A model generated the notes under the pieces. The model searched no databases, was not told the DNA's origin, and was given only the letters and a program-made list of their open reading frames with translations. From the NCBI GenBank assembly GCA_028870665.1, contig JAGWPB010000003.1:1-64000 (forward strand): 64,000 bases of DNA, in the 5' to 3' direction. The stretch is from Lysobacteraceae bacterium (GTDB lineage Bacteria > Pseudomonadota > Gammaproteobacteria > Xanthomonadales > Rhodanobacteraceae). Below, piece after piece: positions 1 through 64,000 of this stretch (positions within the stretch are counted from its first letter, which is position 1; each line of letters starts with the position of its first letter). Made by a program: the position numbers and the translations under genes.

Positions 1-2548
1 CGTCCTGCACGAACAGCACGCGCGCGGCCGAACAGCGCTGGCCGGCGGAGTCGAACGCCGAGGCGATGGCGTCCTTGACCAGCTGCTCGGGCAGCGCCGA
101 GGAATCGGCGATCAGTGCGTTCTGGCCGCCGGTTTCGGCGATCAGTGCGGCGATCGGCGCGTTGCGCGCAGCCAGGCTGCGGTTGATCGCCCACGCCGTC
201 TCGGTTGAGCCGGTGAAGGCGACGCCGGCGACACGCGCATCGCGGGTCAGCGCCGCGCCGACGGTGGGCCCGTCGCCTGGGGTCAGCTGCAGCACCGCCG
301 CCGGCACGCCGGCCTCGTGCAGCAGCAGGGTCATGGCATGCGCGATCAGGGTGGTCTGCTCGGCTGGCTTGGCGATCACCGCATTGCCGGCGGCCAATGC
401 CGCAGCAACCTGCCCGGTGAAGATCGCCAGCGGGAAGTTCCACGGGCTGATGCAGACGAACACGCCGCGACCGTGCAGTTCCAGCGCGTTGCGCTCGCCG
501 GTCGGTCCCGGCAACGGGGTCGGCGCGGCGAACAGGCGGCGCGCCTCGTGGGCGTAATAGCGCAGGAAATCGGCGGCTTCGCGCACCTCGGCGACGGCGG
601 CCCCGAGGGTCTTGCCGGCCTCGCGCACGCACAGGGCGATGAATGCCGCACGACGCGCTTCGAGCAGGTCGGCGGCGTGCTCCAGAATCAGGGCGCGCGA
701 CTCGGCAGGGGTGGCGTCCCAATCCGGTTGTGCCGCCGTTGCCTGAGTCAGCGCGTGTTCGACGGTGGCGGCATCGGCGGCCTGCCAGTGGCCGATCACC
801 CGGCGGCGATCGGCGGGATCGCTGACCGCGACCTCGGGCCCGGTGGAGGACACGCCGGGAACCAGCGGCGCAGCCCGGCGCGGCGCCAGCGCCGCATTGA
901 CGGCGGCGGCCATGGCCCTGAGGTCGTCATCGTTGGCGCTGTTGAAGCCCATGGAATTGATCCGGACGGGAAGGTAGAGGTTGATCGGCAGTGGAATCCG
1001 CGGGTGCGCCTTGTGCGCATGTGCCGCCGCCGTTTCGCAGGGATCGGCGACGAGCTCGCGCACCGGCACGCGCGCATCGACGATGCGGTTGACGAAGCTG
1101 GTGTTGGCGCCGTTCTCCAGCAGCCGGCGCACCAGATACGGCAGCAGGTCCTCATGGCTGCCGACCGGCGCGTAGACCCGGCAGGGCACATCGAGCCGGT
1201 CCGCGCCGATGATCTCGGCGTAGAGATCCGCGCCCATGCCATGCAGGCGCTGGAACTCGAACGGCCGGCCGCCGGCGTGATGGTGGATCGCGGCGATGGT
1301 GTGCGCGTTGTGGGTGGCGAAGGCCGGGTAGATCAGCGCGCTGCCGGCGTCCAGCAGGCGCCGCGCGCAGGCGAGGTAGGCGACATCGGTGTTGACCTTG
1401 CGCGTGTAGACCGGATAGCCGGCCAGGCCCTGCTCCTGCGCGCGCTTGATCTCGGCGTCCCAGTAGGCGCCCTTGACCAGGCGCACGCACCAGCGGCGCC
1501 CGGCGCGTCGGGCGCTGTCGGCCAGCCAGTCAATCACGAATGGCGCGCGCTTCAGGTAAGCCTGCACGGCGAGGCCGAAGCCGTTCCATCCCGCGAGTGA
1601 AGGATGGGCGAAGACCTCGCCGATGATCTCCAGCGACAGCTCCAGCCGGTCGGCCTCTTCGGCATCGACGGTCATGCCGATGCCTTGCGCCTTGGCCTGC
1701 TGCGCCAGTTCCAGCAGCATGGCGGTCAGCTCGGCGCGGGCGCGGGCGCGCTGGCCGACCTCGTAGCGCGGATGCAGCGCCGACAGCTTGACCGAGATCG
1801 ACGGCGCGTCGAGCACGTCGGCCCACGGACCGCGCCGGCCCAGCGCCAGGATCGCGTCCCGGTATGCCTGCAGATAGCGCGCGGCATCGGGCGCGGTCAG
1901 CGCGGCCTCGCCGAGCATGTCGTAGGAATAGCGGTAGGCGCGGTGCTCCTTGCCGGCGGCGCGGTCGAGGGCCTCGTCGATCGTGCGGCCCATCACGAAC
2001 TGATGGCCCATGATGCGCATCGCCTGGCGCACCGCCAGTCGCACCAGCGGATCGCCGGCCCGCGCGGTCAGACGCTTGAGGGCGCTGGTGAAATCGCGCT
2101 CGGTCTCCGCGCCCAGACGCACCAGACGCCCGGTCAGCATCAGGCCCCAGGTGGAGGCGTTGACGAACAGCGAGTCGCTCTTGCCGAGGTGCTTTTCCCA
2201 GTCGGCCTCGCCCAGCTTGTCCTGGATCAGGCGGTCGGCGGTACCGGAATCGGGAATGCGCAGCAGCGCTTCCGCCACGCACATCAGCAGCACGCCTTCC
2301 TCGCTGGACAGGTCGTACTGGCGCATGAAGGATTCGACCGCGGTCTGCTCGCCGGCGCGGGCACGCACGCTCTCGACCAGGGCGGCGGCGTGGTCGAGAA
2401 CCGTCGCGCGCGCTTCCGGATCAAGGCGCGCGGACTGCAGCAGTGCGCCGACCGCGGCATCCTCGTCGCGCAACCAGGCGCCGGTGATCGCGCTGCGCAG
2501 CGGATCGCCGGGGGCGGGCAGTTCGGGGCTGAGCAGGTCGGCGGTCAC
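1..2548 (-). CDS. putA: Bifunctional proline dehydrogenase / L-glutamate gamma-semialdehyde dehydrogenase PutA (C-terminus runs off the left edge)
   Basis: Reverse-strand translation from GTG at 2548 (VTADLLSPELPAPGDPLRSAITGAW...) shows PutA-type PRODH segments and ALDH segments (SPWNFPLAIFTGQVAAALAAGNAVIAKPAEQT; GQRCSAARVLFVQ). Not in the ORF track because it is open at the edge. Confidence 0.93.
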   Translation of the reverse strand, partial: MTADLLSPELPAPGDPLRSAITGAWLRDEDAAVGALLQSARLDPEARATVLDHAAALVESVRARAGEQTAVESFMRQYDLSSEEGVLLMCVAEALLRIPDSGTADRLIQDKLGEADWEKHLGKSDSLFVNASTWGLMLTGRLVRLGAETERDFTSALKRLTARAGDPLVRLAVRQAMRIMGHQFVMGRTIDEALDRAAGKEHRAYRYSYDMLGEAALTAPDAARYLQAYRDAILALGRRGPWADVLDAPSISVKLSALHPRYEVGQRARARAELTAMLLELAQQAKAQGIGMTVDAEEADRLELSLEIIGEVFAHPSLAGWNGFGLAVQAYLKRAPFVIDWLADSARRAGRRWCVRLVKGAYWDAEIKRAQEQGLAGYPVYTRKVNTDVAYLACARRLLDAGSALIYPAFATHNAHTIAAIHHHAGGRPFEFQRLHGMGADLYAEIIGADRLDVPCRVYAPVGSHEDLLPYLVRRLLENGANTSFVNRIVDARVPVRELVADPCETAAAHAHKAHPRIPLPINLYLPVRINSMGFNSANDDDLRAMAAAVNAALAPRRAAPLVPGVSSTGPEVAVSDPADRRRVIGHWQAADAATVEHALTQATAAQPDWDATPAESRALILEHAADLLEARRAAFIALCVREAGKTLGAAVAEVREAADFLRYYAHEARRLFAAPTPLPGPTGERNALELHGRGVFVCISPWNFPLAIFTGQVAAALAAGNAVIAKPAEQTTLIAHAMTLLLHEAGVPAAVLQLTPGDGPTVGAALTRDARVAGVAFTGSTETAWAINRSLAARNAPIAALIAETGGQNALIADSSALPEQLVKDAIASAFDSAGQRCSAARVLFVQD

Positions 2549-2770
2549 GGGTTCGGTCTTCGTCGAGCGCCGCGGGCGCGCGCAGCCGCACATTCTAGAG
2601 GCGTGATCCGCCGCGCACCACGCCGGACCTCGCGGCCTGTGGCAGGTTGTCGCAGAGACGGCCGCGCCGCGTGCAACTTGATCGCCGTCATGGCAAGTAT
2701 CTCGACGCATTTCTTGCTGCACACGCGTGACGGGCAGTATTCTTGCCGGGCTGAAGGGATACGAAATCGC

Positions 2771-3280
2771 GTGATTGCCGTCGAGTCTCCCGCACTGCCG
2801 AGTCAGCCGCTGGTGTTCTGGGTCCGGCCCAACCGGTCACTGAGCCGGCGCGGCATGGTGACGCTGTGGGGCGTGTTGGCGGGGTCGTCGATGCTGGTGG
2901 CGCTGGTCAGCGGCATGGTAGGCAATGCTTACGCGGCGCTGTTCGCGCTGGCCGAGTCGGGTGCGTTGGCGCTGGCGCTGGCGACGGTCTGGAAGGCCGG
3001 CGCGCGTGCCGAGCGCATCCGCTGCGGCGAGGATGCACTGGAGGTGCACGCGTTCCCCTCCGGCCAGCAGCGGGCCTGCTTCCAGCCCTACTGGGTGCGG
3101 TTGGGGTGGAGGCCCGGCAACGGACATCGCCGGCTGGTACTGGCTTCGCATGGACGCGAGATCGAAATCGGTGCGTTTCTCGGCGACGAGGAGCGCGAGC
3201 AGCTGCAGCAACGGCTTGAGCTTCTGCTGGCACGGGCGCATCAGCCCGCGCGGCGCGAACACGAACCTTCGGGGAACTGA
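2771..3280 (+). CDS. DUF2244-like integral membrane protein
   Basis: Two adjacent TM segments followed by a short domain; lies immediately upstream of coxB as DUF2244 genes often do. GTG start inferred. Confidence 0.6.
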   Translation: MIAVESPALPSQPLVFWVRPNRSLSRRGMVTLWGVLAGSSMLVALVSGMVGNAYAALFALAESGALALALATVWKAGARAERIRCGEDALEVHAFPSGQQRACFQPYWVRLGWRPGNGHRRLVLASHGREIEIGAFLGDEEREQLQQRLELLLARAHQPARREHEPSGN

Positions 3281-3282
3281 CG

Positions 3283-4215
3283 ATGAGGCGAGGCAGCATG
3301 AGTTGGACGGCACGGATCGGCGCCGCACTGGCACTGGCAGCGGGCAGCGCGGCGGCGGCCGGCGCGACGGCCGCGGTCGGCCACCCGGTGCCGTGGCAGC
3401 TGAACATGACCGAGGGCGCCTCGCCGCTCTCGCACCAGGTCTACGACCTGCACATGTATGCCTTCTGGGTCTGCGTCGGCATCGGCATCGTGGTGTTCGG
3501 CGCGATGATTGTCGCGATGATGCGCTTTCGCAAATCCCGGGGCGCGGTCGCCGAAACCTGGACCCACAACACCAGGCTCGAGGTGATCTGGACGGTGGTC
3601 CCGGTGCTGATCCTGATCGCGCTGGCGCTGCCGGCGACGCGCATCCTGATCAATGAAAGCAACACCGGCGATGCCGGATTGACCGTCAAGGTCACCGGCT
3701 TCCAGTGGAAGTGGCGTTACGACTACGTCGATTACCAGGGGCGCCCGGTCAGCCGCGTCGGCTTCATCTCCAAGCTGGCGTTCAACAGCGATGAAGCGCG
3801 CCAGCTCGATTCCGGCATCAATCCCCGGTCACTGAAGTCGAAGACCGGCTATGACGACTATCTGCTCAACGTGAATCATGCGCTGGTGGTACCGACCCAC
3901 ACCAAGATCCGCTTCGTGATCACGGCCGACGATGTCATTCACGGCTGGTGGGTGCCGGCGCTGGGTTGGCAGGCCGACGCGGTGCCGGGCCTGATCCATG
4001 ACATGTGGGGCGAGATCGACACGCCCGGCACCTATCGCGGCCAGTGCGCGCAACTGTGCGGCCAGGATCACGCCTACATGCCGATCGTGATCAAGGCGGT
4101 GTCGCCGGCCGCGTTCCAGGGCTGGCTGGCGGCGCAGGAATCGCGCGCCCGGCTCGACACCATCGCGCGCACCGTGCAGGTCACACCCGTTCCCGCCCCG
4201 GCCCCCCAGGGCTGA
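3283..4215 (+). CDS. coxB: Cytochrome c oxidase subunit II
   Basis: Signal/TM hairpin and CuA-site region (HGWWVPALGWQADAVPG...GQCAQLCGQDHAYMPIVI). Confidence 0.96.
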   Translation: MRRGSMSWTARIGAALALAAGSAAAAGATAAVGHPVPWQLNMTEGASPLSHQVYDLHMYAFWVCVGIGIVVFGAMIVAMMRFRKSRGAVAETWTHNTRLEVIWTVVPVLILIALALPATRILINESNTGDAGLTVKVTGFQWKWRYDYVDYQGRPVSRVGFISKLAFNSDEARQLDSGINPRSLKSKTGYDDYLLNVNHALVVPTHTKIRFVITADDVIHGWWVPALGWQADAVPGLIHDMWGEIDTPGTYRGQCAQLCGQDHAYMPIVIKAVSPAAFQGWLAAQESRARLDTIARTVQVTPVPAPAPQG

Positions 4216-4241
4216 CCGAGTTCACCGAGAGGCAGCAAGAC

Positions 4242-5852
4242 ATGGCGACCCACGCAGGCACCCACGACGACCACGACGCCAAGCCCGGCTTTGCGCAGCG
4301 CTGGCTGTTCGCGACCAATCACAAGGACATCGGCACGATGTACCTGGTGTTCTCGCTGATCATGTTTTTCATCGGCGGGTCGATGGCGATGATCATCCGC
4401 GCCGAGCTCTTCGAGCCCGGCCTGCAGCTGGTGCAGCCGTATTTCTTCAATGAAATGACGACGATGCATGCGCTGATCATGATCTTCGGCGCGGTGATGC
4501 CGGCGTTCGTCGGCCTGGCCAACTGGATGGTTCCGCTGATGGTCGGCGCGCCGGACATGGCGCTGCCGCGCATGAACAACTGGTCGTTCTGGATCCTGCC
4601 GTTCGCCTTCGTGCTGCTGCTGTCCACCTTGTTCATGCCCGGCGGCGCGCCCGCCGCGGGCTGGGTGATGTATCCGCCCCTGGTCCTGCAGGGGGGCGAC
4701 TCGATCGCCTTCATGATCTTCGCCATCCACCTGATGGGCATCAGCTCGATCATGGGCGCGATCAACATCATCGCCACCATCCTCAATCTGCGCGCGCCGG
4801 GGATGGACCTGCTGAAGATGCCGCTGTTCGTGTGGACCTGGCTGATCACCGCGTTCCTGCTGATCGCGGTGATGCCGGTGCTGGCCGGCGCGGTCACCAT
4901 GCTGCTCACCGACAAGTTTTTCGGCACCAGCTTCTTCAACGCCGCCGGCGGCGGCGATCCGCTGCTCTACCAGCACATCTTCTGGTTCTTCGGTCACCCC
5001 GAGGTCTACATCATGATCCTGCCCGCGTTCGGGATCATCTCGGAGATCATTCCCACGTTCTCGCGCAAGCCGCTGTTCGGCTACAAGCCGATGGTCTACG
5101 CCACCGCATCGATCGCGTTCCTGTCGTTTACCGTCTGGGCGCATCACATGTTCACCGTCGGCCTGCCGCTGGGCGGGCTGCTGTTTTTCATGTACGCGAC
5201 GATGCTGATCTCGGTGCCCACCGGCGTGAAGGTGTTCAACTGGGTCACCACGATGTGGAAGGGCTCGCTGACCTTCGAGACGCCGATGCTGTTCGCGGTG
5301 GCGTTCGTGATCCTGTTCACCATCGGCGGCTTCTCCGGCGTGATGCTGGCGCTGGTGCCGGCCGATTTCCAGTATCACAACACCTATTTCGTGGTGGCGC
5401 ATTTCCATTACGTGCTGGTGTCCGGCGCGGTATTCGGGATCATGGCGGGCACCTATTACTGGATTCCGAAATGGACCGGTCACATGTACAGCGAGCGCTG
5501 GGGCAAGATCCATTTCTGGAACAGCGTGATCGCGGTCAATGTGCTGTTCTTCCCGCAGCATTTCCTCGGCCTGGCCGGCATGCCGCGACGCATCCCCGAC
5601 TACAACGTCGCCTTCGCCGACTGGAACATGGTCAGCTCGATCGGCGGTTTCTGGTTCGGCCTGTCCCAGCTGATTTTCGTCGGCAACATCATCTACACCG
5701 TGTACTTCGCCCGGCAGAAGGCCAGCGCGCGCGTGTGGGAGGGTGCCCGCGGACTCGAATGGACGGTGCCGTCACCGGCGCCGCACCACACCTTCGAAGT
5801 GCCGCCGGTGATCCTGCCGGGCATGCTCGCGCATGATGACGTCAGCCACTGA
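4242..5852 (+). CDS. coxA: Cytochrome c oxidase subunit I
   Basis: WLFATNHKDIGTMYL, FWFFGHPEVYIMILPAFG, HHMFTVGLP, HFHYVLVSGAVFGIMAG. ATG at 4242. Confidence 0.97.
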   Translation: MATHAGTHDDHDAKPGFAQRWLFATNHKDIGTMYLVFSLIMFFIGGSMAMIIRAELFEPGLQLVQPYFFNEMTTMHALIMIFGAVMPAFVGLANWMVPLMVGAPDMALPRMNNWSFWILPFAFVLLLSTLFMPGGAPAAGWVMYPPLVLQGGDSIAFMIFAIHLMGISSIMGAINIIATILNLRAPGMDLLKMPLFVWTWLITAFLLIAVMPVLAGAVTMLLTDKFFGTSFFNAAGGGDPLLYQHIFWFFGHPEVYIMILPAFGIISEIIPTFSRKPLFGYKPMVYATASIAFLSFTVWAHHMFTVGLPLGGLLFFMYATMLISVPTGVKVFNWVTTMWKGSLTFETPMLFAVAFVILFTIGGFSGVMLALVPADFQYHNTYFVVAHFHYVLVSGAVFGIMAGTYYWIPKWTGHMYSERWGKIHFWNSVIAVNVLFFPQHFLGLAGMPRRIPDYNVAFADWNMVSSIGGFWFGLSQLIFVGNIIYTVYFARQKASARVWEGARGLEWTVPSPAPHHTFEVPPVILPGMLAHDDVSH

Positions 5853-5899
5853 CGGAGCGTCGCGCCGGGTCTCGTGACCCGGCGCCCGATCCCCGACCG

Positions 5900-6040
5900 A
5901 TGACTCCCGATACTCCCCGCAAGCCGGATGCCGACACCGACGCGCGCCATCGTGCCGCGCGCCGCACCGCTCTGATCTTTGGCGCGGTGGCGCTGGCGTT
6001 CTACGTTGCATTCATGCTGCGCATGACGGTATGGAAGTAA
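5900..6040 (+). CDS. Small single-TM cytochrome oxidase-associated protein (46 aa)
   Basis: [46 protein letters not shown]; lies between coxA and cox11 and overlaps the cox11 start. Confidence 0.6.
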
Positions 6041-6606
6041 AGCCGTCCATTGCTCGCGGCAGTACGCGGCGCGTGCTGATCCCGGCCCTGACGGTCTGCG
6101 CCGGCATGTTCCTGTTCGGATTCGCGCTGGTACCGCTGTACCGCCTGGTTTGCACGCACGTGCTCGGCATCAGGGTGGATGACGCTCCGAGCGCGGCCGC
6201 GGTTTCGGCCGTGGATCGCGCGCGCACGGTGACGGTGCAGCTGATGGGCCATGTCCACAGCGACCTGCGGTGGCAGTTCGCGCCGGAGCAGTCGCAACTG
6301 CGGGTGCATCCGGGTGCGCTGACCGTGGCCTGGTTCAGCGCCAGCAATGGCACCGCACAAGCGCTGACCGGCCATGCCGTGCCCAGCATCGCGCCCAGCC
6401 AGGCGGCGCTGTACTTCAACAAGGTCGAGTGCTTCTGCTTCACCGACCAGACCCTCAAGGCCGGCGAGAGCCGGCGCATGCCGGTGCGTTTTGCGGTCGA
6501 CCCGCAGCTGCCGCGCTCCATCTCCACGATCACCTTGGCTTACACTTTCTACGAGAACCCGCTTGCCGCGGGCACCGCGACGGTCGCGGCGGCTCCGGCG
6601 GGCTGA
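6031..6606 (+). CDS. ctaG: Cytochrome c oxidase assembly protein CtaG/Cox11
   Basis: N-terminal [33 protein letters not shown] is a Cox11 signature. Confidence 0.94.
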
Positions 6607-6617
6607 ACGATACGGGG

Positions 6618-7496
6618 ATGATGACCATGACACAGCAGCAGGGCGCCTATTACATACCGCACGGCAGCAAGTGGCCGATCGTCGGCGCGGTCGGCTTGTT
6701 CGCCTTCATGTGGGGCGCGGCGCACTGGGTCAACGGCTACGAGACGGAGGGGCACATCTCGTTCGCGATCGGCGTGGCGGTCATCCTGATCATGCTGTTC
6801 GGCTGGTTCGGCACCGTGATCCGCGAGTCCAACAGCGGCACCTACAACAAGCAGGTGGATCTGTCGTTCCGCATGGGCATGATGTGGTTCATCTTCTCCG
6901 AGGTGATGTTCTTCGCCGCGTTCTTCGGCGCGCTGTTCTACACCCGCGGACTGTCGGTGCCCTGGCTGGGTGGCGAGGGCCACGGCGCGATCACCAACTA
7001 CTACCTGTGGCGCGGCTACACGTCCGCCTGGCCGACCAACGGCCCGCTCGACATCGGCGGAGCCTTCCATACCATTCCGGCCTGGGGCGTGCCGCTGCTC
7101 AATACGCTGATCCTGCTGTCGTCGGGCGTCACCATCACCGTCGCCCACCATGCGCTGAAGGCCGGCTATCGCAAGCAGCTGCTGGCGTTCCTGGGGTTCA
7201 CCATCCTGCTCGGCATGGCCTTCCTGTGGTTCCAGGCGCACGAGTACATCGAGGCCTACACCCACCTCAACCTGACCCTGCACAGCGGCATCTACGGCTC
7301 GACCTTTTTCATGCTGACCGGATTCCACGGCCTGCACGTCACGCTGGGCACGATCATGCTGATCGTGATCTGGCTGCGCTGTGCCAAGGGCGACTTCTCC
7401 AAGGACAGCCATTTCGGCTTCGAAGCGGTGGCCTGGTACTGGCACTTCGTGGACATCGTCTGGGTGATGCTGTTCCTGTTCGTGTACGTGCTCTGA
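6618..7496 (+). CDS. coxC: Cytochrome c oxidase subunit III
   Basis: Multi-TM; RMGMMWFIFSEVMFFAAFFGALFY, WYWHFVDIVWVMLFLFVYVL. Confidence 0.95.
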   Translation: MMTMTQQQGAYYIPHGSKWPIVGAVGLFAFMWGAAHWVNGYETEGHISFAIGVAVILIMLFGWFGTVIRESNSGTYNKQVDLSFRMGMMWFIFSEVMFFAAFFGALFYTRGLSVPWLGGEGHGAITNYYLWRGYTSAWPTNGPLDIGGAFHTIPAWGVPLLNTLILLSSGVTITVAHHALKAGYRKQLLAFLGFTILLGMAFLWFQAHEYIEAYTHLNLTLHSGIYGSTFFMLTGFHGLHVTLGTIMLIVIWLRCAKGDFSKDSHFGFEAVAWYWHFVDIVWVMLFLFVYVL

Positions 7497-7528
7497 GCGT
7501 GACCGCGCCGCGGGCGCGCGCGTAGCGC

Positions 7529-7557
7529 ATCGGAGCCGGCACGCGGCCGGCTCCGAT
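7529..7557. terminator. Perfect 12-bp stem-loop between convergent coxC and the DUF2909-like gene
   Basis: ATCGGAGCCGGC-acgcg-GCCGGCTCCGAT; no U tract. Confidence 0.45.
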
Positions 7558-7610
7558 GGCATTTGCAGCGGTGAAGGAAACTGGCGATCCGCCGCGCGGC
7601 GGATCCGGCG

Positions 7611-7826
7611 TCAGCCGCCGACGTTGTGCGGATGCAGCAGGCCGGTGGCGATGCCGATGATCACCAGTGCGATCAGCAGCAGCGAGAAGCCGATGCGGCG
7701 GGTCAGCGCCCACACCGTGCGGCTGCTCCCGCCGCGATCGGTCATCATGAAAAACAGCGCCTGGCCGAGGCTGAACAGCGCCGCCAGCAGCACAACGATC
7801 AACAGGGCTTTGAAGAGAGTGGCCAT
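7611..7826 (-). CDS. Twin-TM small protein, DUF2909-like
   Basis: MATLFKALLIVVLLAALFSLGQALFFMMTDRGGSSRTVWALTRRIGFSLLLIALVIIGIATGLLHPHNVGG; coxC-SURF1 context. Confidence 0.7.
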   Translation of the reverse strand: MATLFKALLIVVLLAALFSLGQALFFMMTDRGGSSRTVWALTRRIGFSLLLIALVIIGIATGLLHPHNVGG

Positions 7827-7889
7827 GAGCCTGCGCATTCGGTCCGGAACCGCTTCGAGTATAAGCCGCGACGAGGTGGTGCCGCGGTG

Positions 7890-8618
7890 ATGCGCCTGCG
7901 GCGGCCGTCGTGGTTTGCGGTGCTGTTGACGCTGGCCGGCGTGGTGCTGTTCGTGCGCCTGGGCGTCTGGCAGCTGCATCGCGCCGCCTACAAGGAGCAG
8001 CTGCTGGCGGCCTTCAGCCACGCCAGCAGCGCGCCGCTGCTGCCGTTCGCCGGGGTCGTCGGGCGGGTGCCGCACGACCACTACCGGCATGTGCAGGTGA
8101 ACGGCAGCTTCGTGCCGGGGCGCAGTTACGTGCTCGATGATCAGGCGCTGCACGGCGTCGACGGCGTCGACGTCTTCCTGCCGTTCAGGCCGGCGGGTCG
8201 CGACCGCGTGCTGCTGGTCAACATGGGCTTTCTGCCGCGCCAAGGCCCGCAGCAACGCATTCCGGGCCTGCCGCCGGTCCCGGCCGGCCCGCAGCACCTG
8301 ACCGGCCTGTACGCGCCGCCGCCGCTGCCGGGCTTCAAGATGGGCGGCAACCAGCTCGCGCGGCAAGGCCGCTGGCCCAAGCTGACGACCTACCTCGATC
8401 TGCACCAGGTGGCTGACGACCTCGGAACCGGAGTGGATCCGGGCGTGCTGCTCAGCGACCCCGACCCGGCGCAGATCTATCTGCGCGAGTGGACCCCCAC
8501 CTTCATGCCGCCGGCGCGCCACCAGGCCTATGCCTTCCAGTGGTTCTCGTTCGCGGCCGCGACGTTGGTGATTTTTTTCGTGATGCATCGCAAAGGCGAC
8601 GACTCGAATGCAGCCTGA
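7890..8618 (+). CDS. SURF1 family protein
   Basis: Terminal TM helices, LGVWQLHRAAYKEQ, C-terminal HQAYAFQWFSFA. Confidence 0.88.
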   Translation: MRLRRPSWFAVLLTLAGVVLFVRLGVWQLHRAAYKEQLLAAFSHASSAPLLPFAGVVGRVPHDHYRHVQVNGSFVPGRSYVLDDQALHGVDGVDVFLPFRPAGRDRVLLVNMGFLPRQGPQQRIPGLPPVPAGPQHLTGLYAPPPLPGFKMGGNQLARQGRWPKLTTYLDLHQVADDLGTGVDPGVLLSDPDPAQIYLREWTPTFMPPARHQAYAFQWFSFAAATLVIFFVMHRKGDDSNAA

Positions 8619-9174
8619 CAACGCGACTCCCGCCCGCGGACGACGTCAGCTGCTGCTGGTGGTGATGGCCTTCGTGGCGCCGATGCTGATCGCGGTGGCG
8701 CTGGGCGCGCTGGGCTGGCTGCCGGGCACGCGCAGCTACGGCCGGCCGGTCGATCCGCAGCTGACGCTGACGGGCACGAATGCGCCGGTCACGCTGGCGA
8801 ACGGGTCGGTTTACGCCTGGAAGGCGTCCACGCCGCTGTGGACGCTGGTGGCGCTGCCGGGGCCGGATTGCGTCGATCGCTGCGTCGGCCAGCTCGATCT
8901 GCTGCACCGTGCGCAGATCGGCCTCAACGGCAACCAGTCGAAACTGCGCCTGTTGTATCTCGGTGTGCCGCCCGCCGCCGCGGATGCGGCACCGGTGATC
9001 CGCGCCTGGCAGATCGGCCGCGATGATCGCGACGCGCTGGCGCGGTTCCGCCCCGCCGCGCCCGACAGCCTGGCCGTGCTGCTGGTGCAGCCCGGCGGGG
9101 TGGTGCTGACCTGGTATCCGGCGGGCTTCGATCCGCACGGACTCAACAAGGACCTGCAGAAGGCGTTCCGCTGA
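8608..9174 (+). CDS. Membrane-anchored protein with SCO-like CxxxC motif, cytochrome oxidase locus
   Basis: One TM, then a soluble domain with PDCVDRC; between surf1 and ctaA with overlapping junctions. Confidence 0.6.
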   Translation: MQPDNATPARGRRQLLLVVMAFVAPMLIAVALGALGWLPGTRSYGRPVDPQLTLTGTNAPVTLANGSVYAWKASTPLWTLVALPGPDCVDRCVGQLDLLHRAQIGLNGNQSKLRLLYLGVPPAAADAAPVIRAWQIGRDDRDALARFRPAAPDSLAVLLVQPGGVVLTWYPAGFDPHGLNKDLQKAFR

Positions 9175-10313
9175 TGTCGCGCTCGATCGCTCCCGCCGCC
9201 CGTCTGGCCTGGTTCGCCGCCGCCTTCGCGCTCGGCGTGATCGTGTTCGGCGCCTTCGTGCGCCTGTCCAATGCCGGCCTGTCGTGTCCGGACTGGCCGA
9301 CCTGCTATGGCCGCATCGCCTGGCCTGATCACCATGCCGCGATCGCCGCCGCCAACGCGGCCTTTCCGGATCGTCCGGTCGAGGTACACAAGGCCTGGCG
9401 CGAACAGTTCCATCGCATGCTGGCGTCCGGCCTCGGCACCCTGGTGCTGGCGCTGGCGCTGAGCGCGGTCTGGCGGCGCCCGCGGGCGCGGCTGGCGGTG
9501 ATCGTCGCGGCGCTGGCCGCCGCCGCCGGCGTGCTGCTGTACGTCAACGGCGAGCGCGTGTTTTCCAGCCTGCTGTCGGTAATCGCGATCGGCCTGCCGC
9601 TGATCACCGCGCTGCGGCTGCCGCGCGCACCGGCATGGCGGGTGGCGGTGCTGGCCTTCGCGGTGGTGGTGTTCCAGGCCATGCTCGGGATGTGGACGGT
9701 GACGCTGCTGCTGAAGCCGGCCGTGGTGATGGCCCACCTGTTGGGCGGCTTGACCCTGTTTGCGCTGCTGTCGTACGTGGCATTGAAGCTGTCCGGCGTC
9801 GGCGGCGACGATCCGCGCCGGGCCGAGCTCAAGCCGTGGGCGATCCTGGCGCTGGTGCTGCTGGCCGCGCAGATCGCGCTGGGCGGCTGGACCAGCTCCA
9901 ACTACGCTGCGCTCGCCTGCGGCGCGGATTTCCCGCAATGCCAGGGCGCCTGGTGGCCGACGATGGATTTCCACCAGGGCTTCGTGCTCTGGCGCGACAT
10001 CGGCGTCAATTACGAGGGCGGCGTGCTCGACGCGGCCGCGCGCGCGGCGATCCAGGTGGCGCACCGGATCGGCGCGCTGGTGGTGTCGCTGTACCTGCTG
10101 TGGCTGGCCTGGCGCATGCGTCGCGACGGTTTCGGCGGTCACGCCGCGCTGCTGCTGCTGGCATTGGCAACGCAGGTCGCGCTCGGTATCGGCAACGTGA
10201 TGCTGGGCCTGCCGCTGCCGGTGGCGACCGCTCACAACGCCGTCGCCGCGCTGCTGCTGTTCACCCTGGTGGCGCTGCTGGCGCGCACCCAGCGCGTGGC
10301 GACCGCGCCGTGA
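9174..10313 (+). CDS. ctaA: Heme A synthase CtaA/Cox15
   Basis: Multi-[43 protein letters not shown]. Confidence 0.93.
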
Positions 10314-10320
10314 GCGCGCC

Positions 10321-11247
10321 ATGGCGTGGCGGCGAATCCCGCCGATGACGATCGCTCGCGAGTACTGGCAGCTGACCAAGCCGCGCGTCGTCGCGCTGCT
10401 GGTGTTCACCGCGGTGATCGGCATGTTCCTGGCAGTGCCGGGACTGCCGCCGTGGCGCGCACTGGTGTTCGGCACGCTGGGGATCTGGCTGGCCTCGGCG
10501 GCGGCGGCGGCTCTGAACCAGCTGATCGACCAGCGCATCGATCGGCTGATGGCGCGCACCGCCCGGCGTCCGCTCGCCACCGGCACCCTCAACTCGCGCC
10601 AGGCGCTGGGGTTCGCGCTGCTGCTGGCCGCCGCCGCGATGCTGGTGCTGGTGCTGCTGGTCAACGTGCTGACCGCCGTGCTGACGTTCGCCTCGCTGAT
10701 CGGCTACGCGGTGATCTACACCGCCTATCTCAAGCGCGCCACGCCGCAGAACATCGTGATCGGCGGCATCGCCGGCGCGGCGCCGCCGGCGCTGGGCTGG
10801 GCGGCGGTCACCGGCACCCTCGACCCGCATGCGCTGCTGCTGGTGCTGATCATCTTCGTGTGGACGCCGCCGCATTTCTGGGCGCTGGCGATCTTCCGGC
10901 GCGAGGACTACGCGCTGGCGCAGGTGCCGATGCTGCCGGTGACCCACGGCGTCGAGTACACGCGCTGGCACGTGCTGTTCTATACCGTGCTGCTGACGCT
11001 GGTGACGATCCTGCCCTATCTCACCGGCATGAGCGGGCTGTTCTATCTGGGCGGCGTGCTGGTGCTGGACATCGGCTTTCTCTACTGCGCGGTGCGCCTG
11101 CTGCGGCCGCCGGACGAGTTCTACGCGATGCGCGTGTTCAATTACTCGATCCTGTACCTGATGGCGCTGTTCGGCTTCCTGCTCGCCGACCACTGGCTGC
11201 TGGCGCCGGCGCTGCACCCGCTGATGGTCTATCAGCGCGTCGGCTGA
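10321..11247 (+). CDS. ctaB: Protoheme IX farnesyltransferase
   Basis: [61 protein letters not shown]. Confidence 0.95.
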
Positions 11248-11284
11248 GCACTTGCTCCGAATGCGCTGCGCCTGACGTACCGAC

Positions 11285-12139
11285 ATGACCCTGCTCGACT
11301 GGCTGATTCCCTGGGAACCCTCGCCGCTGACGCTGCTGGCGTTCGCGGCGGTCGGGGCACTGTATCTGCGCGGCAGCCGGCGTTCGCCGCTGACCGCGCC
11401 GTGGCCGCGGCAGCTCGCGTTCTGGCTCGGTTTCGCGGTGCTCTACGTCGGCCTGCAGTCGCAGCTCGACTATTACGCCGAGCACGAGTTCTTCATCCAT
11501 CGCCTGCAGCATCTCGGCCTGCATCACCTGGGGCCGTTCCTGATCGCGCTGGCCTATCCGGGCGTCACCCTGCGCCGCGGCCTGCCGCTGCGCTGGCGCA
11601 CGCGCGGACTCAATCCCCTGCTGCGCACGGCGCCGGTGCGCCGGACCCTGAACGTGCTGCTCAACCCGGTGGTCGCCGGCGTGCTGTTCGTCGGCCTGAT
11701 CTATTTCTGGCTGTGGCCGGCGGTGCACTTCGACGCCATGCTCGATGCGCGCCTGTACCGGGTGATGAACACCAGCATGGCCGTCGATGGCCTGCTGTTC
11801 TGGTGGCTGATCCTGGATCCGCGACCGCGGCCGCCGGCGCGGCTGGCGCCCGGCGTGCGCGTGCTGCTGGCGCTGGCGGTGATGCCGCCGCAGATCGCGC
11901 TCGGCGCCTACATCAGCTTTACCCAGCGCGACCTGTTCCCGCTCTACAGCCTGTGCGGACGCGCGATGGGCGGCATCAGCCCGGCCACCGACCAGCTGCT
12001 CGGCGGCCTGGTGACATGGATTCCGGCGTCGATGATGAGCGTGATCGCCGCGCTGCTGGCGCTGCGCCACTGGATGGCGCTGTCGCAGCGCCGACGATTG
12101 CCGCAGCGGCGTCGTGCCGCGATCAGCCCGAGGCGTTAG
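11285..12139 (+). CDS. Cytochrome c oxidase assembly factor, caa3-type CtaG family
   Basis: Multi-TM; HEFFIHRLQHLGLHHLGPFLIALAYP and WWLILDPRPR. Confidence 0.85.
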   Translation: MTLLDWLIPWEPSPLTLLAFAAVGALYLRGSRRSPLTAPWPRQLAFWLGFAVLYVGLQSQLDYYAEHEFFIHRLQHLGLHHLGPFLIALAYPGVTLRRGLPLRWRTRGLNPLLRTAPVRRTLNVLLNPVVAGVLFVGLIYFWLWPAVHFDAMLDARLYRVMNTSMAVDGLLFWWLILDPRPRPPARLAPGVRVLLALAVMPPQIALGAYISFTQRDLFPLYSLCGRAMGGISPATDQLLGGLVTWIPASMMSVIAALLALRHWMALSQRRRLPQRRRAAISPRR

Positions 12140-12560
12140 CCGGGCGTACCGGTGCCTGCACCGTGATCGTGCGGCCGTCGCCGAAGGTGAAGGTCAGCGT
12201 GACCTGCTGCCCGGGACGGATCGCGCGGCGGGGCTGCATCAGCATCAGGTGATAGCCGCCCGGCGCCAGTGCGGCGCGGCCGTGCGGCGGCACCGGGATC
12301 GAGTTCACCGTCACCATGCGCTCCATGCCGCCGCGGTTGAGCGAGCGATGCAGCATCACCGCGCCATAGTCGGGGCTGCTGACGCCGGTCAGCGTGACTG
12401 GCATGTCGCCGGTATTGACCAGCGTGGCATAGCCGGCCGCGGGCAGGTCGGCGGGCAGCCAGCGCACCCAGGGCTGCTGCACGGCGATGCCGGCGGCGAA
12501 GGCGGGCGTGGCCAGCACGGTGGCGGCGAAGGCCAGCACGATGCGTTGCAGGCGGCTCAT
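12123..12560 (-). CDS. Periplasmic copper chaperone PCu(A)C
   Basis: Signal peptide; AVMLHRSLNRGGMERMVTVNSIPVPPHGRAALAPGGYHLMLMQPRR. Confidence 0.9.
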   Translation of the reverse strand: MSRLQRIVLAFAATVLATPAFAAGIAVQQPWVRWLPADLPAAGYATLVNTGDMPVTLTGVSSPDYGAVMLHRSLNRGGMERMVTVNSIPVPPHGRAALAPGGYHLMLMQPRRAIRPGQQVTLTFTFGDGRTITVQAPVRPANASG

Positions 12561-13153
12561 GGGGCAGTCCCCAGCAGTCCACGGACATCGTGCTCGATCG
12601 CGCCGATCGGATCGGCGTCGGTCGCCAGCAGGCGGGCGCGGCCCCGGCGGTCGAAGAGGTAGATGCCGGCACTGTGCGCCACCTCGTAGCCGCCGCCGGG
12701 CAGGGTGGGGCCGCGGTTGTAGGCGACGCGATAGCGCTTGGCCAGGGCCTCGATCTGGGCCGGCGTGCCGGTCAGCCCGGTGATGTGCGGATCGAAGGCG
12801 CTGACATAGGCGTGCAGTATCGCCGGCGTGTCGCGCGCCGGATCGACGCTGACGAACAGCACGCGCGTGCGATCCGCCAGCGGCCCCAGCCGCTGCATCA
12901 GGACATGCAGGTGGGTCAGCGTCAGCGGGCAGACGTCGGGGCAATGGGTGTAGCCGAAGTACAGCAGTACCAGCTTGCCGCGGAAATCGGCGGCATCGAC
13001 GACCTTGCCGGTGTCATCGGTCAGCGTGAACGCGAGGTCCGGCAAATGGCCGCGCACATCGGTCAATCGCCAGACGCGGGCCTGGCTGCCGCAGCCGCCG
13101 AGGGCGAACAGGACCGCCAGCATCGTCAGTAGAACCGCGCGCTTCATCATCAC
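12557..13153 (-). CDS. SCO1/SenC family protein
   Basis: FGYTHCPDVCPLTLTHL and VSVDPARDTPAILHAYVSAFDP. Confidence 0.93.
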   Translation of the reverse strand: MMMKRAVLLTMLAVLFALGGCGSQARVWRLTDVRGHLPDLAFTLTDDTGKVVDAADFRGKLVLLYFGYTHCPDVCPLTLTHLHVLMQRLGPLADRTRVLFVSVDPARDTPAILHAYVSAFDPHITGLTGTPAQIEALAKRYRVAYNRGPTLPGGGYEVAHSAGIYLFDRRGRARLLATDADPIGAIEHDVRGLLGTAP

Positions 13154-13309
13154 CTCGACAGATCGGGTGCCAAGCCTACGCTTGGATGCGGCATCCTGCC
13201 GCGAGTTCCGCCGGTCGATGCGACATCACGCCGCATGCATGCGGGCACGGTACGATGGGCGTCGCGTTGGCCCGCATCAACGTCGATGCACCCTCTCCCG
13301 GAGCCCGCC

Positions 13310-13789
13310 ATGTCCAGCCTCTACGATTTCAGCGTGCGCACCATCGACGGCCGCGAGCAGAAGCTCGACGCCTATCGCGGCAAGACCCTGCTGATCGTCA
13401 ATGTCGCCTCGAAATGCGGATTCACGCCGCAGTACAAGGGTCTCGAGGCGCTGTATCGCGAGCACCGGGAGCAGGGCCTGGTGGTGCTCGGGTTTCCCTG
13501 CGACCAGTTCGGCCATCAGGAGCCCGGTGACGAGGCCGAGATCCGGAATTTCTGCTCGCTGAACTACGACGTCAGTTTTCCGCTGTTCGCCAAGATCGAG
13601 GTCAACGGCGACGGCGCCGACCCGCTCTACCGATATCTCAAGCACGAGGCCAAGGGCCTGCTCGGCAGCGAGGCGATCAAGTGGAACTTCACCAAGTTCC
13701 TGGTCGACAAGCACGGCACGGTGGTGAAGCGTTACGCGCCCACCGATACACCGGCCAGCATCGGCAAGGAGCTGGCGGCGCAGCTCTGA
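13310..13789 (+). CDS. Glutathione peroxidase
   Basis: GKTLLIVNVASKCGFTPQYKGLEALY, LGFPCDQFGHQEPG, KWNFTKFLVDKHG. Confidence 0.95.
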   Translation: MSSLYDFSVRTIDGREQKLDAYRGKTLLIVNVASKCGFTPQYKGLEALYREHREQGLVVLGFPCDQFGHQEPGDEAEIRNFCSLNYDVSFPLFAKIEVNGDGADPLYRYLKHEAKGLLGSEAIKWNFTKFLVDKHGTVVKRYAPTDTPASIGKELAAQL

Positions 13790-13843
13790 TCACCAGCGCG
13801 CGCCGATGGCCCTGTCAGCGCGCGATCACCGGGGCATGCAGGC

Positions 13844-15211
13844 ATGTTGTTCCAGACCATCAACCCGACCGACGGCAGCCCGCTCGCGAGCTATCCCGGG
13901 ATGGATGCCGCCGCGGTCACGGCGATCATCGAACGCGCCGCCGCCGCGCAGCCGTCGTGGCAGGACACGCCGTTCGCCGAACGTGCGCGGTGTCTGCGCG
14001 CGGCCGGCGCGATCCTGCGTCAGCGCGCACCGGAGTTCGCGCGCCTGATGGCCGCGGAGATGGGCAAGCCGCTGGCGCAGGGCGAGGCCGAGGTGCGCAA
14101 GTGCGCCACTGTCTGCGACTACTACGCCGAGTACGGCGAGGCGCTGCTGGCGCCGCAGGCGGTGGCGACCGAAGCGCACCGCAGTTTCGTCTGCTTCCGG
14201 CCGCTGGGCGTGGTGCTGGCGATCATGCCGTGGAACTACCCCTACTGGCAGGTATTCCGCTTCGCCGCGCCGACGCTGATGGCGGGCAACGCCGGCCTGC
14301 TGAAGCACTCGCCCAACGTGCTCGGCTGCGCCCTGTCGATCGAGCGGATCCTGCGCGACGCCGGCTTTCCAGCGGACCTGTTCCGTACCCTGGTGATCGA
14401 CACCGACCAGGCCGCGGCGGTGATCGCGCATCCGCGGGTGCGCGCCGTCTCGCTCACCGGCAGCGTGCGTGCCGGCCGCGCGGTGGCGGCACAGGCCGGC
14501 GCGGCGCTGAAGAAGTGCGTGCTGGAACTGGGCGGCAGCGACGCCTACGTGGTGCTCGAGGATGCCGATCTCGATCGCGCGGTGCAGGCCTGCGCCGACG
14601 GCCGCTTCGTCAACGCCGGCCAGAGCTGCATCGCCGCCAAGCGTTTCATCGTGGTCGATGCCGTGCGTGAGGCGTTCAGCGAGCGACTGGTCGCGCGCAT
14701 CCGCCGCGAGCGCATCGGCGATCCGCTGGACGCGAACACCACGATCGGACCGCTGGCGCGTGCCGATCTTCGCGAGCAACTGCATGCGCAGGTGCGCTCC
14801 AGCGTCGCCCGCGGCGCGCGCTGCCTGCTGGGCGGCGAGTTGCCGTCCGGCGCGGGCTGGTTCTATCCGCCGACGCTGCTGACCGATGTCGGTCCCGGCA
14901 TGCCGGCCTACGACGAGGAGCTGTTCGGCCCGGTCGCCTGTCTGGTCGGCGCGCGCGACGAGGCCGACGCCGTGCGCATCGCCAACGACAGCGTGTTCGG
15001 CCTTGGCGGTGCGGTGTTCACCCGCGACCTCGCGCGCGGCGAACGGCTGGCGACGGCCGCGATCCACTCCGGTGCCGTGTTCGTCAACCAGCAGCTGGTA
15101 TCCGATCCGCGGTTGCCGTTCGGCGGCATCAAGGACAGCGGCTACGGCCGCGAGCTGGGCGCGTTCGGCATTCGCGAGTTCGTCAACGTCAAGGCGGTGA
15201 GCATCGCCTGA
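13844..15211 (+). CDS. NAD(P)-dependent aldehyde dehydrogenase (succinate-semialdehyde dehydrogenase-like)
   Basis: LGVVLAIMPWNYPYWQVFRF, LELGGSDAYVVLEDADLD, NAGQSCIAAKRF. Confidence 0.9.
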   Translation: MLFQTINPTDGSPLASYPGMDAAAVTAIIERAAAAQPSWQDTPFAERARCLRAAGAILRQRAPEFARLMAAEMGKPLAQGEAEVRKCATVCDYYAEYGEALLAPQAVATEAHRSFVCFRPLGVVLAIMPWNYPYWQVFRFAAPTLMAGNAGLLKHSPNVLGCALSIERILRDAGFPADLFRTLVIDTDQAAAVIAHPRVRAVSLTGSVRAGRAVAAQAGAALKKCVLELGGSDAYVVLEDADLDRAVQACADGRFVNAGQSCIAAKRFIVVDAVREAFSERLVARIRRERIGDPLDANTTIGPLARADLREQLHAQVRSSVARGARCLLGGELPSGAGWFYPPTLLTDVGPGMPAYDEELFGPVACLVGARDEADAVRIANDSVFGLGGAVFTRDLARGERLATAAIHSGAVFVNQQLVSDPRLPFGGIKDSGYGRELGAFGIREFVNVKAVSIA

Positions 15212-15265
15212 GTCACGGGGGATCGAATGCCGGCCCGGACGGTGCGGCCGGCAGGGCGTCGGTTC

Positions 15266-17035
15266 TCAACGCCGCCCCTTGGTCGCCAGCAACTCGCGCA
15301 ACTCGGCCTTCTCCGCGTCGCTCAGGCCCGACTCGGCCTGCCTGCCGGTGAGTTCGCTGATGCGGACGGCGACGGTCTGGCGCGCGAGCTGGATCAGGGC
15401 GTCGGCGAATTCCTCGCGCAGCTTGTCGCTGTCGGCCGGAAACTCGACCAGCGCGAGCTTGTGCAGCGCCGCCGCTTCGGGGCGCTCGGCAAAGTGCTCG
15501 AGCAGGCTGGCGGTGCTGATCCCCGGCCGTGCGCGCGCCAGCTCCAGCAATTCGATCAGCAGGTCCACGCCGGGTTGGTTGAGTGCGGCGAACGGGTACG
15601 GCGGTGTGGCCTGTTCGGCAAGTCCGGGCTGCGCCAGCAGCAGGGCGATCACGCCGCGCACCAGGCTGCGTTTGGCGACCGCGCGCGGCAGCGTTCGCGG
15701 CGCAGCCGCGTTCACGCCGGCCGCGGATTGCACGCCGGTGCGCCGGGTCAGTTCCTGCCGCATCAGGTCGCGGAAGGCACCGTCGGGCAATTTCGCCAGC
15801 AGGGGCCGCGCACGCTCGGCCAGCCGTGCGCGGCCGTCGAGACTGGCCAGATTGACGTCGTGCCCCAGCTCTTCGAAGAAGTATTCCGACAACGGCATCG
15901 CTTTTGCCAGCCGCTCTTCGAAGCCGGCCTGGCCCTCCTTGCGCACCAGCGAATCGGGATCCTCGCCCTCGGGCAGGAACAGGAACAGCGCCTGGCGCCC
16001 GTCGCGCAGGCGCGGCAGCACCGACTCCAGCGCGCGCCACGCGGCCGCGCGTCCGGCCTTGTCGCCGTCGAAGCAGAAATAGACGTCCGGCGCGGCGCGG
16101 AACAGCAGCTCGGCGTGATCGGCGCTGGTCGAGGTGCCCAGCGTGGCGACCGCGATCGGCAGTCCGTGCTGATGCAGCGCGATCACGTCCATGTAGCCCT
16201 CGACCACCAGCAGGCGCGCCAGCCGGGCATGGGCCTGCTTGACCTGCCACAGCGCGAACAGCTCGCGGCCCTTGTGGAACAGCGGCGTCTCGGGCGAGTT
16301 GAGGTACTTGGGGCCGTCGCCTTGCTGGGCAGCGCGGGCAGGGGCGCCCGCTTCCTGACCTTCGCGCGCGGGATCCGCGCTGGCGATGATCCGCCCGCCG
16401 AACGCGATCACGCGGCCGCGGCGATCGAGGATCGGGAACATCAGCCGTTCGCGGAAGCGGTCGTAACGCTTGCCGCGCTCGCCGCTGGTGACCAGCCCGG
16501 CCTGATCCAGCAGCGCCAGCCGCTCGGGCGTGGTGCCCAGCGCGCGCAGCAGGCCGTCCCAGCCGGCCGGCGCCCAGCCGATGCGGAAGCGCTGCACGGT
16601 GTCGGCATCCAGCCCGCGCTTCTGGCAGTAGGCCTGCGCGGCCGCACTGTTCGGCAGCTCGCGCTGGAACCACGCTGCCGCCGCCTCGAGGATGCCGTAC
16701 AGATCGGTGCGATCCTCGCGCGGGCGCTCGCCGCCGTCGTGCGGCACCTTCAGGCCGACCGTCTGCGCCAGTTCCTCGACCGCGTCGAGGAACTCCAGGC
16801 GCTCGTAGTCCATCAGGAACTTGATCGCGCTGCCGTGCGCGCCGCAGCCGAAGCAGTGGAAGAACTGCTTGACCGGGCTGACATAGAACGACGGCGAGCG
16901 CTCGTCGTGGAACGGACAGCGCGCGGTCCATTCGCGCCCGGCCTTCTTCAGCGGCACGCGCCGCTCGATCACGTCGACGATGTCGACGCGGGCGAGCAGA
17001 TCATCGATGAAACTGTCGGGAATGCGGCCGCGCAT
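15266..17035 (-). CDS. dnaG: DNA primase
   Basis: Zinc finger CPFHDERSPSFYVSPVKQFFHCFGCGAHG; TOPRIM VVEGYMDVIALHQHG. Confidence 0.95.
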   Translation of the reverse strand: MRGRIPDSFIDDLLARVDIVDVIERRVPLKKAGREWTARCPFHDERSPSFYVSPVKQFFHCFGCGAHGSAIKFLMDYERLEFLDAVEELAQTVGLKVPHDGGERPREDRTDLYGILEAAAAWFQRELPNSAAAQAYCQKRGLDADTVQRFRIGWAPAGWDGLLRALGTTPERLALLDQAGLVTSGERGKRYDRFRERLMFPILDRRGRVIAFGGRIIASADPAREGQEAGAPARAAQQGDGPKYLNSPETPLFHKGRELFALWQVKQAHARLARLLVVEGYMDVIALHQHGLPIAVATLGTSTSADHAELLFRAAPDVYFCFDGDKAGRAAAWRALESVLPRLRDGRQALFLFLPEGEDPDSLVRKEGQAGFEERLAKAMPLSEYFFEELGHDVNLASLDGRARLAERARPLLAKLPDGAFRDLMRQELTRRTGVQSAAGVNAAAPRTLPRAVAKRSLVRGVIALLLAQPGLAEQATPPYPFAALNQPGVDLLIELLELARARPGISTASLLEHFAERPEAAALHKLALVEFPADSDKLREEFADALIQLARQTVAVRISELTGRQAESGLSDAEKAELRELLATKGRR

Positions 17036-17073
17036 GGAACCTCCAGCATGCCACGTGGCTGGCGCGGCGCGCT

Positions 17074-17724
17074 TCAGAGGCGGTAGGCGACGGCCTTCAT
17101 CAACGCCGAGGCGGCGCGCATCAGGCGCGGGATCGGCGCCGGCAGGGCGCTGCCGCCACGGGCGAGGGCGTTGTCGGCATGACGTACTTCGTCGGCCTGC
17201 ATCGCGGCGAGGATCGCGCGCGAGCGCGCGTCGGCCGCCGGCAGGCGCGCGAGATGATCGGCCAGGTGCGCCTCGACCTGCCGCTCGGTCTCGATCACGA
17301 AGCCGAGGCTGACGCGATCGCCGACCGCGGCGGCGACCGCGCCCAGCGCAAAGCTGCCGGCGTACCACAGCGGATTGAGCAGGCTCGGCCGGCTGTCGAG
17401 CTGACAAAGGCGCTCCGCGCACCAGGCCAGATGATCGGTCTCCTCGGCGGCGGCGTGCTGCAGGTAATCGCGCGTGTCGCCCGTGCGCGCCAGCGCGGCC
17501 TGGCCGTCGTAGAGCGCCTGCGCGCAGACCTCGCCGGTGTGGTTGATGCGCATCAGGCCGGCGGCATGGCGACGCTCGCTGTCGGTCAACGCCGGCTGCG
17601 GCTCGGCGTCGCCCGGGTTGGGACGGGCCGCGACCGCAGGGGCGGACACGGTGGTCAGAGCGTGCTCGAAACCGATCAGCAGCCGGTCGAGCGGCGAGTA
17701 GCAGCGGATGGGGATGGGGTTCAT
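17074..17724 (-). CDS. coq7: Demethoxyubiquinone hydroxylase, Coq7 family
   Basis: [41 protein letters not shown]. Confidence 0.93.
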
Positions 17725-18911
17725 GGCGATTCCAGCTGGCGAGCCAGCAGGCTCAGGGGATGCTCGACCGCCAGCGCGGACCCGCGCTCGACGAGCCCGG
17801 CGGCCAGATGCAGACGGCAGCCGATGTTGCCCGACAGCAGTCGCTGCGGCGCCAGTGCCTGCACCTGATCGAGCTTGAGCGCACGCAGGTCGCGCGCGCG
17901 GCGAGGGAAATCCAGCACGTGCGATCCGGCGGCACCGCAGCAGGCCGGCTGCGCCGGCAGCGGCAGCAGTTCGAGGCCGGGAACCCGCGCCAGCAGGCGG
18001 CGCACGGCGCCGTCGGCGCGGGCGACGTTGACCTCGGTGCAGGGCAGGTGCAGCGCCGTGCGCAGCGGCAGGGCGCGAAAGCGCAGGGTGCTGCATTCGC
18101 GCTCGACGAAGGCCATGGCGTCCTCGACCGCCACCCCGGGTAATGCCTCGCGCAGGGTGCCGAGGCAGCCCGGGGTGGCGGTCAGCAGCGTGTTGGCGCC
18201 GGCCGCGGTCCAGGCGGCGCGCACGGCGTCCGCGTCGCGGTCGCCGGCGGCGGCCGTGCCGCCGTGGCGATCCAATGCGCCACAGCACCGTGCCGGCAGG
18301 CGTACCGGCTCGAAGCCTGCCGCTGCCAGCAGGCGTTCCAGTGCGGCATGCGCTTCGCTTTCGTAGACGTCGGCGACGCAGCCGGGGAACAGCGCCACGC
18401 GCCCACGCGTGGCCACCACCGCCGACGGTTGCAGTGCCGGTGCGGCGGGCAGCGGCGGCAGTGCGACCAGGACCGAGCGCCAGGCCGAATCGTCCGGCAG
18501 CCGGCGCGCAAGCCGCGGTGCCCAGCGCGGGGCGCCCAGTGTCGCCCCCAGCCGCGCCAGCGCGCGCAGCAGGCGCGGTCGCTTGAGCACGCCGAGCAAC
18601 GCCCGCGCCCGCCCAGGAGGCGGCCCCAGCAGTGCCCGGGTCGCGGTCAGCAGTTCGCCGTAATGCACGCCCGACGGACAGACCCGTTCACAGGTCAGGC
18701 AGCCCAGGCAATGGTCCAGCGGCAGGCGGTTGGCCGCAGTCGGTTCCATCGTGCCGGAGGCCAGGGCGCGCGCCAGCGCGATGCGGCCGCGCGGCGACTC
18801 GGTTTCGTCGCCGTCCAGGGCATAGGTCGGACAGTGTGGCAGGCACAGGCCGCACATCACGCACTGGTCGGCCAGCGCGGCGATGCGGGGGCGGAGCGTG
18901 TCGGCGGACAT
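17721..18911 (-). CDS. (Fe-S)-binding protein, glycolate oxidase GlcF-like
   Basis: Two ferredoxin motifs ([28 protein letters not shown]) and two CCG domains. Confidence 0.87.
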
Positions 18912-19034
18912 CGCCAAAATGCTAGCATGGCGGGCTCGGCCGACCGAGCCGCGGGCTTGCGTCCGGCGGGTCTGGTCCGCTATCCTTTTCGATCTTTCGC
19001 CCACCGTCCCAGCCCGACGGCCAAGGTTTTTCTC

Positions 19035-19463
19035 ATGAAGACGTTCAGCGCCAAGTCCGAGACCGTGCAGCGCGACTGGTTCGTGGTGGATGCCACGGGC
19101 AAGACGCTCGGCCGCCTGTGCTCGGAGATCGCCAGTCGCCTGCGCGGCAAGCACAAGCCGGTATTCACCCCGCACGTCGACACCGGCGACTACATCGTCG
19201 TGGTCAACGCCGAAAAGGTCGCGGTCACCGGCGCTAAGCTCGACAACAAGCGTTATTTCCGCTTCACCGGCTACGTCGGCAACATGAAGTCGACGTCGCT
19301 CAAGGATCTGCTCGACAAGCATCCCGAGCGCGTGATCGAGATCGGCGTCAAGGGCATGTTGCCCAAGAACCCGCTCGGCCGCGCCATGTACCGCAAGCTC
19401 AAGGTCTACAAGGGTGCCGAGCATCCGCACGCCGCCCAGCAGCCGCAGACGCTGGACCTCTAA
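19035..19463 (+). CDS. rplM: 50S ribosomal protein L13
   Basis: [61 protein letters not shown]. Confidence 0.97.
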
Positions 19464-19472
19464 GGAACCACC

Positions 19473-19868
19473 ATGGCGATGACGCAGCAAAACTACGGCA
19501 CCGGCCGCCGCAAATCCTCCGCCGCGCGGGTGTTCCTGCGCAAGGGCGCCGGCGCGATCACGGTCAACGGCAAGACGCTCGAGCAGTTTTTCGGCCGCGA
19601 GACTTCGCGCATGATCGTGCGCCAGCCGCTGGAGCTGACCCAGATGGCCGAGAAGTTCGACGTCATGGTCACGGTCGAGGGTGGCGGCATCACCGGCCAG
19701 GCCGGCGCGATCCGCCTCGGCATCGCGCGCGCCCTGGTCGAGTACGACGACACCCTGAAGTCGCCGCTGCGCAAGGCCGGCTTCATGACCCGCGACGCCC
19801 GCGAGGTCGAGCGCAAGAAGGTCGGCCTGCACAAGGCCCGTCGCGCGACCCAGTTCTCCAAGCGCTGA
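19473..19868 (+). CDS. rpsI: 30S ribosomal protein S9
   Basis: [20 protein letters not shown] ... [17 protein letters not shown]. Confidence 0.97.
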
Positions 19869-19873
19869 TCGCG

Positions 19874-19905
19874 TCCCCGCTTTCGGGGGATCGTCGAATG
19901 GTTGG
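19874..19905 (+). other. tRNA-Gln 5'-portion-like fragment (partial duplicate)
   Basis: tccccgctttcGGGGGATCGTCgAATGGT closely matches the segment ending in GGGGGATCGTCtAATGGT at 20013-20044; no tRNA remainder follows. Confidence 0.5.
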
Positions 19906-20022
19906 GCGAGCAGGGATGTGACGAGGCATGCCATTCATGGCATGCCTCGACGGCGAGCGGCACGACAGGACGTCGCGACCGGCGCCAGGCACCAGGGAAG
20001 GTTCAAGCGAAATCCCGCGTTT

Positions 20023-20096
20023 TGGGGGATCGTCTAATGGTAGGACTGCAGACTCTGACTCTGCCTATCTAGGTTCGAATCCTAGTCCCCCAGCCA
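20023..20096 (+). tRNA. tRNA-Gln (anticodon CTG)
   Basis: TGGGGGATCGTCTAATGGTAGGACTGCAGACTCTGACTCTGCCTATCTAGGTTCGAATCCTAGTCCCCCAGCCA; cloverleaf arms pair, CCA encoded, anticodon loop CTCTGAC. Confidence 0.95.
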
Positions 20097-20604
20097 CCGG
20101 CCCAGGCCTCGCTCGCGCGGGGCCTTTGCTTTTCCGGCGCCTGATCGGGCGTTTGGCACGGACGCAGGCTCAGTCCCGCGGGGGGTTCGGCACGCAGAGC
20201 GTCGGCAACGGTGACCTTGGCCTCGCCGAGACTGGCACCGCTGTCGCTCGATAGACCTCGATCGCCTCGATCGTGATGCCGCGTCGGCCAGCACACGCAC
20301 TGCGGGCGACAGGGCGCCCGGCCGGCTGACGGGAGCCGCGGCATGTTGAAACGCTCCAGAATGGCATCGAGCTTGCGCGCATTGCGCGCCGCTTCGGGAC
20401 CGCGGTTCGTGATCGCGCGCACCGCCAGCGAGCAGCAGGATCAGGGCGGCAATGACGACGAAGTCGCCGCAGGGTCAGGGTAGTCGTCATCGGTTGGCGC
20501 TTCCTGCGGTGGTCGTCTCGAGCATGCGTGCTGCGGTCTCCAGTCCGGCATCAGTCGCATGCCGTACCCCCGAGTTTTGCGCAGGGCGGCTCTACAATCC
20601 GCCG

Positions 20605-21459
20605 ATGCGATTCAACCCGCCCGCACGTGCCGAGGTCGATGCCGCGGTTTTCGATCACCCGGCCTTCGTCGGCCTCGCGCCCTTTCGCGATCTGCTCACC
20701 GGCAGCGAGTGGCCTGACCTGCAGGTTTTGCAGGCGCGGTTGCAGCCGTTGCGCCATCACCGGACCGGAGCGGCGCTGGCGCTCGTGGCTGCGGAATCGC
20801 TGGCCGCTGATGGGCTGCATTACGAGCAGCGCATCCTGCAGCGCGGGATCATTGCCACGCGCCGGCACAACTGGCACGACCTGTTCAATGCCCTGATCTG
20901 GAAGCGCTATCCCGCCATCAAGTCGGCCATGAACGTGCGTCAGGCTGATGGCATCGCGCAGGTCGGCAGGCGCCTGCGCACGCGCGCCCAGCAGGCTCTG
21001 ACTCACTTCGACGAAGCCGGCGCGGTGGTGATCGTGCGTGACCTCGGCCTGCTTGAACTGTGGGATGCGCATGACTGGACCGGCCTGTTCCTGCACCGGC
21101 GCGAGGCCTGGCGCGATGGCGGGATCACCCTGCAGGTGTCGGGGCATGCGCTGCTCGAACATGCCCTTTGTCCGCATCGGCTGCTGACGGCCAAGGCGCT
21201 GGCTATTCTCGACGCCGGCGATGGTCGTGACAGCGCCGGGGTTGACGCCGGGGTGGCCGCAGCCATCGCCGCGCCTGCCTGCCTGCTCGACCCGCAGGAG
21301 CTGCGGCCAATGCCGCTGTCGGGGATTCCGGGCTGGCACGACGCGCCGCAGGACAAGGAGTTCTATCGCGATGCACCGTGCTTCCGGCCGCGGCGTGCAG
21401 AGCGGCGGTATCCGCCGGCGCTGATGGGGTCAGCGGCGGCGGCATGCGTCGCCGTCTGA
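20605..21459 (+). CDS. DUF3025-like protein
   Basis: HNWHDLFNALIWKRYP..K and LFEW-type architecture; ATG at 20605. Confidence 0.7.
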   Translation: MRFNPPARAEVDAAVFDHPAFVGLAPFRDLLTGSEWPDLQVLQARLQPLRHHRTGAALALVAAESLAADGLHYEQRILQRGIIATRRHNWHDLFNALIWKRYPAIKSAMNVRQADGIAQVGRRLRTRAQQALTHFDEAGAVVIVRDLGLLELWDAHDWTGLFLHRREAWRDGGITLQVSGHALLEHALCPHRLLTAKALAILDAGDGRDSAGVDAGVAAAIAAPACLLDPQELRPMPLSGIPGWHDAPQDKEFYRDAPCFRPRRAERRYPPALMGSAAAACVAV

Positions 21460-21710
21460 GCCGCGCTGGAATAGGGGTCTCGCCCCCGGGCGTCATCGCC
21501 GGATCACCGCGATTGCGGGCAGAAGGACGTATGATCCGGCCTGCTGCCAGGGCTTGGTCCCGGACACAGGCGGCAGGCCAGGGAGCAGGTCGTGATCGAA
21601 TCATGGGGGCGGGACCCTGTGCGGCTTCCCGGCACGGGATGGGACGGGTCGCAGGATCTGCACGCGATGATGCATCACATTGACGGCGCCTCGGGGATGC
21701 TCTGCACAAC

Positions 21711-23192
21711 ATGAACGCGCATGCCGTCGCCGCTCTCGAGCTGGCGCTGCGCCTGTATCGGGCGCCGCAGCAGGCGCAGGCATTGCGCAATGATCCGCTG
21801 CCCGAGGCGGGCGTCGATCGGGTGATCCGCTGCGCATCCGGCGAGGAGGCGGCGCTGGTCGAGGCCTCGGCGCAGCTCAACACCTCGCGGGAGGTGCTGC
21901 GTGAAGCGGCGGCCTTTTATCTGACGCAGACGCTGTTCGCGCGCGATGCTGATGCCTGGCGCGTGCTCGGTGTGCGACCCGGGGTTTCGCAGGACGTGTT
22001 GCGCGCGCATTTCCGCTTGCTGGTGCACTGGCTGGCGACCTCGCGCAATCGCGATCCGCTCTACGCGCTCTACGGCGACCGCGTGCAGCGTGCCTGGACC
22101 GAGTTGCGCCGATCGCCCGAGGAAATCGCCGCCCGCGCCCAACGGCGACCGCCGCCGGCCATATTGCCGCCGCGTCGCGAGCGCTTTCGCCTGGGGGTGG
22201 AGCATTACGGTGCCGCGGGGCTGCGCCTGCTGCGCGCGCTGCCGACCTGGGCGGTCGGCAGCGTGGCCGGCGCGCTGCTGCTGATCCTGCTCGCGACGTA
22301 TTGGTTCACGCGGGCGGATCTGTCACCGGCATCGTTCGCCGCGGACCGTGCCGCGTCACCGGCGGTCCTGCCGGCAGCCGCGACGGCGAAGCCTGCGCAC
22401 AGCGGCACGCGCGTTCCGCAGCCGCCGGTCGTCAGGCAGGTCCGTCTGGTGCCGGCCCGGCACGCGCCGGGCCCGGTCAGCTCCGTCGTGGCCGTCCCGG
22501 CTCCTGCCACCCGGCCCGCGCTGCCGGACGCGGCAGGTCCATCCGCCGCGACGGCGTACGACCCCGCGGCAGCGGCCAGCGCGACGGAAGCGCTGGCAAG
22601 GGTTGTCGCGACAGCGGCAGCGCAGGGGCGCACTGCGCCGGGTCCGCGGGCCACAACGACGCCGGTGGCGGCGGCACCCGTCAAGGCTGCGGCGTCGTCA
22701 GCATCCGCCGCATCCGCGAGCATGCCGGGCGCGGCAGCCACGCCGTCCGCGCCGGTGACGCCTGCCGTCGAGACGCCGGCGATTGCCGTCACCGCTCCGG
22801 CTGCGCCGGGGGCCGCCGTGCAAGCGCTGCTGCAGCGCTTCGTCAGTACCTACGAGTCGGCGGACCTTCGCGGTTTCATGACGCTGTTCGCGCCGGATGC
22901 GCGCGAGAATCGCGGTGGCATCGCCGCCATCCGCGAGGATTACGGCCAGCTGTTTGCCGGCAGTGACCTGCGGCGCCTGCGGCTGTATGACGTTCGGATC
23001 GTACCGGCCGCACACGCGATGATCGATGTGCGCGTTCGCTATCATGCGGGCGTGCTGATGCATGGTGCCTCTTCCATGGCCGATTACAGCGGCGGCATGC
23101 ATCTGGTGCTGCGGCCCGATCCGCAGGGGCTGCGCATCATCCAGCTGCTGCGCGGCGATGAGGTCGAGATCAAGCCGGCTGGCGCGCCCTGA
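21711..23192 (+). CDS. Membrane protein: degenerate J-domain-like N-terminus, one TM, Ala/Pro/Thr linker, SnoaL/NTF2-like C-terminus
   Basis: DADAWRVLGVRPGVSQDVLRAHFRLLVHWLATSRNRDP (no HPD), TM VGSVAGALLLILLATYWF, C-term LLQRFVSTYESADLRGFMTLFAPDARENRGG. Confidence 0.6.
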   Translation: MNAHAVAALELALRLYRAPQQAQALRNDPLPEAGVDRVIRCASGEEAALVEASAQLNTSREVLREAAAFYLTQTLFARDADAWRVLGVRPGVSQDVLRAHFRLLVHWLATSRNRDPLYALYGDRVQRAWTELRRSPEEIAARAQRRPPPAILPPRRERFRLGVEHYGAAGLRLLRALPTWAVGSVAGALLLILLATYWFTRADLSPASFAADRAASPAVLPAAATAKPAHSGTRVPQPPVVRQVRLVPARHAPGPVSSVVAVPAPATRPALPDAAGPSAATAYDPAAAASATEALARVVATAAAQGRTAPGPRATTTPVAAAPVKAAASSASAASASMPGAAATPSAPVTPAVETPAIAVTAPAAPGAAVQALLQRFVSTYESADLRGFMTLFAPDARENRGGIAAIREDYGQLFAGSDLRRLRLYDVRIVPAAHAMIDVRVRYHAGVLMHGASSMADYSGGMHLVLRPDPQGLRIIQLLRGDEVEIKPAGAP

Positions 23193-23318
23193 CGAATCGA
23201 GAGGCCGCCCGCTGCCGGCGGGCGCGATCCGGACCGACTGCCGGTGCCCGTGCTGATGCGGCAGAATGGCGGGGTGCGCGGTGCTTGCGTCGTGTTCGCC
23301 CAGCCTCGGGGACCTGAC

Positions 23319-24254
23319 TTGATACAGACGATTGCGGATGCCCGGGTGCTGGTGGTCGGCGACGTCATGCTCGATCGCTACTGGTTCGGCGTGGTCGAGC
23401 GCATTTCGCCGGAGGCGCCGGTGCCGGTCGCGCGGGTGCAGCGCGAGCAGGAGCGCATGGGCGGCGCGGCCAATGCGGCGTTGAACGCGGTCAGTCTCGG
23501 CGCGCAGGCGACGCTGTTGTCCGTGGTCGGCACCGACGAGGCGGGGCAGCGTCTGGGCCGGCTGATCAGCGACTCGCCGGTGCGCAATGCGGTGGCGGCG
23601 GTGGCCGGGCTGCAGACCACGGTCAAGCTGCGCGTGATCTCGCGCCAGCAGCAGCTGCTGCGCATGGATTTCGAGTCCGCGCCGGACCACGAGGTGCTGC
23701 TGGGATTGATGGATCGTTACGAGCAGGAGCTCGAGGGTCACGACGTGGTGCTGTTCTCCGACTACGGCAAGGGCGGCCTGACCCACGTCGGGCGCATGCT
23801 CGAGCGCGCACGCGAAGGCGGCAAGCGCGTGCTGATCGACCCCAAGGGCCGCGACTATTCGCGCTATCGCGGCGCGACCCTGATCACCCCCAACAAGGCC
23901 GAGCTGGCCCAAGCCGTCGGCGAGTGGTCCGGCGAGGCCGAACTGGAGCAGCGCGCGCAGCAGCTGCGCCGCGATCTGGATCTCGAAGCCGTGCTGGTGA
24001 CTCGCGCCGAGGAAGGCATGAGCCTGTTCAGCGCCGCCGGCAGCCTGCACGTGCCGGCGCAGGCCCAGGAGGTATTCGATGTCTCCGGCGCCGGCGACAC
24101 GGTGATCGCCACGCTGGCGGTGATGCTCGGCGCGGGTGCCGGGCTCGAGGATGCCGTGCGCACTGCCAACCGTGCCGCCGGCATCGTCGTCGGCAAGCTG
24201 GGCACCGCCACCGTCAGCGCCGCCGAGCTGTGGCCGGCCGGCGCACAGGAGTAG
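23319..24254 (+). CDS. hldA: D-glycero-beta-D-manno-heptose-7-phosphate kinase (stand-alone)
   Basis: VLVVGDVMLDRYWFGVVERISPEAPVPVARV; GAGDTVIATLAVML. TTG start chosen; an upstream ATG at 23244 is possible. Confidence 0.9.
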   Translation: MIQTIADARVLVVGDVMLDRYWFGVVERISPEAPVPVARVQREQERMGGAANAALNAVSLGAQATLLSVVGTDEAGQRLGRLISDSPVRNAVAAVAGLQTTVKLRVISRQQQLLRMDFESAPDHEVLLGLMDRYEQELEGHDVVLFSDYGKGGLTHVGRMLERAREGGKRVLIDPKGRDYSRYRGATLITPNKAELAQAVGEWSGEAELEQRAQQLRRDLDLEAVLVTRAEEGMSLFSAAGSLHVPAQAQEVFDVSGAGDTVIATLAVMLGAGAGLEDAVRTANRAAGIVVGKLGTATVSAAELWPAGAQE

Positions 24255-24257
24255 CGC

Positions 24258-25265
24258 ATGCGCGTCATCGTCACCGGAGCGGCGGGCTTCATCGGCAGCA
24301 ACCTGGTGCGCGCGCTCAACGCGCGCGGCATCGATGACGTCATCGCCGTCGACAACCTGACCCAGGGCGACAAGTTCCGCAATCTGGTCGATCTGCGCCT
24401 GGGCGACTACGTCGACAAGACGACGTTCTACGACGACTTCGCGCGCGGGCATTACGGCCGCGTCGAGGCGGTGTTCCACCAGGGCGCGTGCTCCGACACC
24501 ATGCAGCACGACGGCCGCTACATGCTGGCCAACAACTATCGCTGCAGCCGCGTCCTGCTCGACGCCTGCGTGGCGCGCGGCACACGCCTGCTGTATGCGT
24601 CCTCGGCGGCGACCTACGGCGGCTCCAGCACCTTCGTCGAGGATCCCGTGCACGAGCGACCGCTCAACGTCTACGGCTATTCGAAGCTGCTGTTCGACCA
24701 GGTCGTGCGCCGCGTGCTGCCGACCGCGCCGGTCCAGATCGCCGGATTCCGCTACTTCAACGTCTACGGCCCCGGGGAACAGCACAAGGGGCGCATGGCC
24801 TCGGTGGCGTATCACCACGAACAGCAGTTTCGTGCCGATGGCCGCGTACGCCTGTTCGGCGCCTACGGCGGCTACGGGCCGGGCGAGCAGCGGCGTGACT
24901 TCGTGCTCGTCGACGACGTGGCCGCGGTCAACCTGTGGTTCTTCGACCATCCCGAGGCGCGCGGCGTATTCAACCTCGGCAGCGGGCGCGCGCAGCCGTT
25001 CAACGAGGTGGCGGTCGCGGTGATCAACGGTCTGCGCGCGCTGCGCGGCGAGGCGCCGCGGGATCTTGCCGCCCTGGTCGCCGCCGGCCTGATCGAGTAC
25101 ATCGACTTTCCGGCCGCCCTGGTCGGCAAGTACCAGTGCTACACCGAGGCCGATCTCGGGCGCCTTCGCGCGGCGGGTTGCGATCACGTTTTCGCGTCGG
25201 TGGAACAGGGTGTGGCGGCATACATGCGGCGCCTGCAGGAAGACCCCGCGCTGCGCTCCGGGTGA
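24258..25265 (+). CDS. hldD: ADP-L-glycero-D-manno-heptose 6-epimerase
   Basis: [58 protein letters not shown]. Confidence 0.95.
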
Positions 25266-25312
25266 CAACACCGTTGTCATCCTGAGGGCGCAGCCCGAAG
25301 GATCTGCTTGCG
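25262..25312. repeat. Member of dispersed repeat family (GTCATCCTGAG-GCGCAG-CGAAGGATCT type)
   Basis: ttgtcatcctgagggcgcagcccgaaggatctgc; related copies at 49756-50080, 51774-51935, 53745-53815. Confidence 0.65.
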
Positions 25313-25867
25313 TGAACATTCCTCCAGCACCCGCTGTGCTTCGCGCAGGGAAATGACCGTGCTCAGACCCGGACTCGCCGCGGCTGCTCCGGCGCTCGCG
25401 TCCAGCCGGATCAGGCAGCCCACGCCCGCTGCACGCCCGGCGGCGATGTCGCTGTCCTGGTCACCGATCAGCGCGCAGGCCGGCGCATCGAGCGCGTGCT
25501 CGCGCATCGCCTGCAGCAGCATGCCGGGCGCCGGCTTGCGGCAGTCGCAGGCGGTGCGGTAAGGGCCCAGGCCCTCGCTGGCATGATGCGGGCAGTGATA
25601 CACCGCCGTCAGCTCGATGCCCTGCTCGCGGAAGACCCCGCGCATCCAGTCCATGTACCCGTCGAAATCGGACTCGCTGAAGTAGCCGCGCGCGATGCCG
25701 GCCTGATTGGTGGCGACGATCAGCCGGTAGCCGAGCGCCTGCGCATGCGTGCACAGCGCGAAGATGCCGTCGACGAAATCGGTGCGCGCGGGCGTGCAGA
25801 CATAGCCGTGATCGATGTTGATCACGCCGTCGCGATCGAGGAACAGCGCTTTGCGCGGCGCGGACAT
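25277..25867 (-). CDS. gmhB: D-glycero-D-manno-heptose 1,7-bisphosphate 7-phosphatase
   Basis: [35 protein letters not shown]-type Zn region [27 protein letters not shown]. Confidence 0.93.
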
Positions 25868-26008
25868 GGCGGGGGCTGGGCGGATCCGGACGAATCGGGA
25901 GGTGCGCGGAGCGGGTATCCTAGCAGCCGCCCTCTGCCGCCCGCGCGCGCGGTGCGGCCGGCACGGTCAGGCTGCCCGTGCCCAGACCAGGCACCCGGAG
26001 CATCGCGC

Positions 26009-27076
26009 ATGAATCTGCAACTGAAGGACATCGAAGCTGCCTTCGCCGAGAGTGCGGCGGTCAAGACACAGGCCATGACGTCGATGGCTGCGCCGCTGCT
26101 GCGCGCTGCCGAGACGCTGGCCGCGCGCCTGCTGGCCGGCCATACGGTGCTGGCCTGCGGCAATGGCGGCTCGTCGGGCGATGCCCAGCATCTGGCCTCG
26201 GAGCTGGTCAACCGTTTCGAGCGCGAGCGCCGCGCGCTGCCGGCGGTGGCGCTGACGCCCGACAGCAGCGTGCTGACCGCGATCGCCAACGACTACAGCT
26301 ACGAGCGCGTGTTCGCGCGCCAGATCGAGGCGCTGGGACGACCCGGCGACGTGCTGGTGGCGATTTCCACCTCCGGCAATTCGGCCAACGTGCTGGCCGG
26401 CGTGCGCGCGGCGCAGGAGCGTGGCCTGTGGGTGCTGGCGCTGACCGGCCGCGACGGCGGCCAGCTGGCGGCCCTGCTGCGGCCCGAGGACATCGAGCTG
26501 CGCGTGCCGGCGACCAGCACCGCGCGCATCCAGGAAGTGCATCTGCTGGTGATCCATACCCTGTGTACCTGTCTGGACAGCGTGTTCACCGACGCTCCGG
26601 TCGCGACCGGCAAGGTGCAGCCGGACTGGGCGCGGCTGCGCGCGCTGGTCGCCGGGCGCCGGCCGCTGGTGTTCAGCAACGGCGTGTTCGATCTGCTGCA
26701 TCGCGGCCATGTGGCCTACCTGGAGGCCGCGCGCCGCGAGGGTGTCTGCCTGGTGGTCGGTGTCAACAGTGACGCCTCGGTGCACCGTCTCGGCAAGGGG
26801 CCGGACCGGCCCCTCAACGGCGTCGACGATCGCATGGCCGTACTGGCCGGGATGGCGGCGGTGGATTACGTCACCGTGTTTGATCAGGACACGCCCGCGG
26901 CGTTGATCGACGCCCTGCAACCCGACGTGCTGGTCAAGGGCGGCGACTGGCCGTCGGCCGCGATCGTCGGTGCCGAGAGCGTGCTGGCGCGCGGCGGTCG
27001 CGTGCTGTCGATCCCGTTCGAACACGAGCGCAGCACCACTCGCCTGGTCGAGCGCATCCGCGGCGCGCTGCGCTGA
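26009..27076 (+). CDS. Fused phosphoheptose isomerase (GmhA) / heptose-1-phosphate adenylyltransferase (HldC/HldE C-domain)
   Basis: SIS domain [23 protein letters not shown]...[12 protein letters not shown] then [22 protein letters not shown]...KGGDW...[10 protein letters not shown] in one frame. Confidence 0.9.
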
Positions 27077-27239
27077 GGCGTCGCGGCCTGCTCCGCGTCG
27101 CGTGGTGATACCGCCACGCGGCGGCCTGCTTCGGCGGCCACGACCAACGGCCCATGCAACGGCTTGCGGCCGTCGCTAGAGTCGAGGCTACCGCGGCGGG
27201 CGCAACTTGCGCCGCCGCGTTTCGTCCGGGGAGTTCACC

Positions 27240-29405
27240 ATGTCTCGCATCCGCCTCTCGATGATCGCTGCAGCGTTCACGCTCGGCGCCTGTACGTCGT
27301 CCACGCCGCCCGCCGAGCAGAAGACCGCACCGGCACCGGCGGCTTCGACGGCCGCGGCGGCGCCGGCTCGTGTCAATCCGCTGCTCAGCGCCAGCACGTT
27401 GCCATTCCAGGCGCCGCCGTTCGACGTCATCCGCGACGGTGATTTCCAGCCGGCGCTGGAGGAGGGCATGCGCCAGCAGCGCGCCGAGGTGGCCGCCATC
27501 GCCGCCAACCCGGCGCCGCCCACCTTCAACAACACCCTTGTGGCGCTGGAAAAGACCGGGCAGACGCTCAACCGCGTCAACCTGATCTTCAGCGCGCTCA
27601 GCGGCGCCAATACCGATCCGACCCTGCAGAAGGTGCAGGAGCTGATGGCCCCGCGCTTTGCCGCGCAGGCCGACGCGATCTATCTCGATCCGCGACTGTT
27701 CGCGCGCATCGAGGCGGTGTACCGGCAGCGCGCCAGCCTGCACCTCGATCCCGAGGCGCTGCGCCTGGTCGAGGTCGACTACCGGCAGTTCGTGCACGCC
27801 GGCGCCCGGCTGGCGGACGCCGACAAGGCCAAGCTGAAGCAGCTCAACGAGCAGGAATCCACGCTCAGCGCGAAGTTCGTCAATCAGCTGCTGGCGGCCA
27901 ACAAGGCCGGCGCGCTGGCGATCGGCGACAAGTCCGCGCTGGCGGGTCTGGGCGAGGGCCAACTGGCCGCCGCGTCGCAGGATGCGCGGGCGCGCGGATT
28001 GAAAGACACCTGGCTGCTGCCGCTGCAGAACACCACCCAACAGCCGGCGCTGCAGTCGCTCAGCGATCGTGCGACGCGGCAGCATCTGTTCGAGGCTTCG
28101 TGGACGCGCACCGAGCACGGCGACGCCAACGATACCCGCGCCACCATCGCCCGATTGGCGCAGGTGCGCGCCGAAAAGGCCGGGCTGCTGGGCTTCCCCG
28201 ACTACGCTGCCTGGAAGCTCGAGGACCAGATGGCGAAGACGCCGGCCGCGGTCGACCGCTTCCTCGCCCAGCTGGTGCCGCCGGCGACCGCCAAGGCACG
28301 TGCCGAGGCCGCCGCGATCCAGGCCGTGATCGATCGCCGGCACGGCGGCTTCAAGCTGGCGCCATGGGACTGGGACTACTACGCCGAGCAGGTGCGCAAG
28401 GCTCGATACGATCTCGACGAGTCGCAGATCCGGCCCTACTTCGAGCTGGACCGCGTGCTCAAGGACGGCGTGTTCTATACCGCCAACCAGCTCTACGGCA
28501 TCACCTTCAAGGAACGCCACGACCTGCCGGTCTATCAGCCGGACGTGCGCGTGTTCGAGGTGTTCGATCACGGCGGCGCGCCGCTGGGGCTGATCTACTT
28601 TGATTACTTCAAGCGCGACAACAAGTCCGGCGGCGCCTGGATGGACAACCTCGTCGGCCAGTCGAAACTGCTGGGCACGCTGCCGGTGGTTTACAACGTC
28701 GCCAACTTCACCAAGCCGGCGCCCGGCCAGCCCGCGCTGCTCAGTTTCAGCGACGTCACCACCATGTTCCATGAGTTCGGCCACGCCCTGCACGGCCTGT
28801 TCGCCGACCAGGAATACCCGAGTCTCTCCGGGACCAATGTGGCACGCGATTTCGTCGAGTTCCCGTCGCAGTTCAACGAGCACTGGGCGCTCGATCCCGC
28901 GGTGCTGGCGCACTACGCGATCGACGCCCGGACCGGCCAGCCGATGCCGGCTGCGCTGGTGGCCAAGATTCGCAAGGCCGCGGGCTTCAATCAGGGCTAC
29001 GCGCTGACCGAGGCGCTGGCGGCCGCCGAGCTGGACATGCAGTGGCACACACTGCCCGCGGATGCGCCGCTGCAGGATGTCGACCGTTTCGAGACCGCAG
29101 CGTTGCGAAAGACCCATGTCGATCTGCCGCAGGTGCCGCCGCGCTACCGCTCCAGCTACTTCATGCATATCTGGGGCAACGGCTACGCCGCCGGCTATTA
29201 CGCCTATCAGTGGAGCGAGATGCTCGACGACGACGCGTTCGCGTGGTTCGAGGCGCACGGCGGCCTGACCCGCGCCAATGGCCAGCGCTTCCGCGACATG
29301 ATCCTGTCGCGCGGCAACAGTGAGGACCTGGCGACGCTGTACCGCGCGTTTCTCGGCCGCGACCCCAGCATCGGCCCGATGCTCAAGGATCGCGGATTGC
29401 AGTAA
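27240..29405 (+). CDS. dcp: M3 family peptidyl-dipeptidase (Dcp-like) lipoprotein
   Basis: Lipobox-like LGAC; zinc site MFHEFGHALHGLF. Confidence 0.9.
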   Translation: MSRIRLSMIAAAFTLGACTSSTPPAEQKTAPAPAASTAAAAPARVNPLLSASTLPFQAPPFDVIRDGDFQPALEEGMRQQRAEVAAIAANPAPPTFNNTLVALEKTGQTLNRVNLIFSALSGANTDPTLQKVQELMAPRFAAQADAIYLDPRLFARIEAVYRQRASLHLDPEALRLVEVDYRQFVHAGARLADADKAKLKQLNEQESTLSAKFVNQLLAANKAGALAIGDKSALAGLGEGQLAAASQDARARGLKDTWLLPLQNTTQQPALQSLSDRATRQHLFEASWTRTEHGDANDTRATIARLAQVRAEKAGLLGFPDYAAWKLEDQMAKTPAAVDRFLAQLVPPATAKARAEAAAIQAVIDRRHGGFKLAPWDWDYYAEQVRKARYDLDESQIRPYFELDRVLKDGVFYTANQLYGITFKERHDLPVYQPDVRVFEVFDHGGAPLGLIYFDYFKRDNKSGGAWMDNLVGQSKLLGTLPVVYNVANFTKPAPGQPALLSFSDVTTMFHEFGHALHGLFADQEYPSLSGTNVARDFVEFPSQFNEHWALDPAVLAHYAIDARTGQPMPAALVAKIRKAAGFNQGYALTEALAAAELDMQWHTLPADAPLQDVDRFETAALRKTHVDLPQVPPRYRSSYFMHIWGNGYAAGYYAYQWSEMLDDDAFAWFEAHGGLTRANGQRFRDMILSRGNSEDLATLYRAFLGRDPSIGPMLKDRGLQ

Positions 29406-29568
29406 CCGGACACGCAGCGACGAACCGTCCTCGGGCCGGCGGCATGCCGGCCCGATGTTTCCGGGCGGGCGCTCATGCCAGGTTGGTTCAATCGATACGA
29501 TGGGCCGCCCGGATTCCGCTGCGCAGCATCGGGCTGCGCGATGTTCGCGTCTTGATCGCGACCGGGTA

Positions 29569-30936
29569 TCAGTAGGCGAACTCGCGAAACACCGGATCGA
29601 CGCTGCCGTTCCAGGCGCCGTGGAACAGGTCCAGCTTGCGTTCGGCGGGCGTCTGGTTGGCCAGCGCGAACTCGAACAGCGGCTCGAGGAAGATGCTCTC
29701 GTCGGCGCCGTGCGCATTCAACACCGCACGCCGCTTGAGTCCTGCGGCGGCGATTTTCAGCGCTTCGATCGCCAGCTCGCGCACCGTTGCGCCGCGGAAC
29801 GGCAGCTTCAGCGCATGGCGCGGCACGCCGTCGCGCAGCGCATGACGTTCGGTCAGCGAGAAATCACGCACCAGATCCCAGGCTGCGTCCAGCGCGGCGT
29901 CGTCGTACAGCAGCCCGACCCAGAATGCCGGCAGCGCGCACAGGCGATTCCACGGGCCGCCGTCGGCACCGCGCATCTCCAGATATTTCTTCAACCGCAC
30001 CTCGGGGAACGCGGTGGTCAGATGATCGGCGAAATCGCGCAGGGTCGGCAGCACGCCCGGCAGCGCGGGCAGCTTGCCGGCCATGAAATCGCGGAAGCTC
30101 TGGCCGGCCAGATCGAGATAGCGTCCGTCGCGGTAGCTGAAATACATCGGCACGCCGAGGATGTAGTCGACGTAGCGTTCGTAGCCGAAGCCGTCTTCGA
30201 ACACGAAGTCGAGCATGCCGGTGCGGTCGGGGTCGGTGTCGGTCCACACCTGCGAGCGGAACGACAGGAATCCGTTGGGTCTGCCCTCGGTGAACGGCGA
30301 ATCGGCGAACAGCGCGGTGGCGATCGGCTGCAGCGCAAGGCCAACGCGGAACTTTTTCACCATCTCGGCTTCGCTGGCGAAGTCGAGGTTGACCTGTACC
30401 GTGCAGGTGCGCGTCATCATGTCGAGACCGAGCCGACCTTTCAGCGGCATGTAGCGGCGCATGATCGCGTAGCGGCCCTTGGGCATCCACGGCATCTCGT
30501 CGCGCCGCCACTTCGGCTGGAAACCCATGCCGAGGAACCCCAGTCCCAGCGGATCGGCGACGTCGCGCACTTCGCGCAGATGCTCGGTGACCTCGCAGCA
30601 GGTGGCATGGATGTCGGCCAGTGGCGCGCCGGAGAGTTCCAGCTGCCCGGCCGGCTCCAGCGTGATCGAGGCGGCGTCGCGCAGCAGCGCCACCGGCAGC
30701 TCGCCCTCGCGCAGCATCTGCCAGCCGTGGCGGGTGGCGATGCCTTCGAGCAGCGCGCGGATGCCGCGCTCGCCCTCGTAGGCCGGGGCATGGAGATCAT
30801 CGAGACGGAACCCGAACTTTTCGTGCTCGGTGCCGATGCGCCAGTCGGCGCGCGGCTTTTCCCCGGAGGCGATGTAGTCCACCAGCATCTGCCGGTCGCG
30901 AATCGGGGTGTCCTGCACGGCGCTGGGGATCGACAC
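29569..30936 (-). CDS. gshA: Glutamate--cysteine ligase (plant/alphaproteobacterial type)
   Basis: GTEHEKFGFRLDDL, MMTRTCTVQVNLDFASEAEMVKKFRV, EMRGADGGPWNRLCALPAFWVGLLYD. Confidence 0.9.
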   Translation of the reverse strand: MSIPSAVQDTPIRDRQMLVDYIASGEKPRADWRIGTEHEKFGFRLDDLHAPAYEGERGIRALLEGIATRHGWQMLREGELPVALLRDAASITLEPAGQLELSGAPLADIHATCCEVTEHLREVRDVADPLGLGFLGMGFQPKWRRDEMPWMPKGRYAIMRRYMPLKGRLGLDMMTRTCTVQVNLDFASEAEMVKKFRVGLALQPIATALFADSPFTEGRPNGFLSFRSQVWTDTDPDRTGMLDFVFEDGFGYERYVDYILGVPMYFSYRDGRYLDLAGQSFRDFMAGKLPALPGVLPTLRDFADHLTTAFPEVRLKKYLEMRGADGGPWNRLCALPAFWVGLLYDDAALDAAWDLVRDFSLTERHALRDGVPRHALKLPFRGATVRELAIEALKIAAAGLKRRAVLNAHGADESIFLEPLFEFALANQTPAERKLDLFHGAWNGSVDPVFREFAY

Positions 30937-31053
30937 GGGGGCGGCCTCGTTCGGTGAAGGACGGATATGCGGCTGCGGGGATCGGTTTGCAAGATCAGCC
31001 CTCGCGTGTGCCGAGCCCTGCGGGCGATCCGGGACCGGCGGAGTGCTAGCACA

Positions 31054-31635
31054 TCAGCCGCGCACCACCGCGTAGTCGCGTGCATCCTCGCGCCAGCGCG
31101 GCGCGGCACGGATCGCCGGCAGCACGTCCTCGGGCGCGGCCACGCGTTGCCACATCGCGACGTGCTCGGGATTCATGAAACGCGCCGCGATGACTTGCTT
31201 CAGGAAGGCCTCCAGCGGCGCGTAGAACCCCAGCGTATCGAGCAGGATGATCGGGTTGAAGTACAGCCCGAGGCGCTTGAGCGTGATCGCCTCGAACAGC
31301 TCCTCCAGCGTGCCGCAGCCGCCGGGCAGCGCGATGACCGCGTCGGAACCGGTCAGCAGGCGGTGCTTGCGCTCGCGCATGTCTTCGACCAACTCGAGTC
31401 GCGTGAGCCCCGCATGGCCCCATTCCAGATCGGCCATGAAGCGCGGCAGGATGCCGATCACCTCGCCGCCGCGCGCCAGCGCACCGTCGGCCAGCGCGCC
31501 CATCGAGCCCGTCGAGCCGCCGCCGTAGACCACGCTGCAGCCGGCTTCGGCCAGCCGTTCGCCCAGCTGCCGCGCCGCGGCGCGATAGGCCGGATCGGTC
31601 TGCTCGCTGGACGCGCAATAGACGCAGATACGCAT
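31054..31635 (-). CDS. LOG family protein (TIGR00730 type)
   Basis: VVYGGGSTGSMGALADGALARGGEVIGILP; ALPGGCGTLEELFEAIT. Confidence 0.9.
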   Translation of the reverse strand: MRICVYCASSEQTDPAYRAAARQLGERLAEAGCSVVYGGGSTGSMGALADGALARGGEVIGILPRFMADLEWGHAGLTRLELVEDMRERKHRLLTGSDAVIALPGGCGTLEELFEAITLKRLGLYFNPIILLDTLGFYAPLEAFLKQVIAARFMNPEHVAMWQRVAAPEDVLPAIRAAPRWREDARDYAVVRG

Positions 31636-31697
31636 GGACGGCTTCCCTTGGTCGCAGCAAAGATCAGTTTAGCGGCTGCACCGGAGTCGCGGCAGTG

Positions 31698-32246
31698 TCA
31701 TTGCACCCGCGCCGGCGCGTCGAGCAGCACCGCACCGCGAAACTCCTGGCGGCCGTCGGCGCGCCCCAGCGCATGGCGCGTCAGCGGATCCGGTCCCTGC
31801 CAGTCGCCGGACAGCCGGCGCAGCGCGATCAGCGCGCGCACCAGTACGGCGAACGCTGCTGCGAGGTGTCGATAAAGCGTCGCCAGCGCCGCGCGCACGT
31901 GCTCGGCTTCGGCCGTATAGGCGGCGATGCCGAGATCGAGGAAATAGCCTGACGATACGCGTCGCCGCAGCGCCTGCTCGGGGAACAGGCCGGCGATCAG
32001 CAGGCAGCGATCACCGGTCTCGCGCAGCGCCTGTTCGCGTTGACTGCCGCGATGCAGCAGCGCTTCGAGGTAATCGAGCGCGAGCACGCGTGCGCCCAGA
32101 CCGGCGTCGTCAAGATGCCGCATCAGCAAGAACACGAGGTAACTCTCCAGTTCCTCATCGAGCACAACGCCCGCCCGTTGCGCCGACTCGCGCACCAGAT
32201 CGCGCCACAGGGCAGGGGCGTTCTCGCTGAGGATGCTGGCGGTCAT
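31698..32246 (-). CDS. Conserved hypothetical protein
   Basis: MTASILSENAPALWRDLVRESAQRAGVVLDEELESYLVFLLMRHL...; no recognised motif. Confidence 0.6.
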   Translation of the reverse strand: MTASILSENAPALWRDLVRESAQRAGVVLDEELESYLVFLLMRHLDDAGLGARVLALDYLEALLHRGSQREQALRETGDRCLLIAGLFPEQALRRRVSSGYFLDLGIAAYTAEAEHVRAALATLYRHLAAAFAVLVRALIALRRLSGDWQGPDPLTRHALGRADGRQEFRGAVLLDAPARVQ

Positions 32247-32424
32247 GCACGTGCTCCGGGTCGCGGCATCGGCACCTTCCATATATCGATCCGCAGCTCG
32301 ATGCAATGGCGATTTGCCGGGCCGCGCTGACGGCGCCGCAAGAAAAGCGCCGGCGGGAGCCGGCGCGAAGGTGTCACTACGTTGGAGAGGACTGGGCGAC
32401 TCCGTGCGCGCCGCACTCGGAAAC

Positions 32425-33215
32425 GGTCAGAACCGCACCCTGACGCCGGCCTGGAAGTACCGGCCCACGATGCCCTGCTGCTGGTAGGCGGGGTTGTAGT
32501 TCGCGCCCGCGCCCGCGTAATCGATCGGATCGAGGCCCGGACCGCGATCGAACAGGTTCCGGATGCCTCCGACAGGTCCACGCCCTTGGTGATCAGCGAG
32601 TTGGCGTTGACGTAGGGCGAAGACACGATCAGCGGTCGTGCCGGCGCGTTCGGGAACGCCGGATCGATGTTGTCCGGCGTCTGCCGATAGCCCGCGGGAA
32701 CGGGTTGCCCGGCGAAGTAGGCATTCAATGCCGTGGACGCCGGCGCCACCGAGATGACATTGGTCTTCTTGATGTTGCAGTCGTCGATGATGGCGCCGAG
32801 ATCGTGCAGCGGCTGCAGGATCACGCCCGGCGTGTAGCGGGTGGACTCCTCCGGTTTGATGCCGGGGTTGGCCGTGCTCTGGATGCCCAGGGCGTAAGGC
32901 AGCGTGTCGGTGTCGTTGCCATGAGCCGCGGCAAAGGCCGTCGGCAGTGTCTCGGTGACGAAGCCCAGCGTCTGGCTGGAGCCGTTCGCGGCGAAGCTCG
33001 GCGCCTTGAAGCCCTTCGGGCAGGTCGCGCGGAACGCGACCTGCCCGATCGGCTGCCGCTGGATGCCTGCGGCTGGCGAGAAGTTGGTGCCGAAGTCCGA
33101 GTAATCGTCGAAACGACCGGAGACGTTCGCCGTCAGCGTATCCAGCAGCGGCATCCGGAACTGGCCGTACACGGCATTCGCAAAGTATCCATACGAGCCG
33201 TAGGGAGCACGCCCG
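32425..33215 (-). pseudogene. TonB-dependent receptor remnant (5'-truncated, internally deleted, frameshifted)
   Basis: LTANVSGRFDDYSDFGTNFSPAAGIQRQPIGQVAFRATCPKGFKAPSF in one frame; terminal GGIRNLFDRGPGLDPIDYAGAGANYNPAYQQQGIVGRYFQAGVRVRF* in another. Confidence 0.82.
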
Positions 33216-33247
33216 CAAAAAGGCCGGCACAGGGCCGGCCCTTTTGC
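33215..33247. terminator. Bidirectional-type intrinsic terminator downstream of rho
   Basis: gcaaaaaggccggc-acagg-gccggcccttttgc with flanking A/T tracts. Confidence 0.8.
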
Positions 33248-33267
33248 GTGCAGCGCGGGAGCCTGGA

Positions 33268-34848
33268 TCAGCGCTTCATCGCCGAGAAGAACTCGTCGTT
33301 GGTCTTGGTGTTCTTCATCTTGTCGAGCATGAACTCCATCGCCGCCAGCTCGTCCATCGGATGCAGCAGCTTGCGCAGGATCCAGACCTTCTGCAGCAGG
33401 TCGGCGTCGATCAGAAGTTCCTCGCGGCGGGTGCCGGAGCGATTGATGTTGATCGCCGGATAGACGCGCTTCTCGCCGATGCGGCGATCGAGGTGGACCT
33501 CGGCGTTGCCGGTGCCCTTGAACTCCTCGTAGATCACCTCGTCCATCTTGCTGCCCGTGTCGATCAGGGCGGTGGCGAGAATGGTCAGCGACCCACCCTC
33601 CTCGACGTTGCGCGCCGCACCGAAGAAGCGCTTGGGACGCTGCAGCGCGTTGGCGTCGACACCGCCGGTCAGCACCTTGCCGGAGCTGGGCACCACGGTG
33701 TTGTAGGCGCGCGCGAGGCGGGTGATCGAGTCGAGCAGGATCACCACGTCCTTCTTGTGCTCGACCAGGCGCTTGGCGCGCTCGATCACCATCTCGGCGA
33801 CCTGCACGTGGCGCACCGCGGGCTCGTCGAAGGTCGAGGAGATGACCTCGGCGCGCACCGAGCGCTGCATCTCGGTGACTTCCTCCGGGCGCTCGTCGAT
33901 CAGCAGGATCATCAAATGCGCGTCGGGATGGTTGTGCACGATCGCCTGGGCGATGTTCTGCAGCATCATCGTCTTGCCGGCCTTGGGCGGCGACACGATC
34001 AGGCCGCGCTGGCCCTTGCCGACCGGTGCGATCAGGTCGAGGATGCGGCCGGTGATGTCTTCGCTGGAGCCGTTGCCGCGTTCCAGATGAAACGCCTTGC
34101 GCGGGAACAGCGGCGTCAGGTTCTCGAACAGGATCTTGTTCTTCGACGCCTCCGGCGGCTCGCCGTTGATGTCGTCGACCTTGAGCAGGGCGAAGTAGCG
34201 CTCGCCTTCCTTGGGCGGGCGCACGCGGCCGGTGACGTAGTCGCCGGTGCGCAGGTTGAAGCGACGCACCTGGCTCGGGCTGACGTAGACGTCGTCGGGG
34301 CCGGCCAGATAGGACTCGTCGGCACCGCGCATGAAACCGAAGCCGTCCTGCATGATCTCCAGCACGCCTTCGCCCCAGATGCCGCCGCCGCTGCGGGCGT
34401 GGGCCTTGAGGATGTTGAAGATCACGTCCTGCTTGCGCGCGCGGGCGACGCCTTCCTGGATGCCGAGCGATTCGGCCAGCTCCAGCAGCGCCGCGGCCGG
34501 CTTGCGGCGCAGCTCGGTGAGGTTGATCAGGCGCTCGTTCTCGCCTGCGCTGGCGACGTAATCGTCGTCCTCGTCGCGCGGCAGACCGGCCTGCTGGCGC
34601 GACGGGCCGCCACCTGCGTTGGGATTGCCGTTGCCCGGCTGACGCTCGCCGCGATCGTTGCGGTCATTGCGGCCGCGGCGGCGGCCGTGACGATCGCGGT
34701 TGTTGCGGTCGCGCTGTTCGCGCGCCGCCGGCGCAGTGCCTTCGGTCGGGGCGGACGGCTCGCCGGTTGCCGCAGGGCGTGGCGCTTCGACAGCGGTTTC
34801 GGCCGGGCGCGCGGGCGCGGCATGGTCTTTCACTTCGGTATCTGACAC
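33268..34848 (-). CDS. rho: Transcription termination factor Rho with N-terminal low-complexity extension
   Basis: [52 protein letters not shown]. Confidence 0.96.
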
Positions 34849-35175
34849 GAACGGGCCTCGCAGCAGCGTGGCAAAGAGGGAGGCGAGCGGGAAGGAGCAA
34901 CGCAGGGCGAAACCGGAAGGTTCGCAGACGCTCGAGCCGTCAATCTAGCACTGCTCTCGTACCGCGTCCATCGCTTCGCAATCCCTGCCAGGTTGCCACG
35001 GCCGGGGATCACGGCAGGCCGACGGGCGGCGGATGGACGGCGGTCGGGTCTGTGTCGGTGCGCATGTCGATGCAGTCGGCCTTGCTGTCGCACCGATGCG
35101 CCGCCTGATCGTGTCAGGCCGCCGGTGCGACCGACCGCGGGAGGGCATGCTCTCGGGTCGCCGGGGCCGGGTCGC

Positions 35176-35502
35176 CTAAAGCGCGTGATCGATCATCTGG
35201 GTGATGGTGCTCTTGGGTACCGCGCCGAGCTGGGTGGCGGCGACCTTGCCGCCCTTGAACACCATCAGCATCGGAATGCTGCGCACGCTGTAGGCGATCG
35301 CGGTCTTCTGGTTCTGGTCGACATCGAGCTTGGCGATCCGCACGCGACCCTGGTAGTCCCTGGCGATTTCCTCGAGCGTCGGCGCGATCGCGCGGCAGGG
35401 GCCGCACCAGGTAGCCCAGAAATCCACCAGCACCGGCTGCTCGGACTGCAGCACCTGGGCTTCGAAATCGGCATCGGAAACGTGCGTGATCAGATCGCTC
35501 AC
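35176..35502 (-). CDS. trxA: Thioredoxin
   Basis: VLVDFWATWCGPCRAIAPTLEEIA. Confidence 0.96.
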   Translation of the reverse strand: MSDLITHVSDADFEAQVLQSEQPVLVDFWATWCGPCRAIAPTLEEIARDYQGRVRIAKLDVDQNQKTAIAYSVRSIPMLMVFKGGKVAATQLGAVPKSTITQMIDHAL

Positions 35503-35685
35503 CGGGGTTCTCCATGGGGGCGCTTGCGGCGCGGTCGCCGCAGCAGGCGGGTTCGGTTAGACTGCGCGTCCCGCAATTGCGGCGGCGTCGCTGGGGCCAA
35601 GCCGAGAGGCTGTTTCTCATTCCAGCGCAATCCAGCGTGCGATTCAAGCGCAGCGTCCGCTGCCGGCACGCCTTGTTGACTCCCC

Positions 35686-37440
35686 ATGGCCGAACACGTA
35701 CTCACCGACACCTTCTTCGAACAATTCGACCTGCACCCGCTGCTGCAACGCGGGCTTGCCGATTGCGGTTTCACCCGCTGCACGCCGATCCAGGCCCTGA
35801 GCCTGCCGCCGGCGCTGAGCGGGCGCGACGTCGCCGGCCAGGCGCAGACCGGCACCGGCAAGACCTGCGCCTTCCTGGTCGCGGCGATGAACCGGCTGCT
35901 GACCACGCCGGCGCTCGCCGCGCGTCGCAGCGAGGATCCGCGCGCGCTGGTGATCGCGCCGACCCGCGAGCTGGCGATCCAGATCGAGAAGGACGCGCGC
36001 GCCATCGGCCGTCACACCGGTCTGCGCCTGGCGCTGATCTACGGCGGCGTCGACTATGACAAGCAACGCCAGCTGCTCAAGGACGGCTGCGACATCATCA
36101 TCGCCACGCCGGGACGACTGCTCGACTACTACAAGCAGCATGTGTTCAGCCTCGGCACCGTCGAGGTGATGGTGATCGACGAAGCCGACCGCATGTTCGA
36201 TCTCGGCTTCATCGCCGATGTGCGCTACCTGTTCCGGCGCCTGCCGGCGCGCGAGCAGCGCCAGGTGATGCTGTATTCGGCCACGCTCAGCTATCGCGTG
36301 CTCGAACTGGCCTACGAGCATATGAACAGCCCGGAAAAGGTGATCGTCGAAAGCGAGCACGTCACCGCCGATCGCGTTCGTCAGCACATCTTCTTTCCCG
36401 CCAAGGAAGAGAAGATTCCGCTGCTGCTCAACCTGCTGGAGCGACACGGGCCGGCGCGCAGCATCGTCTTCGTGAATACCAAGGCGGCCGCCGAGCGCGT
36501 CAGCGAGCGTCTTGCGCGCCACGGCCTGAAGGTCGGCACGCTGTCCGGGGACGTGCCGCAGAAAAAGCGCGAGACCCTGCTCGGGCGTTTCCAGCGCGGC
36601 GAGATCGAGATGCTGGTCGCCACGGATGTCGCCGCGCGCGGTCTGCATATCGCCGACGTCAGTCACGTGTTCAATTACGACCTGCCACAGGATGCCGAGG
36701 ACTACGTGCACCGGATCGGCCGCACCGCGCGCCTCGGCGCCGAGGGCGACGCGATCAGCTTTGCCTGCGACCTTTATGCGATGGCTCTGCCCGAGATCGA
36801 GACCTACATCGGCCAGAAGATTCCGGTCGAGGCCGTCACCGCCGACCTGCTGAAGCCGGTGCCGGCGCGAGCCCGGGTGGCCCCGCCGGCGGGTGTGACC
36901 GACGACGCCCATGATGCCGACGCGTCGCCGCCGCGTGCACCGCGGCGCGGGGCGGCGACGCGCGGTCGCGGTTCGCCACGACCCGCTGCGACCGGGCCGC
37001 GCAACCCCGCGCGCGTCGCGTCGCCAGTCGTCGCTGCCGACGTGGCCGCAGGCGGGCCACGTGCCGCGGCAGCACCCTCCGGACCGGATCATGGCGCGGC
37101 GACGGCAGCCGATCGCTTCGAAGGCGCGGCGCCTGCGCGCAAGCGTCGCCGCCGTGGCGGTCGCGGCCGTGCCGCGGGTGCTGACGGAGCTGCCGCGCCG
37201 GCGGTCGATGCCGGGACCGGCAGTGCCGCCGCGGCGCCCGTCGCCGCCACACCGCCTGCCGAGGGCGAGCGCCGCCGGCATCGCGGCGGTCGCGGTCGCC
37301 GCGAGGACGCGCCGTCCATCGGTACAGCGCCGCCCACTCCGGCGCCAGGCGCAGGCGCAGCGGCGTCTGCGGCAGTCCCGTCGACGCATGCCAAACCGGG
37401 TTTCTTCCGTCGTATCGGCAGCCTGTTCCATCGGCGTTGA
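35686..37440 (+). CDS. rhlB: ATP-dependent RNA helicase RhlB
   Basis: DEAD-box motifs [34 protein letters not shown]-rich C-tail; divergent from trxA-rho. Confidence 0.92.
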
Positions 37441-37512
37441 CATCGGTGGCGGCGCCGGGGAAGCACCCCTGCCCGGTGATCGCCGGGGCTGGCAGCGGCG
37501 CGTGCGCACGCT

Positions 37513-38223
37513 ATGCTGCCGGCCTCTCCGCAGTCAGCCGCGCCCGTGATCCGTTTCGACCAGGTCAGCAAGCGCTATCCCGGTGGCCATGACGCGCTGA
37601 GCCAGATCAGCTTCGAGCTTGGCGCCGGCGAGATGGCCTTCGTCACCGGCCATTCCGGCGCCGGGAAGAGCACCTTGCTCAAATTGCTGGGTCTGCTCGA
37701 ACGCCCCAGCCGTGGCGCGGTCATGGTCGGGGACGTCCATCTCGGCACGGTGCGCCGGCGCGGCATCCCGCGTCTGCGACGGCAGGTCGGCATGGTCTTT
37801 CAGGACCACCGCCTGCTGATGGATCGCAGCGTGTTCGCGAATGTCGAATTGCCGCTGGTGGTTGCCGGCGTGCCCGCTGCCGAACGCGGCAGGCGCGTAC
37901 GCGCGGCGCTGGAAAAGGTCGGTTTGCTGTCGCACGAGAAAAAATCGCCGCCCGCGCTGTCAGCCGGCGAACAACAACGCGTCGGCATCGCCCGCGCCAT
38001 CGTCGGCAAGCCGCCGCTGCTGATTGCCGACGAGCCCACCGGCAACCTCGATCCCCAGCTGGCGGTGGAAATCATGGGCCTCTTCGCCGAGTTCCAGCAG
38101 GTCGGCACCACGGTCCTGGTCGCCACCCACGACCTGTTCCTGATCAAGCGCATGCGCAAGCGCGTGATCGTGCTGGATCATGGACGGATGGTGGACGATG
38201 TCGCCGCCGCGGAGGTCGTGTGA
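37513..38223 (+). CDS. ftsE: Cell division ATP-binding protein FtsE
   Basis: TGHSGAGKSTLLKLL, LSAGEQQRVGIARAIV, LIADEPTGNLD. Confidence 0.95.
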   Translation: MLPASPQSAAPVIRFDQVSKRYPGGHDALSQISFELGAGEMAFVTGHSGAGKSTLLKLLGLLERPSRGAVMVGDVHLGTVRRRGIPRLRRQVGMVFQDHRLLMDRSVFANVELPLVVAGVPAAERGRRVRAALEKVGLLSHEKKSPPALSAGEQQRVGIARAIVGKPPLLIADEPTGNLDPQLAVEIMGLFAEFQQVGTTVLVATHDLFLIKRMRKRVIVLDHGRMVDDVAAAEVV

Positions 38224-39197
38224 GCAGGCGTCGCGCGCGTCGCGGTGATCCGGTGCCGGCAGCGACGCTGTCGGTGCGCGGGCGCATCGCCGCCTGGCGC
38301 GGGCAGCATGCGTGGAGCCTGCATGCCAGCCTGCAGCGGCTTGCGGCGCATCCGATCGGCACCGCGCTCACGCTGACGGTGATGGGTCTTGCGTTGGCGC
38401 TGCCGCTGGCCTTCTACCTGGCACTGGGCAATCTGCAGCGATTCGGCGCCGCGCTCGGCGAGAGTCAGGCGATCAGCGTGTTTCTCAAGCCCGACCTCGG
38501 CGCGGCGGGGGTGGCGGGGCTGGCCGCGGATCTGCGCGGCCGCACGGACGTCGCCGCGGTGGCCCTGCGCACGCCGCAGCAGGGGTTGGCCGAGCTGTCG
38601 GCGATGCAGGGTTTCGGTCCGGGGCTGGCGATGCTGGCCGACAATCCCCTGCCGTACGTGCTGGTGGTGACGCCGCGCGCGGGTCTGGACGCGCGCGCCG
38701 GCCAGGCATTGGTCGCCGCCCTGCGCGCGCTGCCGGCGGCGGATCGGGTGCAGGACAACAGTGCCTGGCGCGGTCGTCTGGATGCGCTGCTGGCGTTGGG
38801 TCGGCGCGCGGTGCTGCTGCTGGGCGCCCTGCTGGCGCTGGCGGCGCTGCTGGTGGTGGGCAACAGCGTTCGTCAGGATATCCGGGCGCATGCCGAGGAA
38901 GTGGCGGTGTTGCGGCTGGTCGGTGCCAGCTCCGGATTCGTGCGGCGACCGTACCTGTATGCGGGCATCTGCTACGGTTTCGGCAGCGGGGTGGTGGCGG
39001 TCGCGTTGGTGCTGCTGCTGGAGTTGGCCCTGGCCGGTCCGGCCGCCATGCTGGCGACTGCGTGGGGCGGGGGGTTGCGTTTCGCCGGCGTCGCGCCGAG
39101 CCTGTTGCTGGCCGTGCCGTTCGCCGCTGCCCTGCTGGGCTGGCTGGGTGCGCGCATCGCCGGTGCGCGCCATCTGGCCGCGGCCGAGCCGCATTGA
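38220..39197 (+). CDS. ftsX: Cell division protein FtsX
   Basis: Four TM segments; overlaps ftsE stop; FLKPDL and RAHAEEVAVLRLVGAS. Confidence 0.93.
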   Translation: MSRRRARRGDPVPAATLSVRGRIAAWRGQHAWSLHASLQRLAAHPIGTALTLTVMGLALALPLAFYLALGNLQRFGAALGESQAISVFLKPDLGAAGVAGLAADLRGRTDVAAVALRTPQQGLAELSAMQGFGPGLAMLADNPLPYVLVVTPRAGLDARAGQALVAALRALPAADRVQDNSAWRGRLDALLALGRRAVLLLGALLALAALLVVGNSVRQDIRAHAEEVAVLRLVGASSGFVRRPYLYAGICYGFGSGVVAVALVLLLELALAGPAAMLATAWGGGLRFAGVAPSLLLAVPFAAALLGWLGARIAGARHLAAAEPH

Positions 39198-39211
39198 GTC
39201 GCGAGGGTCCG

Positions 39212-40051
39212 ATGGAATCCAGCATCAGCCGCCACATCGCCAGTGACCATCCGCGCGTGCTGGTGGTGGACGGATCGAAAGTCGTGCGGCGCCTGATCGA
39301 GCAGGTGCTGCATGCCGAGCTGAGCGGTGTCAGCGTGATCGGTTGCGGCAGCGGCGCCGAGGCGCGCGCCGCACTGGAGCAGGCGCCGGTGGATTTCGTC
39401 ACGACTGCGCTGCGGCTTCCGGACATGGACGGGCTGGATCTGGCGCGCAGCGTGCGCATGCACGCGCCGCAGGCCTATGTGCCGATCGTGGTGGTTTCGG
39501 GCGACGTCAACGAACGCCTGCAGGCACGTGCGCTGGGCGAGGACGTCACCGACTATTTCGACAAGTCGCTCGGCTTCGGGGCCCTGGCCGAGTTCATCCG
39601 CGGCTATGTGCAGCCGCAGGGGCAGGCGAGCGGCGAGGTGCTGTACGTCGAGGACAGCCGCGTGGTCGCGCTGGCCACCCGGCGAATGCTCGAGAAGCAC
39701 GGGCTGACGGTGCAGCACGTGGTCAGTGTCGAAGACGCGCTGGTCCTGCTCGACGCCGCCAAGGCGGCCGGCAGCGTGGGCGCCGACGTGGTGCTGACCG
39801 ACGTCAACCTGAAGGGCGAGCTGACCGGCGGCGATCTGCTGGCGCGCATCCGCAGCGACTACGGCTATGGCAAGGGCCGGCTGCCGGTTCTGGTGATGAC
39901 CGGCGACGACAATCCGCGCAACCAGGCGGTGCTGCTGCGCGCCGGGGCCAACGATCTGGTGCAGAAACCGATCGAGGAACGGCTGCTGGTCACCAAGCTG
40001 CTGTTCCAGTTGCGCGTCGGCCGCCATCTGCGCGAGCACGCCGGGACGTGA
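39212..40051 (+). CDS. Tandem-receiver response regulator
   Basis: Two REC-like domains: [16 protein letters not shown]... and [18 protein letters not shown]...[15 protein letters not shown]. Confidence 0.85.
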
Positions 40052-40755
40052 GCGATTCGCGGCTGCGCCTCGAGTCGAGCTGGAAGGCCGCACTCGGCGA
40101 TTACTTCGATCGCCCCGACATGCAGGCTCTGGCTTCATTTCTGCGTGCCGAGAAGGCCGCCGGCAAGCGCATCTATCCGCCCGGTGCGGAGATCTTTGCC
40201 GCGCTCGATGCCACGCCGCTGCCGGCGGTGAAGACGGTGATCCTGGGCCAGGACCCCTATCACGGCCCCGGGCAGGCGCACGGACTTTGCTTTTCGGTGC
40301 GGCCCGGCGTGCCAGTGCCGCCGTCGCTGGCCAACATCTTCGCCGAGATCGAGCGCGATCTCGGCATCGCGCGTCCCGACCACGGCTGCCTGACGTCGTG
40401 GGCGCAGCGCGGCGTGCTGTTGCTCAACGCCGTGCTGACGGTGGAGGACGGTCGTGCCGGTGCGCACCAGGGCAAAGGTTGGGAAGGCTTCACCGATGCC
40501 GTCGTCGATGCTCTCAACCGGCGTCGCGAAGGCGTGGTGTTCCTGCTCTGGGGCAGTTACGCCCAGGCCAAGGGCCGCCTGATCGACCCGCGTCGCCATG
40601 CGGTGCTCAAGGCACCCCATCCCTCGCCGCTGTCGGCCCACCGGGGCTTCATCGGTTGCGGGCATTTCTCGGCCTGTAACCGCTATCTGGATCAGCAAGG
40701 CGCGGCGCCGATCGACTGGTCGCTGCCGCCGCGGAGTGCGCTCACGTCTTGTTGA
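40048..40755 (+). CDS. ung: Uracil-DNA glycosylase
   Basis: [45 protein letters not shown] start overlaps the upstream stop. Confidence 0.95.
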
Positions 40756-40777
40756 CAAGCTTCCTGTACTATATAGT
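40749..40777 (+). promoter_or_regulatory. Candidate sigma70-like promoter for rpoH
   Basis: TTGTTG (40749-54), 17 bp spacer, TATAGT (40772-77); overlaps the ung stop codon. Confidence 0.45.
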
Positions 40778-40809
40778 TCATGTATTGGCCTCGGGAACCC
40801 TGGGCCGCC

Positions 40810-40836
40810 TTAGCACTCCAATAGGTCGAGTGCTAA
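40810..40836 (+). promoter_or_regulatory. CIRCE element (HrcA operator), perfect consensus
   Basis: TTAGCACTC-CAATAGGTC-GAGTGCTAA matches TTAGCACTC-N9-GAGTGCTAA at all 18 fixed positions. Confidence 0.97.
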
Positions 40837-40864
40837 AATGAACTGAATCGCAGGAGGTCCGTGC

Positions 40865-41722
40865 ATGTCGCAAGCCCTGATTCCCGCCACTTTCCCCGCT
40901 CTGAGCGCGATGGGCAGCATCGATGCCTACATCGGCGCGGTGTACCGCATTCCGGTGCTCAGCGCCGAGGAAGAGCATGCACTCGCCGTGCGCTACCAGA
41001 GCGACGCCGATCTCGAGGCGGCCAAGAAGCTGGTGCTCTCCCACCTGCGTTTCGTGGTGCACGTGGCCCGCGGCTATTCCGGCTACGGCCTGCAGCTGGC
41101 CGATCTGGTGCAGGAAGGCAACATCGGCCTGATGAAGGCGGTCAAGCGCTTCGATCCCGAGCAGGGCGTGCGTCTGGTCAGCTTCGCCGTGCACTGGATT
41201 CGCGCCGAGATGCATGAGTTCATCCTGCGCAACTGGCGCATCGTCAAGGTCGCCACCACCAAGGCGCAGCGCAAGCTGTTTTTCAATCTGCGCAAGTCGA
41301 AAAAGCGCCTGGGCTGGATGAATGCCGAGGAGGTGCGCACGGTGGCCAGGGACCTGGGTGTACCGGTGGCCACGGTGCTGGAGATGGAGTCGCGGCTGAG
41401 CGGCCGCGATGTCGCATTCGACGCCCCCGATGATGCCGACGAGGACGCCAGGCCCTCGCCGGTGGCGTATCTGGTCGATCATTCCGCCGACCCGTACGCC
41501 ACGGTGGCCGAAGCCGATCAGGACGACCGCGACCACGACAGCCTGCACACGGCCATCGAACGTCTCGACGAACGCTCGCGCGACATCATCCAGCGGCGCT
41601 GGCTCAATGAGCCCAAGGCCACGTTGCAGGAGCTGGCCGACGAGTATGGCGTCTCGGCCGAGCGCATTCGCCAGGTCGAGGCCAACGCGATGAAGAAGAT
41701 GCGTGCGCTGTTCGCCGCCTGA
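40865..41722 (+). CDS. rpoH: RNA polymerase sigma factor RpoH (sigma-32)
   Basis: [63 protein letters not shown] (RpoH box region); RBS caggaggtcc. Confidence 0.96.
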
Positions 41723-41749
41723 CCCGGCTTTTCACGAGCAACCCCCAGC

Positions 41750-41780
41750 GACGGCCTCCCTTGCGGAGGCCGTCGGCTTT
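41750..41780 (+). terminator. Intrinsic terminator after rpoH
   Basis: GACGGCCTCC-cttgc-GGAGGCCGTC then ggcttt. Confidence 0.75.
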
Positions 41781-42279
41781 GGTGGCATCGCTTCCGGGCC
41801 AGGGAGGCATCACGTCGCGACAGGCGTTGTGCCTGAGCATGCCATTACGACACGGTTACGGTTCGGATAATTCGACTTAACGATAAAGCAACAGTCATGG
41901 AACGGCCTTACGTTAGGCCCCTGAGTCGTCGACCGAGACGTGGATCCCGATGATCCCGGCCTGCACACCCATCGCCCTGCCGCGGATGCCCGCGCGCGGG
42001 CGCGTGGCGGTGCATGCCGTGGTGCGCATCGCGCCGCCGCTGCGGGCGACCGCCCGGCCGTGGCCAACGCCATCGGGAGCGAGGCGACGCACGGGTCGAG
42101 CCACCGCAGTCCGGTCGCGGGGCCGGGCCTGCGAGGGGCTGCTCTACCCGGATGTGCGGATGTCGCTGGCCATGACCACAAGTCAGGACGAACGCGTGCG
42201 AGTGCATTTGCGTGGATCAGTTTGACCTGAAAACCCGATACAGCGCCGGTTCCGATTTCTTCAACTTCAGGAGGGATTT

Positions 42280-44625
42280 ATGCGATTGATGAAACTGTCC
42301 CCGCTTTTCTGCGCCATGGCCGCGGCCGGTGCGGTGGCCATGCTGCCAGCCAGCGCGTTCGGTCAAAACGCGCCTGCGCAAGACGGCAGCACGAGCAAGG
42401 CCAAGCATGTACAGAAGCTCTCCGAGATCCAGGTCATCGCCCGCGAGCTGACGATCACGAGGATTCCGATGAACTCGGCGTTCAGTTCATCGATCATCGG
42501 GCCTTCCGCCATCCGCTTCGCCTCACCGATGCTGAGCGTCCAGAGCCTGCTGGAACGCACGCCCTCGATCAACGTGCGCACACCGGCGGCGAACAGCGTA
42601 CGCACCAACATCACCTTCCGCTCCTTCAGCAGCGGCCAGTTTTCCGAGACCTTCGACGGCGTGCCGATCAACGACCCCTTCAACGGCGGCACGACCAACT
42701 CGGCCTCCACGCGCAACAACATCCCGCTGACGCTGAACGACATCAACAGCGTCAACATCTACCGCGGCATCAACAACCCGGCAGTCACCTCCTACAACTC
42801 GCTGGGCGGCACCATCGCTTTCGAGCCGCGCGATCCGAGCGCGACCCCGAACGCGTCGGTCACCATGGGCGGTGGCAGCTTCAGCACCTGGTTCGAGGGA
42901 CTGACCGCCAACACCGGCGCGATCGGCGGCGTGCGCAACATGGTCAGCATCAACCACAACAGCAGCAGCGGCTGGCAGGCCAATTCCGGCAACCGCAACA
43001 CGAATCTCTACTACGCCGGCGTGTTGCCCTATGACGAGGGCGATGGCGAGCTCTACGCCTATGCCATCTACAACATCAACAAGGGCTTCACGCCGCACAC
43101 CGTGCCGCTGCCGCTGATCCAGCAGTACGGCTACCGCTACGGCTGGCCGCTGGACTGGACCAACAGCTACAACAAGGACCACGGCGGCACCTACATCCTG
43201 GGTGACCGCATGCGGGTCAACCATCTGCTGTCGTTCAACGCCCGCGTGTACGCGCGCAACATCGATTACAACCGCGTTTCCTACGCCAATCCGAACTTCA
43301 TCCAGAGTGCGACCCAGCCCTACTTCATTCCCAACACACCGGGCGATTACTCATTCTGGCTGCCCAATCCCAGCTATGACCCGGCGGCGACCTTCGGCAG
43401 CAATCTCGCCGGCAACGCCTACCACACCTACCTGTACAGCACTCAGCAGTACGGGTTCATGCCGCATTTCACCCTGAATCTTCCCGACAACCAGGTCAAA
43501 TTCGGCGGCGACTGGTCGCACACCAAGCTGCATTCGTCCGAGTACTGGTATGGCACCAACCCGATGCCGCTGGTCACCGGCTACAACAACGCCTGGGATG
43601 AGCACGATTCGCGCACCCTGGGATCGGCCTTCGTGCAGGACCGGATCAGCCTGTTCGACGGTGCGTTGCAGGTGACGCCCGGCCTCAAGTACCTGATGGC
43701 GCGCACCTCCGACTTCGACAATATCGGCTTCTTCTATCCGATCAGCGGCACGGTCTCGGATTCCGAGCACTACACCTCGCCGACGATCGGACTGAACTGG
43801 CGTCCGGTGCGGCATGTCAGCCTGTATGCCGCCTGGGGCAAGACTGCCAAGTTCCCCGGCATCGCGTCCTATTACAACAATGTCGGTCAGACGAATTCAG
43901 GCGGCCAGACCGTGGTGGTGCCGATCCACGTCACGCCGGAGTACGTGCGTGACATCGAGGCCGGCGCGCGCTACGAGGCGCACGGCTTCCAGGGTGCGCT
44001 CAACGTCTATCGCGAGAACTTCGCCAACACCTTCATCCAGGTCACCGACCCCACATCGGGACTGACGACCACCTCCAACGGCGGCAGTTCACGCTACGAG
44101 GGCATCGAGCTCGACCTGCAGGACAGCGTTGTCACCTCGTATGGCGCGTTCAGCATCTTCGGCAATATCGCGGAGAACCGGGCCAATTTCACCTCGAGCT
44201 TCACCGTGGCCAATGCCGCGGGTGCCGCAGCGTTGGCCGGACAAAGCGTGGTCGCGGGGCAGCCGCTGGCCGGTGTGCCCAAGCATCTGGCCAATCTCGG
44301 CCTCGGCTGGAAATGGCGGACCTGGCGCGCGAGCCTGAGCGAGCATTATTCCGGCTCGCAGTACGTCAACGAGTACAACGCCGGCGTGCCCACGGCCGAG
44401 ACCATTCCGAGTTATGCGGTGATGAATTTCACCCTGCGCGACACGCTGCACATCGGCAACGGCATGCTCAAGGACGTGCAACTCGCCCTGCATGTCGACA
44501 ATGTGTTCGACCGTCACTACTACACGTTCGGCTACGGCGATACGACCTACGCAGGCAACCCGTTCGTGCGGGCGATCTACGAGGAGCCGCGGGCCTACTT
44601 CGGCTCGGCGACGATCGATTTCTGA
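42280..44625 (+). CDS. TonB-dependent outer membrane receptor
   Basis: Signal peptide, plug (SVQSLLERTPSINVRTPAANSVRTNITFRSF...NSLGGTIAFEPRD), barrel, terminal aromatic AYFGSATIDF. Confidence 0.92.
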   Translation: MRLMKLSPLFCAMAAAGAVAMLPASAFGQNAPAQDGSTSKAKHVQKLSEIQVIARELTITRIPMNSAFSSSIIGPSAIRFASPMLSVQSLLERTPSINVRTPAANSVRTNITFRSFSSGQFSETFDGVPINDPFNGGTTNSASTRNNIPLTLNDINSVNIYRGINNPAVTSYNSLGGTIAFEPRDPSATPNASVTMGGGSFSTWFEGLTANTGAIGGVRNMVSINHNSSSGWQANSGNRNTNLYYAGVLPYDEGDGELYAYAIYNINKGFTPHTVPLPLIQQYGYRYGWPLDWTNSYNKDHGGTYILGDRMRVNHLLSFNARVYARNIDYNRVSYANPNFIQSATQPYFIPNTPGDYSFWLPNPSYDPAATFGSNLAGNAYHTYLYSTQQYGFMPHFTLNLPDNQVKFGGDWSHTKLHSSEYWYGTNPMPLVTGYNNAWDEHDSRTLGSAFVQDRISLFDGALQVTPGLKYLMARTSDFDNIGFFYPISGTVSDSEHYTSPTIGLNWRPVRHVSLYAAWGKTAKFPGIASYYNNVGQTNSGGQTVVVPIHVTPEYVRDIEAGARYEAHGFQGALNVYRENFANTFIQVTDPTSGLTTTSNGGSSRYEGIELDLQDSVVTSYGAFSIFGNIAENRANFTSSFTVANAAGAAALAGQSVVAGQPLAGVPKHLANLGLGWKWRTWRASLSEHYSGSQYVNEYNAGVPTAETIPSYAVMNFTLRDTLHIGNGMLKDVQLALHVDNVFDRHYYTFGYGDTTYAGNPFVRAIYEEPRAYFGSATIDF

Positions 44626-44641
44626 TCCCGCCGCCACGGCG

Positions 44642-44669
44642 CCGGCCGGCCCTTGCACGGGCCGGCCGG
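44642..44669 (+). terminator. Stem-loop downstream of the TonB receptor
   Basis: CCGGCCGGCCC-ttgcac-GGGCCGGCCGG, 11-bp perfect stem, no T tract. Confidence 0.5.
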
Positions 44670-44837
44670 AACCGCGCCTGACTGCCGGGTCCGGGCCGAT
44701 GGGGCGATGCTCCTGCGTTTAGCCGTCTAGACGAATCAGAGAGTCGCAGGCTGGGCCGCAAGCCCGGTCTGCGGGCAGGTGCCGCGCATCGGGCGACCGT
44801 CGCAACCTCACGCCGCCGGACTTCCGCGGCAGCCGGT

Positions 44838-46163
44838 TCACGACGCGTGCAGCGGCAGTTCGATCAGCACCTCGAGTCCGCCGCCTTCGGCGTTGCGCGC
44901 GGCGATGCGTCCGCCGGCGCGCGTGATCGCGCGGCGCGCGATGGCAAGCCCGATGCCGCTGCCGTCGCTGCCTTGCTGGCGCGCGTCGGCGGTGCGGAAG
45001 AACGGCTCGAAGAGGCGCGGCAGATCGGCCTCGGCGACGCCGGGGCCGCGATCGCGGATGCGCAATCGCGCACGACTGCCGTCGTCCTCGCGTTGCAGCA
45101 TGACATCGATCACGCTGGCCTCGGGCGCATGGCGCACGGCGTTGCGCAGCACGTTCTCGATGGCGCTGGCCAGCAGATCCAGCTCGGCGCGGATCGGCAG
45201 CATGCCGGTCCGCTGCAGGCGGATCTCGATGCGCCGCGGCGTCGCCTCGAAGCGGGCATCGGCCACCCGTGAGTCGACCAGGGCCGCCAGGTCGCCGTTC
45301 TCCACCGGCCCGCGCGTGCCGCTTTCCAGCCGGGACAGATCCAACGCCTGCGCGATCAGGCGATTCATGCGCTCGACCTCGCGGCCGATGCGCTCGTGGG
45401 CACTCTCGATCTCCTCGCTGCTGCCGCCGCGGCCGAGCTCCAGCGCCACGCGCAGGCGCGCCAGCGGCGAGCGCAACTCATGGGCGACGTCACCGATCAG
45501 GCGCCGATGGTCGAGGATCAGCCGGCCGATATGGTCGGCCATATCGTCGAATTCGCGTGCCAGGGCCACCAGTTCGCGCGAGCGGCCGGTGCGCAGGGTG
45601 CCGACGCGCGCATCCAGATCGCCGTCGGCGAAGCGGCGCGCGCGGTCGCGGATCTGCGCCAGCGGCAGCGCGACATAGCGTGCCAGCAGCAGGCTGACCA
45701 GCATGCTGGCCAGCAGTGCCGCGCTGGCCAGCACGGTGCGAAACAGCAGCCGATGCGGTGGCGGATGCGGTGCCGGCGGTGGCCCCCAGCGCACGGTGAC
45801 GGTGTACGGTGCCTGGTCCGCGGCCAGTACATGCCGCGTCGCGATGATCTCACGCTCGCGCTGCCAGTTCGATGCCGGCAGCGGCATGGCGGGCGCATCG
45901 CGACCCGGCCGGATGCTGACGCGCAGCGGTCCGCTGCTGCGCACCCGCGCCCAGCGTTGCGCCTGCACCAGCGGGTGCTGGCTGAGCTGGCGCATCGCCT
46001 CGTTGGCGACATCATCGACCACGGCATGCTGCCATTCGGGCGGCGCCGGCGCTTGCGCCCGGTCCCGTTCGATCAGCAGCGAGGTGACGCCGATGCTGGC
46101 GGCGATCATCGCCACCAGCGCCACCCAGAACAGTGCCATCACGCGCCAGTACAGGCTGCCCAT
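44838..46163 (-). CDS. Sensor histidine kinase (CpxA-like)
   Basis: Two TM, HAMP, LIGDVAHELRSPLARLRVALEL, catalytic RDRGPGV/DGSGIGLAIA. Confidence 0.92.
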   Translation of the reverse strand: MGSLYWRVMALFWVALVAMIAASIGVTSLLIERDRAQAPAPPEWQHAVVDDVANEAMRQLSQHPLVQAQRWARVRSSGPLRVSIRPGRDAPAMPLPASNWQREREIIATRHVLAADQAPYTVTVRWGPPPAPHPPPHRLLFRTVLASAALLASMLVSLLLARYVALPLAQIRDRARRFADGDLDARVGTLRTGRSRELVALAREFDDMADHIGRLILDHRRLIGDVAHELRSPLARLRVALELGRGGSSEEIESAHERIGREVERMNRLIAQALDLSRLESGTRGPVENGDLAALVDSRVADARFEATPRRIEIRLQRTGMLPIRAELDLLASAIENVLRNAVRHAPEASVIDVMLQREDDGSRARLRIRDRGPGVAEADLPRLFEPFFRTADARQQGSDGSGIGLAIARRAITRAGGRIAARNAEGGGLEVLIELPLHAS

Positions 46164-46164
46164 G

Positions 46165-46866
46165 TCAGTCGTCCGTGCGCCGGAACATGTAGCCGCCGCC
46201 GTGAATGGTGGCGATGCGCGACTGGCCGTCGGCACCGTTGCCGAGTTTGCGGCGCAGCCGCGAGATGTGCACGTCGATGCTGCGGTCGAAGGGCGTCAGG
46301 GCACGGCCGAGCGCGCTCTCGGCGAGGATCCCCTTGTCCACCCCGCGGCCGGCTTCGCGCATCAGCACCGCCAGCAGGTTGAACTCGGACGTCGTCAGCG
46401 CCAGCGTCTGGCCATCGAGCATCGCGGTGCGCGAGCCGATGCGCAGTTCGACCGGACCGATGCGCATGTCGGTAAAACGCGCCGTTTCGTTCTCGTCGCG
46501 CTGCGCGCGGCGCAGCACCGCACGGATGCGCGCGGCCAGTTCGTGCGGGTTGCAGGGCTTGGTCAGGTAGTCGTCGGCGCCGATCTCGAGGCCGAGGATG
46601 CGATCGACGTCATCACCCAGCGCGGTCAGCATCAGCACCGGCAAGGTGGTGCTGCGACGCAGCTCGCGCAGCACCTCCAGCCCGGAACGTAGCGGCATCA
46701 TGATGTCGAGCACCAGCGCGTCGTAGCGCTCGCTGAGCACGCGCCGCAGCACGGCATCGCCGTCGTGCACCTGCTCGACGCTGAAACCCTCGCGTACCAG
46801 AAACCGCGCCAGCAGTTCGCCCAGTTCGCGGTCATCGTCGGCCAGCAGGATGCGTGCGTGGGCCAT
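46165..46866 (-). CDS. OmpR/CpxR-family response regulator
   Basis: ILLADDDRELGELL, ALVLDIMMPLRSG, C-terminal winged helix DRSIDVHISRLRRKLG. Confidence 0.93.
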   Translation of the reverse strand: MAHARILLADDDRELGELLARFLVREGFSVEQVHDGDAVLRRVLSERYDALVLDIMMPLRSGLEVLRELRRSTTLPVLMLTALGDDVDRILGLEIGADDYLTKPCNPHELAARIRAVLRRAQRDENETARFTDMRIGPVELRIGSRTAMLDGQTLALTTSEFNLLAVLMREAGRGVDKGILAESALGRALTPFDRSIDVHISRLRRKLGNGADGQSRIATIHGGGYMFRRTDD

Positions 46867-47115
46867 GCGGGGGTTGCTCCGGGTCGGCACGGTGGAACGG
46901 GTCACGCCATGGTGCCGCGCGCGCCGCGGCAGCGCCAGCGCATGCGCGGTCGCCGTCGTCGTCGCAGCGCGCGCAGGCTCGGTCGGCGTGATCGCGCCGG
47001 GTCGGCATCGAGGCGCGCCGTGGTGCGAGCGATGCCTCCTGGCCGTTGCAGCGCACGCCGGTTTGGTCCGTGCTGCGGCGCCGTCCGGCTCGTCGCAGCG
47101 CGCACGGGGATGGGC

Positions 47116-47586
47116 TCAGCGCCGCATCGGCATCCTCGGCGCCGGCAGCGCCGCGACCGCTTTCAGGTTTTCATCCAGCGCCTGGCGCAGGGTCTGGATT
47201 GCGGCACCGGCATCGCGTGGGGCCAGCTCGGCGCGCGCCAGTCGCGAATAGGCGAAGTTGCGCAGCAGCGGATCCTGGCTGCGGGCGAGCACGCCGCGAT
47301 ACAGGCCGACGACCGCCTCGACGTGGCCCTGCGCGCGGTACAGATGTTCCAGCGCGAGCATGTCGCGGATCGCGGCGCCGCGCGGGCCCATCATCATCAT
47401 CATCCGGTTGTGCATGCCGCGGCGCATGCCGTGGTGCATGCCGCCGTGGTCGGAGCCATGCATCCAGGCTTGCGCGGGCGGCGGCGTCACGCCCGATGCC
47501 GGCGGTTCGGCAGCGCCGGCGACCACCAGGCCCAGCGCCAGCGCCAGGCCACCGAACGCGGGGATTGCAAGGGGGTGCTTCATCAT
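47116..47586 (-). CDS. Exported His/Met-rich small protein (Spy/CpxP-like context)
   Basis: Signal-like N-terminus; HGSDHGGMHHGMRRGMHNRMMMMMGPRG; next to the CpxRA-like pair. Confidence 0.6.
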   Translation of the reverse strand: MMKHPLAIPAFGGLALALGLVVAGAAEPPASGVTPPPAQAWMHGSDHGGMHHGMRRGMHNRMMMMMGPRGAAIRDMLALEHLYRAQGHVEAVVGLYRGVLARSQDPLLRNFAYSRLARAELAPRDAGAAIQTLRQALDENLKAVAALPAPRMPMRR

Positions 47587-47812
47587 CGATCTCCGTGGGA
47601 AAGGGGTGTCGCCGACGCGCGCGGGACCAGGGGCGGGGCATCGGCGCAGCAGCGTCGACGACGTCATCATCGTGGACCGCGGATGCCGCCGCGGGTGGCG
47701 CGTGGCGTATCCGCATGTAACGGCGGGTAACACCGCGGTCGCGCGCCGATCCGGGCTTGCCCGGCGGCCGTCATCGTGTAACGTGGAATGGTCGCGCGAA
47801 CCCGGACTCGCC

Positions 47813-49708
47813 ATGCCTGGCCCCCTGCATTTCGTCATCGATTTCGACAGCACCCTGGTGCAGGTCGAAACCCTCGATCTGCTGGCCGAACTGGCCTTGC
47901 GCGACGCGCCCGGCGCCGCCGAGACCCGCGCGCGCATCCGCGAACTGACCGATGCGGCGATGGAGGGGCGGCTGGCGTTTCGCGACGCGCTGGCGCAGCG
48001 CCTGGACCTGCTGCGCGCGCACCGCGACATTCTGCCGCAGGTCGCGCAGCGCCTGCTGCAGGCGATCACGCCATCGTTTGCGCGCAACCGCGCCTTTCTG
48101 GCCGCCCATGCACCGCGGATCCACATCGTCAGCAGCGGCTTTCGCGAGCTGATCGTGCCGGTGGCCGAAAGCCTCGGCCTGCGCGCGGATCACGTCCACG
48201 CCAACGCGCTCACGTTCGATGCCGCGGGTCGCATCGACGGCTGCGACTGGAGCAACCCGCTCAGTGCCGACGGCGGCAAGGTGCATGCGGTCGCGGCGTT
48301 GCATCTCGACGGCGAGGTGGTCGCGGTCGGCGACGGCATCGGCGATTACGAGCTGCTGGCCGCCGGTGTGGCGCAGCGCTTTTACGCGTTCAGCGAAAAC
48401 GTGCAGCGCGCCGCGGTGCTGGTCTGCGCCGGCGCGCGTTCGGCTCCCAGCTTCGACGAGGTGCTGTACGACTGCGGCCTGCGCGGTGCGGTGTCGTATC
48501 CCAAGAACCGGCTCAAGGTGCTGCTGCTGGAGAATGTCCACGCCGAGGCGGTGGCCGCGTTCGAGCGCGAGGGCTACGCGGTGGAGATCCACGCCGGCGC
48601 GCTCGACGAGGCGGCACTGGCCGCGCGCATCGGCGACGTCGCCATCCTCGGTCTGCGCTCCAAGACCCAGCTCAGCGCGAACGTGCTGGCCGAGGCCAGG
48701 CGCCTGCTCGCGGTCGGCGCGTTCTGCATCGGCACCAACCAGATCGACCTGGCCGGTTGCCAGCGCCGCGGCGTGGCGGCCTTCAACGCGCCCTACAGCA
48801 ACACGCGGTCGGTGGTCGAGCTGGCGCTGGCCGAGATCATCCTGATGATGCGCAACCTGCCGGCCAAGCTGCGCCAGATGGACGCCGGCATCTGGGACAA
48901 GTCCGCCAGCGGCGCGCACGAGGTGCGCGGCAAGCGGCTGGGCATCGTCGGCTACGGCAATATCGGCATGCAGCTCTCCGTGCTGGCCGAAGCGGTCGGA
49001 ATGCAGGTGTGCTTTTACGACCTGGCCGAGCGGCTGGCGCTGGGCACCGCGCGCAAATGCGCCACGCTGGAGGAGCTGCTGACGCAGTCCGATGTGGTCA
49101 GCGTCCACGTCGACGGGCGCAAGCAGAACCGCAACCTGATCGGCGCCGCCGAGTTCGCGCGCATGCAGCCCGGCGCGCTGTTTCTCAACCTCAGCCGCGG
49201 CCATGTGGTCGATCTCCACGCGCTGCAGTCAGCGCTGGCCGGCGGCCACCTGCGCGGCGCCGCGCTGGACGTGTTCCCCGCCGAGCCGGCCGCCAACGGC
49301 GATGCCTTCGAGCACCCGCTGCGCGCGTTGCCCAACGTGCTGCTGACGCCGCACATCGGCGGCAGCACGCTGGAGGCGCAGCAGGACATCGGCCGCTTCG
49401 TCAGCGGTCGCATCATCGACTACGTCAACACCGGCAGCAGCGAGGGCAGCGTCAATCTGCCGGGGCTGAAGCTGCCGCCGCAGTCCGGTGCGCACCGGCT
49501 GATGCATCTGCACGAGAACGTGCCGGGCATCCTCGCCCGCATCAACCAGGCGCTGGCCGAGCATGGCGCCAACATCCTCGGCCAGTACCTCAAGACCGAC
49601 GAGCGCCTGGGCTACGTGATCACCGACATCGACAGCCGGTATTCGGCTGCGCTGACCCGCGCCATCCGCTCCATCCCGCACACGCTGCGCTTTCGCGTGC
49701 TGTATTGA
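47813..49708 (+). CDS. Fused phosphoserine phosphatase (SerB-like HAD) / D-3-phosphoglycerate dehydrogenase (SerA with ACT)
   Basis: DFDSTLVQVETLDLLAELAL, SADGGKVHAV, GDGIGDYELL; then NRLKVLLLENVH, GIVGYGNIGMQLS, LTPHIGGSTLEAQ; ACT HENVPGILARINQALAEHGANI. Confidence 0.92.
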   Translation: MPGPLHFVIDFDSTLVQVETLDLLAELALRDAPGAAETRARIRELTDAAMEGRLAFRDALAQRLDLLRAHRDILPQVAQRLLQAITPSFARNRAFLAAHAPRIHIVSSGFRELIVPVAESLGLRADHVHANALTFDAAGRIDGCDWSNPLSADGGKVHAVAALHLDGEVVAVGDGIGDYELLAAGVAQRFYAFSENVQRAAVLVCAGARSAPSFDEVLYDCGLRGAVSYPKNRLKVLLLENVHAEAVAAFEREGYAVEIHAGALDEAALAARIGDVAILGLRSKTQLSANVLAEARRLLAVGAFCIGTNQIDLAGCQRRGVAAFNAPYSNTRSVVELALAEIILMMRNLPAKLRQMDAGIWDKSASGAHEVRGKRLGIVGYGNIGMQLSVLAEAVGMQVCFYDLAERLALGTARKCATLEELLTQSDVVSVHVDGRKQNRNLIGAAEFARMQPGALFLNLSRGHVVDLHALQSALAGGHLRGAALDVFPAEPAANGDAFEHPLRALPNVLLTPHIGGSTLEAQQDIGRFVSGRIIDYVNTGSSEGSVNLPGLKLPPQSGAHRLMHLHENVPGILARINQALAEHGANILGQYLKTDERLGYVITDIDSRYSAALTRAIRSIPHTLRFRVLY

Positions 49709-49755
49709 CAGAATCGAACTTGGTCACTCAGAGCAGCGCGCAAGGTCAGCCGGCT

Positions 49756-50088
49756 TTGTCACCCTGAGCCGCGCGAAGGGTCTTGCGCACGATCACGTTC
49801 CAGTTTTCGGGACGTCTGTCGCGCAAAAGATCCTTCGTGCTTCGCCCTCAGGACGACAACGCAGTTGTCACCCTTAGCGCAGCGAAGGGTCTGGTGGTGC
49901 GCGGCGACGCGCAAGCGTGGGGGTGTTCGGCCATGGCCAGATGCTTCGGGCTGTGCCCTCAGCACGACCAACGGAAGTCCCCAAGGGACGACCGACGCGA
50001 CCGAAGGAAGTCCCTTTTCGGGGCGACCGAAGGAAGTCCAGCGGAGAAGTCCCCAAGGGATGACAACGAAAGGCATGACGACGACCCA
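49756..50088. repeat. Dispersed intergenic repeat cluster (copy A)
   Basis: gtcaccctgagccgcgcgaagggtct, gtcacccttagcgcagcgaagggtctggtggtgcg, agatgcttcgggctgtgccctcagcacgacc, iterated gcgaccgaaggaagtcc. Confidence 0.8.
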
Positions 50089-50120
50089 CAAAAAAACGGG
50101 CAGCCCGCAGGCCGCCCGTC
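50089..50120 (-). terminator. Intrinsic terminator of paralogue 1
   Basis: Minus strand: gacgggcggcctgcgggctgcccgttttttt. Confidence 0.8.
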
Positions 50121-50151
50121 ATCGTGAGTTGCAGCCACTCTGCGGCGAGTC

Positions 50152-51690
50152 TCAGCTGGGGCCGCCCGGCGGTGGTGGCGGTGGCGGAAGATTGCCGCTC
50201 TCCAACACGCTCTGCTTGCCGTTGGTATCGTAGTCGGTCAGGTTCGACACCGTACCGGAGCTGTTGTTGCGGTTGAGACTGGTGACGACCAGGTTGGGGA
50301 AGTACGAGGTCACGGTCAGGCGCCACTTGCCGGTCGGGGTGCCGAGTGCTCCGCTCAGGCCCTTGGCGGTGTTGCCGTTCTGCAGGTCGCTGGAGGTCAG
50401 CTGGATCGACTGGCCGGCGCCGAGATTGAAGCTGACCGGGCCGACGCCCGGATTGCCGGCATCGTCGATGCCGGTAATCGTGACTTGGCCACCGGCCGGG
50501 CCGGTATTGCTGATGCGCAGGAAGCTCTGCTGGGTCGTATTGCCGGCCGGGTTGAAGGTGTACACGTGCACCACCGGGCCGTTGTACTGCAACGGTTGCA
50601 GCGGGCAATTCGGCAAGGTGTCGGTGACGCCGTTGCGCGTGTAGCTGGTCGTCATCGTTAGCGGCGTGGCCTGAATCGGGATCAGGTTGTTGGTAGGCAC
50701 ATAAAAATACACATAATCATAGAAGTTGCTGGCATTGAAATTATAATACGAGGATGGAAATGGCTGGTAATGGACGGTCAGTGTCTGGTTGTTGTTGGTG
50801 AAAGCGCTGGTGGTCGTGCTTGACGTGTAGTATTTGGTGAAATACAAGCCGGCAAAGGCATTGGGTTGATTGAATGCCGCGAACGATCCCTGGATGACAG
50901 TGGTTACCGTGTCACTGGGCTGCGTCGTGAAATAGCCAAAAGCCGGCAGTGGATAATATACAAAGTATCCCGGCCAAAATTCATTGTAGTCCAGCTCGCC
51001 AATATTGCCATAGAGGGCGAAATAGGTGCGGCTGGGATGTTGGCTGTTCTGGCCCACGTCAATCCGCTCTTGCGGATAGAAAGGAGCACCGCAGTAGGCT
51101 TGGAACGGCTGCCCGGAAAAGAGCACGGGCTGGGTGACAGGATTGAGGATGGCGGTGGCGCTGACCGGATCGTAGAACTGGTAGTTCTCGCTGACGGTCT
51201 GGCCGAGAGTTTGCAGCGCGGCCAGATTCTTCAGAGCATGGCCGCTGGTCGCATTCAACTCGGTATTGCCGGAATTGACGTAGACCAGGATGCCGTTGGT
51301 GATGCCGGGGACCGGACTGGAGCTGGGTGGATTGAAGGAGACGACGACGTAGTTGCTGCCGCTGCCGCCGGCGCCGAGGGTGGCGGTCCAGCCGGAGGGC
51401 AGGGAGGGCCCGGCGGTGAAGGTCGGTGTGGTGGAGAAGGTGGCGCTGCCCGAGAGGGTGATGCGCAGGGCAAAGCCGGTGGTGCGGCCGATGATGTTGT
51501 CGCTGGGATCGATGCTGATGGCGATCTGCGGGGTGATGCCGATCGCGGTGCTGTTGCCGGCGATGTCGAAGTTGGCCACGCCCTCGGGGAGCGTGCCGGT
51601 ATAGGTGATGCTGACGGCGGAAGCGGCGGTGGCAAAACCGAGGCCGGCCAAGACGGCCGCAGTGAGTGCGGCGCGGTGCAGGTTCAACAC
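50152..51690 (-). CDS. Secreted surface-type protein, tandem family member 1
   Basis: Signal peptide ...ATAASAVS; IDPSDNIIGRTTGFALRITLSG; C-term FLRISNTGPAGGQVTITGIDDAGNPGVGPVSFNLGAGQSIQLTSSDLQNGN; polyproline tail. Confidence 0.85.
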   Translation of the reverse strand: MLNLHRAALTAAVLAGLGFATAASAVSITYTGTLPEGVANFDIAGNSTAIGITPQIAISIDPSDNIIGRTTGFALRITLSGSATFSTTPTFTAGPSLPSGWTATLGAGGSGSNYVVVSFNPPSSSPVPGITNGILVYVNSGNTELNATSGHALKNLAALQTLGQTVSENYQFYDPVSATAILNPVTQPVLFSGQPFQAYCGAPFYPQERIDVGQNSQHPSRTYFALYGNIGELDYNEFWPGYFVYYPLPAFGYFTTQPSDTVTTVIQGSFAAFNQPNAFAGLYFTKYYTSSTTTSAFTNNNQTLTVHYQPFPSSYYNFNASNFYDYVYFYVPTNNLIPIQATPLTMTTSYTRNGVTDTLPNCPLQPLQYNGPVVHVYTFNPAGNTTQQSFLRISNTGPAGGQVTITGIDDAGNPGVGPVSFNLGAGQSIQLTSSDLQNGNTAKGLSGALGTPTGKWRLTVTSYFPNLVVTSLNRNNSSGTVSNLTDYDTNGKQSVLESGNLPPPPPPPGGPS

Positions 51691-51773
51691 GGATATTCCC
51701 CTTTTTTGAGGATTGCATCACAACATAATTCACACCTTGGTTACAAGTCGGCCACGGCATGGCCATGGGGCTT

Positions 51774-51943
51774 TGTCGCTGGGCGCAGCGAAGGGTCTGG
51801 TGGTGCGCCGCGATGCGCGAGCGCGTGGTGTCCGGCCATTCCCAGATGCTTCGGGCTGCGCCCTCAGCACGACCACCGCGACCGAAGGAAGTCCAGCGGA
51901 GAAGTCCCCAAGGGATGACAACGAAGGGCATGACTACGAGGCC
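51774..51943. repeat. Dispersed intergenic repeat cluster (copy B)
   Basis: Shares gcgcagcgaagggtctggtggtgcg, cagatgcttcgggctgcgccctcagcacgacca and gcgaccgaaggaagtccagcggagaagtccccaagggatgacaacgaa with copy A. Confidence 0.85.
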
Positions 51944-51974
51944 AAAAAAACGGGCGGCCCGGAGGCCGCCCGTC
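51944..51974 (-). terminator. Intrinsic terminator of paralogue 2
   Basis: aaaaaaacgggcggcccggaggccgcccgtc; near-identical at all three genes. Confidence 0.85.
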
Positions 51975-51999
51975 GTGTTGCAGTGCGGGGCGCGGGCGA

Positions 52000-53517
52000 T
52001 CAGTTGCCGTTGTCGCCGTTGTTGCCCCACGTGTTCTGCTTGCCGTTGACGTCGTAGTTGGTGAGGTTCGACACCGTGCCCGAGGTGTTGTTGCGGTTGA
52101 GGCTGGTGACGACCAGGTTGGGGAAGTAGCTGGTCACGGTCAGGCGCCACTTGCCGGCTGGGGCGCCCAGCGCACCGGTGAGGCCCTTGGCGGCATTGCC
52201 ATTCTGCAGATCGTCGGCGGTGAGCTGGATCGATTGGCCGGCGCCGAGATTGAAGCTGACCGGGCCGACGCCCGGATTGCCGGCATCGTCGATGCCGGTG
52301 ATCGTGACCTGGCCGCCGGCGGGGCCGGTATCGCTGATGCGCAGGAAGCTCTGCTGGGTGGTGTTGCCGGCCGGATTGAAGGTGTAGACCTTGACCACCG
52401 GACCGTTGTACTGCATCGGCTGCAGATTGCAGGCGGCCAGGGGTGCAGTGATGCTGTTACGGGTGAACGTGGACTGCACGGCGATCGTGGTGGCCTGAAT
52501 CGGCACCACGTTATTGGTCGGAACGCGGAAGCACATTTCAGCCGCCCCAAAGCCGGAGAGGAAAATCTGGCTCAGGGTGTAATTGAATGTCATCGGATTG
52601 CCGCCGACAGCGATCGTGCCCAGTGGTCCTGAGCCGACGCAGCCCGGATTGTTGGTCAGCACCACCGAGGCGCCGCTTTGAGCAAACGCGCTGAACGAGC
52701 CGTTGACCGTGGTGCTGATCTGGTCGGTAGGTTGCAAGCTGAAATAGGAAAATCCAGGTGCGACCTGGAAGAAAATCGCGCCCGAGAAATACTGATTGTC
52801 GTTCAGTGCACCGATGGCACCCGAGTTCGAGAAGTACGTGCGGCTCGGATGGGAGGCATTTGCGCCGACATCGATGCGTTCAGTCGGATTAGCGTAACCG
52901 AGCTGGCAGCTGGCCACCACGGGATTACCCGATTGCAGCACGGTCTGATTGACGGGGTTGAGGATATTGGTGGTGCTGACCGGATCGAAGAACTGGTAGT
53001 TCTCAGTCACGGTCTGGCCGGACGTCTGCAGGAACGCGGCATTGGTGATCACGTGGCCGCTGGTGGGCACCGGAGTGATTTCGCTGCCGGCACCGCCGAG
53101 GATGACCAGTGGCCCGTTGGTAATGCCGGGAACCGGACTGGTACTGGGCGGGTTGAAGTTGATCACCACGAAGCTGCTGCCGGCGCCGCCGGCGCCGATC
53201 GAAGTCGTCCATCCGCCGGGCAGGGCGCCGCCGGCCGTGATGGTCGGAGTCGCGCCGAAGAGGGCGCCGCCGGCGAGCGTGACGCGCAGCGCGAAGCCGG
53301 TGGTGCGACCGATGATGTTGTCGGAGGGATCGATGTTGACGGTGATCGACGGGGTCACGCCGATCTGTGTGCTGTTGCTGGCCACGTCGAAATAGGCGAT
53401 GCCTTCGGGCAGAGCCCCCGTGGGCGCCACCGTGAGCGAAACTGCCGAGGCGGTCCCGGTAAGCGCGAGGCCGGCGGCGACTGCCAGCGCGAGTGTGGTG
53501 CGGCGTGGTGATGACAT
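52000..53517 (-). CDS. Secreted surface-type protein, tandem family member 2
   Basis: MSSPRRTTLALAVAAGLALTGTASAVS; same conserved N- and C-terminal blocks as members 1 and 3. Confidence 0.85.
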   Translation of the reverse strand: MSSPRRTTLALAVAAGLALTGTASAVSLTVAPTGALPEGIAYFDVASNSTQIGVTPSITVNIDPSDNIIGRTTGFALRVTLAGGALFGATPTITAGGALPGGWTTSIGAGGAGSSFVVINFNPPSTSPVPGITNGPLVILGGAGSEITPVPTSGHVITNAAFLQTSGQTVTENYQFFDPVSTTNILNPVNQTVLQSGNPVVASCQLGYANPTERIDVGANASHPSRTYFSNSGAIGALNDNQYFSGAIFFQVAPGFSYFSLQPTDQISTTVNGSFSAFAQSGASVVLTNNPGCVGSGPLGTIAVGGNPMTFNYTLSQIFLSGFGAAEMCFRVPTNNVVPIQATTIAVQSTFTRNSITAPLAACNLQPMQYNGPVVKVYTFNPAGNTTQQSFLRISDTGPAGGQVTITGIDDAGNPGVGPVSFNLGAGQSIQLTADDLQNGNAAKGLTGALGAPAGKWRLTVTSYFPNLVVTSLNRNNTSGTVSNLTNYDVNGKQNTWGNNGDNGN

Positions 53518-53744
53518 GACGATCCCCTGTGCGAAATGCGCCGGTGCCCCGGCACGACGTGCTGCCCCCATGGCCGCCTGAGCGATGCTGTTGCGGCCGA
53601 CGACGCGATGGTAATCCAGTCCGGGGGGGAAGGGAAATTGGGGTTCGCGATGGGAGTTTGCCGCAGGCGAGGCCTGGCGTTCACCTCCGTGCGACGGTCC
53701 GCGCAGGTCTTTCGGTTGGCCCTGACGAGTGTGTGACACTCGGC

Positions 53745-53815
53745 CAATGCCGGATGCTTCGGACTGCGCCCTCGGCATGACAGAGCGATGGGTGCCCTCG
53801 GCATGATCGAGCAAG
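53745..53815. repeat. Dispersed repeat family, shorter copy C
   Basis: ccggatgcttcggactgcgccctcggcatgaca followed by a second gtgccctcggcatga. Confidence 0.65.
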
Positions 53816-53818
53816 CAC

Positions 53819-53850
53819 AAAAAAACGGGCGGCCCGGAGGCCGCCCGTCG
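53819..53850 (-). terminator. Intrinsic terminator of paralogue 3
   Basis: aaaaaaacgggcggcccggaggccgcccgtc. Confidence 0.85.
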
Positions 53851-53874
53851 TGTTGCAGTGCGTGATGCGGACGA

Positions 53875-55404
53875 TCAGTTGCCGTTGTCGCCGCCGTAGC
53901 TCCACAGGTTCTGCTTGCCGTTGACGTCGTAGTTGGTCAGGTTGGTCACGGTGCCCGAGTTGTTGTTGCGGTTCAGGCTGGTGACGACCAGGTTCGGGAA
54001 GTACGAGGTCACCGTCAGGCGCCACTTGCCGGTCGGGGTACCCAGCGCGCCGGTCAGGCCCTTGGAGGCATTGCCGCTCTGCAGGTCGGTCGAGGTCAGC
54101 TGGATCGACTGGCCGGCATTGAGGTTCACGCTGACCGTGCCGGCGCCCGGGTTGCCGGCGTCGTCGATGCCGGTGATGAAGACCGGACCAGCCGACGGGC
54201 CGGTATTGCTGATGCGCAGGAAGCTCTGCTGCGTGCTGTTGCCGGCCGGGTTGAAGGTGTAGACGTGAACCACCGGACCGTTGTAGTTCATCGGACGCAG
54301 CGAGCAGGCCGTGCCGTTCACGGTCAGGGCGTTGCGGGTGAAGCTGGTCTGCTGGCTGATCGAGGTCGCGGCAATCACCTGGGTGTTGCCCGACGGCACG
54401 CTGAAGCACAGGTAGGCGGACCCGCCTGAGGTGCTGCCGCCGATCGCCGACAGGTTGTAGTTGGTGAAGCTCGCCTGCGTGCCGGCGCCATTGAGCGTGC
54501 CCGCGACGGCCGAGCTGGAGCACGTGTTGCTGGTGGAGAGGAACACGGCTGCGCCAGCCTGGGCAAAGGCGCTGAAGTTGCCCGTGACCGTGGTGGTGAA
54601 CTGGTCGGTCGTGGTGTTGTAGCTGAAGTAGCCGAAGCCCGTGGCCGTACCGATGCTGATCGTACCGGCATTGAAGTAGCCGATCTGGTAACCGCCAATA
54701 CCGCCGTAGGCCGAGAAATAGGTGCGGCTCGCCTGGGCGCTGTTGGAGGAAACGTCGATCTTCTCCTGCGGGTAGAAGCCGACATTGGTCGGATCGCACG
54801 CGGTGGTGACCGGGTTGCCCGAAGTCAGTACCGGCTGCGAGAAGGCGTTCAGGATCGGGTTGGTGGAGACCGGATCGAAGAACTGCAAGCTCTCGGTGAC
54901 CGTGACGCCCGAAGTCTGCAGGGCGGTAAGGCTGGTCAGGACATGGCCGGTGGTCGGCGCGAGCTCGGCGTCGGCCGGGTTGATGATGACGATCGGGCCA
55001 TTGGTGATGCCGGGCACCGGGGCGCTGCTGGGCGGGTTGAAGTTGACCACCACAAAGTTCGAACCGGTACCACCGGCGCCGATGGTCGTCGTCCAGCCGG
55101 ACGGCAGGGCCGTACCGGAGGTGACCGTCGGGGTCATGCCGAAGGTGGCGCCGTTGTTGAGCGTGATGCGCAGCGCGAAGCCGGTGGTGCGGCCGATGAT
55201 GTTGTCGGACGGGTCGATGTTGACCGTGATGCCCGGGGTGACGGCGATGCCGACGTTGGTGGTGCCGCTGGCGATGTCAAAGAAGGCCACACCTTCGGGC
55301 AGGCCCGAGACCGGTGCGGAGATGGACGCCGCGGACGCCGCGGCCGAGACGGCCAGACCGGCGACAATCGCCAGCGTGAGCGCGGATTTACGGAAGTTCG
55401 ACAT
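53875..55404 (-). CDS. Secreted surface-type protein, tandem family member 3
   Basis: MSNFRKSALTLAIVAGLAVSAAASAASIS; same conserved blocks; tail SYGGDNGN. Confidence 0.85.
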   Translation of the reverse strand: MSNFRKSALTLAIVAGLAVSAAASAASISAPVSGLPEGVAFFDIASGTTNVGIAVTPGITVNIDPSDNIIGRTTGFALRITLNNGATFGMTPTVTSGTALPSGWTTTIGAGGTGSNFVVVNFNPPSSAPVPGITNGPIVIINPADAELAPTTGHVLTSLTALQTSGVTVTESLQFFDPVSTNPILNAFSQPVLTSGNPVTTACDPTNVGFYPQEKIDVSSNSAQASRTYFSAYGGIGGYQIGYFNAGTISIGTATGFGYFSYNTTTDQFTTTVTGNFSAFAQAGAAVFLSTSNTCSSSAVAGTLNGAGTQASFTNYNLSAIGGSTSGGSAYLCFSVPSGNTQVIAATSISQQTSFTRNALTVNGTACSLRPMNYNGPVVHVYTFNPAGNSTQQSFLRISNTGPSAGPVFITGIDDAGNPGAGTVSVNLNAGQSIQLTSTDLQSGNASKGLTGALGTPTGKWRLTVTSYFPNLVVTSLNRNNNSGTVTNLTNYDVNGKQNLWSYGGDNGN

Positions 55405-55733
55405 GTCGAAATGACTCCTGAGTGGACTTTCGGGACGTAGCTTCGACCAGACACCTGATCCGACCGGTACCAGAAGGATCGCGGCGTTCGGCGTTCCAGC
55501 AAACGGATGGATCGGTAGGAAGGATTCTTGTGCCCGCCCCCAAATTCCATCCAGGACCACAAGCTACGCCGGCATACTAGACAGCAGTTCACGCGTCCGT
55601 CAATTGTCTTTTGGCGACGGGGTATACATTTTGCCTGCGGTTTGCCGGCGCAGGGCAGCGGGCCGGACCCGGGGTAGGCGGCGGGGTTCCTGTATTCTGC
55701 GAGGCCGCATAGACCCGTCGTTCGCCGCCGCGC

Positions 55734-56537
55734 ATGCTCGATCGCCTGTTTCTGCACCCGCTCCGCCACCGTGGCGTGATCGCCGCGCTGACCCGCCGCG
55801 AGATCGCCAGCCGCTATCGCAGTTCGCTGTTCGGCAGCGGCTGGATGGTGATCACGCCGCTGCTGATGCTGGGCATCTATACCTTGGTGTTCGGCGTGAT
55901 CTTCCGTTCACGCTGGCCCGGCGCCGAGGCGCAGGGGGTGGGCGGCTATGCGATTCACATCTACCTGGGCCTGCTGCTGATCGGCGTGCTGCAGGAAACC
56001 CTGGGTCGCGCGCCGGGACTGATCCTGGAGCAGCCCAACTATGTGAACAAGGTGGTGTTCCCGCTGGAGACGCTGCCGTGGGTCAGCCTGCTGACCGGGC
56101 TGTTCCACTTCGCGATGGGGTTTCTGCTGCTGGTCGTGTTCGGACTGCTGCTGGGCGGGGCGATCGGCTGGAACGCGCTGTGGCTGCTGCTGGTGCTGGC
56201 GCCGTTCGCGCTGTGCCTGCTGGGGTTGTCGGCGCTGTTCGCCGCGCTCGGCGTGTATCTGCGCGATCTCAAGCAGGTGATGGGATCGCTGATCACGATG
56301 CTGATGTTCCTCAGTCCGATCTTCTATGTGCGCGCACATGCGCCGCCGCTGATGCAGCATCTGATGGCGTTCAACCCGCTGACGGTGCCGGTCGAGCAGG
56401 CACGCATGGTGGTACTGGCCGATCAGGCGCCGGATTTCGTCGCGCTGGGCGAATATGCGCTGGCGGCGCTGATCGTCTATGCGCTGGGTTCAGCCGTATT
56501 TGCGAGACTGCGCCCCGGCTTCGCGGATGTACTGTGA
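55734..56537 (+). CDS. ABC-2 type (polysaccharide/LPS O-antigen export-like) permease
   Basis: REIASRYRSSLFGSGWMVITPLLMLGIYTLVFGVIF; about six TM segments; GVYLRDLKQVMGSLITMLMFLSPIFY. Confidence 0.85.
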   Translation: MLDRLFLHPLRHRGVIAALTRREIASRYRSSLFGSGWMVITPLLMLGIYTLVFGVIFRSRWPGAEAQGVGGYAIHIYLGLLLIGVLQETLGRAPGLILEQPNYVNKVVFPLETLPWVSLLTGLFHFAMGFLLLVVFGLLLGGAIGWNALWLLLVLAPFALCLLGLSALFAALGVYLRDLKQVMGSLITMLMFLSPIFYVRAHAPPLMQHLMAFNPLTVPVEQARMVVLADQAPDFVALGEYALAALIVYALGSAVFARLRPGFADVL

Positions 56538-56546
56538 GGATGATCG

Positions 56547-58223
56547 ATGGAGTCGCGCTTGCTGGGTGAATTGCTGATCGAACGCGGCCTGGTCACGACC
56601 GCCGACGTGCAGCGTGCGCTGGACATGCAGGGCCGCATCGGCGGCCGCATCGGCGCGCTGCTGATGCGCGTGGGTGCGGTGTCGGAGGACAGCCTGCTCG
56701 ACGTGCTGGGCGCGCAGCTGGAGCTGCCGCTGCTGGGCCGCGACCTGGCGCTGCCCGACGAAGGCGCGATCCGCGACGGCGCGCTGGCCAACGGCATCAG
56801 CGTGGACTGGATGCTCGACCAGCAGGCGCTGCTGTGGGAGGACGCCGAGGGCATCTGGTGGTGCGCGGCGCGCGATGCGCAGACGCCGGCGCTGGCGGAA
56901 TCGCTGCGCTTTCTGCTGGGCGCGCGCGCGCCGCGGTATTGTCTGATACGCGCGCAGGATCTGGAGCGCAGCCTCGATGCGCTGGCGCGCCTGCACGAGG
57001 GCAGCCGCGGCGACGGTGACGGTGACGTGCGCCATCTGCGCGAGATGGCCGAGGAAGCACCGGTGGTGGAGCTGGTCAACAACCTGATGGCGCAGGCGGT
57101 CGAGCAGCGCGCCTCGGACATCCACTACGAACCGGACGAAAAACAGTTCGCGGTGCGCTTTCGCATCGACGGCGTGCTGTACAGCCGGTTGCAGTTGCCG
57201 CGCGACCGTTTCAACGCGGTGGCGTCGCGGCTGAAGCTGATCTCGGGCATGGACATCGCCGAGCGCCGGCTGCCGCAGGACGGCCGCATGAGCACGCGTG
57301 TCAGCGGCAAGGATATGGACATCCGCGTGTCGGCGCTGCCCGGCGTGCACGGCGAATCCATCGTCATGCGCCTGCTGCCCAAGGAGCGCCGCGACCTGCG
57401 CCTGGACCGCCTGGGCATGCTGCCCGACCACCTCGAACTGATGCAGGCGTGGACGCGCGAGGCGCACGGCATCGTGCTGGTCACCGGGCCGACGGGTTCC
57501 GGCAAGTCCACCACGCTGTACGCGGCACTGGCGGCGGCCAACGACGGCCTGAAGAAGATGATCACCGTCGAGGATCCGGTCGAATTTCAGCTGTCGGGCG
57601 TGACCCAGATCCAGACCCACAGCGAGATCGGGCTCAACTTCGCGCACGTGCTGCGCTCGGTGCTGCGCCAGGATCCGGACGTGGTGATGATCGGCGAGAT
57701 CCGAGACCTGGAGACCGCCGAGATCGCGATCCAGGCCGCGCTCACCGGCCATCTGGTGCTGTCGACGCTGCACACCAACGATTCGATCAGCGCCTTCACG
57801 CGGCTGGTGGACATGGGTGTGGAGCCGTTTCTGGTGGCGACGCCGATCAAGGCGGTGCAGGCGCAGCGTCTGGTACGCAGGCTTTGCCCTCAGTGCGCGC
57901 GGCCGGCGCCGGCGCCGAGCGGGCTGGAGGCATCATTCCCGGCTCTGGCGACACGCGTGCTGGGCGACATCGCGGCGAACTGGCGCGAAGCAGTCGGTTG
58001 TTCGCACTGCCTGCACACCGGTTATCACGGCCGCCTGGGCATTTATGAACTGGTCTCCATTTCGCCGCGCATGCGCGAGATGATCACCGCCGGCTCGGCA
58101 GTCAGTGCCATGGTCGAGCAGGCGCGCGCGGAAGGCTTCCGCCTGCTGCGCGAGGACGGTCTGCTCAAGGCCTGGCAGGGGCTGACCTCGGTCGAGGAAG
58201 TCCTGCGCGTGACCAGCAGTTGA
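56547..58223 (+). CDS. gspE: Type II secretion ATPase GspE
   Basis: MshEN-like N-terminus, GPTGSGKSTTLYAAL, EIRDLETAEIAIQAALTGHLVLSTLHTNDS, CPQC...CSHC. Confidence 0.94.
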   Translation: MESRLLGELLIERGLVTTADVQRALDMQGRIGGRIGALLMRVGAVSEDSLLDVLGAQLELPLLGRDLALPDEGAIRDGALANGISVDWMLDQQALLWEDAEGIWWCAARDAQTPALAESLRFLLGARAPRYCLIRAQDLERSLDALARLHEGSRGDGDGDVRHLREMAEEAPVVELVNNLMAQAVEQRASDIHYEPDEKQFAVRFRIDGVLYSRLQLPRDRFNAVASRLKLISGMDIAERRLPQDGRMSTRVSGKDMDIRVSALPGVHGESIVMRLLPKERRDLRLDRLGMLPDHLELMQAWTREAHGIVLVTGPTGSGKSTTLYAALAAANDGLKKMITVEDPVEFQLSGVTQIQTHSEIGLNFAHVLRSVLRQDPDVVMIGEIRDLETAEIAIQAALTGHLVLSTLHTNDSISAFTRLVDMGVEPFLVATPIKAVQAQRLVRRLCPQCARPAPAPSGLEASFPALATRVLGDIAANWREAVGCSHCLHTGYHGRLGIYELVSISPRMREMITAGSAVSAMVEQARAEGFRLLREDGLLKAWQGLTSVEEVLRVTSS

Positions 58224-58403
58224 GCGGTTTGAAGAACCGCTGCGGTACCGAGGCGCAGCGGAATCAGCCGTGGCACCGCTGCGGCCTGCTGCGTGCCGCA
58301 GCCAGGGATGGCGCAGGCAGAGGTGGTGCGGTTATGCCGCGCCCGTTTGCTTGCAAACCGCGGCAGGATGCCCGGTTTTGCAAGCGGAGCACTTGAGACG
58401 GCG

Positions 58404-59606
58404 ATGCCGCGATACAAATACGAAGCCCTGAATGGCGATGGCGTGATCCTCAACGGAGCGCTGGTCGCCGACGGCGAACGCGAGGCGCTGCGCATGCTGG
58501 AGCGGCGCGGCCTGACCGCGCTGCGGCTGCAGATGGATGGCTCGGCCGCCAGTGTGTCGCCGTTGCGCCGCCGCCGGCTGACCACGCCGGATCTGACGGT
58601 GGCGTTCTACGAGCTGTGCATCATGCTCAACGCCGATGTGGCACTGGCCGAGGCGGTCGCCGCGCAGGGGCGTTCGGCGCACCATCCCCAGGTGGTGGCG
58701 GCGTTTGCCGGCATGGCCACGGCGCTGCAGCGTGGCCAGAGCTTTTCGGACGCGCTGGCCGCCAGCGGATTGCCGCTGCCGGATTACATGCTGCAGCTGG
58801 CGCGCGCGGGCGAGATGACCGGACGCCTCGGCGAATCGCTGGGCGGTGGCGTCACGCAGATGGAATACGAGTATCAGGTGCGTAGCGATCTGCGCAACGC
58901 GCTGATCTATCCGACCATCCTGGTGCTGGCCGGCATCGCGGCGGTGCTGGTGATGTTCACCTACGTGGTGCCGAAGTTTTCCTCGCTGTTGCAGAAGTCC
59001 GAGCAGCTGCCCTGGCTGGGCTGGGTGGTGCTGGCCGGCGGCACCTGGGTCAACGCCAATCGCCTGTGGCTGGGGCCGGTGCTGCTGCTCAGCGGCGCAG
59101 CCATCGTCATGGCGCTGCGCCAGCGCGAGGTGCGTCGGCGGCTGTTCGACCGCCTCGGACGCGCGCCGCTGATCGGCCCCTGGCTGGTCGAAAGCGAAAC
59201 CGCGCGCTGGGCCAAGATGATGGGCACCCTGCTGCTGGCGCGGGTGCCGCTGATGCGCGCGCTGGAGCTGGCGCGTGACGGCATGCAGTTGAGCGCTCAG
59301 CGTGCGCGCATGGGCGAGGTGACGCGCGCGGTGCGCGGTGGCACGCCGCTGTCGCAGGCGCTGGAGGACCAGGATGCGCTCACCGGCACCGGTTACAACC
59401 TGGTGCGGGTGGGCGAAAAATCCGGCCAGCTTGCGGCCATGCTGCATTCACTGGCCAAGCTCTACGATGACGCCGGCCGCACGCGCATGAAGCGGCTGCT
59501 GGCGCTGATCGAGCCGGTGGCAATCCTGGTGATCGGCCTGATGGTCGGCTTGATCATCATGGGCGTGATGCTGGCGATCACCAGTTCCTACAATCTTGCG
59601 GTCTGA
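58404..59606 (+). CDS. gspF: Type II secretion inner membrane protein GspF
   Basis: MPRYKYEALNGDGVILNG; three TM segments; MKRLLALIEPVAILVIGLMVGLIIMGVML. Confidence 0.94.
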   Translation: MPRYKYEALNGDGVILNGALVADGEREALRMLERRGLTALRLQMDGSAASVSPLRRRRLTTPDLTVAFYELCIMLNADVALAEAVAAQGRSAHHPQVVAAFAGMATALQRGQSFSDALAASGLPLPDYMLQLARAGEMTGRLGESLGGGVTQMEYEYQVRSDLRNALIYPTILVLAGIAAVLVMFTYVVPKFSSLLQKSEQLPWLGWVVLAGGTWVNANRLWLGPVLLLSGAAIVMALRQREVRRRLFDRLGRAPLIGPWLVESETARWAKMMGTLLLARVPLMRALELARDGMQLSAQRARMGEVTRAVRGGTPLSQALEDQDALTGTGYNLVRVGEKSGQLAAMLHSLAKLYDDAGRTRMKRLLALIEPVAILVIGLMVGLIIMGVMLAITSSYNLAV

Positions 59607-59698
59607 GGTGCAGCGTATGCGGTGTGTGCGGCGACAGGCGGGTTTCACCCTGCTGGGTTGATCGTGGTCGGGTGATCCTCATCGGTTCTGACAATGGT
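59598..59698 (+). repeat. Degraded upstream copy of a ~101 bp tandem duplication at the gspF/gspG junction
   Basis: gcggtctgaggtgcagcgtatgcg..gtgtgcggcgacaggcgggtttcaccctgctgg recurs at 59699. Confidence 0.93.
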
Positions 59699-59717
59699 GC
59701 GGTCTGAGGTGCAGCGT

Positions 59718-60155
59718 ATGCGCAGTGTGCGGCGACAGGCGGGTTTCACCCTGCTGGAAATGATCGTGGTGCTGGTCATCATCGGCTTGCTGATGGGGCT
59801 GGTCGGACCACGCCTGTTCCACCAGGCCGATCGCGCCAAGGTGCAGACGGCGCAAACCCAGGTGAAGATGTTGCGCGGTGCGCTGGAGACCATGCGCCTG
59901 GACATCGGCCGCTTCCCGACCGACGCGGAGGGCCTGCAGCTGCTGGTGCAGAAGCCGACCGATCCGGCGATCACGCCGCTCTGGCACGGTCCCTATCTCG
60001 ATGGCGCGGTGCCGCTCGATCCCTGGGGACACCCCTACATCTATTCGGCGCAGCCGAGCAAGGACCAGGCGTTTACGCTGTACTCGTATGGCGCCGACGG
60101 CAAGCCGGGCGGTACCGGTGAGGATGCCGACATCGGCTATCTGCCGGCACAGTGA
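59718..60155 (+). CDS. gspG: Major pseudopilin GspG
   Basis: Prepilin leader RRQAGFTLLEMIVVLVIIGLLMGLVGPRLF; C-terminal DPWGHPYIY...GEDADIGYL. Confidence 0.95.
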   Translation: MRSVRRQAGFTLLEMIVVLVIIGLLMGLVGPRLFHQADRAKVQTAQTQVKMLRGALETMRLDIGRFPTDAEGLQLLVQKPTDPAITPLWHGPYLDGAVPLDPWGHPYIYSAQPSKDQAFTLYSYGADGKPGGTGEDADIGYLPAQ

Positions 60156-60619
60156 TGGTGCGCGCGCACACTTCGCGGACCGGAACGGTGCGCATGCGGC
60201 ACCGCCGCGGCTTCACTCTGCTCGAGCTGGTGGTGGTTCTGGCGATCATGGCGCTGATCGTCGCATTGGCCGCGGTGCGCCTGCGCACCTTCGTCGAAGC
60301 CTGGCGTGCCAATGCCAGCCGCGACACGATTTTCGGCGAGGTGCAGCATCTGCCGGTGCTGGCGCGTGTCGCCGGTCGGCGTTTGCGGATCGTCAGCCTG
60401 CCGGCGCCGGCGAGCAGCACCGCGGACGCTCCGCCCAAGCTGGACTGGCCCGCGGGTTGGACCGCGCGTTTCGAGCCGCCGCTGACGATCAATCCCAACG
60501 GTGCCTGCGCCGACAGCACCTTGTTGCTGAGCGACGGCAGCCATCGCTACAGCGCGCAAGTGGCGGCGCCGTTCTGCACCGTCACCCTCGACGCCGGCGG
60601 CAAGAGGCCGGGCACATGA
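60152..60619 (+). CDS. gspH: Pseudopilin GspH
   Basis: RRGFTLLELVVVLAIMALIVALAAVRL. Confidence 0.85.
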   Translation: MMVRAHTSRTGTVRMRHRRGFTLLELVVVLAIMALIVALAAVRLRTFVEAWRANASRDTIFGEVQHLPVLARVAGRRLRIVSLPAPASSTADAPPKLDWPAGWTARFEPPLTINPNGACADSTLLLSDGSHRYSAQVAAPFCTVTLDAGGKRPGT

Positions 60620-61029
60620 AACATGCGCGCGGCTTCACCCTGCTCGAGGCGATCGTCGCAATGGTGATCTTCGCGCTGGTCGCCACCGCGCTGCTGGCAT
60701 GGCAGGGTGCCAACATGCGCACCATCGGTCGTGTGGACGCATTCAACCGACGCGCAACACTGGTTCGCCAGGCGCTGGCGCTGCTGCAGCCGGTCAATCC
60801 GATGAGCGAGGCGGACGGCAGCCGCACAGTGGGCGACCTCGAGGTGCGCTGGACCGGTCATGCGCTGGCGCCTGAGCAGATCGGCAAGACCCAGGCCGGC
60901 TTTCCCAGCGCATTCAATCTGCAGCTGTTCGTGCTCGACGTGCAGGTCCTGCGCCGCGGCGTCGCGCGGACGCAGTTCGCGGTGCGCCAGGTGGGCTGGA
61001 AAGAAGTTCGCAGCACGACGGATCAGTGA
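60616..61029 (+). CDS. gspI: Pseudopilin GspI
   Basis: MKHARGFTLLEAIVAMVIFALVATALL. Confidence 0.85.
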   Translation: MKHARGFTLLEAIVAMVIFALVATALLAWQGANMRTIGRVDAFNRRATLVRQALALLQPVNPMSEADGSRTVGDLEVRWTGHALAPEQIGKTQAGFPSAFNLQLFVLDVQVLRRGVARTQFAVRQVGWKEVRSTTDQ

Positions 61030-61032
61030 ACG

Positions 61033-61626
61033 ATGCACGGCCCTGGCCACCATCGCGGATTGACGCTGCTGGAGATGATCGTGACGCTGCTGATTGCGTC
61101 GCTGATCGTGCTGGTGACGTTTCAGAGCCTGCACGTGTTTGCGGTGGCGCGCGAACGCGTGGCCGCCTACGGGGCGACGCTCGATCGCAACCGGCTGGTG
61201 ATGGGCTGGCTACGCGACAGCAGCGAGAGCCTGATCGCGGTGCCCAAGCCGGCGTTCAAGGGCGACACCAAGGGCTTCGCGGGCACGGTGACGGCGCCGG
61301 TGCTCGAACGCGCCGGCATACCAACACCGGTGCAGTGGCGGATCGACGCCAGCGGCCTGGCGGCGCTCGATTACCGCGAGTTCGACGGCAAGCCGCTGCT
61401 GCTGCCATTGCCCGAGGGCGGCCAGTTGCACTTCGAGTACTTCGACGCCGAAGGCAAGCCGCATGACCAGTGGCCGCCGGCGCTGGGCGAGCATCCGGAC
61501 TTGCCGGCGGCGATCGCGCTGCTGGCGGGGCCGGACGGCGATCACCCCTTGCTGATCGCGCCGATCCTCAGCGCGCGCAAGCCCTGGCTGCAGCCGGGAC
61601 CCTTCGATGCCGCGGGGGATGAATGA
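61033..61626 (+). CDS. gspJ: Pseudopilin GspJ
   Basis: HHRGLTLLEMIVTLLIASLIVLVTFQSL; order after gspI. Confidence 0.82.
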   Translation: MHGPGHHRGLTLLEMIVTLLIASLIVLVTFQSLHVFAVARERVAAYGATLDRNRLVMGWLRDSSESLIAVPKPAFKGDTKGFAGTVTAPVLERAGIPTPVQWRIDASGLAALDYREFDGKPLLLPLPEGGQLHFEYFDAEGKPHDQWPPALGEHPDLPAAIALLAGPDGDHPLLIAPILSARKPWLQPGPFDAAGDE

Positions 61627-62708
61627 ACACGCGGTACCGATCACGCGACCAGCGCGGTTTCGTCCTGCTGACCGTGCTGGCGATGGTGGTGGTGCTGGCG
61701 TTGCTGGCGACGGCGGCAGCGATCACGGTATCGCGTCTGCGTCGCGAGGCGATCGTGCAGCAGGAGCGCCTGCGCGGCGAGCTGGATGCCTATTCAACCC
61801 GTTCCACTCTGCTGTATCTGCTCGGCACCCAGCGCATGACCTTCGCCGGGCTCACCGTCGATGACCGCATCGTGTATACGGCCGAGGAACAGGCGACGCG
61901 CAAGGTCGATCCCGAAGACCTGTCGATCTCGTACACGCCGGTCGGCAACGAGATCCGCCTCGATGGGCGCGTCTATCGCGGGCTCGGCGATTCGCAGTTC
62001 GCGCTGCAGGACGATCGCGGGCGGCTATCGATCGACTGGGCGGTCGCGGGCACCTACGACAACCTGCTGCGCCAGCTCAAGGTGCCGATCGATCAGCGCG
62101 GCGTGTTGACGGATCGCCTGCTCGATTACCAAGACAGCGACGACCTGCCGCGACTGAACGGCGCCGAGGCGCCGACCTATCTTCAGCGCGGCCTGCCACC
62201 GCCACCCAACCGTCCGCTGCTGACACCGTTCGAGTTGCGCCGGGTGCTGGGTTGGGAAAACTACCTCGGCGCCTGGAGCGATGCCGAGCTGGCGCGTCGT
62301 CTCAGCGCCGTGCGTTCGGTGTCGATCAACGTCAATACCGCGCCGGCGTCGGTGCTGGCTATGCTGCCCGGCGTGACGCCGGGGATGGCGCAGCGAATGG
62401 TGGCCTATCGCAATCTGTCGCCCGTGAACGGTTATGAAGAGGCCCAGCAGCTGTTGCCGGGGCTGCCGCCGGAGACCGATCTGGTGGCGCTCTACCCCGG
62501 CCCATCGGGTACCCTAGAAAGCTGGCCCGGAACCGGCGGCGAGGGCTGGCAGCTGCACTGGACGTTGACGCCTTTCGAACATCAGGGGCAGCCGTGGAGA
62601 ATCGATGATGCGGTCCGGCTGGAGCGAAGCGGTAACGCGGTGGCTGGAAGCGCAGGGCGCCCGGCTGGCGCGGCGTTTGCAGGCGGCCCGCTGGTACCGG
62701 GGGGCTGA
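61623..62708 (+). CDS. gspK: Minor pseudopilin GspK
   Basis: RDQRGFVLLTVLAMVVVLALLATAAAI; SVSINVNTAPASVLAMLPGVTPGMAQRMVAYR. Confidence 0.88.
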   Translation: MNTRYRSRDQRGFVLLTVLAMVVVLALLATAAAITVSRLRREAIVQQERLRGELDAYSTRSTLLYLLGTQRMTFAGLTVDDRIVYTAEEQATRKVDPEDLSISYTPVGNEIRLDGRVYRGLGDSQFALQDDRGRLSIDWAVAGTYDNLLRQLKVPIDQRGVLTDRLLDYQDSDDLPRLNGAEAPTYLQRGLPPPPNRPLLTPFELRRVLGWENYLGAWSDAELARRLSAVRSVSINVNTAPASVLAMLPGVTPGMAQRMVAYRNLSPVNGYEEAQQLLPGLPPETDLVALYPGPSGTLESWPGTGGEGWQLHWTLTPFEHQGQPWRIDDAVRLERSGNAVAGSAGRPAGAAFAGGPLVPGG

Positions 62709-64000
62709 GGAGCTTGAGCGGTTGCGGCCGGGCCACGGCGGTAGCGAGTGGGTTCTTGCGCGGGCGTATTGCGTGTACCTGACAGTGGCTTGCGGGGCGG
62801 TGCCGGCCGCCCGGCGGCGCGATTACGTGGCGGTGGCGGTGCGGCGTGCGGCGCCGTTTGCGGATGCGGACTGGTATGCGGCATGGCGCGACGAGACCGC
62901 CCAGGTGTGGCTGTGGTCGCGGTCGGCGGTGCGCGGCGCGTTGGTGGAAGGCGCGGCGGCGAGCCGGATCAGGATGCTGCCCGAGTCGGTATTGCGCGGG
63001 ACTCCGCAGATGCAGGGAGCGCAGCTCCTGGCCGATACGGCGGGCTGCGAAGGGCGGCTTTGGCAGGACGGGCTGTTGGCGGCGAGCATGTGGTGGCCGG
63101 CGCAGCCGGATACGTCGGCCTGGGCGGGTTTCTGTCGCAGTGCGGGTTTGGCGGTGACGGCGGTGCCGGAGCTGCAGTCCGCGCAGGTGCTGGCGGAACG
63201 GCCGTGGACGCTGGCGGCCCGGGCGGGTGGGCTGGAGACGCTGCGGCAATACCGGCGCGAACTGGCGTTGGTGGCAGCCGCGCTGTGGATGGTGACGCTC
63301 GGTTTCGAGCTGGGTGCGGTCGCGCGTACGCGCTGGGCCCTGCACGGGGTGGAGACGGCGCTGGCATCGGAGCGAGCAGCGATCGCGGACATCCTGGCGG
63401 CGCGCGGCAAGGCGGAGCAGGCGCGGGTGACGATCGAGCGGTTGGAGGCCTTGCAGGCGGTGCCGTCGCAGCTGGCACTGCTGCAGGGAGTCAGCGCGCG
63501 GATGCCGGGGTCATGGCGACTGCAGGAATGGCACATGACCGACCCGCAGCATCTGGAAATGACCGTCAGCGTGACACCGGCGGACCCGCCGGGCCTGGTG
63601 CGGGCGCTGGAGGGATCGGACTTCCTGCGGTCGGTGCGGGCGGAGATCGGGCCGGCGGCGCCCGATCAGCTGGTGGTCCACGCGACCGTGCTCGAACCGG
63701 CTGCGGCGGCGGTGGGTGAGAGCGCGACGCAGGCTGCCGCCGTGTCGGCGCAGCCGCCCATCGTGCCGCAGGCGGCCGTGTCGCCGTCCGCAACGCCGCC
63801 TGCGCCGACACGCGTACCGGTCGCAATGCACCCTGCGCCCCCGGCTCCGGCACTAGACACGGTGCCGCCACTTCACGGCGGTGGTTACGGTGGCCCGCTG
63901 ATCAGAGGCCAGGGATTGCCGGGAGGATTTGTTTCGCGAGCGCTGCCGGTACCCGCCCCGGCAGCGGCGCCCGCGCCGCGTCCGACGAAGGGCGGCGGGT
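62605..64000 (+). CDS. GspL/PilN-like T2SS component (partial, open at right edge)
   Basis: Open frame MMRSGWSEAVTRWLEAQGARLARRLQAARWYRG...LALVAAALWMVTLGFELGAV...ILAARGKAEQARVTIERLEALQAVPSQLALLQGVSARMPGSWRLQEW...; follows gspK. Not in ORF track because unterminated. Confidence 0.68.
   Translation, partial: MMRSGWSEAVTRWLEAQGARLARRLQAARWYRGAEELERLRPGHGGSEWVLARAYCVYLTVACGAVPAARRRDYVAVAVRRAAPFADADWYAAWRDETAQVWLWSRSAVRGALVEGAAASRIRMLPESVLRGTPQMQGAQLLADTAGCEGRLWQDGLLAASMWWPAQPDTSAWAGFCRSAGLAVTAVPELQSAQVLAERPWTLAARAGGLETLRQYRRELALVAAALWMVTLGFELGAVARTRWALHGVETALASERAAIADILAARGKAEQARVTIERLEALQAVPSQLALLQGVSARMPGSWRLQEWHMTDPQHLEMTVSVTPADPPGLVRALEGSDFLRSVRAEIGPAAPDQLVVHATVLEPAAAAVGESATQAAAVSAQPPIVPQAAVSPSATPPAPTRVPVAMHPAPPAPALDTVPPLHGGGYGGPLIRGQGLPGGFVSRALPVPAPAAAPAPRPTKGGG

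Follow-up and report, generated by a model that had tools for sequence, protein, structure and literature searches.

The textbook account of RpoH control comes from E. coli, in which HrcA is absent and regulation of translation and of protein stability dominates. The E. coli rpoH promoter P3 is a sigma-E promoter, and groES is a classical target of the repressor HrcA, whose operator is the inverted repeat CIRCE. Elements of a different arrangement have been reported in separate bacteria. For Geobacter sulfurreducens, a CIRCE 5' of rpoH was predicted in 2004 (PMC545781, Table 8), and the same paper refers to a 2003 survey that covered beta-, gamma- and epsilon-proteobacteria. In vitro, SigE of Bordetella bronchiseptica directs transcription from the rpoH (fam) promoter (PMC3490749), and in Campylobacter jejuni HrcA binding is stimulated by GroE and abolished by heat (PMC8533110). 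Here, we describe an rpoH locus in a 64 kb window (the whole stretch of DNA analysed), where CIRCE, a sigma-E promoter motif and a sigma-70 promoter motif share the same DNA.

The operator before rpoH and its distribution

The rpoH control region of the window contains the HrcA/CIRCE regulon pattern TTAGCACTC-N9-GAGTGCTAA with 0 mismatches, the full site reading TTAGCACTC-CAATAGGTC-GAGTGCTAA (Table 1). An earlier note on this DNA had reported an exact CIRCE 28 bp before the rpoH ATG, and both the exactness and the distance are borne out. This CIRCE is the sole match with at most 3 mismatches in the 64 kb, where dinucleotide shuffles lead one to expect 0.01 matches by chance. The whole genome (2.6 Mb in 112 contigs) holds one further site at that threshold, which has one mismatch and lies 46 bp 5' of the groES start codon. 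The encoded RpoH shares 80% identity with the Dyella flagellata protein and 76% with that of a Rhodanobacter assembly, which makes a place in the family Rhodanobacteraceae most likely. ftsE-ftsX stand 5' of rpoH, a likeness to E. coli (window positions 37513-40755), and between ftsX and rpoH lie ung and a response regulator with two receiver-like domains (39212-40051).

Table 1. Features of the rpoH locus, in window coordinates
Feature	Position	Strand	Evidence or remark
ung, uracil-DNA glycosylase, 5' neighbour	40051..40755	+	NF003589 345.6 bits; start approximate
Family-specific element TGTACTATATAGTTCA (TGTAC-N6-GTTCA)	40765..40780	+	at least 8/10 matches in 52/56 family loci
Sigma-E -35 element GGAACCC (family and class consensus GGAACTT)	40794..40800	+	16 bp 5' of the -10
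CIRCE (HrcA operator), perfect 9-9-9 inverted repeat	40810..40836	+	kept before rpoH in family and class
Weak sigma-70 -35-like hexamer TTAGCA	40810..40815	+	inside CIRCE left arm; consensus scan
Sigma-E -10 element TCCAA (TCnnA)	40817..40821	+	last two bases of CIRCE left arm and first three of spacer
Extended -10 of sigma-70 promoter, TGC-TAAAAT	40831..40839	+	CIRCE right arm plus AAT
Shine-Dalgarno AGGAGG of rpoH	40853..40858	+	direct sequence reading
rpoH, heat-shock sigma factor sigma-32, 285 aa	40865..41722	+	TIGR02392 416.1 bits, cut-off 323

The regulators that such a site calls for are encoded in the same genome. The presence of hrcA, on which the earlier proposal of HrcA control depended, is confirmed by a full-length gene (TIGR00331, 291.6 bits) that stands 5' of a GrpE-like reading frame, and an rpoE equivalog was also found (TIGR02939, 325.7 bits, cut-off 236). 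Whereas the classical hrcA operon carries CIRCE, a CIRCE-like site was not found 5' of hrcA here, which suggests that the gene does not repress itself through CIRCE.

Alignment of related rpoH upstream regions, a check that the earlier note had proposed, places CIRCE at the orthologous position both in the family and in the class. Within the family sample of 58 rpoH loci (30 + 28, the window's own included), a CIRCE with at most 3 mismatches is present at 56 and absent at that threshold from two, and in the class sample (72 genomes from other families, mostly one per family) it was found at rpoH in 59 genomes. Shuffled leaders gave CIRCE in 0 of 2000 cases. The site occurs at rpoH in 56 of the 62 hrcA-positive genomes versus 3 of the 10 without detected hrcA (Fisher p = 1e-4, a value that, like the other p value given below, is indicative only and overstates certainty because related genomes, which are not independent, were counted as such). 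Most of the named betaproteobacteria (Pandoraea, Trinickia, Herbaspirillum, Nitrosomonas, Polynucleobacter, an assembly labelled Bordetella and others) carry CIRCE at rpoH, as do gammaproteobacteria that include Methylocaldum, Halothiobacillus, Leucothrix and one Pseudoalteromonas. The sampled Enterobacterales and Vibrio have no CIRCE at rpoH, and a control search of E. coli returned no HrcA match. The arrangement is not peculiar to the lineage of the window, being widespread in beta- and gamma-proteobacteria; its extension to other classes of the phylum was dropped, since none of 22 rpoH loci from those classes has CIRCE. The sampled spread of CIRCE and hrcA suggests that the arrangement is old in the class and tends to disappear together with hrcA.

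Two further sets of loci deserve mention. Two genomes in which hrcA was not found have a one-mismatch CIRCE at rpoH, so that either hrcA lies in missing sequence or the operator is an orphan. In Xanthomonas, Luteimonas and relatives (five loci), the rpoH site is shifted towards TTAGCAGTC-N9-GACTGCTAA or partial forms of it, which perhaps reflects an altered specificity of HrcA.

Promoter motifs that share DNA with the operator

When rpoH leaders are aligned on CIRCE, a sigma-E-type motif, GGAACTT-N16-TCnnA, is conserved across the operator's left boundary, with A as the third base of the spacer. The window's version, GGAACCC-N16-TCCAA (40794-40821), fits the pattern GGAACTT-N15/17-TCnnA with 5/7 matches in the -35, where the family consensus matches better. 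The gap from GGAACTT to the TC that closes the left arm is 16 bases in 90 loci and 17 in 28, and GGAACTT is found at the expected offset in 97 loci versus a median of 2 at other offsets. As a control, we compared 158 rpoH CIRCE sites with 43 CIRCE loci at groES. The -35 (at least 5/7 matches, N15-17) accompanies 120 of the 158 rpoH sites versus 1 of the 43 groES sites, and A occupies spacer position 3 in 124/158 versus 7/43. This A is tied to the -35 motif, being present in 110 of the 120 rpoH sites with it versus 14 of the 38 without (p = 3e-11, again only indicative), and among the nine spacer positions a strong association with the -35 is confined to positions 2 and 3, both within the proposed -10. 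Enterobacteria, which have no CIRCE at rpoH, still have a sigma-E-type motif 5' of the gene.

The second motif lies at the other end of the repeat. A consensus scan of positions 40500-40900 made a single sigma-70 call, TTAGCA-N18-TAAAAT at 40810-40839, with 9/12 matches; together with the TGC before TAAAAT, it fits an extended -10 pattern with a weak -35, and the conservation of this poorly matching TTAGCA cannot be told apart from that of the HrcA site. Across the aligned leaders, two bases and then a T come after the right arm, which yields TGCTAnnnT, most commonly in the form TGCTAAAAT. This extended -10 is present at 142/158 rpoH sites versus 5/43 groES sites, and it does not require the sigma-E -35, as 37 of the 38 rpoH sites that have no such -35, often from Burkholderiales, nonetheless have the extended -10.

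These overlaps bear on the architecture that had been proposed earlier, in which CIRCE lay downstream of a candidate promoter that overlaps the stop codon of ung. The scan found no -10 at 16-18 bp from the TTGACA at 40752-40757, leaving a promoter at that place unsupported, and the idea of an operator that simply follows an upstream promoter fares no better, given that conservation falls on promoter elements that overlap the operator itself. Between TTGACA and CIRCE lies the family-specific element TGTAC-N6-GTTCA, whose distance before CIRCE varies from about 41 to 85 bp among family rpoH leaders and which is perhaps a further promoter or a second operator. A role as a regulon motif was rejected, since the genome holds no perfect copy besides the one at 40765-40780. 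It could be argued that HrcA binds CIRCE as a roadblock to a main promoter located upstream (TTGACA or TGTAC-N6-GTTCA, 40752-40780) and that the overlapping motifs are minor. The retention of TGTAC-N6-GTTCA in the family (Table 1), in some loci with TGGACA 17 bp before TACnAT, favours such a promoter. However, none of 59 class loci reaches 8/10 matches to the element, whereas conservation of the overlapping motifs extends across the class, and the sigma-70 scan calls no promoter at 40752-40780 in the window. We therefore regard a roadblock below an upstream main promoter as improbable.

A predicted HrcA gate over rpoH

The presence of hrcA, the conservation of the site at 56/58 family loci and its retention in the class mainly where hrcA is retained make a hierarchical circuit from HrcA to rpoH the best reading of the locus. 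In this respect the hierarchy envisaged in the earlier note stands, and only its placement of the operator downstream of the promoter had to be given up. We consider it quite probable that 40810-40836 is a genuine HrcA operator and that HrcA controls rpoH transcription by occluding the sigma-E and sigma-70 promoters, HrcA binding and repression at rpoH and the activity of both promoters being predicted from sequence. Since the operator shares DNA with both -10 elements, HrcA bound to it would exclude RNA polymerase from both promoters, so that a single repressor could close two rpoH start signals, and it would also impede transcripts coming from upstream. By analogy with other bacteria, GroEL-GroES would keep HrcA active until unfolded protein occupies GroE, or HrcA itself is inactivated by heat, at which point rpoH could be transcribed and sigma-32 would switch on the wider heat-shock regulon. 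Envelope stress would feed in via sigma-E. The operator would thus act as a gate, in which HrcA must leave first, after which one of two sigma factors, the housekeeping or the envelope-stress one, could raise rpoH. Several observations run counter to this operator model: 6 of the 62 hrcA-positive genomes and 2 of the 58 family loci have no CIRCE at rpoH, 3 genomes without detected hrcA keep it, the window's own sigma-E -35 is a comparatively weak match, and the sigma-70 -35 is poor and inseparable from the operator.

It is also conceivable that the link is vestigial, the sequence being kept solely as the rpoH promoter and HrcA having no role there now. A sister-family genome with no hrcA match (G294) speaks for this view, as the promoter motifs GGAACTT-N16-TCCAA and TGCTAAGAT persist there. 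The CIRCE left arm of G294 has decayed, however, while it is near perfect where hrcA is present, and promoter function alone does not need both full arms; a purely vestigial operator is therefore very unlikely. The same holds for the suggestion that the inverted repeat works mainly as an RNA hairpin (for mRNA stability or as a thermometer). A 9-bp hairpin could form in a transcript begun upstream, but folding of the leader is no stronger than that of shuffled sequences (z = +0.54), an Rfam search gave no match, and the Shine-Dalgarno sequence is not part of the hairpin. Starts predicted from the overlapping promoters, near 40827 for sigma-E and near 40846 for sigma-70, omit most or all of the repeat from the transcript, and GACTGC opposite GCACTC in many species of one family genus breaks the central pairing.

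Comparison with known heat-shock circuits

The predicted gate combines parts that are familiar from other systems. With the classical HrcA/CIRCE operons (groESL, hrcA-grpE-dnaK-dnaJ) it shares the operator sequence and the repressor, and this genome itself has a CIRCE at groES. The two kinds of site differ in how they relate to the promoter, since CIRCE at groES lies 3' of a CTTGA-type promoter and supplies no -10, whereas CIRCE at rpoH supplies the -10 elements. A close precedent is Geobacter sulfurreducens, with the same operator before the same gene at a similar place (site at -51) and HrcA control predicted (PMC545781). That species belongs to a different class, and promoter overlap is not described in the part of PMC545781 consulted. 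In view of this 2004 prediction, the presence of CIRCE at rpoH was already known in kind, and we claim newness solely for the overlap of promoters with operator and for the conservation of this overlap across the class, of which no description was found in the literature searched, a body that leaves most subscription papers outside.

The E. coli rpoH P3 promoter and the B. bronchiseptica fam promoter (PMC3490749) resemble the window in having a sigma-E-type GGAACTT-N16-TCnnA before rpoH. E. coli differs from the window in yielding no HrcA match, and the enterobacteria in having no CIRCE at rpoH. Our data suggest that, in most relatives, HrcA gates rpoH at an operator overlapping sigma-E and sigma-70 promoters. 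If so, the repressor-based and the sigma-factor-based heat-shock strategies would be parts of a single hierarchical circuit, which envelope stress enters through the same gate. On balance, we favour the broader view that in most Gammaproteobacteria (betaproteobacteria included) the HrcA operator and the two rpoH core promoters are the same piece of DNA, so that a chaperonin-sensing repressor would gate both the housekeeping and the envelope-stress routes to sigma-32, and that the ungated rpoH of E. coli represents a derived loss.
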